Assembly: GCA_030248195.1 (NCBI GenBank)
Contig: JASAND010013643.1
Location: forward strand, 1 to 64,000
DNA from: Trissonchulus latispiculum
Taxonomy: Eukaryota > Nematoda > Enoplea > Enoplida > Ironidae
Direction of reading: 5' to 3'
Length of the DNA stretch: 64,000 nt
Part shown: positions 1 to 64,000 of the stretch, piece after piece
Layout: each line of letters opens with the position of its first letter
How positions within the stretch are numbered: the first letter of the stretch is position 1
The notes under the pieces: generated by a model
Seen by the model: the letters and a program-made list of their open reading frames with translations, nothing else
Database searches by the model: none
What the model was told of the DNA's origin: nothing
Program-made: the position numbers and the translations under genes

Positions 1-60
1 AAAATTTTAAAGTTATCGGTGGTCAAACAAAAATCAAAAGTTGGGGCTGAGAAGTGACAG
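1..60. repeat. Fragment of an 18.9-kb-type foldback family
   Basis: The first 60 bases match, with changes, the arm of the foldback element at 18,910-19,446. Both contain an AAAGTTAT..GGTCAAA..ATCAAAAGTT..GGGCTG pattern. Only one end is visible because the window begins here. No coding capacity is seen. Confidence 0.35.
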
Positions 61-1971
61 AGAGAAATAGATCCGATCAAAAGACGTTGATTTTTAAACT
101 TGCCACCAACGTGGGAAATGGGAGAAATATGGGAGAACGCTTAAAGTTTTAAAAGTTTCCTCGTCGAATAAATTCCACAAGTGTTCGCAAAGTTTGTAAC
201 CAAAAGAAAGGCTGAGTTTCTAGTCAATTCAACTACGCTGATGTTCACTTAACATGGCAGATTCCAGTCAAATAACATAGACATGCCAAGTGCCAACAAT
301 GCGGGTGTAGACTTAAAGCTCCGTCTGCGTGAAAACAAAAGTTGACAATGTATCACAAAAAGACTAGAAAAGCCGCTAAAGACCTTTAGTCAACATTAAG
401 ATTCGAGTAGAAATGTACTAAAGAAAGAACTAAAGATGCCTGCTTTAAATATATCTCCAACGATCTAAACACTTCAAAATGTTTAAGACAAGAGGGTCAA
501 GTAGGACTATCACTATTTGCACATAATCTGTACAACAAATAGCGACCGCTTTTCACAGCTAATACTCAAATTAGGCCTATCGAAGCTACTGCCATGCAAA
601 TCTATGTCAAAAGCTACAGTTTTGCAGAATTCTAGACGGCCGAAGAAGTAATAGCTCATACCTGTACAAATTTTGCTTTGCAGATCACAAATAATGTAGT
701 GTCTATTTTTGCCACTGTCGGCACTGACTCTTATAAGCTCCATGTGCCCAGGCGTTTGTTGCAAAACTTACCTGAGCTGCTAAAATTTTGCACTCAAGAA
801 CTTACGATAAGATGTCTATGACAGAGCTATTACCAGCGGTTAGTTCAAAACAGATATATCAGATATAGCACAGTTGATTTCTGTGAGAGGAGTTCTGGCT
901 TGCGTTGGTTTGACTTGACTTGAAAATTACCTAGTAGATGTTTTTATTGTTGTTTGTTTACTCACAGCACAGGTGTTACGAATACAATTTATCACAATTG
1001 TGGGGGATTTGTCGAACAAATCTTGATGTGGTGAGCATGACGGAAAGCATTGCGATCACAGTCGCAAATTGGCTGACGAAGATTTAAGATAATGGCGTTA
1101 ACTCGTATCCTTACAGGATACTTTAGAATGCAACATCATAAAATGCTCATATATGTATACATTGGCGAAGAAACAAAGACAATGCAAAGGATAGATTTGA
1201 TCTGTGCAACAACAAGTACAAATATCAATAAATAATGCATAGCAGCATTCAAGCATGATTCTGGTTGGAAGTTTCAAGTTAACATTATGTATGTACGACA
1301 AGAGAATAATAAATTTTTAGCACGGCATACAAAATCTGAGAAACTTATAGTAAACCAACTTGGCGCTTACGATTCAAATATTATTATAATGGCACAGAGA
1401 ATAAAATCATGTAAAAACCTAAACAAGGTGTAACTGTTTGCCAAGATTTGTGCTCACAGTTAGCACATGCACAGGTGGACAATCCCTTTAAGTAGCAAAG
1501 TACTAAAAGTTAGTCTTCAAATGGGATAACGTTTGCTTGGTGCCAGGAACACTGGGGCAGAAAATAATACAGCACTGCCTAGCTCGCCTGATTTCACATC
1601 AATAGCCAAACAACAATACTGAAGTTGTGAACAGTTTTCGGAGACTTATGAAGTTTGCCTACCAGTTTTACATAATTTGAGAAAACCTTTATTTTTACAG
1701 AATCGAAAGCAATTAGCGAAGTGCCAAAAGGAACAAAGATTTTTTGTTAGGGTGATAAAATAAATATCCCGACGAGAAAAATATGACAGAGTACACAACT
1801 AACTAGCTGTATAAAGTTAGGATTCGCGTAGATTTAAATTTGCTTATTTTGGCAGAAGTGTGCTTCTGTTGCACTTCAAATTGTAAGAAAAATTATAAAT
1901 AATTGCCAATACAATAGGTAATCTTAAAGGTATGTATTGAGTCGCCAGTAGTGATGTTTACGCTGTCCTGT
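61..1971. other. No confident gene; AT-rich intergenic sequence
   Basis: No family is recognised. One minus-strand open stretch at 513-764 contains IICDLQSKICTG followed by a good donor (GTATGAG on the minus strand). A second donor-like CAG/GTAAGT lies just upstream at about 768-776. This could be an internal exon of an unknown minus-strand gene, but with no partner exon or family it is left uncalled. Confidence 0.3.
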
Positions 1972-3272
1972 TAAGTTTCAGTTTCAGTTTCAGTTTCAGT
2001 TTCAGCTCCACTTTCAGAAAGGTTTCAGTTTCAGTTTCAGCTCAAAATTTGTTCTAATTTCAGTTTCAGTTTCAGTTTCAGTTTCAGCTCGTAGTTTAGC
2101 TAACTTTCAGTTTCAGTTTCAGCTCCAAATTTGTTCTAGTTTCAGTTTCAGTTTCAGTTTCAGTTTCAGCTCTGACTAAAATGAGTTTCAGTTTTAGTTT
2201 CAGTTTCAGCTCCAAGTTTTTTTAGGTTTCAGTTTCAGTCCAAGTCTTTTATAGTTTTCAGTTACAGCTCTGACTAAAATGAGTTTCAGGTTATCCTCCA
2301 TGTTATCCTTATGTTATGCTAATCAAATTAATTAACTGCTGGTGAGACGGGTTCCAGATGTGCTATTCAATGAAAAAGCCTTAATACGTGTGGAAGCACA
2401 GCGAGTGAGTTTGCACTGTCCTCTCGGTCCTTCCTCAGAATCAGCATGACAGCGTCATCCTCCAGAACCCGCAAGAAGGCAATTTAATTAACCTTAAATT
2501 TGGGGGATCTTTTTAGTTGTTGGTGCTAGGTTCCTTGTCCTTCTCCTTATGTAATGATTTTATAAAAAAGGTTGTTAATTAAGTTGGGGAAATCTTAAAA
2601 TGATTATTTAATAATCTGAAAAAAGAAAATTAATTGGAAACAGATCAAATAAACATTGCTTGCCATACAGTCGTATTTTAACATTTTAATGTATTCAATT
2701 TTAACGCATTTAATGCATTTTAATGCGTTTTAATCAATGATACTAAAGTTTTCGTGCAGCATTACTTGTCACTCTGTTATGTACAATTTTGGTCTGTTCT
2801 GTAAAAATCACTAGTTAAACGTATATATTTGCTGGAAGTTTACATGCTGGGAACAGGACCCAGTTTTTTAAACACTCGTCTATGCTAAACATGCATTCGC
2901 TAGAGCTGAAACCAATTTCAGCTTCAGCGAGAGCTGAAACTAGTTTCAGCTTCAGCGAGAGCTGAAAATAGTTTCAGCTTCAGCGAGTGCTGAAATTAGT
3001 TTCAGTCTTAGTGTGGAGCTGAAACTGTTTCAGTTTCAGTTTCAGCTCCAAAACGGTTCTAGTTTCAGTTTCAGTTTCAGCTCAAAAGTTATTTTAATTT
3101 CAGTTTCAGTTTCAGTTTCAGTTTCAGCTCTCACTTCGACTAAGTTTCAGTTTCAGTTTCAGCTCCAAATCTGTCATGGTTTCAGTTTCAGTTTCAGTTT
3201 CAGCTACTGAAACTGAAACATGTACAAGCTGAAACTAGGTTTCAGTTTCAGTTTCAGCTGCTGAAACAACAC
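1972..3272 (+). repeat. TTTCAG-array element, copy 1
   Basis: The left part (about 1,972-2,290) is runs of the hexamer TTTCAG, broken every few units by spacers such as CTCCAAATTTGTTCTAG. A roughly 600-bp unique core follows (about 2,290-2,900). The right part (about 2,905-3,272) has hexamer runs again, plus short back-to-back GCTGAAA/TTTCAGC palindromes. The same core and arrays occur inverted at 35,473-36,737. Open frames inside, such as 3,013-3,210, read only repeating FQFQ or SVSV dipeptides and are not genes. Confidence 0.85.
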
Positions 3273-3822
3273 TAGTCGCCAGTCAAGCTTTTGAGCTTTT
3301 GGAGTCAAGCAAATGAGTTATAAATTTTACAAAAAATGACGTATTATGTAAAAAAATTGCACAGATACAATTTACAATTGAGCGCATACGTCAGTGTTGA
3401 AATTCAAAAGTTTGCAATTGACAGTTACATAATGCATTAAGTTGCATCACTGAGAAGAGGGCACTCAATTTACTTTAAACAATGTGAATTAACAGGAAAT
3501 GTAGAAATTGAATGTGCTGTCGAGTCTATTTAGGAAAATTGCCAGTTAAAACAACATTATATGCATTGATTGGAACAAACTGTAAAACAACAAACAGTTC
3601 GTAATGAACGGCTCATTAACCACATAAAGATGTAAAAGTCGTACTTGTCTATTAAATTGTTTATGCTTGGCAGTGCTTGTTGCCAACTCTTAATCTATCA
3701 CTTAAAAGTTTTGCCCCTATTGTTTGGTAAACTGTTACCTGTTAAAGACTTAACTTTAAAATAGGAATACGTACAATATATGAAGTTAACATCGTTCCAG
3801 TTGGAGTCTTATAGGCCTAGTT
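3273..3822. other. Nothing recognised
   Basis: AT-rich sequence. No repeat structure or coding pattern was seen on either strand. Confidence 0.3.
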
Positions 3823-4215
3823 CTAAACATTGACATTGAACTTCTCAAGAATAGCTGAACTCTTGCAGATTAGGTGATTTTGTATGATTGTCATGTATCT
3901 CATTCTTAAAGCCGAGCTGACATGTGTAATGGAAAAGGTAAAATAAAACCTAAAAGGTACAAGGAAAAGCTCAATCTGTAGTAGGTCATGGTTCTTGAAG
4001 GAATTGATCTGAGTTTCTAATGTATTGGTTATGAGTGGCGTGCTTGTGGTATTTTGATGAGAATCGTGAAACGTCCAAGCATTGTACAAAGTAACTGTCT
4101 TGCAGTTACCAGAGTTGCCAGTCAGTGTGAAACCACCCAGAAATCCGTCATTAGGGACATAGGTTCTAGTGTAAATAGGAAGAACAAGACATAAAATAGC
4201 ATTACGCGCACGCAA
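3823..4215 (-). CDS. Hypothetical 130-residue ORF
   Basis: This open frame is long for such AT-rich DNA. The amino-terminal half has mixed, protein-like composition (for example GFLGGFTLTGNSGNCKTV) and the carboxy-terminal half is hydrophobic and aromatic. No family is recognised. There is no signal peptide after the first Met, no clear polyadenylation signal and no flanking exon. It could be the last exon of an unknown minus-strand gene, an old transposon piece or a chance ORF. Confidence 0.22.
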   Translation of the reverse strand: MRARNAILCLVLPIYTRTYVPNDGFLGGFTLTGNSGNCKTVTLYNAWTFHDSHQNTTSTPLITNTLETQINSFKNHDLLQIELFLVPFRFYFTFSITHVSSALRMRYMTIIQNHLICKSSAILEKFNVNV

Positions 4216-4261
4216 ACGACACGAAAATGGAACGGAATCTTAGTGGAACGTAGGTTAAGGA

Positions 4262-4390
4262 AGCTTAGGTAGGTCATCAGCCAATAATGGAGGGGTCGTT
4301 ACCCTTCCCGGGTCAGTAATAGGCCCTAATACGGTTTTCCGTATAATGGAGGAGTCGTTACTCTTCCCAGGCCACGAATAAGGCCTCACA
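4262..4390. repeat. Two-copy tandem repeat, about 67 bp
   Basis: AATGGAGGGGTCGTTACCC and AATGGAGGAGTCGTTACTC start two diverged copies. Each continues through a TTCCC(G/A)GG segment and an AATA(A)GGCC segment. It lies at the left border of the stem-loop-rich region. Confidence 0.5.
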
Positions 4391-5106
4391 TTGCCAAGAA
4401 AACCACTCAGAAACTGTTTAAAATAGTTGAAAATCATCATGGAAAATAAGTTCAAAGAAAGAAGTTGCTTAATAACCGGCAATTTGACAAGAAACTACGA
4501 GTTTAAAACGTTTCACGCAGTTAATCAGTGCGAATATTGGAAGATGGGTCAAAATAAGGCTATAACTCGCCCACTAGGGGCACGGAACAGTGTTAATTAG
4601 TGTTCATAAGTGTTAATTAGGCTTAATTTGCATTAGTTAGGCGATAATTAGTTAATTAGTCAGATTTTTGGTCAAAATATAAGTTGGGCTTATCTGAAAG
4701 GCAACTCTCTGCTGATTCTAAAACTCCAAACCCGGTCACCTAACTCCCAATATTGCGAAAGTTATAAAGAAAAGAAGTTTTGTGTAAGTTACATTTTAAT
4801 TTTGCAATATTGGCCTTAAGTGACCTTATAACAATGCGTAACTATGTGTGAGGTTACGCCCATTCATGTTTCCATTCACACCTCCAGAGCCTCTGCTGGC
4901 TCTCTCCCAGCAGAGACTTGCCTCGCAGAGAAAGGTTTAACACATACACATAGCATGAAATTACGTTCGGAGGGGGCTTACCTCCCTCCCTAATAATTTA
5001 AAAGAAACGAAAATTGTTAGTCTTAGGTAGTCAAGTACGTAGATTAATAATATTTAACTTTTATTCTCTGGAAAATTACGTAGCTAAAGGTATGCATATT
5101 TTTTAC
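4391..5106. other. Non-coding, left flank of the hairpin region
   Basis: No coding pattern. Contains GTTAATTAG-type short repeats around 4,590-4,660 and a few weak inverted repeats such as CTCTGCTGG/CCAGCAGAG near 4,890-4,915. Confidence 0.3.
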
Positions 5107-8100
5107 GCAACAATTGCCCTTCCCTTTCCTTTCTAGTTAGACTTAGAGTCTTGGCGAGGAAGGACAATTGTTGCTGGGATCAACGGGCGGCTTCCCTTGT
5201 CTACGGCCGAAAGGTCAAGTCTAAAAAGAAAGAAAGGGGCCAGGAGACAAGGGAAGGCCTAAAAATAATAAATATAAATTTTACTAAATAACACGGCCAA
5301 ATTGGCAGTTAATATTTATTTTTCTGTATTCGGCCCCGAGTGGCCTTTATTGTGCACAGTCTCATTTTTTCATTCTTCCAATTTCATTTTTAAAGTCAGA
5401 ATTTTCCCCTTTGGTTACCTTTACGTGGTAACCAAAAAGTCTGCAAAGTTTCCCAAAATTCAGCTTGGGAAATCCATCAAATTTGGGGTCAGTTGGAGGG
5501 TAATAATTCCAATTGCTCGTTAATCTCCCCTCCAACGGACCAGCCGCGTGGCCAGCCCGAGTTGGGCACACGCTTTAAGATAGGGAGCTTCCAGAAGTTT
5601 CTGGAAGCTCCAATAAAAATCAAAGAGACCCCGCCAGAAAAGCAAACACCAGTGAGCTGTCAGACTCCTGTCAGCTCACTGGAAAAATTCAAATCTCAGT
5701 CAGTGTTCGTCTGAGGTTGGCCGAGAGCGGCCGTATGTTTCTCTCTCTAGCAGTACGCTTTCCCGTTGTGCCAGCGATTTGGCCGGGAACAAAAAGCGTA
5801 CTTAGGACTCGAGTTAGGGGCCCCTTCTGACCCACACTGGTCAGAAGGGATGAGCTGAGCAAACACGACGAACACCGCACGTTGAGGGCCAAATGAGCGC
5901 ACTATGCTCGGCCGAAATCACACACCTAGGAACGCACCTTAGGGATTTTTTAAGAGGCCTTTTTGGCCTAAAACTTCACCTTTTTGCGGCCTTCGGGCCT
6001 TTATTAAAAAGTGATTTTACTCAACCAAGCCACGGCCTGAATGGCCTTAATTGTTACAGGGGCTTACGCCCAAAATATTTTACGTGTACTGCTGTTTTTC
6101 GGGGTTTTTGATGAAGCTTGGGATTCTGAGTGGGGACCCACCCCTGAGTTGAGATAGGAGGTCCCTTGGTTACGACCTCACATTCAGAAATGAGTTAGCT
6201 TAGGGACTGTTTTTCCCCACAGCCGGCAATTAGGAATTGCCGGCCATATTCGCAAACATAGGCGCTACTGAAACAACATTATTGTCTGTAACTCTGTATT
6301 GTTATTGCGAAATGTAACCTTGTATCGGCATCAAAATATTAGGAACCCAAAAAGGATCTGAATCACTTTCTATTATTAATTATTAAGTTGTTTTAAAGGG
6401 AATGGCCGAGTTCCCTGTGTTAACTTAATTAATTTAAAGCTGTCCTTAGCGGAAAATGTCTGTGTGATTTATCTTTCTAGTAATAATTGCCCAAGCAATT
6501 ATTACTCGTTCCGTTTTCCCTAAACCACCAAAGTTCTAAAAATCCAGTAAAATTTTCTTTTACCAAAGTTGTCAAGTTCCAAAGTTTAAAACAAAATACT
6601 GGAAGGTACAAACCAAACTTACTTCAGAATTAGGGCAAAAATATGCATACTACAAGTAGGTAGGTCTTGTTAGGGAATAGCTAGGATGTATTTTGTCTGT
6701 ATAATTATATGTGTCAATAGAGTAGTAAATTGCTGTGTGAATGAGACCCCCCCAAATTTACGTAAGTGGCTGCCTGGGTAAACTCCTCATGGATTGTGAG
6801 GTTCCAGAGCTAGCCTTCTTTTATAGGTTGCGGGTGAGTAATCAAAATTGTGTGACTGTGAGTGTGAATGAGGGCATACCATGTAAACCCCCTTGTTTGT
6901 TAAGGGTATTGGGACTGCCAGTGTGAATGAGTAAAATGCTCAGATAGTAGGCAGGAAAGTGGGCCAAATTGAGTAGCAATTTGGACCCAAAATCAGGATA
7001 AATCATAAATCAGTAATGTTTATTAGTTGGTTGTGCAATTGCTGTGAAAGTGCTACTTTTAGGAATGAAAGTCGTAAAAGTGTGCATAAGAAATAAAGGC
7101 GAGTTGGCAAGTTAGGCAGGTCTGGCAGCCTAGGGTCACGGGGACCCCCATTAGGTCTGCCAGACTTGTTGGATTTCCGGTCATCCGTGTAGGTTGCCCT
7201 GCGATTAGGGGACGGATGGGCCGCATTCACGAAATCCGGAATTAGCCAAATCAGGTCCAGAATAAAACAGTTTAAACTATTGCGAAATTAATCCAAAGAC
7301 TTAGTTTTATAGGGTAGACGTCCGATTAGCGGATTAGTAGTTTATCCAGTACTAGGTGGGAAAATGTCTGTAGTTTTGTTGCACTAATTAGCTGAAGTTT
7401 TTAGTAAGTGGGAAACCATTGGGCTTGGTTAAGAGAGGGGTATTATTGGCCTTGGTTTAAAATTAGCATGGGTTCGCGGTCGTTACCGTAATCACTTAAT
7501 TTCCCATGTAAAAAGGCCAGAAGATAAGTCAAGCCAAGAAGAAAATGAGGAAACAATTAGCAACCCAGCATGTATGTGTCTTAACTGGTACATTAGCCTT
7601 TTAGGTAGCTACGAGGAAAGTAGTTTGCTGTTTAGCCCGGATAGGTCGGTAGGTCGGTAAGCTGGGACTGCGTAGAATGGCTGCTGAGACAGTGAGCGAG
7701 TGAGTTTTTGCCTCTTTGCTTAAACTGATTAAAACTAATAACATGCAAAAAAACTCGCTCACAGTCAGCCGGTAGGTTTTATGTCAAATCTGTTATTCCA
7801 GTCCCAAACCTGCAAATAAATGGTAATAAGGATGTTACATTAAAACACCAGGTACTTGAAAGTTAACATTACTATTACGTAGGCTTTAGTCAGTTAACAT
7901 AAGTAGGTAGGTAGGCCGTAGTCAGGGCAATTATTATAAGTATTTAACAAATGACCATCTTCCAATATCAGAAATGCACTCCAAAATGTCCAGTTTCGTA
8001 CATATGTTTGATGCAATCTTTGGGTCACGGGAAATGAATCCATTTCCCGCGACAAATCAACCAAAAACAGGTCGAACACAGGCCGAAAACAGGAATATTT

Positions 8101-8610
8101 GTCAGCATTCTAGGTTACTCTAAAGATTGTGCAAAATTTGGTCAAAATCAACGCAAATTGCACCAAAATGGCCCTAGAAGGCCGATCTACGCAAGGAGAG
8201 GAAAAAGGCAAATGAGGTTTGAATATAGGTAACCAAACAGCACAGGTTTCGTACGTTTTTCAAGGTTGGTTCGTGTAATTACCAGTTCAGTTAGGCCCAG
8301 CCGGGCCCAAGGTGGAAAACTTGTGAATCAGTTTTTCCAAGCCGAAATTGCGGCAAGTTTAGCTGCATTCTGATAATGTCGATTAGCTGAGGCCAGGAAG
8401 GCCTCAACTGGTGGCAGGAAGTTACCAGAAACGGTTAATATTGCCAAACAGGCAGTAACCCACAGTTTTAGTCAATTCTTCAAGTTGCAAGTTCAAACGG
8501 GGCCCAAAATGCACATTTTGGGCCTGGAAAGCAAAGGAACGAGTAATGGTTGCTGGGTTCGATTCCCGCACCATAATCTTGTACTAATGGGTTTTAACCC
8601 ATTTGATTCA
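5107..8610. repeat. Dense cluster of short perfect stem-loops
   Basis: Arms read directly (left/right): 5,107-5,124/5,156-5,174; 5,191-5,202/5,245-5,256; 5,410-5,419/5,427-5,436; 5,492-5,500/5,528-5,536; 5,584-5,596/5,599-5,611 (13 bp, 2-nt loop); 5,649-5,659/5,672-5,682; 5,752-5,761/5,793-5,802; 5,822-5,832/5,839-5,849; 6,222-6,231/6,235-6,244; 6,479-6,490/6,495-6,506 (12 bp, 4-nt loop); 7,692-7,711/7,745-7,762; 8,028-8,036/8,041-8,049; 8,388-8,394/8,400-8,406; 8,501-8,510/8,515-8,524; 8,586-8,593/8,596-8,603. Stem sequences differ from one another, so this is not one dispersed repeat. No ORF above about 75 codons lies inside. A tRNA-type B-box (GGTTCGATTCC) occurs at 8,556-8,566. The nature of the region is unknown. 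Confidence 0.7.
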
Positions 8611-10000
8611 GGTGCGGAGACGAAGCTACGCTGCTCTATCCGAATCTGGTCTGCCCGTGGATCATTAGTCTTGTGACCCTCAGTATTCAGAAGTAGTTGC
8701 TCAGTAGTGGACCGCAGAAGTCCGGACCAGTCGTATCAGTCAGTCAGATAATCAGGGACAGTCATTTTGGAAGGTACATAGACGGCTTGCATTGCCGAGT
8801 AGCGGATTTAAGACAGAGACAGCGAGCGTAGCACCGCCTGGTCAAAGTGGGAGGTTAAACCAGAAACCGAAAGGCCTAAACGTAACTCTTGGAAAAGGAC
8901 TAAAACACCGATTCTCTTTTCAATCTCATCATGTATTCAATCCTTTTTATCATCAGTTTTAAGTCGGGAGGCGTTTCTCCCGTGTCTCTGGCCTAAGCGC
9001 CGCCTCATCCTCAGAGAAGAAGAAGAAGCTGTAGATTCGTTGAACTGTGTAGTTGTATAATTTTCGTTAATCAGGAATAAGTAAGGCAGAACCAGGAAAC
9101 TCCCCATTTTCTGTATTTCCTCAAAAAGCCAGTTCCGTACAGTAACCCTGTCTAGGTGTTGGAGCCGACCTTCGGGAAAGCAGTGTCCAACGATTCGGGG
9201 ACTCACCCATAGACCGACCCCAGGTTTATTTAAGCTAATAATTGTTTGTTTGTAGTTTGCTGATTTGTAGTTTGATAATCCGTTTGTAAGGACGGATAAA
9301 GAGTCGCACAGCACAAGCATATAGGCGCACGAGAAAGCATATAGGTACCTGGTCAGTAGAGAGTTGGAGACAGTGTAATAGTTAGGTAGTGAAGACAGAG
9401 TTTAAGAAAAGGAAGAAGAAGAAGTATCACTGAACCTTGTCCCTAACCTAAAACCTATAACTTGGGTAATATTATCCTAAATTAGGATAATATTAATAAT
9501 AACCTTAAAGAGGGTAACTGGCAACTCTGGTACAGTAAATTGTATACTGTACTGAATTGTAATTGTCTCTGTTTTGCACAGTTTGTAACGACCCCTGTTA
9601 GTAACGCATTTTATATTGTAACTTGTAATCTTGCCAAAGCGTGTACCCATCACACTTGTAATCAGTTTAATAAATAGTTGGTGTGTCAGACCTAGAGTCT
9701 CAGAGTTTAACAGAGAGGCGCGATTGTCTCTGAAAGTCAGGCGCGTTAGCCTAAAGATTGGATCAGGACTACTCGAAGGTAAGTTCTGGTCAGGAAGCAG
9801 AAGACTCATCATCGATCCAGCGATCAAATCCAAGCAAGCGCTGACCCCTCTTGCTGATCGGCTGGAATCCAGTGCAACAAACGAACTCACGAAGAAGACC
9901 CCTACAAAGGTTGGCTGCAGGGAATCTCTGATTTTGGAACACCACCTTTCGGAGATCCGGTGCCTAAGTCTACTTTCCTAAGTGGACGCGCTGACCTTCC
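8611..10000. other. Non-coding right flank of the hairpin region
   Basis: Palindromes continue more sparsely. The best is at 9,467-9,495, with two 14-bp arms (TAATATTATCCTAA and its complement) around one base. Two opposed open frames (9,477-9,890 minus, 137 codons; 9,631-9,981 plus, 116 codons) overlap each other, match no family I know and cannot both be real. An AATAAA at about 9,670 followed by a GC-richer stretch could be the end of an LTR, but no second LTR copy was found. Confidence 0.3.
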
Positions 10001-11246
10001 GTGTAATCAAGTGCAGAGCGTTTTCTGTCACTAGACCGGAGAGCAGAGCGTTTTCTGTCTCTGGAGACTAGCAACTTCATTACACATGTTTTGAGGCCAT
10101 AAAAACAAATAAACAAATACACACTACACAATAAACAAACGGGAAATGAGATACAAATAGCACATATGATATACTGGAAAAAATACCCACAGAACTTCGG
10201 AGCTTCCTTTTGTACGGACACTGGAATAAACGTGACTGTACGTAATCAGAAGCATAAAATCTACAAACGTTCGGAATTCATCCAAAATAAACTGACTTCA
10301 CACAAATTCAATTTCACACGTATTTGCTTCCAGCAACCACACTTTCGAACTAAATATTACAAAGCATTCCGATTTAAAATTAGAAATTAGCCAAAATTTA
10401 AATCCGTGCCGTACTGCGGTGGCTATTGTTAGTCATAAACAGAAAATAGAAATGAAGGGCCAAAGGAATTACTTTAAAACTACTTTCGCTCTCTCCCTCT
10501 CTCTGTAAATCTTGCTAAAAATATACCGAGGGACTTCTCCTTCTATTTGGTGGATGGTTGTAGTGTCTGTGACTACGCTTTAACAACCGATCGTATCGAC
10601 AGGACACTAACGGATCAGAAACCAAGAAACAACAACTTCTTTTCAATATTTTAAAACATCTCAGTGTTCTCCATTCTTTAGCTTCACAACAATGGTCTAG
10701 CCTCGGATTGCGGAATAAGCTTTTTTGAAGTAAATTTGAAAAAACGTAGGTACCCCTTTAGTGAGGTGCTGGCTGGTTTGCTAAAAAGTCTGCGTGAGAG
10801 AGAGAGAATTCGGACCTGGGAGACAACATATTCAGTCAATATTAGCATTGTTGTGGTAGGAACTTCGCTACAGAATGCAATTGTCGCGACTTCCGATTGC
10901 GAAGTGATATTATGTTAGAACTTTCGGGATACAATCCAGGGCTACATAGAATTAAATCTATCGTTGCGATCATAGGAGGTCGCGGGAGGTCTGGGGGGGG
11001 GGTCCAAGGGCCCCCCCTCTCCTACCAGGACCAGGTGCAAGCCCCACCACCATCGGGGACAAGGGGTAACGAAAATTGGGTAATGTGTTCCTGCCTGGAT
11101 TGGCTAGGCTTGGTTTCGGCGTCAGAGGCTAATTTGAGTTTCGAAAATTTATTGGTAAGCCATTGTGAAGTCGATTGGCTAGCTTAGTTTTTATTTTTAA
11201 TTTAATTTAATGTAAAATTTAAATTTATTTACTTTTAAATTTAATT
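10001..11246. other. No gene recognised
   Basis: GCAGAGCGTTTTCTGTC occurs twice about 32 bases apart (near 10,012 and 10,044). A G-run followed by a C-run sits near 10,995-11,020. Nothing else is supported. Confidence 0.3.
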
Positions 11247-11764
11247 GGATCTCTTTAACTATTTCCCCCCCAACTCGGTTGGGGGGGGGGGGAAATAGTT
11301 AAATTGGGGTCATATGTGCAAAGATGTCTTTAAAGGTTGAAATAAAGGTGATAGAGGTTATCTGGTTGATCCTGACCCATTCTGAATGAAAAATGAAATA
11401 ATCTTCCAGTTCTTTGTGTTCAAATTAAAAATACTTATTTTAAAACCATTTATTAGCTCAAGCTAATTCTTAAAATTTCATTTGTATACAATGAAGTAAT
11501 GAACTAATGCTAATTCATGAAAGTTAAACACTGAATACTTTTAAAGATTTTTTAATTAAAGATTTTTAAAATTTAACTTTTTTAAAATTTTTTTGAAAAT
11601 TAAAGTTTTTAGCTATAAAGCGATTAGAAGTATCTGTTGTCAGTTCCATTTGTGTATATTATTACGCTTGCGGTTACTTTAATAGGAGTTTATGTGTAGT
11701 TTCCAATTTGGGGGGGAAATAGTAAAATTGGGTCTTTTGGGGGGGAAATAGTTAAAGAGATCCA
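11247..11764. mobile_element. Foldback element with poly-C/poly-G termini
   Basis: The left end GATCTCTTTAACTATTTCCC and the right end GGGAAATAGTTAAAGAGATC are exact inverted repeats. A partial third and fourth copy of GGGGGGAAATAGT lie just inside each end. The interior is very AT-rich and non-coding. Confidence 0.6.
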
Positions 11765-11848
11765 TTTAATTTTAATTTTTATTTCATTTTAATTCATTTT
11801 AGTCATTTTAATTAGAAATAACAAATTGAACCCCAAAAGTTTCCTTAA

Positions 11849-12856
11849 GGTGCTGGTTTCCTTTTGTGCAGTGCTTTTGTGATGATTTTTTGAAACGCTA
11901 TAATTTTCGCAATTTTGGGAGTTGCAAAGAGCTTTATACATCGTTTTAAAGCTTATTATCTGGACGTTCAGATGAGCTTACAGAACTGGCAAAATTTGCA
12001 AAAAAATAGCAGAAATTTTCTGACAAGCTGACATCTAACAGGATGAATATAGACCAAAAGTTTTTGAACATCGATTTCTCAAAACTGAAGAATCGGCCAA
12101 AAGTTCTTTTTGTGCCATGATATGAAGGACATATGGGCCGAGGGACGTTTTTTTGGATTTGGCTCAGCAGGTCTTAACGTTCGAGAAAATCGGCCAAATG
12201 CACAGTAACACGAAATTTCGCAAATTCGCATTGAGTTTTCTTGCTACTCAATATGTTTTAGCCCAAACCAAGAAAAACGTCCCTCCGCAGAAGTGCGAAT
12301 TTCGATTCTGCCAAAAATCTCCGGAATCCGTCGAGTAGTTTTTGAGAAATCGATGTTCGAAACAAAATAATCGCAGTTTTGGCAAAATGGTTTTTTGGCC
12401 AAATCTCTAGCTGAAAGCAATAAAGTCCGGCTAATAGGCATTCATAAAATGTGCATTTGGACGATGTATCGATTGAGTATAACTAAGCCAATTTTGTCCT
12501 AAGCATGTGGCGGTAATTTTGAAAAAACTGATTTCCTCGAAAATGGCCATTTTTTGACCCTAAAAACAGTTTTTTGCTTATACTGACTTAACCACTGGAA
12601 ATAGCTCAAAGGTTGTAAGAGCAAAAATGTTCATTTTCGAGTCCTCTTTCCAGCCATACCAACCAATCCCGTGTCTTCTCTACCTACTGGGAGCTTAAGG
12701 CCAAAAACCAAAACTTTCTTATCTTTTGGCCTAAGAATACGGGACTGGTCCTAAAATGTTAAAGAGCACGGAAATAGGTTATTTCGTAAGTTTTAGCCCT
12801 TTGCGTAAAGGATTAAAGCCGTAGGAGTAAAAAATACCCGAAAGGAAACCAGCACC
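11849..12856. mobile_element. TTAA-flanked non-autonomous element, family 1
   Basis: Terminal inverted repeats GGTGCTGGTTTCCTTTT...AAAGGAAACCAGCACC are flanked on both sides by TTAA (11,845-11,848 and 12,857-12,860). TTAA duplication is the hallmark of piggyBac-type transposition. The 1-kb interior has no transposase. A second copy, interrupted by another element, is at 61,524-63,482, and a short left-end fragment lies near 51,545-51,619. Confidence 0.75.
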
Positions 12857-12860
12857 TTAA

Positions 12861-15762
12861 ACATAGAACAATCCAAATACGCAAGAAGTTGGTGATGGTC
12901 GGTCAGACAGCACTAGTCAGGATATACAACGGGACAGGATTAGAAGAGCCGTTTAGCTGGTTAGCTGAACTACATGTGAGAACACAATTAAAAGGAAACC
13001 TGGTCTGCAAATATTTGCACTGTTATAATAGTCTCTATCTTCTGTTTAGTATCCATTTCGGCAAATCTCAAAGCTCTGACCAATGTCCACTGATCGAAAT
13101 AGAAGTGGCAACGGCCATTATTTTAACAGAGAAAATTAAACATTCAATATAGCAAACGGCAACCAAAATAAATGCTAGTGTTTATTCCCAACAAGTTTCT
13201 TTTAAACACATAATATTAGTGTTTAGTCCTATAATTTTCGTTCAATTGGGCTTAGAGGGAGCCGTTCGGACTAAGAAAACATCACTTTTGACTCTGAGTG
13301 AAGTACTAAAGTTTCATCAAAAATTAGGGTCTTCCTCAAAAATAACACCATAAGCCTAGAATGTTTGAGGAAATTTAATGGACTTAGGCTGGCACGAAAA
13401 ACGGCAGATGTTTTCCTGAGTATTTTCTTCAGTAAAAAGTTTAGGACAAACAACGTTGGCAAGCTCTGAAAAAAATAGCTGAAACAAATGGCAGAAGCAA
13501 AAATATGACAGCTTTCCAGTGAAAATTTAAGCTATTTCTTTAAGAATGCGATCGGGTGGAACTTCCCTGTGTTCAACTTAGAGATATCTACCTGTTGACT
13601 GGTGTGCATCGTTCATGGGGTATGTTTTTCTTGGGACAACGAATTACGGACAACGTACAGTTTAATCTCAGAGTAGAGTAGAAGTTTAGGCTTTACATAG
13701 TGGTTTTTGCCATTGTATAGGATATGTCCAAATTATACAGGGCCATTTGTACTTGAAAGTTCTTTGCAAAAACAGTGATTATACATGCTCTCGTGCTGTC
13801 AAACAGTGAAATTGCTTCTAATATTGAATAAATCGATTCCATAACAGAAGGCATATCTCAACTCAATTATTCTTAGCTGTGGCGGCAAATCAAAAGAAAT
13901 TAAGAAAAACTCCAAGTTATTACAAAAAGTAGTATCAAAAAGTGTATATACCAAACTAAACACTGCAGGCTTAAATATTTTAATTTTAGACAGAGCCCAG
14001 GCCGACTGCAGTCTCTTCTTGATTTCTCTAGGGCGGCGGATCAACATCTGTGAGTTATAGTTTTTGTCACCGTCTTTTAAACCTTAATAAGCGGTTAGAT
14101 GGAGTCAGGCAGTCATTGCTTAATGTTTTCATCCTTTTTCTATCACAGGGCTTCTCCTTTAATATTAAGGTGTTCTGCTTACGTAACTCTGATGAGCGTG
14201 ATCAGGTTTCACTGAGACGAAATTCTGCATATTTTACAGCAGTCACTCGTTAATTTCTTTTCTATACGTGTACCTTTCGTAAGTTATGGAAATACATACT
14301 TAATCAGTCTATTGGTAGTGAAGGAGAAGGTTTCTTCAGTCAGTGAATGGCCGAAAGTATGATAACTTTATTAAACTTATGGTTTCAAAATTTACCCGTT
14401 GTCTGAAGGTGATTGACTGGTGGTCGGTTTCACGACTTAATATGATCAGCCAGATTTTTCCCCTTAAAAATTTCCTTAGTCGCATTTTTAATGCTTGCAT
14501 TTACCGGGAACGCTCATTTGAACGAATCAGAACTGTTTGAAAAGTGAGCCAAGGCTGAATTGCCTCGGCAAAGCTCTGTCTAACACCACGATTTGAACAG
14601 TTGGTTTTCTGAACCAGGCTATTGATTTTCATTTGACAAATTTTGTCAGCGACATCAAAAATCAGGTTCACCTTCCAAGAAATCTAAGCATGAAGCGAAG
14701 TCTTCCCTGCGAATCAAGGAAGCGGGTAGACTACCTACCCGTCTACCTGGACGAACCAACGCAACCATCAAAAATCAGTTTCCAGTTTTACTGTTCGTAT
14801 AATTTGAATACAGTTGTTAGTTAGTATTATTACAGTTGTCATCAGTTATTTCACATTTCTTTGCCGAACAGTATTTATGAATACTGTGCTACAACACTGC
14901 TTGCATTCTGCAAAAATAATAAGTAATAACAGTATAATAATGACAACCGTAACTTTACTCGTAACTTTACTTGGAAAAACGTGTAACCATTTCAAATCTT
15001 GCACATATAAGTCAGGGGTAGTGAAAACAGAAAGTTTCGCGGCTACAGTCTTTCAAAGAAATGACTACCTTGTCAATGTCTTTGCTTTGCATGTTCACTG
15101 AATGCTTGATATGACGTGTCGGGCGGTTGGCGCTCTTTGAAGGAAGTTGGTTTTGCAGCAGCTTTTTAATTTTCCACAATACTGCCTCTTTCTTTTGGAA
15201 GTGTAAGTAAACTAGACAAAATTGAACTGAACTAGAACAGTCTCCATTTTGTCTTTTCTCTTCTGTCTTCTCACTCGTCAAAGCGGAAACATTCTATAAC
15301 AAACTAACCTCAGGTAGGAATCAAAGAGTCAGAAAACAGCAATCTTAGAAGTTCTCTATCGAGTTTATATTTTCGTCGTTACATAATGAACTAACTGGGA
15401 GTGGGTGTTGAATTTTCACGTTTTCATCACTTCCTTATGATAAATTAGTACCTTAAGGTTATGTAATTTTTTCGTTTTTTAGCTGGAAAGCTTCATTTTA
15501 GATGGGATCATGCATTTCCCCTCACTCTTATTACATGCGATCGCTACATAGAAAGTTTAGTGTATTTACAGAAACAACGCAGCCCATCTTGAATATGAAT
15601 ATAGATTTTTATTTTTATTTTGATATTGTGGTAGTATGTATATAGTACTGATCACCGGCCAGGATTACTTGACGATTAGATGGCTAGTTCAGTCTGCTTG
15701 TTAAAAGAAACACCATGATTCCGAATTAAACATAGATTTATGATTAAAAAGTAGCTTTATAA

Positions 15763-15765
<3 letters not shown>
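12861..15765. other. No gene recognised
   Basis: Several open frames of 60-95 codons occur on both strands (for example 12,889-13,152 plus and 15,012-15,281 minus). None shows a recognisable domain, a signal peptide with a processing site, or splice partners. No clear repeat family was seen. Confidence 0.3.

Positions 15766-15842
<77 letters not shown>
15766..15842. repeat. (TA)n microsatellite
   Basis: An uninterrupted TA dinucleotide run of about 75 bases. The true length may differ from the assembly. Confidence 0.95.
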
Positions 15843-15844
<2 letters not shown>

Positions 15845-16911
15845 TGTATCCACTGAAGGTGTCAGTCAACCAGAGAAGGCACGTACAGTCCCGCCAACTC
15901 GCGCGGGTTGATTCGGTATCTCGATCAAGGCCGAGCTAGGATGGCCAAAAAAATTTGGGCAACACTCGCTCTTATTTAATATGTTTGTGCAACAATGTTT
16001 GATTTATGGCACACCCAGTTGTTTACAAACTTTTTGGCATTGGCACATGGCAATGCTTTACTTGTACAAATTGTAAAGATTTTAGCCTATAACTAATTCA
16101 TTGTTTTCTGTCAACCCCAGTGAACAGTTTTGATTATATACTCCCTCTTTGAACTGACGACATCAAAATAGTCTTGTCATCATTCTTGGCTCTGATATGA
16201 AATGTCATTTCAAGGATGAACCAGTGAATTTGAACCAGTTTTGTTTATGGCCACTTGAGTTTATTCAAATATTATACAATTAAGTTTATTCATTTCCCTC
16301 AAGCCATTTCTGCATCTCATTTCGCTGCTCATTTCACTAACTTTTGCCCGTTAGACAAAATGTCGGAACTTCTAATTGCTGTGGAAGATAGTCTAGTTCT
16401 TGGCAGTTTTGGGTTCTATTTGCTTCTATCTCTGGCACCATCTCAAATTTCATCTTCTCATCTCTGAGCGAAAAGGACTTCGTTCAAGAAAATTTAATAT
16501 ACATACATAAAATGAGATTTTTAATAATACTTGATAATACTAATTTTTCTAAATAACATTTCAGAAATGATTTCATTTTTATAGGTGTATAGGTGTACCT
16601 ATTGTTGATGATAATGGCACAAATGGTTTAACTAATTGCTCCAGACTCTAAAATGTTGATTTATAGTAATACAAACTTTTGTGGTGACTACGCAATATAG
16701 CTTTAGATAAACGATTGTTTGTCTTCGAAGCGGCTGTTGTTGTTGTGCTGTTGATGTTGTCAGCACAGTTCACATTAATCCTTCACATTTTTGATTCAAA
16801 AATGGAATATAGTTCTTAGGTATAGGTAGTTCTTTGTTAGCCTTAGTACTATTTGGTGCGATCCGGATCCGGTGGTTATCTGCGGTCAATATTGCATATT
16901 CCTTTTTCAGT
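15843..16911 (+). promoter_or_regulatory. Upstream region of peptide gene 1
   Basis: No coding family is seen. It ends in a pyrimidine-rich splice acceptor (CCTTTTTCAG, ending about 16,910) only 12 bases before the precursor start codon. The start of transcription therefore probably lies upstream in this stretch, in a non-coding first exon, unless the acceptor receives a trans-spliced leader. No convincing TATA box was identified. A (GTT)n-like patch lies at about 16,736-16,760. Confidence 0.3.
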
Positions 16912-16922
16912 TAACTGTCAGG

Positions 16923-17114
16923 ATGAGGATTTTACTTTGCATTGTTCTGTTGGCAGCTTTGTGCTACACTATGATTGATGGTTATCCCTTGGACGATTCC
17001 CTGGTGTATTTCAGTGATATCGAACCTTTCTTAGATCGATCTCAACGAGCCAGCTGGGTGGAGGAAGCAGCACAGAAAATGGATGGTTATGATCCTGGAC
17101 GATACGGGAAATAA
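16923..17114 (+). CDS. Secreted amidated-peptide precursor 1, 63 residues
   Basis: What is seen: Met at 16,923, a basic residue and hydrophobic core (ILLCIVLLAALCY), and likely signal cleavage after Gly20 before YPLDDS. Residues 37-42 hold an RSQR site (RXXR, furin-like). The protein ends DGYDPGRYGK and stop. Gly-Lys at the extreme carboxy end is the classical donor for alpha-amidation after removal of Lys, giving an ...GRY-amide. If only the signal peptide is removed, the product is 41 residues starting YP; if RSQR is cut, it is 19 residues starting ASW. The upstream in-frame Met in the intron-like sequence at 16,872 is rejected because a splice acceptor lies between. AATAAA overlaps the stop codon (17,110-17,115). 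A paralogue of identical length is at 23,578. No known family is assigned; a distant NPY/NPF-like relationship (YP start, RY-amide end) is only a guess. Confidence 0.72.
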   Translation: MRILLCIVLLAALCYTMIDGYPLDDSLVYFSDIEPFLDRSQRASWVEEAAQKMDGYDPGRYGK

Positions 17115-18129
17115 AATTGAAATTGATTGTAATGTATAATCACTGTCCGTAATGAGTCTGTATTAAATGTGATGATGTGACTTGTTAAATTCACGTTTAG
17201 AACACTTCATTTACCCTACAGTAAAAGTGAACTGAATTGCTCATTGTCAACTTGAAATTTTCAGCTACTACTTAACTTGTAGCTATTTAACACAGAAATT
17301 AGCATAGGATAACAAAGTAAACTCGTGAAGCGTTTTAAACCAGCAAATTAACGTAAAACTGTCTAAACAGCACAACAGTGCATGCGGAAGCGGCACCTTC
17401 CAGTTTAGTAGCTGCACGTACCAGGCAAGAATTGCAGCCTATTAGAAGCACAACAAAGATTATTCACAGTTAAGATTTGATACAGCACTGGAAAAGGATG
17501 GCTAAAAATTATAGCAGAAACTTTTAAGTTTGAAAACTTAAAAGGTTGTTTTTGCAAGTTTGCAGAAATGCGCCGGCCGTAGGCTTACTACTGCTACAAT
17601 CCACAACAACAACATGGACAACAACATTGGTTTAGATTAGAACGATCGCTACTCGCTCGCCAAGGATCTGTCTTCATTAGTCAAGTATTCATAATTTCAA
17701 TAAAACTCGTAAAAGACTTAAAATGGACAATTAGAAATGGCGTTTAGATGAAAAAGAATCCCTGTGTTATTGCTAAATTTATTTGCATGAAAGGCGGTTT
17801 TTCTATTGTTTCTACTTTCGTTTCGTTTTGTTTCGTTTCTACGTTTCTTTACTTCTAGCTCATCCCATCAAATTCGAAGTCATTTTCAAAAAGGCCTTCT
17901 GAGCGAATCAAAATCGGGTTTTCATTTATCACCATCTTTAGTCACTGTTGATAAGCGTGAGGCAGTTATCTCAGAATACCGGACAGTCTGAGCTTTCTTG
18001 AACAAAAAGAATTTCTGTCAGTTTGGCTTGGGAGAATCGTTTTCTGTCATCGGCTTCCGCGTCCCGTTTCTGGATTGCGTTCCAGCATCCGTCGGATTTC
18101 CTTATGTACCATGCGATGCTGGACCGCTT
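17115..18129. other. 3' flank of peptide gene 1; no other gene seen
   Basis: Contains ATTAAA at about 17,162, a possible polyadenylation signal for the peptide gene. The remainder shows no recognisable coding or repeat structure. An ORF at 17,806-17,991 has no recognisable features. Confidence 0.3.
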
Positions 18130-18289
18130 ATAAAATGCAAGAAATACAAGATAAGGATAGAAAACAAATCTTGACTATTTACACGGGTGCAGAAAGTCGA
18201 TAACTGTTTGTAGGAGGTAGACATGGAGCCACCGACCATTTTGGGTGATTTCCAGGAATTGGTTCAAGGGCCAGTTCACGAAGAGAAAG
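18130..18289 (+). CDS. Candidate TATA box and first coding exon
   Basis: TTATAAAAT lies near 18,128-18,137. About 90 bases downstream an ATG at 18,223 opens 22 codons beginning MEPPTILGDFQELVQG. They end in phase 1 at a good donor (AAAG/GTAATT, exon end 18,289). The spacing fits a TATA promoter with a short leader. No family is recognised and no matching downstream exon could be assigned, so the gene may be broken by the mobile elements that follow, or this may be chance. Confidence 0.3.
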
Positions 18290-18909
18290 GTAATTACATA
18301 TTCTCTTTGTAACACTTTAAATTGATACTACCAAATTAACTGTTAACAATTATTAAGTTAGATATTAGGAACATTTATCATAATCTCCAAAGAAGCCTTA
18401 GAAACAAAGCCACAGCACATACATACAATGTCACAGTCTGCAGAATTAGGTGGGTCGATGTCCCTTATAGAAAGCAGCGTTTTCTACCACCAAAGACGCG
18501 TGCATTATTTACCAAGTTATAAGACCGTCAGCTCAGCTTCAGCAGACTTAAATTCTGACGTATTTTTGTAATGCATCAACTGCACACTATATTGTGAAAT
18601 TCCTTTTCTGCCTTTCGATGCTTTCAGTTCAGCTTAACCTGGTTTCAAATTAATTCACATCATTTAATGTATTACGTGCTGAATTACATTACACTGCTTC
18701 GCATCCTATTAAATGCAGGCACTGCTTCACACGTTACCGTTGTTGTTAGTTTCCTTTGGGTCATGCTAGTTTGCATTAACTTTACTGGCTTGGATGATAG
18801 ATTATAGATTATGACTTATAAGATTAAGATTATAGATTAAGACACCTATAGATTAAGTTATCATTACTGGATCAGCTGCAAAACAAACTTTTCTCTTTGC
18901 TATCAGAGC
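18290..18909. other. Nothing recognised
   Basis: AT-rich sequence with short GATTATAGATTA-type repeats near 18,795-18,860. Confidence 0.3.
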
Positions 18910-19446
18910 AAAACCTTTGGGATCTTTTGCGCTTTCCCCCCAGCCCTAACTTTTGATTTTTTGACCAATAACTTTGAAATTTGGATGTGGGTGCATACTT
19001 GGGGCTGATGAATTCAAAAATTCAAAAATTTTAAAATTTTTAAAAATTAAAAAATTCAAAATTTTAGTTGGGTAAGTGGGGAACCAAAAAAGTTTTGAAA
19101 AAACTTTTGCTGAAAACTTGCATACAGGGGTTTTCTGGGGCGCTGAGCACGAATCTGAAATCTGTTTTTCGATTCAGCTTTTCGTTAGCTCAGCATAAGC
19201 TTACATGTTAAGCTTAAAATTGTAGAAAATCCAGAAAACCCCTGTATGCAAGTTTTCAGCAAAAGTTTTTTCAAACATTTTTTGGTCCCCCTTCCCCTTA
19301 CCAAACTAAAATATTATATTTTTTAAAATTTTAAAATTTTTGAATTCGTCAGCCTCCAGAATGCACCCACACCAAATTTCAAAGTTATTGGTCAAAAATT
19401 CAAAAGTTATGGCTGGGGAGAAAAGCGCAAAAGATCCAACCTTTGT
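18910..19446. mobile_element. Foldback element, arms about 240 bp
   Basis: The left arm (GGGATCTTTTGCGCTTTCCC, then ...CATACAGGGGTTTTCTGG) is repeated inverted on the right (CCAGAAAACCCCTGTATG... then GCGCAAAAGATCC). The centre is AT-rich and no coding is seen. Position 1-60 is a fragment of the same family. Confidence 0.75.
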
Positions 19447-20045
19447 TTCTACGTTTACACTGTTTCCAAGAAATTGAAGCCCCCTCTCAACAACGCTCAC
19501 TATCCATGACACCCCAAAAGAACGTAGTTTATTCGCTTAGAGCATATTTTGTATATATGCATTATGCAGGATTTGATCCTCCTGGGCCCTGTTGCACGTT
19601 GCACTAAAACGTTTGGACTTAGTATGCAACGCGGACAGTTACTACGTTAAACTGCCCACACTTACTGAGCGTGGACAGTTAATGGACACTTTAATATTAC
19701 CCCCGCGCACAAGTATGTAACGCGGACAGTTACAATAAGACTTTAGTGTAAGGTCAGATAACAGATTTTGACTAATTGTAACATTAACGACATTGTTTGT
19801 CAGATTTAAAACTGTCGCCAGTCCATCACCAAACTGCCGCCAAAGTGTTCTTCGCACAAGACTTAATCAAGTGTAGGTTGAACAAAAGGCTATCACAATC
19901 GGTTGCTTTGTCGAATTTCAAGGTGCTATATACATTTTGGCTCCTGAGGGTCGATTATCACACTATCCCCCAATGGAATAACAATTTTTCCACTATATAA
20001 ATATTCAAAAAATTCTAATCCAAAATGAGCTGTTAGTTTAGTTTG
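19447..20045. other. Short direct repeats, no gene
   Basis: The motif AACGCGGACAGTTAC occurs near 19,627 and 19,719, with a related GTGGACAGTTAA near 19,670. A GGGCCCTGTTGCACGTTGCA motif at about 19,585 resembles the ends of GGGCCCGTTGCA MITEs such as the one at 49,208. Confidence 0.35.
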
Positions 20046-20260
20046 CTAGAAAACATAGCCGGTTGTTGACTTTCGGTCGTCGACATCGCGTGCGAAGTAG
20101 GCATCGGCCTAGCCAACTGGTCGATCTTTCTGCTGTTAGGGTAGAAGTCCAATCCCTAGGTTGAAGTTCCTTTTAGATATTTGAGAACCCGTCGGATGGC
20201 TGTCATGTGTGTCAGTCCAGGGTCAATCCAGGCCAGAGATATTGCAGTTCAAATCTCTAC
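20046..20260 (-). pseudogene. Copia pol fragment (RNase H), frameshifted
   Basis: The minus strand reads MTAIRRVLKYLKGTS in one frame, then after a frameshift DAYFARDVDDRKSTTGYVF and a stop. These are the two neighbouring hallmarks of the Ty1/Copia RNase H region (the R-LRYLKGT block and the DAD-A-D-DDRKSTTGY block). An in-frame stop and the frameshift make it non-functional. It is probably the 3' part of the same broken minus-strand Copia element whose gag pieces lie at 22,278-22,649 and 23,105-23,530. Confidence 0.65.
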
Positions 20261-21589
20261 AACTTAGTATTTACGTTGGTATGCCTCGCTGTGGGCTTCG
20301 AAGTTGCGTACACATGGGATGACAAGAGACTGTGGCATGACTGTACATCAATTTAAAGCCTTTACCTGTAGGTGTTTATTACCGAATAAATTACAGTGGC
20401 AAGTCAAGCAACGAGCGAGACACGGCGTTTGGACGATTTGGTAAAGCTATTCCGACTGTCATTTGCTTCAAACTTTAACTCGCTATAACTGTCTCATACT
20501 GTTTTGTAGAGACTGGTGCAAGAAGAAAAAATGTTCAGGACATCGAGAGCTTCAATTTGATATAAAATGTGGCTATATTTGAAAAAGTTGAAAATTTAAA
20601 ATTTTTTGCCCAAAGCTGTCCGCCATGCTATCGTAATATGTCAACAGAGGAAAACACAGGCTATTGGCATGAAACTATACACGCTATAAGCTAAATGTCA
20701 GCCTTTTAGCATGCCAAATTTTATTGAGATACCTTAAGATATGACTGACTTATGTAGCAGCAAACATGGAATTTTCGAAAAATGACGCTTTTTGAGGAAA
20801 AATGGAATTCCTGCTACCAAAACTGCGAGCTACTGAAAAGTCCTGATAGGGATTGATTATATGCAAAATAAAGCTCTAACAACATACTGTGCTAATATCT
20901 AAACGCGAAGTTCCTACACCAAAGGGGTTAGTTCAGGACAGGACAACACGTCCACTGACCTACACAATTGTAGAACGATTTTGAGCAAAAATCGACTTCT
21001 CTGGATTTTGAAAATTCGTATAAAATCAGCGGCCCTACGGAAAATAACCTCGTATAGATATTAGCACTTTAGCTAGTCAAAATTAGGTTTACAGCGAGTG
21101 GTAGCCGATTTGCTCTTACACAGCGCTCAAAGTTTTGGTAGCAGAAAAATTTTCCTAACTTTATCATTTTCCTATGTTTGAGACATGTCGGGGTCACCTT
21201 TGGAGGGCTATTGTGAATGATAGGAAAAGTTTTGCAACAAACGCTCTTGTCTTGTTTTGCGGACCCATGAGGCCTACAAAATATGTGAAAATGAGAAAAC
21301 TCGGAGATGGTCGAAAAATCGCGACCCCCCCTAAACTTTATATCTCGAACATGGTTGTCCTTGACCAAAAGCTGCAAACGTCGTGCTGAACAGTGACCAA
21401 AACGATAGTACCAAAGCGTACCTTCAGTGTGTGCGATAACGTCGTAAAGTCTGTTGTCTGTTGGAACTTCACAATGCATTCACTTGTTTTCCCAGGTACC
21501 TAGGGCCAGAGGTTGTCCAGAAGGAAAGTGAAGTGCAACGCTTTGTCGACCAAATTTTACTATGGCACCATTCGCCGATCGTCATCTTA
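20261..21589. other. No gene; weakly similar to other non-coding repeats here
   Basis: A stretch around 20,440-21,060 has the same style (ACTCGCTATAACT..., long GAAAATTTTT runs) as the TTAA-flanked elements, but no ends were identified. A 136-codon minus ORF (21,069-21,479) has no recognisable features. Confidence 0.25.
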
Positions 21590-21955
21590 GGATCAAGTCG
21601 ATATAAAGTGTCACCAATAGAGTTTAAGCTAGTTTAGGATGCTACTGAGACTTGAGTCTGTAGATAGCTTGTATAGCTACAATGCATCTGCAGAAGTTGC
21701 ACAACAGCTAGTGAACCTTTTCTCCTGATTTAGCAGTAAATCTTCGTTCACTGCTACGGAGACAAAGGATTCCAAACATGGTTGGAAAGGATGACAAGCT
21801 TCCTGGTTTTCGAAAGTTGACAGGAAACTCAAACTGGCCAATCTGGAAGCTTCGTATGAAAGATTTCTGGAGGTCCATGAACTGTGGAAATTAATCGATG
21901 GAACTGAACGTGAGCCCCCCATTCCAGAGGCCTTACCTGCAGACTCCACCGCATA
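21590..21955 (+). pseudogene. Copia gag amino-terminal fragment, + orientation
   Basis: The + strand encodes a GNSNWPIWKLRMKD block typical of Copia gag amino-termini (N-x-x-W-K-x-R-M) but breaks frame soon after. The segment is a close inverted copy of 23,150-23,530; the left arm begins AGGATCAAGTCGATAT and the right arm ends ATATCGACTTGATTCT. Confidence 0.65.
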
Positions 21956-22277
21956 GTCATTCGCCGATCTTACCGAGAAGAAGTTACAAGTAAGATCCGA
22001 TACATACAAAACTTCTTGAAACCATAGGATATTGGTATCGTCACCTACTTTGCACTTTAGTTTTCATCTTTCCGACGCCTTCAGCCATGCACGCATGGCC
22101 GTCTCCAGGCGTTACGTGCTGTGGCTGCTTAAACAGTACATAATCGTCAAACAGATATTTGATATTTGCGTAAAACATATATATATATATTTGTAAAACA
22201 AACCATATGTGCCGTTACCCCTGAATCCACAATGAACTCTGATCGTTCTACTTGGGCCCATATAACGCAGTAACGAG

Positions 22278-22649
22278 TCATTGTCTAGTTCGTCTTGGTC
22301 TTGCTCTTCTACACCAGCTTGTCTGACTTGTTTCGACCAGACGGGTAGTTTCGTGCGAGATGTGGGACACCTCCACAAGTGTAGCAGGAACCATCTTTTG
22401 TGTTACAGTGTCGGGGTGTTCCGTGCCCGCGAAGAAAGTCGTTTCTCCCCCTTTACCACGACCACGAAAGTCCGAGTAAATCCGTTCCCCTAATGATAGA
22501 ACAGAGTTGTTGGGAGGTGCGCTGATCTTTCTATCTACTTCACTCCGAAGGGCTTCTTCAAGTTCACCGAGGGAAACCTCGCCTTTAGTGAGGAACGCTT
22601 GGCGCATCAGCTGAATGTTTGGGTCAGGATGTTCCTCGAGCCCGTGCAA
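22278..22649 (-). pseudogene. Copia gag carboxy-terminal region with zinc-knuckle remnant
   Basis: This minus-strand frame carries gag-like sequence (QLMRQAFLTKGEVSLGELEE). In the adjacent frame it has CYTCGGVPHLARNYP, a CCHC knuckle whose last Cys has become Tyr. Frame changes are needed to join the parts. It belongs with the minus-strand Copia pieces on either side. Confidence 0.55.
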
Positions 22650-23104
22650 TAATATGCAACAACTTGCAAGTCGTTTCCCAAATTGACTTAAATGTTAGCA
22701 ACTCGTTGCACAATGTTGATGTGAACTATGCTACCCAGTGCGCCAATGATGAGAGCGCGGCAACTTCTATCTGACTTAACTATACTCTCATATATTCAAC
22801 AACAAACTTTAGGATTCAATCACATCTTGTAAAAATAATTTCTTGGTGTTCGTAGCATAGTTCACATCAAATGTCTTGGTACTTGCTGAAATATTGGATG
22901 ACATTATTGCTGGTGGTGAATCTTAAATTCAACAGTCTGTCTATCAACTGAAGTTGATTCGATAGGGAAGGACGGTCAAAGGTCTTCACAAGGGCGTCCC
23001 ATTTCTTTTTGGGGTGTCCAAGCCGTCTTTCATAATCACATGAAGCACAGTATAGCTTCGACAGTTCGATTCAAAATATTCCTGACTCGAGCTGCCTTTG
23101 CGTT

Positions 23105-23530
23105 GTAGCGCTCGGTCTCTTGCAACTCCTGTCTATGTTCTTAACGTTGTGCTGCGGTGGAGTCTGCAGGTAAGGCCTCTGGAATGGGGGGCTCACGTTC
23201 AGTTCCATCGATTAATTTCCACAGTTCATGGGCCTCCAGATAATCTTTCATACGAAGCTTCCAGATTGGCCAGTTTGAGTTTCCTGCCAGGCTTTTGAAA
23301 ACCAGGAAGCTTGTCATCCTTTCCAACCATGTTTGATTCTAATCCTTTGTCTCCGTAGCAGTAAACAAAGATTTACTGCTAAATCACTAGCTCCAGTGAA
23401 AAGCTTCACTAGCTGTTGTGAAACTTCTGCAGATGCATTGTAGCTATACAAGCTATGAACAGACTCAATCTCAGTAGCATCCTAAACTAGCTTAAACTCT
23501 ATTGGTGACACTTGATATCGACTTGATTCT
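23105..23530 (-). pseudogene. Copia gag amino-terminal fragment, - orientation
   Basis: The minus strand (ORF 23,141-23,326) reads SLAGNSNWPIWKLRMKDYLE and then HELWKLIDGTEREPPIPEAL, typical of Copia gag (UBN2-like). It is the inverted partner of 21,590-21,955. Its outer end lies only about 50 bases upstream of peptide gene 2, so the element forms that gene's immediate upstream sequence. Confidence 0.7.
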
Positions 23531-23577
23531 ATTTGTACGTAGAACAAATTTGTTTTATGTATTTCAGCAAATTAGTT

Positions 23578-23769
23578 ATGAAAACGATATTGCTTTGTTT
23601 TTGTTTGTTGTCAATTTTCTACGACACAGTGAGAGGCAGTCATCCCTTAAAAGAATCAATATCATTTGATGGTGACGTTGTTCCTTTCTTGGAACGCGGT
23701 CAAAGAAGTTGGACGCAGGATGCTAAAAAGAAGACGGATGGTTATGTTCCACCCCGATTTGGAAAATAA
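23578..23769 (+). CDS. Secreted amidated-peptide precursor 2, 63 residues
   Basis: Paralogue of the 16,923 gene with exactly the same length. What is seen: Met at 23,578, hydrophobic core ILLCFCLLSIFY, likely signal cleavage after Gly20 (TVRG/SHPLK), an RGQR furin-like site at about residues 40-43, a lysine cluster (KKK) at residues 50-52, and the end DGYVPPRFGK then stop. The predicted amide is ...PPRF-NH2. Shared columns with gene 1 include VPFLER/EPFLDR, QR-SW, DGY-P-R and the terminal GK. An acceptor (TATTTCAG, ending 23,567) lies 10 bases before the ATG, so the 15 extra in-frame residues upstream are probably intronic. AATAAA overlaps the stop codon. Conservation of every processing site while the rest diverges argues for function. 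Receptor and role are unknown. Confidence 0.72.
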   Translation: MKTILLCFCLLSIFYDTVRGSHPLKESISFDGDVVPFLERGQRSWTQDAKKKTDGYVPPRFGK

Positions 23770-24638
23770 AACTGATTAAAGTTTCTGTGCTAGTGCTATT
23801 AAATGTTATAAATGTTGATATATGTATGTTACCGTATGCTTCTGCAGAGATCTTCTCACGCCTCCATGGCAAAGGGATTGCTCGATGCTTTTTTTTCAGG
23901 ACTATGGAAAATATAATAACCATATCGAATTTACCTCAGTCAGTGCGTTTTTCAACAGCTACAGCAGAAAAATTTGCGCATAGGTCAGCAACGAATTAAT
24001 CAGACTGGAAATTATTTACATCGACTATCAGTGCTTGCTCTGCTTTATGTCCGGGAAGTGTGTAGTATAAGATTAACTAAACAAATCATCATTAAAGATC
24101 ACTTTGACGGCTCACCACGCAGTCAGAGATTTCTTTCGCCCACACAAAATTTTACAATTGTAGTTTTCAAAAAATCAAATTAAATATAACATATTATTAA
24201 ATAATTAACCAATCAAATCAATCAATCCATCAGTCAATCAGCCAATCAATCAACCAACCAATCAATCAATCAATCATCAGTCAATTAATAATAGGAAGAA
24301 GAAATAAGAAATAATAATAAATAGGAATTCATAAATACAGTAAAAATTAATATTTAGAAATAAATGTTTGTAGTAACTTCCGAAATTGACGACATATAGA
24401 CTCAAGATATGGTACACATTTTGTCGCGATAATACTAAATGTAAGATCATTTCTTTCTGTGTCTAACCTTCATTCAACTATCCATATGATGAAGTAACAG
24501 ATATCGCGGTAAAACAGACTGACTCACAAAACCACGCATTTCCATACAATGGAAAATTCAGATGTGATTTTATGCTGCTGTGCTGATTGTTGTTGTGAAA
24601 GTGCGTTCCTTACAGTTGCTTGCACACCTTCAGGGCAG
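23770..24638. other. Intergenic between peptide gene 2 and integrin gene
   Basis: Contains ATTAAA signals at 23,775 and about 23,797 for the peptide gene and an (AATC)n tract (24,191-24,291). It also holds the presumed promoter of the integrin gene. No TATA box was identified near 24,500-24,638. Confidence 0.35.
24191..24291. repeat. (AATC)n microsatellite, imperfect
   Basis: AATCAATCAATC with occasional CAAC or CAGTC variants over about 100 bases. Confidence 0.85.
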
Positions 24639-41819
<17,181 letters not shown>

Positions 41820-41849
41820 TTACTTATTTTCACTAAACGTTATACCATA

Positions 41850-41855
41850 AATAAA
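41850..41855 (+). terminator. Polyadenylation signal of integrin gene
   Basis: AATAAA, 31 bases after the integrin stop codon, in AT-rich sequence. Confidence 0.6.
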
Positions 41856-43045
41856 ATTTCTCTTTATAAAGTTTCGAAACTAAGCATGAAAGTCTGAAAT
41901 TCGAGGCTTAATAAGTTAGCGCCTTGAACTAGACTGCTGTTGAGCCGTCTTTTAGTACTTAACTACACTGCCGCCCGACCCGTAAATTTTGCCGTCGGTC
42001 CAGACCAGAGTTCATGACTTCAATACAGCGTAATCCGCAAAACTTTGGAAATTGTGCGATATTTAATACACAGAAAGTAGTGAATTTAACAATGCTCGTC
42101 TGCCCCCTTGAATACTCCTACCTGCTTTTGACCTGGTCCTTACATAATTCTAACACATTCCAAGGTTGTTGTAACCGTGCTCCTGCCTGGCGCTAGGTAT
42201 TCGCAAGCTGAATCTTAATTACTTGTTCATCAAGATTACTCTTCAGTTGCTATATCCTGCTAAATTGCTCAAAGCGTTTTTGTAGTCAGAGTAGTGAATT
42301 TAATTAAAAAAATAGAAAAATACCAAACTTTGGTAGCTTTCGACTTCCGAGTAGTATCAAATATGGTTAAACAGCTCACCGAAAGTGATGCAGTTAAAGC
42401 CTATGGAATCAAAAACTATAAAATTTCTTTAATTTTTGCTTTAGAGTATTTCCACCCTTTATGGGTCTAATCCTTAAGGGGGCGCTTGCATTACCAGGAA
42501 CAGTTCTCCTGAGTTTATTTTTCAACGGCTCTACTTCAAACGTTCAGCAGTGGTAGCTGGTGTTAAATGCGAGCAATAAATATAATTTGAACAATCCAGT
42601 GCTTGGCGCTTGCGTCGTGCACAACAGGGATAAGCTGAAATCTTCAAAACGGTGTCACTCATTAACGGCTGAATGAAATTAGCTCAAATTTTGCACAACT
42701 GTCTAAATAAACCTAGCGCAGGGGCAATTTTTTCAGTTTTTTATGAATATTCGAAAACTTTGAAAGTCAATAACTCACTGAATATACGATTTAAACAAAA
42801 ACTAAAAGAATTGCCTCTGCGTACCCTTCCAATAAACATGCTTGCAAAATTTGAAGTCGCACAGTGTATTTCATAAAATAATAGATAAATCCAACACAAA
42901 AACAGCCGTGTAGAATTCATTCTCTAACGATTGGCTTTACATTGCCATTCGCGTTGGGAATGGTAAAGGTAACTTAGTCATACATTCAACTGCCTGCAAC
43001 TTTTGATGGAAACCATGTAGATAAGAGATATGCACATCGTCTTAA
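41856..43045. other. Integrin 3' flank, no gene recognised
   Basis: A 67-codon ORF at 42,673-42,876 resembles the non-coding dispersed repeats in style and has no recognisable motif. Nothing else is supported. Confidence 0.3.
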
Positions 43046-43219
43046 GGTGGTGATTGTTGTAGTGTGATTTTAACCAATACTGTGATTGTGGACCAATTGA
43101 ATAAGTTCTGTCAGTAGAATGATGGGATCCAGATTCCAGAGCTAGAGTATACGTGTAAGCGTGTGCGCAGTAAAAGCCAAGCATATCAATCACCCATCGA
43201 TACAACATTTTTGGCGACG

Positions 43220-44107
43220 ATGTCTGCGTTTCGACCACCCCCGCCATATCTAGAAATCCCTGGTTAAGCAACTATTTCAAGGAGACAATGGAAGGAACTA
43301 TTCGCCATCTACCTCGTTGCCAGTGCAGCAGAAAAATACCCGGATGCAAGAAAGATTGCGATTTTGCTGCACAGCCTGGGCACCGAAGCACAAAGAGTCT
43401 ATCACACCCTGCCAAAGCCCAACGGAGAAGCTGGTTACACCTACAAAGACGTGATAATGCAGCTGGACAACAATTTCGCACCGAAGCAGAATCTGGTAAC
43501 AGCCCGTCATCTGTTCCGCCAGAGAAGACAGAGATCCAACGAACCATTCTCACAGTATCTGAGTGAATTGCGATCCCTACTTCCACCGTGTGAGTTTGGA
43601 GCCACTCAGGAAGACATGCTGCGAGATCAAATCGTGGAAGGCATTCACAATCCTAAAATACGAGAACGGTTGCTCATGGAACACAATCTCACCGTGGAAA
43701 AATGCATCCAGATATCAACTCAGATTGAGAAGGCCTTGTCTGAAGCCAAGGAGCTCATGTCGCAGGAAAGATCCGCCAGTATAAACCACGTGCGCCAGAA
43801 GCCTCGCCGCAAGTTCTCTCACCAGCGCCAGAAGAAACGTGACCGTCGTGTTTCTTCTTCATCTGGATCTGCGTCTGACGGAGAATCACAACGTTCGGCG
43901 GAGGAAGACCAGTGTCGCGCCTGCGGTTCATACAATCACCGAACGCGGAGCCGATCCTGTCCTGCCAACGGAAAGAGATGCAACGTATGCGGAAAGTTTT
44001 GTCACTATGCGAAAATGTGTTGGAACCGCAAATCTGCCACGACCAGAGTGCACACCATCGAAGCTTTAGAAGAACAGAACAGTGAAAATGAAATTGTTAT
44101 AATTTAA
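43220..44107 (+). pseudogene. LTR-retrotransposon gag with one early stop
   Basis: Structural capsid/nucleocapsid protein of a Gypsy-like element. The frame runs from ATG 43,220 to TAA 44,107 (295 codons), broken only by a TAA at 43,265-43,267 (codon 16); it is open from Met at 43,364. The capsid part includes NFAPKQNLVTARHLFRQRRQ and FSQYLSELRSLLPPCEFG. Then come a Ser/Arg-rich linker and two zinc knuckles, CRACGSYNHRTRSRSC and CNVCGKFCHYAKMC (canonical C-x2-C-x4-H-x4-C). The single lesion suggests recent insertion. Confidence 0.8.
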
Positions 44108-44132
44108 CCTTGATTACTTTGAACTGTAGTAA

Positions 44133-44577
44133 AGCCCGGTTCACACTGCACTGGGTTTAAGGTTTAGGGTTTAAGGTTTAAGGTTTAAGGTTTAAGCAGT
44201 TTGGCGGGAAGGTTTAAGGAATGTCTGATTATCACGAAATTTTTATATCAAACAGTGTGCATTCAAATTTTTAAGGATTTTAAAAATTTTTGGTTCTGTG
44301 CATACGTAAGAAGTTCGATAATGTATATAATGAAAAATATTAATTAAACCTCCTATTTATAATGTACAGCAAGCTTAAACCTAAATGCAAAGTTAAAATA
44401 TTTTTAACTCGACTTTCTTAAACCTTAAACCTTAAACCTAAAACCTTAAGCCTTAAACCTTAAACCTTGCAGTGTGAACGCTTCAACATAAATACACAAG
44501 TTTAACCTTAAACCTTAAACCTTAAACCATAAACCTTAAACCTTAAACCTTAAACCTTGTGCAGTGTGAACCGGGCT
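44133..44577. mobile_element. Foldback element with GGTTTAA-repeat arms
   Basis: The ends AGCCCGGTTCACACTGCA and TGCAGTGTGAACCGGGCT are exact inverted repeats, flanked by TAA on both sides (44,130-44,132; 44,578-44,580). A 3-bp TWA duplication is typical of PIF/Harbinger elements. Inside the left end are repeats of GGTTTAA (44,152-44,215); complementary TTAAACC repeats lie inside the right end (44,418-44,557). Confidence 0.7.
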
Positions 44578-45487
44578 TAAGGCTCTATTTCATAGAAGGA
44601 GGGAAATGTTGTAGTGTGATTTTAACCAATACTGTGATTGAGGACTAATTGAATAAGTTCTGTCAGTAGAATGATGTGATCCAGAGCTATATCAGTGCTT
44701 GTCAGTTGTTGTAACTATTCATTTAGAGTATACGTGTAGGCTTGTGCGCAATAAAAGCCAAGCTATTATCGATACATCGATATTACAGCTATTATAGCTC
44801 CCATCGATACAACAGTGATTACTTTTGGGAACATATTGTTGGTTTACGGCTCAAATTAAGATGAAATTTGATGAAACTGTCCAAAATAAGTTCATTTATT
44901 AGTGTTCTAACACCCTCCGCGCAATCCCGCTTCAAAATTTAGAGATCTCCGTTCAGGAAGGTTTTCCCAGTTGCGACATCCAAGTTCCGACAGTTGGGCA
45001 GCAGCTGCATAAATATGACTATACTCATTTGAAAGATCTCGTTGAGATCAACATTTTTGCTTTTGGAAGCAACTTTCTAGCGCTTCTCTATAGCGAGATA
45101 TAGCCGATTTTCTTATTTTAGCGTTGAAAACTTGTCATCTTTGCATAAATCAAATAATCCACGATTTCTTGAGCTACGCAAGCCGTACAATTAAACTAAG
45201 GGTGTCGATTTGAAGGTCTCGTCGAGGCCGATTATCCGAGGCATGATAATCTTCCAACTGCTATCCCGTGAGCTGATATCATAAAAAATGTAGTTTTTGA
45301 CCAAATTGTAGTGATCAAATTTTTTCCAGCGATTGTGGAGCATTTACGATGCAAGCTAGAGGGTTGCGACTTACTTGACTTGTTTTACACAAAAATACCC
45401 AATGACCCTTTTTTAGTTGCCCCGATTGCTGCTTTCTAGCTAATGTGACCGCTTGCTAAATTTGGGGAAAGTAGGCAAAATCCAAAA

Positions 45488-46010
45488 TCCATAATCCATC
45501 AAAATCAAAATTGCAAGCAATGGCTCTCGACCTGTGGGACACCCAGGAGGAAAGAGAACAGGAGTGTGTTCAACAACGTTTTGCCGGAGTCCACGAAAAG
45601 ATCGCCTCTGCACTGGCCTCCCTCTTTCTGCATGAACGCCTGACCATGCAGGATGTGAGATGATGAGTCATCTCTCTAAAATTAGTCTAATTAATCAGTG
45701 TTGGTATTGTTTACGTCTGGATCGTTCGGGTTCTTAACCCATTTTATATATTAGCTGTGCCGCACTCTTTGATTATTTGATAATAAATCGTAAGTTGCTT
45801 TAAACACATTGTTACGCCAACCTCGATTCATGTTTGAATAGGCTAGGATTAGTTAGGGATCTACTTTTGATGGAGAATTGCACCCTCTCGGTGAACCTGC
45901 ACTAATCGCCATCCAGTTCCCTGTTTAGTTCCGGCAGTAAACTGGTATTTGGCGAGTGGTATTTGGCGACCGTGACAGGACCACTGTCCGGTTTGTCAAA
46001 TTTCAAATTG
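45488..46010 (+). mobile_element. Possible LTR retrotransposon fragment
   Basis: A 46-codon frame, 45,521-45,661, starts MALDLWDTQEEREQECVQQR and looks coding but has no known domain. It is followed by about 300 bases and then TATTTGGCGACCGTGACAGG at about 45,959, which resembles the LTR end plus primer-binding site of Gypsy elements. No second LTR was found. Alternative: unrelated single-copy sequence. Confidence 0.3.
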
Positions 46011-46099
46011 TTTAATTTGACAATTTTCATATATCAATAACTTTTCATTTTTGCGATTTCAGCAAAAAGCTTTATATTTTCGTAAAGCTCTTGATTTGG

Positions 46100-47100
46100 A
46101 GATTCTTTTGTGATCCTTAGTTTTTCTGAAAAACTACTTTTAATTTCTTCGATTTTTGAGGGTACAACTTTGAATTTTTGAAAAATGGAAAATTTAAGAA
46201 TGGGTAGCCAGGGTGGTTGGACACCCTCCCCCCCCCCAGGTAGTTTGAGGTGGGGAATTCAGCTGGAAACTGCATAGGGTTATTGGGGCAGCCCAAAAAC
46301 CTACAATTACACAAAGTTTTGGTATATTTAAGCGACCCCCTCCCCCCAAACCCCCCAAGACGGAAATAATATTTTCAAAAGTCTTAGTTTTAGAAACTTT
46401 CTAGACGTTTTTCCCACCTCCTGGTTATTTCAGAGAGCAACAGAAGTGCACTAGAGGCAAAATTTCGAAAATTTGGTCGAAATTTGAAAAATTTTCGACC
46501 CCCTCCAAAGCCATTTTTGGGTCGATTTAGGCCAAAATCTTGCTCATTCGGCCTGAAATAAATTGTTTGGGCATTATTTTCACGCTGGGTACTTATTTTA
46601 GGCAATTTAAAGGCAAAATTTTGAAATTGAAATTTTTTGACCCCCCAAGCCTTTTCGAGGTCAGAATCGGCTAATTGCTTGCTATTTGGGGCCTAATTAA
46701 TTTTTGGAGCGTTATTTTCACGCTCAAATAGTGATTTACTGCATTTTAGGGCCAACATTTGCCGTTTTCGGCCAAATTTTGACAAATATTTGACCCCCCC
46801 CCCAATCGACCCCCAAAATCTGAAAATCGCTTAAAAATCGCAATTTCAGTTGAAAATAACAGTGAGCCTAAAATTTTAGACTAGATTCTGTCTGTATTTC
46901 GTGTTTTTAGAGTATTTCAGGTACTTTTGACCCCGCCTAAAACCCCCATTTCCAATTTTTTTTGGGAGCCTAGTGTCGTTTTTGGCATTTTCGAACACTC
47001 GTTTCTGCTTTTTTGAGTCGAAAACAAATAATCTGTTTCGTCTCATTGGTTACACTAACCAGAAAATGCTAAAAATGGCGTCACCCCTATTTCCCTCCTT
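46100..47100. repeat. C/G-run non-coding repeat
   Basis: Blocks of GACCCCC(C)n alternating with AAATTTTCGAAATTT-like and GGCCAAAATTT-like sequence. The same style recurs at 33,105-33,475, 54,790-55,260 and 56,480-57,420. No consistent unit length was determined. Confidence 0.4.
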
Positions 47101-48940
47101 AATTTGATATATACGTATATAACTTTTTGACCAATTTTGTTATTTTTTGTGCTTTCTTTTGGGTCGATTGGATGTTTTGTGAGATTTATGTGACGCATTA
47201 ACTTCTGAGCAGACGCATATTGCTTTAGTCTCGTTTTCGCAAAAAATGTATTTTTAGACGGATTTTTAACCGTATTTTGTCACTTAAAACCATCTGTACA
47301 TTTTAAAACTGAGAATTTTAAGAATTTGCCAATTTTAAGGCAAACAGAAAGTTATACAGGAGCTAAATATGCTGCTTTCGTGTAATTATGCACATTTTGC
47401 GAAAGAAACGTACCTCCTCCCCAGTTGTTTCGTCGAGAATTTTCGCTTTTTTCTGTGTTAAACAAAGTTCGAAATTTTTGGGGCGCGATGTAGTTTTTTC
47501 CTGAAAAGCAGTATTTTTGTCAGTTTTGCTTTGGTATTACGCTGCACACAGCCGTTATGAATACTTTTAGTTTTGTTTTTGAAGTTAACTTGCAAAATCT
47601 AATTTTAGTTGATTCTCAACAGGCATAATTCCTTAGACCTGTAGTGTACACTAACGACTTAATGGAATAACCAATGATGCATTAGAAGTTCCAAGGAGCA
47701 TAACAACAATAATGGTGGCCTATAAATCAGCTTCATGAATCGGCAATCAATAAATCCACGAAGTACGACATCGAAGACACAAAACAGCTAACTTCGGGTT
47801 ATTATGCTGAATATCTGTTTAAGCTATATAAGCTTATAACTGTTTAAGCTATTTAAGCTATATAGCTGTCAATAGCTTTAATCGTGCAAAGTATTTCCAT
47901 TGACCGTTCTCGCTTTTAATTTTGTGATAACTTCATAACAAAGCACAAATTATATACTCCATGTAATCATTTGCGTACCCAAGCAGTTTCCCTGCGCAAG
48001 GAGACGTCAACATAGGTACGCATAGGCATCTGGAAGCTTGTTTTCAAAACTGTTCAATACTTTTGTTTTCAACTTGTTTTCAATACTTCTATTGGCTACA
48101 CTAACATTTCATTTCGACTGAGATGGATGGTTCTACAAATCCTATTCAGTATAAAGTCCCCGTGCCAACAACTACAGCAGCATAATGTCTAAGCAGATAT
48201 GGAGTCTAAAAGTAGCTAGCTCTTCAAAAATATTGATTGGTCGGATAAAAATGCTGTATAGTGTATGGCAGGCACAAGATACCTTAGTGTTGAGTGGAGC
48301 AGCATGAGAGCCATCTACAAAGTGAGCCATTGAGCAATGTCTATGCACTGAAAGCATACGGAGCTCCTACGTTAGCTGATAAAACGCTTTAGCTAAAGTT
48401 TTAGAACTTAAGCGTGGAGAGCAGTTTTGGAACGTTTCCAGCTCTCCAGAAACAGAGTTAACCTAGAGTATAACTAAGACAAAAATCAGGGATAAAGTTA
48501 ACTAAGGAATAGTTGAAGAATAAAAATAATCCCGAGTTTACTACCAAAGCATAAGAAACTGAGCACTGTTATACCAATTGTATAATCAATATCGGAATAT
48601 AATTGTCATTTCGGATGAAACCAACTACTCCGAACAATGACTTGGCAGTATAATTGCAGTAACCATAAGTTGAATACTTTTACTGAATTTTTAATGTTCT
48701 GATTATCCTTTGAAAAACTGCCAAATAATTTATAATAACTTCGTTGGCTTTTGTTCAGCAAGATTTATTCCAAATGAACTGACTTTTAGGCCTAAAAACC
48801 GATGTCACCTCTTATTCTTCAGTTAACTTTATCCAACTGAGGTTAAAATTTTATTAGTTGTGGAGCAAGTCATACTCGAGGTTAACTGGGGAATAAGTTG
48901 ACCCTGATTGGTGCAAGAAATAGCTGGAGAATAATGACTT
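47101..48940. other. No gene recognised
   Basis: AT-rich. Repeated AAGCTATATAAGC-type palindromes lie near 47,818-47,880. Nothing coding. Confidence 0.3.
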
Positions 48941-48959
48941 AACCCTTAGTTGACCTCAA

Positions 48960-50095
48960 GGTTAGTGCGTCTATCAAAAGATTCTGATCCCGACTATCGA
49001 CCCACTGTCACTGGACTTAAAAATGTCAGTTTTTGCCGAATGTTTTTCCTGTGATATTTTATGGAGCTGTTGAATTTTGTCAATTAAAATTTCCCAATTT
49101 TTTTTCTGTGATTAAATTTTAAAGGTTAGGAATTTGGCAGACTTTAATTTGGTTACAAAAAAATTCCTGTGAGTCAATTCTGATTTGTGATTTTGGCGAG
49201 TTGCTTCTGGGGCCCGTTGCATAAAACTTATTACTAATAAATTAATAGTGATTAGTTGATTAGTGTAGCAGTAAAAATGACCAAAACTATTGATAGAATC
49301 AACAAATTTTGTCGTCTTCGGCATTATTTTGTAGGAAGTGATGTCACTAATCTAAAATTTACTAAGAATTTTAGACGTGTCTGCCTACTCAATCACTTTG
49401 ATCAAAAATATCAACAAAATCGTGAATTTTTAGGATTATTCTGCTGGCTTAGCCCAGACATTAATTGCATACCAATTTTGACTGCATAGTTTGTTAGAGC
49501 ATTTCAGAAGCTATAAAACAACGTATAAAATATCTCTCTTGCTTGTTCCTAACTGTAGTTATTATCAGCAAAACTGCTACACTAATCAACTAATCACTAA
49601 TATTTTATTAGTAATAAGTTTTATGCAACGGGCCCCTGACCAGTTTTCTTAATCTGTTACTGGTGGTTGAAAAACATACATTCTAAGGTTGCTGCCTGTG
49701 TAATCTTGCCAAATTTAGTTGAATTTTTATGGGAATTGAATGTTTTCGACCAAACAATACTTCTTTGTATCATTTTCGCCAATTTTTCATCTGTGATTTT
49801 TGCCGGTTAGCCGGGATATTTGCAAATTGGATTTTGCCAATTTTTTTCCTGTGAATCTTTGTGGCGAGGTCGGAATTTCTTCGAAAAAATAGCCGAATTT
49901 TGTCCTGCGATTCTGTAAGTTTGAACGGGAATCCACTACTTTTTCCTGGGAATTTTCGTGGCGAGACAGGAAAGTAGCTGTTCAGTTTTTATCAAAATTT
50001 TTTGTCTGTGATTTCTCGTGACGCGTTTTTAGCACCTTGGAAAGCGTGATAGTGGGTCGATAGTTGGGATCAGAATCTTTTGACAGACACATAGG
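48960..50095. mobile_element. Long foldback element with internal TTCCTGTGATT repeats
   Basis: Left TCAAAAGATTCTGATCCCGA then CTATCGACCCACT (about 48,974-49,008) is matched inverted by AGTGGGTCGATAG then TTGGGATCAGAATCTTTTGA (about 50,051-50,083). The interior repeats AATTTTTTTCCTGTGATT/TTTTGTGGCGAG motifs many times and is interrupted by the MITE at 49,208-49,638. Confidence 0.6.
49208..49638. mobile_element. MITE with GGGGCCCGTTGCATAAAA ends
   Basis: GGGGCCCGTTGCATAAAACT and the inverted AGTTTTATGCAACGGGCCCC bound the element. The arms continue through TTATTAGTAATAAG and TAATCAACTAATCACTA blocks. The centre holds a 77-codon frame without recognisable domain. Confidence 0.75.
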
Positions 50096-50109
50096 TTATT
50101 CTTCAGTTA

Positions 50110-50425
50110 TTCTTCATTGGTACAAACTAGTCAATAACGAAGAGTGAGGCAAGCATCAGATTCTTAGTTATTAGGCTTGCGACACGATCTGCACGATAGA
50201 GCTGAACCTTTCTACAAATTAGACCCATCACTTCAAAGAAATTTGCACACTATGCTTGTGCGCTGAAGCTCGCAACAGACCACTTTGGACTAACTGAGTT
50301 GTTGTCTTCGAGTTTCAGAACGTAGGCATAGTGTGTGAATTTCTTTGAAGAGATGGGTCTAATTTGCGGGGGAGGATCAGCAATTATCGCGCAGATCATG
50401 TATCAAGCCTAGTAACTATGCGATT
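50110..50425. mobile_element. Palindromic MITE, degenerate copy
   Basis: The arms CACTTCAAAGAAATTTGCACACTATGC and inverse TGTGTGAATTTCTTTGAAGAG, with GCGGGGGAGGATCAGC on the right, identify the same family as in the integrin introns. Confidence 0.55.
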
Positions 50426-50527
50426 GACGTTAAACTCGTTAACAAAATTCTGATTCAAATTTACACACCAAACAAAAAATTAAAACTATTTTAAAATTAT
50501 ATTTTTCTCTAAATTTAATGTAATATA

Positions 50528-50530
50528 TGT

Positions 50531-50590
<60 letters not shown>

Positions 50591-50640
50591 CGTGCGTGTG
50601 TGTGAATATGTGTGTATGCGTATGTGTTATGTGTGTGTGC
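50528..50640. repeat. (TA)n(TG)n compound microsatellite
   Basis: TA run followed by TG run with ATG/CGTG interruptions. Confidence 0.93.
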
Positions 50641-50878
50641 GTGCATTTTAAAACAAATGCATCCCCTATTTTCTTACAATTTGATCTAATAAGCATACAA
50701 CTATATGTAAGTGTACATACATGTTTTCTTTATAGCACGGGTCAGCGCGCATTCAGAAATTCAGAAGCTCCGAGTGTGTGGCACGAGTGCCACGCACGAG
50801 GGCTTTCCGTGCGACGCTGCTTAAATCTCTGAATGCAAGCAATGTCGTGATGTAAAGTACTATAGTTATATATATGTG

Positions 50879-52080
50879 GAAGCCTAGTAGTCAAATTGGC
50901 CATTTAGTTAAATGGCTAAACATTTTAGCCATATAGCCAAATGACTAGCCCAGTTGTAAAACGCATCGCGTTCGACTACTTGGCCAAAAAACTCGCAATA
51001 TTTTAGCCATTTAGTTAAATGGCCAGCAGCTCGTAGCCTAGGTGTCAAATGGCAGTTTATGGCTATTTATTGACGATCATACTTTAGTTACTATAAACTT
51101 TTCTACTTATGTACTAATTGCAAGTACATATAACTTAATATTATTTAAATGCAAGGTAGTCGACTTTTCAGTGTTTTGTAAGTAATATTCAGGAATGCCT
51201 GGACAGTTTTGTTTTGACATTTACAACTTAAAAATAGCTTCATTGTATCAATAATCAGGAATGTACGAAAGAATTCGAGAAACAACATTTGAGTGATATC
51301 CGTACGTAAGTCGGGTACGTCATTCTTTCGTCGTTCATGTTTTTCATAAGTGAAAGTGACCTCACATTCCTGAACGTTGATGGTATTAAGCTGCATTCCT
51401 GAATATTACTTTACAAAACACTGAATACAAAAGTTTTTAAAACAGTTACAAAATACAGTTTTGAAAAAATAAAGTGATTTTCTTTCATTTTCAATTTTCA
51501 ATTTTTTTATCATTACTGAAATGCAAGTTAATAACTTAATATTATTTAAGGTGGTGGTATCCTTTTGCGCAGTGCATTTATGGTGATTTTTTAAAACGCT
51601 GTAACTTTCGCAATTTTACGTACGGATATCACTCAAATGTTATTTCTCAAATTCTTTCGTTCATTCCTGATTATTGATACAATGAAGCTATTTTTAAGTT
51701 GTAAATGTCAAAACAAAACTGTCCATGCATTCCTGAATATTACTTACAAAACACTGAAAAGTCGACTACCTTGCATTTAAATAATATTAAGTTATATGTA
51801 CTTGCAATTAGTACATAAGCAGAAAAGTATATATATAGTAACTAAAGTGTGATCGTCAATAAATAGTCATCAACTGTCATTTGACAACTAGGCTACGAGC
51901 TGCTGGCCATTTAACTAAATGTCTAAAACCCTGTTGTCATTTTACTAAATGGCTAAAATATTGCGAGTCTTTTCGCCAAGTAGTCAAAAACGCTGCATTT
52001 TATAACTGGGCTAGCTATTTGACTAAATGGCTAAAATATTTAGCCATTTAACTAACAGGCTAATTTGACTACTAGACTTC
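50879..52080. mobile_element. 1.2-kb foldback element with AGCCATTTAGTTAAATGGC motifs
   Basis: The left arm (about 50,879-51,310) and right arm (about 51,615-52,080) are inverted copies. The ends are CTAGTAGTCAAATT and AATTTGACTACTAG. Each arm holds several ATTTAG(T)TAAATGGC palindromes. A 70-base family-1 TTAA fragment (about 51,545-51,619) is inserted at the inner edge of the right arm. Confidence 0.8.
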
Positions 52081-53178
52081 GACATATACAACGAAACAAG
52101 CTGCAAACGAAGCTTTCCACTAAAGTAATGAAACTTGATTCTCTGATGCTGCAGCTGAGAACATAAGTACAAGCAATTATGAAGATAATCTGGCAGCGAA
52201 TTTGTCGCGGCTGGGAGGCCATTTTTGGTGTGCAGCTGAGCTGCCTAGGTTGGAGCTAAGTTGTACACACTGCCGCGCTATGCAGGTCATTGCACGGCGC
52301 AGCAAATTAGTGTATGGCCAGGCCACCCAGTGTGCATCGTGCGGATAAATAACTTAAATAAAAACAGCTCTCTGTAGCGTGCACTCAGCTATATATATAG
52401 GCACGCAAATTAACACAGGAAAACAGAAGTGAGTTGTAGAAGTGTGTATTCTTTGGCATGAGACTGGTAATAGTTGAACCAATCCTAATTATTGGGTCAA
52501 TTCAGACCTGCGCGAAGTCATACCAAACCTAATAGTATATACTTTACAGCATAATATTTTGAGAAAACCCCTTTGCAACAACAAACACTATATTCTCAAG
52601 ACATGTTAACCCAACATCTTGAATACGTTACAATGCAACTATTTAATTTTCCTTCAAAACAGGTTTTGCTATTCAATGTAGGCAGGCATCCTTACTAGTG
52701 AATATATACTGATATGTACATGTGTATGTGCGAAAGTACTGTATGATCATTATGTGAGACTTTGTAAACGATAATATGCTACTATCGAGAAGGAAGATTA
52801 GATATTAAATGAAAGGACAAGGCAAGAGCCAAATTCTGACAAGTAGTTAAAACAGACAATAAGGCTAAGTACGTAAGGCTTGGAAAAATAGTAATACCAT
52901 TTGCTTGAACAAAATGAAATTTTTATTTTGTCAGTTGTATGTAATAAGCGATAGTTTAATATCCACTTTAACTTCCTTCTAAGGAGTCCCGATTGCGCAC
53001 AGGTCTAATTTACTCGTATGTCCTATTTTTGAGTGCAAACCTAATTTATTTAAGTTTCACCGATTTCTGGAAACATGGAACTAACAGAAATAATACATTA
53101 TGTTGTACTAATTTATTGTGTTACGTAATCATAATAACAGTGTACGTATCAAGACAATTAACTAAACTACTGAAGTAA
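52081..53178. other. No gene; possible LTR-like piece at 52,180-52,530
   Basis: GC-richer stretch with AATAAA at about 52,355 and TATATATAGGCACGC. It could be an LTR end, but no partner copy was found. Confidence 0.25.
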
Positions 53179-53594
53179 ACAGTTTCGAGCATAGACTTAG
53201 AGAAACTGGGCTTGAAGTTTTAGAACTTAGAAGACTTAGAGCAGACCTTGTCCAAGCCTATAAAATTATCTATGAGGTAGACAGGGTAAATTCTGCAGAT
53301 GTCTTCTCCTTTGCTCTGGACGCTGGTACTAGAAGGAATTGTTTGAAGCTGATATCTCAGTGTGCTAAGTTGGAATGCAGTAAGCATTTTTTCAGTAACC
53401 GAGTAGCCCCAATCTGGAATAGTCTTCCGAACAGTGTTGTGCATGCCGCCAACACGTCTATTGATAAACGAGAAAGGATTGATAAATTAAATTTCGCTGA
53501 TTTTCTTAAGTATGACGTTAATCTATACTCTATATGTATCCGTTGTTTGTTATGTTGTTTGTTTTGTTTGTTTTTCAGTATTTCTGGTCTTTAA
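53179..53594 (+). pseudogene. LINE ORF2 carboxy-terminal fragment
   Basis: Reads RRLRADLVQAYKIIYEVDRV, then GTRRNCLKL, then CSKHFFSNRVAPIWNSLPNS. This is the characteristic post-RT end of non-LTR retrotransposons (the R-L--DL-E-YKI, TRG---KL and F--RV---WNSLP pattern). The RT core is absent: a 5'-truncated insertion, as expected from target-primed reverse transcription. The frame stays open to 53,594. Confidence 0.75.
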
Positions 53595-53599
53595 ATGAG

Positions 53600-54060
53600 C
53601 ATTTATCCTTATATTGTGGCAGTTATGTATGAGTCTTAGCTTTGAAATTGTATTCATTAGTGTAGGGGACCGAGCGCATACTGGAATCCTGTTTTGGTCC
53701 TATCCGTGTAATAATACATGCGTTTTGCGTTGAAACCAAAATAAACTGTTGTTATTGTTGTAAACAGATGGACAGTGCGCTAAGAAGCAAATATAATTAT
53801 TGAATTAAAATACCCATTTGCAGAATATGGACTTATTAACTAATAACTATACCACCCTTATTAACTAATAACTATACCACCACAATTATATACCAATTTT
53901 CGAATTAAAACAGAGCGGTTACTTTTCAAAAAAGCAGCAATTCTACACCTAATGGCTAGAGTTGGACACAACAATGTGTAGACAATTTAAAAATACTAAA
54001 AAATCGGTTGTTTAGGAATTTCTTTATCAATTTAGAAATTTAATTTATCAATTAAACTAC
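53600..54060. other. LINE 3' end and short unique stretch
   Basis: Probable 3' untranslated region of the LINE up to about 53,765 (ends TGTTGTTATTGTTG). A 23-base tandem duplication of TTAACTAATAACTATACCACC lies at about 53,836-53,881. Confidence 0.4.
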
Positions 54061-54079
54061 GTAAACTCGACGGAGTTTT

Positions 54080-54255
54080 TTTCGTATGCCGTTGACGTTG
54101 GAACGAGAGGGCATGTTTTGAAATTGAAAAGTAGTAAGGCAAGACTTAATTGTGGAGAGTATTTCTTTTCGAATAGAGTAATACCGGCTTGGAACAGCTT
54201 GAAACAGGAAATTATAACCGCTCCCAGCTTATTTGTTTTAGATCTGTTAATTTAA
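54080..54255 (+). pseudogene. Second LINE ORF2 carboxy-terminal fragment
   Basis: Reads YAVDVGTRGHVLKLKSSKAR, then EYFFSNRVIPAWNSLKQEII, then TAPSLF and a stop at 54,253. Same domain as 53,179-53,594 but clearly diverged, hence a different insertion or subfamily. The 3' end runs to the (TTTGATTGA) tail near 54,490. Confidence 0.75.
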
Positions 54256-54259
54256 GTAC

Positions 54260-54780
54260 ATTTTTAAAGTATGGGTTGGAGTGATAGGTCACAATATGTA
54301 CGTATAACCTTCGTTTACTTATGCATTTATAAGTTTCGTACGTATGTCGTAACCAAAACTGTTATTGATATGATTGTCTGTGTGTATATTATATTGTAAG
54401 TAGTATTTTAATAAGTTTTGGTGCACACAGAAACTTGTGTGTTGCCATTTTGACCACTATTTGCAAATAAAGAGTTTTGATTTGATTGATTGAATTTCAA
54501 CTGCAAAGTTTTAGGTACGGTTCTCTTTCTTTTTTCCTGTGCTGCCACACCCCCGTTGCTTTCGCGAGGAGGGGTAACGCCAGACTAAAATTTTGCTTGG
54601 GTCCACGGTCCGACGATGAATAATTGTTTAAGCAATTACCCGAGGCGATGGCAAGGCTACTTCCTGAGCAGAAATGATCACGATGCACTAGCTGCATCAT
54701 GACCACCCGTCAGCAGCTCCATCCAAGGGGTTTCCTCCTGCATGGCCAACTCCTTGAAAGACTAGGATACAACCATACCT
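54260..54780. other. LINE 3' tail and unassigned sequence
   Basis: The LINE tail ends near 54,490. The remaining 300 bases are GC-richer with no recognised coding. Confidence 0.3.
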
Positions 54781-54789
54781 AACTGGGTT

Positions 54790-55395
54790 TACTTTAGGCA
54801 AAAATAAGTGGGGGGAGAGTGGGGGGGGGTCGAAAAGTGGGGGGGGGAATAAAATGAGCCAAAAATGATAAAAATGCTGTATAAATAGCCTGTTTTCCAC
54901 ATACACTGCTATAACTATGCTTAAAAGTGCTCAAAAATCAAGTTTTAGCACCAAAAAGGCGATATTTCATCAAAAATTTCCGGCGAAGCCGGAAAATGTT
55001 TGAAAATTTTGACCAAAAATCCTTAAAATTTGGCATTTTCTGGGCAGCCTATAGTGAGTGGGGGGGAAAGCCCAAAAAAGTGGGGGAGAACGAGTGGGGG
55101 GGAGGTAGTTAGCTCCAGCGATATGTTAGCTAAAACACGTTTTTCGGACGTTTTTTAGCTAAAAATAGTGATTTTAAATCAAAAATTCCGGCGAAGTCGG
55201 AAAATACTTGAAAATCTTTGTCGAAATCACACCTGGGCAATGGGGGGGGGGGGTGGACGGGGGGTGGCCACCCCAGGTCCCACATACGCACCGAAATAAT
55301 ACCTATATGGTTTTTTGGAAGAATTGACGCAACAAAATGATACCTACATGATTTTTTGAAGATTTGGACGCGAAGCAAAATTTAACTTATTTACA
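54790..55395. repeat. G-run repeat block with CCGGCGAAGCCGGAAAAT units
   Basis: Two copies of a unit with TTCCGGCGAAG(C/T)CGGAAAAT (about 54,978 and 55,185) separated by AGTGGGGGGG runs. The same CCGG-bearing unit appears, altered, near 56,620. Confidence 0.5.
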
Positions 55396-55496
55396 CATCT
55401 GTTGCCACAAATTAGTTTCTTCAATCTCCACACAGTTTTGACTTGTCTACACACCAAATTTGTTAGCATGTAAGCACGCAACTGATTTGACCAGTC

Positions 55497-56050
55497 TGCG
55501 CACCGGATGTGGTCACTGACGCACCGAATTCGTCTTACCGACGCACCGGATTCGGCCTGTGACGCACCGAATTTGGCTTACCGACGCACCGGATTCTCTG
55601 ACGCACCGAAATAGCCTTACCGACGCACCGGATTCGTCCTCTGACGCAGCGAATTTGGCTTACCGACTCACCGGATTCATCCTCTGACGCAGCGAATTTG
55701 GCTTACCGACGCACCGGATTCGTCCTCTGACGCAGCGAATTTGGCTTACCGACGCACCGGATTCGTCCTCTGACGCAGCGAATTTGGCTTACCGTCTCAC
55801 CGGATTCGTCCTCTGACGCAGCGAATTTGGCTTACCGACGCACCGGATTCGTCCTCTGACGCACCGAAATAGCCTTAGCGACGCACCGGATTTGTCCTCT
55901 GACGCAGCGAATTTGGCTTACCGACTCACCGGATTCGTCCCCTGACGCAGCGAATTTGGCTTACCGACGCACCGGATTCGTCCTCTGACGCAGCGAATTT
56001 GGCTTACTGACGCACCGGATTCGGCCATTGACGCACCGAATTTGGCATTC
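55497..56050. repeat. 43-bp minisatellite, about 12 units
   Basis: The unit is GACGCACCGGATTCGTCCTC followed by TGACGCAGCGAATTTGGCTT and ACC. Each unit is two related halves starting GACGCA(C/G)CG(G/A)ATT. Units are nearly identical in the centre and diverge at both edges. Confidence 0.92.
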
Positions 56051-57420
56051 CGGTGCACAGGTTTTCGGTAATCTACGCATCGGATTTGGACTTTAGGGCT
56101 TTTGTGTCAAACATTATTTTCACAAAAAATTTAGTTTGCACAATGAAAAACAAATTTACACAACAAAATGCACAGGAAAAAGGTAGAAAATGTTTGTTAA
56201 AGTGCTCTGAAGAAAGGTTTCAAGTCTTTCATATTTTAAAAAGCGTTAGCTTTTAGCTGGGGGCTGCCATTGTTGACTGCTACGACAGCTGAGAAGCTAA
56301 TATTTTATTAGAGTAAAGGCAGATGTAGCAGAAGCCTGCTAGTCTTGCAGATTTAGCCATTAAAAATTGACAATATATACCATATTCGCTATAAGCGAAT
56401 ATAATGAGCAAATAGGCGAACATACGATATTCCAAAAATTGCCATACTTTACATGCTTCATTAATTGGTCGCGGAAATGCTCTAAAGAGTATTCTTACAG
56501 GGGGGGGGGGGCGGGTACCCCCGAAATTGACCTTCCCCCCAAAAATGCCTTCCCCCCGTAATCGCCCCCCGGGATTTTTTGAAGGCCCAAATGTTTGCCA
56601 AAACAGGCAAATTTTCAAAAATTTTCCGGCTTTGCCAGAGATTTTTTCGTTAAAATGGCTAATTTTAGCTTAAATCCTGGTATTTTTGGGAACTTTTAAT
56701 GCCTCTACGTGCAAAATACGCCAAAAACTACTCATTTTTACAAAAAATCTTCCTCCCGAAGTTTCTCCTCCACGTGTAGTGTTTGAGGGCCGCCGGAGAG
56801 TCGCCGGCCGGCCCGGCCGTACCATTCGGCTACCGGCCTGGAGCAGTTTACATTGTAGCTGTAATGACTGCTAAGATATTGTTTTTCGGGTGTTGTATTA
56901 GACAAATGCAGTTGGAAGTGTGCACTGATTACACGAACCAGACAAAAACCAAATTTTCAGTTCATTTTAAACTTAGTTGCTCTAAATTGTGAATTTCTGA
57001 CTGTTGATTTGCATCCCAGCCGGCGGCCGGCCGGCGGCCTCAAACACTACCCCAGGGAAGCTCCCCCCCTCGAAAAAATGCCTAAAAAATACCCTGACAT
57101 TAGGGTAAATAATTGAATGACCACAGCGCACTGTAAGTAGACAATCGACTATCCACAGTGTTATTTTTCTTTTCACATAAGAGCTTGTGGTCTCAAATTA
57201 CGCACCAAAACATACAGTACCCATTTTGAGGAAAACGCACCGGATTTCCACCCCCCGTCCGAGAAAAAGTCTGCCCAGGTATGGTCGAAATACCTATTTT
57301 TTGGGCAATTTTCTTACCCCTTGTGACATCAATTTCGCGACCCCCTGCGGACGACTTCGCCGAGGGGGGAATTTCTCCCCTTTCCGCCCCCCCCCCTTGT
57401 CCACCTGTGGATACAACTGA
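56051..57420. repeat. C/G-run repeat block, no gene
   Basis: Includes G- and C-runs at 56,501-56,570 and 57,361-57,400. GGCCGCCGGAG...GGCCGGCCCGGCC at 56,788-56,820 is partly complementary to GCCGGCGGCCGGCCGGCGGC at 57,018-57,037. Overlapping opposed ORFs here come from these runs. Confidence 0.4.
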
Positions 57421-57935
57421 TACAATTACGGGGGGATTCTGATACTGTCGTACCAAACCAATACATTCCAATAATTTGATTGTTACCAGCTGGCAACAGA
57501 CAAGTTTTACTTATGGCATTGCTCACAAATGTTTTGTTGAATCCGACTGATTAAAAATTGTATGTTTGTAGCCGGCAGATGCAGAGGCTGCCTTCTCACC
57601 TCTGGGCGGCCTAGGTGTATTATTAGACCAAGTATTTGAACCATATTGTCTGAATTAAAGTCATCTCTATTAGAACTGTTTGAAATTAGAAAACAGAAAT
57701 AAGCACAGGGGGACCTTTTTCACCCACCACACCTATTTTGCTTTCTAGTCAAGTACTGTTTGCAAGTTTCCTTATGCGTATACTTCAACACAACTTAGCT
57801 ATGTATAGATTTCGTCTGTGTATTAATATGTAAGAGTTATTTAAGCTATAAAACTATGTATATTTATCCGCTTAGCTGTGTCTGGTTGGGGTTCCAGACT
57901 CTTTCATATCCAGAAATCCACAATAAGCATTGAAA
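57421..57935. other. No gene recognised
   Basis: Unremarkable AT-rich sequence between the C/G-run block and the PHD-finger retroelement ORF. Confidence 0.3.
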
Positions 57936-58497
57936 TGCGCAGGTGAATGTAGCATTCTTGATCTCTTTCTTGACGAGCAATTTCCCGTTCCTGCTGAATG
58001 AGTTCAACCTGCCTTTCCTCCCAGCTTTGTCGTTAGAGACGTTCTTCCTTCCGGTCCTCTTTATCCTGCTGGAGTTGGGTCATCATCAGTTTCATCATCT
58101 CCAGGACGGCAGTGGTCGGACTAGGTTCTGAGGGGGCTGATTCTGCGTTTCTTTCGGCAATCGGATGGGAGGGTTGGTCTGGGATATTGATGCGGAGGTG
58201 GATTGAGGTACCAGGTTGCCGAACGTTACAGTTGACGGCCAAAGTCATAGGATTGCAACCCAGCTTGAGCAAAGCGTCTTTGGCAAGAATGTTGCCGTTC
58301 AGGAGCTGTTGAGGTAGTGTAATGGCAGAACAGTCATTACATTGCCAAGGGAATTCACGTTTTTGGAGATATTTGAAAAGTCCGGGCGTTAGAAGATTTG
58401 GCATCTCAGAGTTGATGCACGTGGAGCACCACCATTGTGAACAGTTATCACAGAGAAGGTCTTCTTTGGTGGCCTGATTGCATTTCTTACAGGGGTT
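57936..58497 (-). pseudogene. Retroelement ORF1-like protein with PHD-type zinc finger
   Basis: The minus strand reads CKKCNQATKEDLLCDNCSQW then WCSTC and, about 23 residues later, PWQCNDC. This C-x2-C, C-x2-C, WC-x2-C, C-x2-C spacing fits a PHD-like finger, as found at the start of ORF1 in several animal LINEs and some other retroelements. The downstream part is charged and coiled-coil-like (MMKLMMTQLQQDKEDRKEER). A TAA at 58,033-58,035 interrupts; the same frame continues with EERQVELIQQEREIARQERD. A stop precedes the finger, so the start is lost. The parent element is not identified. Confidence 0.55.
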
Positions 58498-58689
58498 AGT
58501 CGTTGGATTTCACGGTAGGTAGTAGTGAAAGCGTTAACAGCAGATAGGTCACAGCTGTGCTACCATATGTTTGTAGCATCTAGCTAAGACCAAATTCTTA
58601 GGAACACCGTTGTCATATCAAACTTCAAAAGTTACAGATGACGTGACCGTAATGATAAAAGTAACAAAGTTATTCTATTTAAAGAGGTT

Positions 58690-59010
58690 TCCAGCGTGTT
58701 AAAGTTATGTAACCGATCTTTGCTTCTTGTTTGATATAAAGTTTCTTTACATTGTGTTTGCTTACTACCAGGTCGGTGGTTCGATCCCCAGAAGCCACAA
58801 AGTTTTCTCGACTCCAGCCAACCCAGCAAACCATGCTTAACTAGTCGCTAAATGGGTACCACTACGGTGGGAAGGTAACAGGAGTCTGTGCAGAAGGGCC
58901 GGCCACGGATGAAGTCATCATTTGAGGTGACACTCCTGGCTCTACGGCTGAGAATCCGGGGATGAGCACCGGCACCCCAGTATATTTTGTAAATTTTTAG
59001 GAATTTGCAA
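58690..59010 (+). mobile_element. tRNA-derived SINE
   Basis: A B-box GGTTCGATCCC at 58,778-58,788 sits in a tRNA-like 3' half (GGTCGGTGGTTCGATCCCCA). A conserved-looking non-tRNA body follows (TAAATGGGTACCACTACGGT, GCTCTACGGCTGAGAATCCG) and then a simple ATGAATGAA-type tail (59,028-59,075). The A-box is unclear. This is typical SINE layout. Confidence 0.6.
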
Positions 59011-59144
59011 TACATGTGCGAATTCTAATGAAACGATGAACGAAATGATGAATGAAAATGAAATGAATGAAAAGATACAACTAGTTGCCATTCACTAATC
59101 CAATCAAAAAGAGCTGCAAAGATGAATTTAAAATCAAATGCCTA

Positions 59145-59590
59145 TCACGCACGACCGATCGCAAAGACCTTCATGTCATCAGCATAGGCCACACAGTTAT
59201 CATCAGCTAACAAATGCAACACTTCATTAATATAAATGAGAAATAAGGTAGGTCCACAGATGGATCCCTGCGGAACCCCACTGATGACCGAAGCCCAATT
59301 CGAAAATGAGTCATTTAGTTTTACTCTCTGTCTCCTTCCAGTTACAAAAGCGCTAAGAACTTGTAAAAGTTTCCCGCTTATCCCATATGCCTGCAGACGA
59401 AATTTGAGTTTTGGAAGCGAAAGTGAATTAAAAGCTTTTAAGTCAATATATGTCACATCTTTACACAGTTTATGATCAAAAGCATTAGACCAATTTTCAA
59501 GACAATATAAAAGATTCGTTACAGTAGATTTACCTTTACAAAAACCATGCTGATTTGGAGCAAATATATTATCGAAAATATCTAATTAAT
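59145..59590 (-). pseudogene. LINE reverse-transcriptase fragment
   Basis: The minus strand reads NQHGFCKGKSTVTNLLYCLE, then VTYIDLKAFNSLSLPKL, then SGVPQGSICGPTLFLIYINE and YADDMKVFAIG. These are RT motifs from the Q-GF-----ST block to the YADD catalytic box. The first catalytic region, usually DFSKAFD, reads DLKAFN here with one residue missing. It is truncated at both ends. Confidence 0.8.
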
Positions 59591-59599
59591 ATCTTATTT

Positions 59600-59996
59600 A
59601 AAATGAAATCAAGAGGACGAGCCGACCACAGGTTAAAGAAACATCCCTATAGCTATCCGCGAGCTTTCCCTCCAATTTTGTGGAACTATTCCCAAGTTAC
59701 AACAAAATTCAGTTATAAACCACATAGGAAAAGACAGCTCAGCAGCAAACTTCCTATAAAAAATAAGTGACTGCCTACCCTCTGGTAGTCCAGGCGTGAG
59801 TAATCCAATTTCTGGCGCATTCTTGCCAAAGACGCTTTCCTCAAGCTGGGTTGCAATCCTATGGCTTTTGCCGCCAACTCTAACGCTCGGCAACCTGATA
59901 CCTCAATCCACCTTTTTAGCTGGTTTTTGGCTATTTTACACTGGTTGCGACAAATCAATGCGACATAGCACAACTTGTCAAAAATCAGCGGATACA
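59600..59996. other. No gene recognised
   Basis: Minus-strand AGKSHRIATQ/KRWIEVSGCRALEL... resembles a stretch near 58,200-58,290 (QPSLRKASLARM versus QPSLSKASLARM on the opposite strand). This suggests a diverged inverted copy of part of the PHD-finger retroelement. Confidence 0.4.
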
Positions 59997-60612
59997 GGAA
60001 AATTGTTTGAAAATTCATTGCGGGGGTAATGTAAGCCGTAGCCCCGAAAACTTTATATCGTTGGATTCAGCTCAGATTAAACTTTATGATTATGCTATTT
60101 TTACTCACCTGTGCTAGATTCGCATTGCCGAAATTTTGGGTAAAAAGTGGGACTTTTCGAAAAAGTCTACTTTCAAATTTTGAAAACCCACATAGATCAC
60201 ATGAAAGCTGACACATAGGCGGTCTTGAAAATCCAATTGCCATTTTTTTCCAAGGAGTGGTCGCTAGTAATAGCCAGTCAGAGTTGGAAAAGCGGCAAAG
60301 ATCAAAGGTTTGTGAAAATCGAAACAATTGAATAACTATCGCAATTTTTCACGAAATCAGCTGATACTTGCGATAAAAAATGTTTGGGACGTGAGCTAAT
60401 TTTTCACCAAACAGCTAGTTCCTCGCATCTACTGATCTTTCAAAACCTAAAAAATCGGCTTCTTTTGATGAATGTTATTTTCAAATTTCTTTTTCAACCA
60501 AAGGAAAGTTCATGCCATGACGGTTCAGAAAATATATACATTGCTGCAGCAAAAATGTACCGCTAAATCTGTATAAACACAACAATTTCACTCCCTACAT
60601 TTTCTGGCCACA
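59997..60612. repeat. Dispersed 0.6-kb repeat, family 3, copy 2
   Basis: Direct-orientation copy of 33,838-34,450, with the same order of landmark blocks and scattered substitutions. Confidence 0.7.
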
Positions 60613-60625
60613 TTCATTTCTTGCG

Positions 60626-60628
<3 letters not shown>

Positions 60629-60704
<76 letters not shown>

Positions 60705-60722
60705 GTGTGTGCGTGTGTATAA
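60629..60722. repeat. (AT)n(GT)n compound microsatellite
   Basis: AT run then GT run with CGTG interruptions. Confidence 0.93.
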
Positions 60723-61519
60723 TATATAGTGTATGCGCGAGAAAGATGTGCTAAGAGTATAGACTGCAGATATGAACAATAGCCAAGAAACTCTAAACAT
60801 AGGAACTGACAAGGGAACATTACAAACAAATAACACTTTGCCACATCTGTCTATTTCTCTACATATAAAGTCCCTAGCGCTATGCTGAAACCTGCTGCTA
60901 GCTAGATATAATAGTCTGCGAAAGCGTATTGATTAATACTGCGCTGTGTGGAGACACCACACGTATGCACGACACGTTAAAACTGGTTTCTATCGGCACT
61001 GATGATGCATCCATATACACATTGAATACGTGCAGTATACACATGTACGTGAGTACAGGTATGAAATATGATGAGTTTATTTCCTTGCAGAAGTCTTGCT
61101 TGGTTCGCCTCTTTCTTGTGGGCGTTATCAATTTAAAGTAAACGTGCTTTTATGTCTGAACTTGCGTTCATGCTGGTCAGTCTTGTTAAATTATTAAAAT
61201 TCTGATAAGAGTGTTGGGCCTGCTGCATAGACGTTTCTAATAGGAAGAGTAAGACAGGGCGCTTCGTAACGTATTGAGCCTGCAATATGCACGAAACATT
61301 ACGGTCAAATGAAAAACGTTTGGTTGAAACATTCAAGATAGTTTTTACTTTGCCATGCGCGATGGGAATGGTCAACGTAGATTTGCCATATTATATTCGA
61401 TACAAATAATTACATTATTTGATAGAAACTACTCACATAAGAGATATGAACATCGTAGTAAAGCTCTCTTTATGCCATTTCCCGTAGTGCATGCAGTAAA
61501 GCTCTCTTTAAGCGCACCC
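60723..61519. other. No gene recognised
   Basis: Contains a short direct repeat (AGTAAAGCTCTCTTTA near 61,459 and 61,496). A 76-base stretch around 61,360-61,440 (GATGGGAATGGT, ACATAAGAGATATG(A/C)ACATCGT) resembles sequence near 42,950-43,040, upstream of the other family-2 element. Confidence 0.35.
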
Positions 61520-61523
61520 TTAA

Positions 61524-63482
61524 GATGGTGGTATCCTTTTGTGCAGTGCTTTTGTGGTGATTTCTTAAAGTGGTGATTCCTTTTGGGCACATATTGTTAT
61601 TTGGCGGCGTAAATCCAGATGAAATTTGATGAAACTTTCCGAAATAAGTTCTTTTAGCGTTCTAACACCCTCTGCGCAATCCCGATTCAAAAAGTCAAGA
61701 TTTCCGGTCAGAGTGGTTTTTCCTAATTTCTGACAGTTTGGCAGCTGCTATACAGTTATGACTCTATTCATTCGAAAGATCTCATTGAGCTTCACATTTT
61801 TGCTTTTTAATGCAAGTTTCTAGCTTTTTTCTACCGTGAGATATAGACGATTTTCTTGTTTTGGCGTCGAAAACTTGTCATTTTTGCAGAAATCAAATAA
61901 TCCAACATTTCTTGAACTACGCAAGCCGTAAAATCAAACTAAGGGTGTCCATCTGAAGATCTCATAGGGACAAATTATCCGGCGCATGATCGTGTGCCAA
62001 CTGCTATCCTGTAGGGGTAGGCTGCTATTATAAAAAATGTAGTTTTTGCAAAAACACGACCAACTTTTTTTCCAAAGATTATGGAGCATTCACCATGCAA
62101 GCTGGAGGGCTGCTACTGCACAAATGTGTTCTGCACAAATATACCCAGGGACGATTTTTTTAGTTGCCCCGATTGCTGCTTTCTAGCTAAAGTAATAGCT
62201 TGACAAATTTGGAAAAAGTAGGCAAAATACAGGTTACGCACACATTTCAGCTTATTTCTCGATAACGAGGAGCGATTTGACAATAATTAAAAAATCGTCC
62301 CCAGCTTTTTGATGGAGGTATCGAATGATATAACCGACGTCTCGCCTAAAAATTTAATTGAGCCTGCAAAAAATCTGGAAAACTATACTTCTTCTAAAAT
62401 GTGTTAAAAATGGCATGCATTAAAAAGAGAAAATGTCAAGCTACATTTTGATAAAAATGGCTTCTTAACTCCAAGTAATGAATGAGTAATAATGGTGCAA
62501 CTTTATGTGACCAAAGGGAATAACCACCTTAAAACGCTATAACTTTCGCAATTTTTGGAGTTTGAAAGAGCTTTATACATAGTTTTAAAGTTTATAATCG
62601 GGAAATTCATATGAGCTTACGAAACTAGCAAAATTATCAAAAAAATTAGCAAACATTTTCGGCAATAACGGCTAAATATAGACCAAAAAATTTTTGAACA
62701 GTGATTTTTCAAAACTGCACAAATCAGACGAAATTTCTTTCTGCGCTATCATAGAGAGGACATATGGGCGGAGGGACGTTTTTTGGGGTTTTGCCCAGTA
62801 TCACTCAACGGTTGAGAAAATTCGCAAAATGCACGGGAGCACTAAATTTTTAAACTTCGCACTAAATTTTCTCGAAACTGTGAACGGTTTAGCCAAAACC
62901 AAGAAAAACGTCCCTCCGCAATAGTGCGAATTTCCATTTTGCCGAAAATCTCCGGAATCTGTCGAGTAGTTGTTGAGAAATCGATGTTCAAAACAAAACA
63001 ACTGCAGTTTTGCCAAAATGATTTTCTGGCCAAATCTCTAGCTGAAAGCAATAAAGTCCGGCTACTAGGGAATCATAAAATGTGCATTTGGACGCTGTAT
63101 CGATGGAGTATAAATGGAACAAAATTGTTCGCAAGGTTCGGCACTAATTTTGAAAAAACTGATTTCCTCGAAAATGGCTATTTTCTGACCCTCAAAATGG
63201 TTTTTGCTTATACTGACTTATCCACTGGAGATAGCTCAAAGGTTGTAAAAGCAAAAATGCTCATTTATGTGTCCTCTTTCCAGCCATAGCAACCAATTCC
63301 TTGTCTTGTCTACCTACTGGGAGCCTACGGCCAAAAAAACTTACTTATTTTTTGGCCTAAAAATCCGCGACTGGTCCCAGAATGTTAAAGAGCACGAAAA
63401 TAGGTAATTTCGCCAGTTTTAGCTATTTACGTAAAGGATTAAAGTCGTATGAGTGAAAAATACCCGAAAGGAAGCCAGCACC
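61524..63482. mobile_element. TTAA element family 1, copy 2, interrupted
   Basis: The left end GATGGTGGTATCCTTTTGTG follows TTAA (61,520-61,523). Sequence resumes after the inserted family-2 element as AACGCTATAACTTTCGCAAT. It runs parallel to 11,849-12,856 and ends GGAAGCCAGCACC followed by TCAA, a decayed TTAA. It has no transposase. Confidence 0.75.
61569..62528. mobile_element. TTAA element family 2 inserted in family 1
   Basis: The ends AGTGGTGATTCCTTTTGG and AAAGGGAATAACCACC are near-perfect inverted repeats, flanked by TTAA at 61,565-61,568 and 62,529-62,532. It matches the split copy at 43,046-45,487. About 960 bases, non-coding. Confidence 0.78.
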
Positions 63483-63486
63483 TCAA

Positions 63487-64000
63487 GCTGTTTTCACATG
63501 GAACAGCACGAACAGCATTCAAGAGACCACTTTATTACAATCTCGTTATTTTTTATTGCAATGGATAGCTCTTGCATAGGCAATTATTTTAAATTTTCAA
63601 ATAAAACAACAACAGTAATTATGCCAATTATAGCTGCCATGAGCCCGCTCCCCCCTTGACTTTGGTCGAGTTATTGGTTGGCCGATAACGCGCATCGGCT
63701 GTAGCGAGCTTATATATAATACATAGCACTTGACGCTTGTGATGGCCTTATATATGTATTATGTAGAGCTATTATACGTATAGCTGTTGACTGTTGACGC
63801 GTGCTGACGTTAGTGCAGTTGACCGGCCGCAAATTTATTCGAAAGGCTGTGTTCGGCCAGGCAATTTTCTATAAATGGTCAGCTAAAGGAAAGACTGAAA
63901 CTACTTTCAGTTAGAGTTTCAGTTTTTACCCAAATTGGCTTCAATTTCAGTTTCCGTCGGCAGCCCAGAGATGGACGCGGGACGAAATTTTTCGTCCCGT
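63487..64000. other. Right edge; TTTCAG element fragment at 63,895-63,955
   Basis: CTGAAACTACTTTCAG, then GTTTCAGTTTTTACCC and TTTCAGTTTCCG, form a short degenerate relic of the TTTCAG family. The rest is unassigned, with repeated TATATGTATTATGTA-type palindromes near 63,700-63,770. Confidence 0.4.

Follow-up and report, generated by a model that had tools for sequence, protein, structure and literature searches.

A pair of paralogous short genes, probable precursors of single C-terminally amidated peptides

Results

In the stretch of 64,000 nucleotides analysed here (the window), two uninterrupted open reading frames of 63 residues each lie on the forward strand with their start codons 6655 bp apart, as the initial annotation had described: P1 at 16923..17114 and P2 at 23578..23769 (stop codons included). 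The landmarks named there were likewise all found in both, namely PFL-(D/E)-R-x-Q-R with its R-x-x-R site, S-W, and D-G-Y-x-P-x-R-(Y/F)-G-K followed directly by the stop codon. The two proteins are identical in 29 of 62 aligned columns (47%), and a tblastn search of the window with one precursor recovered the other at an E value of about 1e-14. Their local alignment scored 140, whereas none of 5000 shuffles exceeded 48, and it still scored 115 (shuffle maximum 47) without the first 20 residues. These results confirm that P1 and P2 are true paralogues. No further copy turned up in the window, either by hmmsearch with a P1/P2 profile over 2881 six-frame segments of at least 15 residues (next best E 1.2) or by tblastn (next best E 0.30); part of the pair was also picked up by a repeat search of the window.

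The two genes have a similar context. An acceptor-like site stands 12 nt before the ATG of P1 (16889..16910, forward strand, AG ending at 16910) and another 10 nt before that of P2 (23546..23567, forward strand, AG ending at 23567), with equal or better sites within 25 nt at 35 and 61, respectively, of the 1947 ATGs on both strands of the window. The two offsets differ in phase, which makes it unlikely that the genes share a coding exon further upstream. An in-frame ATG at 23557 would extend P2 to 70 residues, and translation probably starts at the aligned ATGs. On the same strand, an AATAAA overlaps each stop codon (17110..17115 and 23765..23770), and ATTAAA follows at 17162 for P1 and at 23775 and 23798 for P2; these hexamers are weak evidence, because a Lys codon before the stop (AAA-TAA) makes AATAAA cheap.

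Both proteins begin with a signal-peptide-like segment of 20 residues. In P1 (16923..16982) its mean Kyte-Doolittle hydropathy reaches 3.48 over 11 residues, compared with at most 1.02 from residue 21 onwards, and in P2 (23578..23637) the values are 3.09 and 1.14. The -3/-1 rule places the likely cut in P1 after ...IDG, and a corresponding cut is predicted in P2. A putative propeptide follows, YPLDDSLVYFSDIEPFLDRSQR in P1 (16983..17048, with R-S-Q-R at 17037-17048) and SHPLKESISFDGDVVPFLERGQR in P2 (23638..23706, with R-G-Q-R at 23695-23706). The remainder comprises the predicted products ASWVEEAAQKMDGYDPGRY-NH2 (17049..17111) and SWTQDAKKKTDGYVPPRF-NH2 (23707..23766), each together with a Gly-Lys that would serve for amidation and trimming. 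By sequence, both have the general layout of an amidated-peptide precursor, with a signal-like start, a basic cleavage site and a terminal Gly-basic-stop. Among 225 ATG-to-stop readings of 40-150 residues in the window, a hydrophobic start together with a terminal G[KR] occurred only at these two loci, and it occurred in none of 20 Markov windows. Cysteines are confined to the signal segments, and the KKK of P2 is the only dibasic site in either precursor. With a single peptide copy per precursor, repetition lends no support to a peptide-precursor reading. A low-confidence AF2 model of P1 (mean pLDDT only 64.7) suggested helices at residues 2-19, 23-29 and 39-53 with an unstructured DGYDPGRYGK tail, and a fold search with it gave no match, which at this model confidence carries no information.

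We also compared the loci at the DNA level. With 1.5 kb of flank on each side, blastn gave a single strong match, covering the 3' half of the frames (17025-17120 against 23683-23775, E 4.7e-6), and similarity ended 6 nt beyond the stop codons; the remaining pieces had E values of 0.03 or worse and were mostly AT repeats. The Nei-Gojobori method (NG86) gave dN 0.38, dS 1.33 and a ratio of 0.28, and maximum likelihood gave dN 0.38, dS 1.11 and a ratio of 0.34. The bootstrap range of the ratio was 0.12-0.70 (2.5-97.5%), with none of the 447 computable replicates of 500 at 1 or above; the ratio is soft, because dS is near saturation and 53 replicates failed. In a neutral simulation, residue identity and an open frame were retained together in only 9 of 5000 runs. 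These data indicate purifying selection on the pair. Chance open reading frames are rejected on the dN/dS ratio, the neutral simulation and the comparison with Markov windows. A recent duplication is likewise rejected on a dS of about 1.3 and the dissimilar flanks, and an old duplication is the best explanation.

The initial annotation had further proposed that selection is focused on the processing sites and the amidated end, which our analysis did not bear out. Identities were unclustered (31 runs, with 4608 of 10000 permutations giving as few or fewer), and the 7 identical columns among the last ten were unexceptional, being reached in 1011 of 10000 permutations. The difference in conservation between the landmarks and the rest is not significant with two sequences. 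This lack of contrast, together with the shortness of the R-x-x-R motif, would suit small secreted proteins that are active without cleavage, or copies of an older gene that are in decay, with incidental processing landmarks. We consider this very unlikely, since residue identity and the open frame exceed what neutral drift leaves, and in both proteins the stop follows immediately on Gly-Lys.

Searches for relatives gave no family. Neither protein matched a family in Pfam or NCBIfam at E values up to 10, and the sequence matches in the PDB ('Extracellular protein 11-1', E 0.037; Neurotrypsin, E 0.85) were weak and are taken as chance. No homologue was found in a protein collection that seems poor in animal protein, or in two contig collections, which are prokaryotic and viral. 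The window also contains an exon of an integrin beta VWA domain (Pfam E 7.6e-7), showing animal DNA. The integrin piece itself had no homologue at E 0.001 or below among 38 candidates in the protein collection, which therefore is likely to hold little animal protein. A literature search with the peptide strings matched PGRYamide alone, in two papers (PMC7266959 and PMC4346854); neuropeptide lists mostly stand in supplements. A new peptide family, as originally suggested, is plausible, and collections that seem to hold little animal sequence put it to a weak test.

Discussion

Taken together, the hydrophobic N-terminus, the R-x-x-R site, the terminal Gly-Lys, the purifying selection and the matching splice-site context suggest that P1 and P2 probably are genes for short prepropeptides of the neuropeptide or peptide-hormone type, each giving a single C-terminally amidated peptide. 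Of the initial proposal of paralogous amidated precursors, the reading frames, the paralogy and the constraint stood, and it remains the best reading; selective conservation of the landmarks was not supported. Judging from the sequence and general knowledge, signal peptidase would take off about 20 residues, a furin-type convertase would cut after R-x-x-R, a carboxypeptidase would trim the terminal Lys, and peptidylglycine alpha-amidating mono-oxygenase would convert the Gly to the amide. The products would be a 19-residue peptide ending in DGYDPGRY-NH2 from P1 and an 18-residue peptide ending in DGYVPPRF-NH2 from P2; an extra cut at the shared Lys (K52 in P1, KKK in P2) could free the nonapeptides MDGYDPGRY-NH2 and TDGYVPPRF-NH2. 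The calculated [M+H]+ values of the amidated forms are 2171.981 (P1 19-mer), 2123.103 (P2 18-mer), 1072.452 (P1 9-mer) and 1050.537 (P2 9-mer), with 4828.262 and 4717.427 for the uncut 41-mers. Such peptides would signal through a rhodopsin-type GPCR. Counting against this processing, convertases are directed less strongly by R-x-x-R than by KR.

The combination of a signal, a propeptide, R-x-x-R and a C-terminal Gly-Lys is compatible with secreted gland peptides as well. P1 and P2 might accordingly encode small products for defence, venom, mucus or cuticle, processed and amidated in the same way and lacking a dedicated receptor. Compatible with this idea are the cysteine-free mature parts and the opposite charge balance of the predicted products (4 acidic and 2 basic residues in P1, 2 acidic and 4 basic in P2), as might occur in a diversifying secreted set. 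However, a bulk dN/dS of about 0.28 suits an end read by a receptor better than a diversifying effector, and the 7 identical columns among the last ten, not significant alone, point the same way. We regard gland products as unlikely.

The precursors could also belong, in diverged form, to one of the known RFamide/RYamide families (luqin, GnIH/NPFF, CCK/sulfakinin or NPY/NPF), in a phylum for which sampling is poor. This alternative overlaps with the amidated-precursor reading in how the peptides would work and differs in ancestry alone. The initial annotation had raised, and doubted, a comparison with NPY/NPF, and the likeness consists of a length of about 41 residues if uncut, a single copy, the YP start of P1 and the R(Y/F)-amide end. 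A cut after residue 20 does give the two 41-residue products proposed there; that of P2 then begins with SH, and the HP start claimed for it corresponds to 40 residues. P1 and P2 reach 40-41 residues solely if R-x-x-R, which splits the 41-mer, stays uncut. Both carry Gly and Pro within the last nine residues, a stretch that is helical in NPY. NPY/NPF peptides are 36-40 residues long, have an intron between the second and third base of the terminal RF/RY Arg codon (PMC7314547), and end in RxRF(Y)amide or RPRFamide (PMC6389622, PMC7314547). In contrast, P1 and P2 end in DPGRY and VPPRF, with PGRY and PPRF in place of that motif, and their coding sequence runs continuously through the Arg to Gly-Lys-stop. 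We reject membership on the absence of both the RxR(F/Y) motif and the Arg-codon intron. The PrRP type, with a phase-one intron within the peptide-coding region (PMC7314547), is rejected as neither frame is interrupted.

For luqin/RYamide, the likeness lies in the R(Y/F)amide end and in the YxxxRY of P1. Luqin peptides usually adjoin the signal peptide, unlike those predicted here, which stand at the very end of the precursor. Daphnia offers one example of that arrangement; arthropod members end in FXXXRY-NH2, and the precursors typically carry a C-terminal two-cysteine motif (PMC7041311). The YDPGRY of P1 is a near miss, one Tyr-for-Phe change away, and the YVPPRF of P2 differs at both ends; with no C-terminal two-cysteine module in either precursor, luqin/RYamide is rejected. 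CCK/sulfakinin peptides end in DYGHMRFamide in insects and GWMDFamide in vertebrates (PMC8921109). P1 and P2 resemble them in a Tyr six residues from the R-(F/Y)-amide end and an acidic residue two before the Tyr, but a Gly sits between Asp and Tyr and His-Met is lacking; judged against the insect and vertebrate ends, DGYDPGRY and DGYVPPRF lead us to reject this assignment. Lophotrochozoan NKY, a long peptide with an RY/Famide end (PMC8557429), which P1 and P2 resemble if they stay uncut, has a central FW[RQ]P[LM]G[YG] or G[YF]WIWMPAQG and Lys and Tyr at its ends (PMC6425005); it is rejected on the absence of these central motifs and of a starting Lys.

With GnIH/NPFF, whose signature is a C-terminal PxRFamide (PMC4062910), the pair shares only P-x-R-(F/Y). 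The VPPRF of P2 fits and the DPGRY of P1 has Tyr for Phe, so that one of the two products ends in Tyr, unlike this family; four residues are little evidence. The amphioxus GnIH/NPFF-type peptide GDHTKDGWRPQRF-NH2 is loosely similar to the predicted products, but its precursor gives three peptides, in contrast to one each at the very end here, and the peptides compared from that paper, which also mentions flatworm PQRFa peptides (Sm-npp-13), are without a D-G-Y core (PMC4077772). Among cnidarians, a Calliactis precursor holds one YVPGRYamide, resembling both YDPGRY and YVPPRF, beside 19 copies of Antho-RFamide (PMC7266959), and a precursor of the cubozoan Tripedalia is described with four RYamides; unlike these many-copy precursors, P1 and P2 have a single copy. 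The R-(F/Y)-amide end, the PxRFamide match, the near-FXXXRY of P1 and the Calliactis peptide speak for a known family. However, short C-terminal motifs arise through convergence, and defining features of NPY/NPF, luqin, CCK/sulfakinin, PrRP and NKY are absent, so we find such an ancestry distinctly unlikely.

A more specific version of the amidated-precursor reading, which we put forward tentatively and at somewhat less than even confidence, is a lineage-specific, single-copy neuropeptide family with the core D-G-Y-x-P-x-R-(Y/F)-NH2, in which duplication would have given two paralogues, one an acidic RYamide and the other a basic RFamide, with a receptor or receptors of their own, in a group of animals unsurveyed for peptides. 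Short amidated-peptide precursors easily escape homology searches because few residues are kept. The present pair carries its own built-in comparison and points to a candidate core, and with it both peptidomics and receptor assays become straightforward. Should the host belong to a thinly sampled phylum, the two genes would add a peptide system with a datable origin; they leave the general view of peptide signalling unchanged. As for the window as a whole, neither Rfam at gathering scores nor ARAGORN gave a hit in it, and its CpG observed/expected ratio is 0.81.

P1 and P2 are paralogous and constrained

P1 (16923–17114, forward strand) reads MRILLCIVLLAALCYTMIDGYPLDDSLVYFSDIEPFLDRSQRASWVEEAAQKMDGYDPGRYGK and P2 (23578–23769, forward strand) reads MKTILLCFCLLSIFYDTVRGSHPLKESISFDGDVVPFLERGQRSWTQDAKKKTDGYVPPRFGK. 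These two 63-codon open reading frames read as the initial annotation described and are paralogous, each retrieving the other by tblastn of the window (E = 1.0e-14 and 8.9e-15; next best E = 0.40 and 0.30). Their alignment, identical at 29 of 62 columns, scored 140, whereas 5000 shuffles averaged 21 and reached at most 48. Because the score was still 115 without the first 20 residues (shuffle maximum 47), the likeness exceeds that of a pair of hydrophobic leaders.

We compared the two loci by blastn, each with 1.5 kb on either side. The sole strong piece (17025–17120 versus 23683–23775; 70% identical, E = 4.7e-6) spanned the 3' half of both frames and stopped 6 nt beyond the stop codons; the remaining pieces, mostly AT repeats, had E values of 0.03 or worse. 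The ratio dN/dS was 0.28 by NG86 (dN 0.38, dS 1.33) and 0.34 by ML (dN 0.38, dS 1.11), and ranged from 0.12 to 0.70 in the 447 computable codon bootstraps out of 500 (53 failed), none being 1 or higher. When the same 68 nucleotide differences were placed randomly in 5000 neutral runs, the observed residue identity occurred in 64, stop-free frames in 434, and both in 9. P1 and P2 behave as genes. Read from their sequences, they are real, constrained, paralogous genes for putative precursors.

With a simple acceptor score using textbook weights, good acceptor-like sites were found 12 nt upstream of the P1 ATG and 10 nt upstream of the P2 ATG. Of the 1947 ATGs in the window (both strands), 35 had a site within 25 nt that equalled or beat that of P1, and 61 one that equalled or beat that of P2. 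Since the 12- and 10-nt offsets differ in phase, a shared upstream coding exon is unlikely, and translation of both proteins probably begins at these ATGs, with a 5'-UTR intron or a trans-splice site upstream. The P2 site falls between candidate ATGs at 23557 and 23578, which favors the start at 23578. AATAAA overlaps both stop codons, which is weak evidence because a Lys codon AAA ahead of TAA makes the motif easy to come by. A pair of inverted arms (21588–21953 and 23153–23531, with pieces 89–99% complementary) ends 36 nt short of the P2 acceptor AG. Read on the minus strand, the 21588–23531 region resembles a copia-type gag by eye.

Predicted products

Among 225 ATG-to-stop readings of 40–150 residues in the window, three both began with a hydrophobic stretch and ended in G(K/R), namely P1 and P2 from either ATG; none did in 20 order-1 Markov control windows. 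An R-x-x-R site (R39–R42 in P1, R40–R43 in P2) is followed by 19 residues in P1 or 18 in P2, and then by G-K-stop. Prepropeptides would best explain both frames. Standard processing would release ASWVEEAAQKMDGYDPGRY-NH2 from P1 and SWTQDAKKKTDGYVPPRF-NH2 from P2, and an extra cut at the aligned Lys (K52 in P1, KKK in P2) would yield nonapeptides. That P1 and P2 encode amidated signalling peptides is the best explanation, and we consider it fairly probable. A low-confidence AF2 model of P1 (two-sequence input, mean pLDDT 64.7) contained helices at residues 2–19, 23–29 and 39–53 and a C-terminal tail without structure; a fold search with this model found no match.

Identities were distributed as 8 of 20 in the signal, 4 of 13 in the next block, 6 of 9 in the PFL block (with PFL-(D/E)-R-x-Q-R), 4 of 10 thereafter, and 7 of 10 at the C-terminus, D-G-Y-x-P-x-R-(Y/F)-G-K-stop. 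Selection on the processing sites and the amidated end had been proposed from such landmarks. The clustering of identities was not significant (31 runs, as few or fewer in 4608 of 10,000 permutations; at least seven identities in the last ten columns in 1011 of 10,000), and selection on processing sites specifically cannot be demonstrated because the comparison is of two sequences.

Comparison with known families

NPY/NPF peptides end in RxR(F/Y) (PMC6389622), and in their genes an intron interrupts the codon for the Arg of the C-terminal dipeptide (PMC7314547). Neither is present in P1 or P2, and the NPY/NPF comparison, raised with doubt in the initial annotation, fails on both. P1 and P2 also lack the phase-one intron of PrRP (PMC7314547), the two-cysteine module of luqin (PMC7041311), the DYGHMRF or GWMDF end of CCK/sulfakinin (PMC8921109), and the central motifs of NKY (PMC6425005). 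The YxxxRY of P1 differs from the arthropod luqin FXXXRY by a single Tyr-for-Phe change (PMC7041311), and the PxRF of GnIH/NPFF is matched by P2 and loosely by P1, a likeness of four residues only (PMC4062910). The nearest short string found was YVPGRYamide, present once in a multi-copy Calliactis precursor (PMC7266959); convergence is the simple reading.

Pfam and NCBIfam profiles gave no family for either protein. The protein collection, queried with the pair alignment and with P2 alone, gave no candidate, and pattern matches in prokaryotic genome contigs (221) and viral contigs (55) included no confirmed relative. The PDB sequence search returned two weak matches only (best E = 0.037). Pfam and PDB do cover animals, whereas NCBIfam is made for prokaryotes. 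Missing relatives are weak evidence of novelty, because the contigs searched come from prokaryotes and viruses, and in the protein collection an integrin exon of the window had no homologue either. The predicted peptide strings were not found in the main texts of the PMC papers searched. A new peptide family is a possible, tentative reading.

Other features of the window

An integrin-beta-like gene lies in scattered exons at ~26.5–41.0 kb (forward strand), with a VWA stretch at 33482–33709 (Pfam E = 7.6e-7). By eye, EGF-like exons lie at ~36.9–38.3 kb and a TM/tail exon at ~40.75–41.0 kb, Pfam being silent on both. The metal-binding stretch of integrin beta is expected to read DxSxS; at ~26.7 kb this position seems by eye to read LLCGASNSM, which suggests a degenerate site.

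By their profile matches, several retroelement remnants are present: fragments of Copia gag (39473–39901, reverse strand, Pfam E = 6e-23), Retrotrans_gag (43268–44107, forward strand, E = 2e-5), and reverse transcriptase (59145–59585, reverse strand, E = 1e-17). A long imperfect, MITE-like palindrome occupies 18920–19437, its 129-nt arms being 71% complementary overall and 94–95% in two stretches (52 and 61 nt). Several diverged copies of one interspersed repeat were seen by eye in translations (...KSV...L.VI....L..L.A.PP...) at ~30.6–32.7 kb and 39.2–40.4 kb. CTGAAA-type hexamer tracts lie near 35.5 and 36.5 kb, and a short tandem repeat of ~43 bp at 55690–56014 was recognised as a recurring QRIWLTDA in translation.
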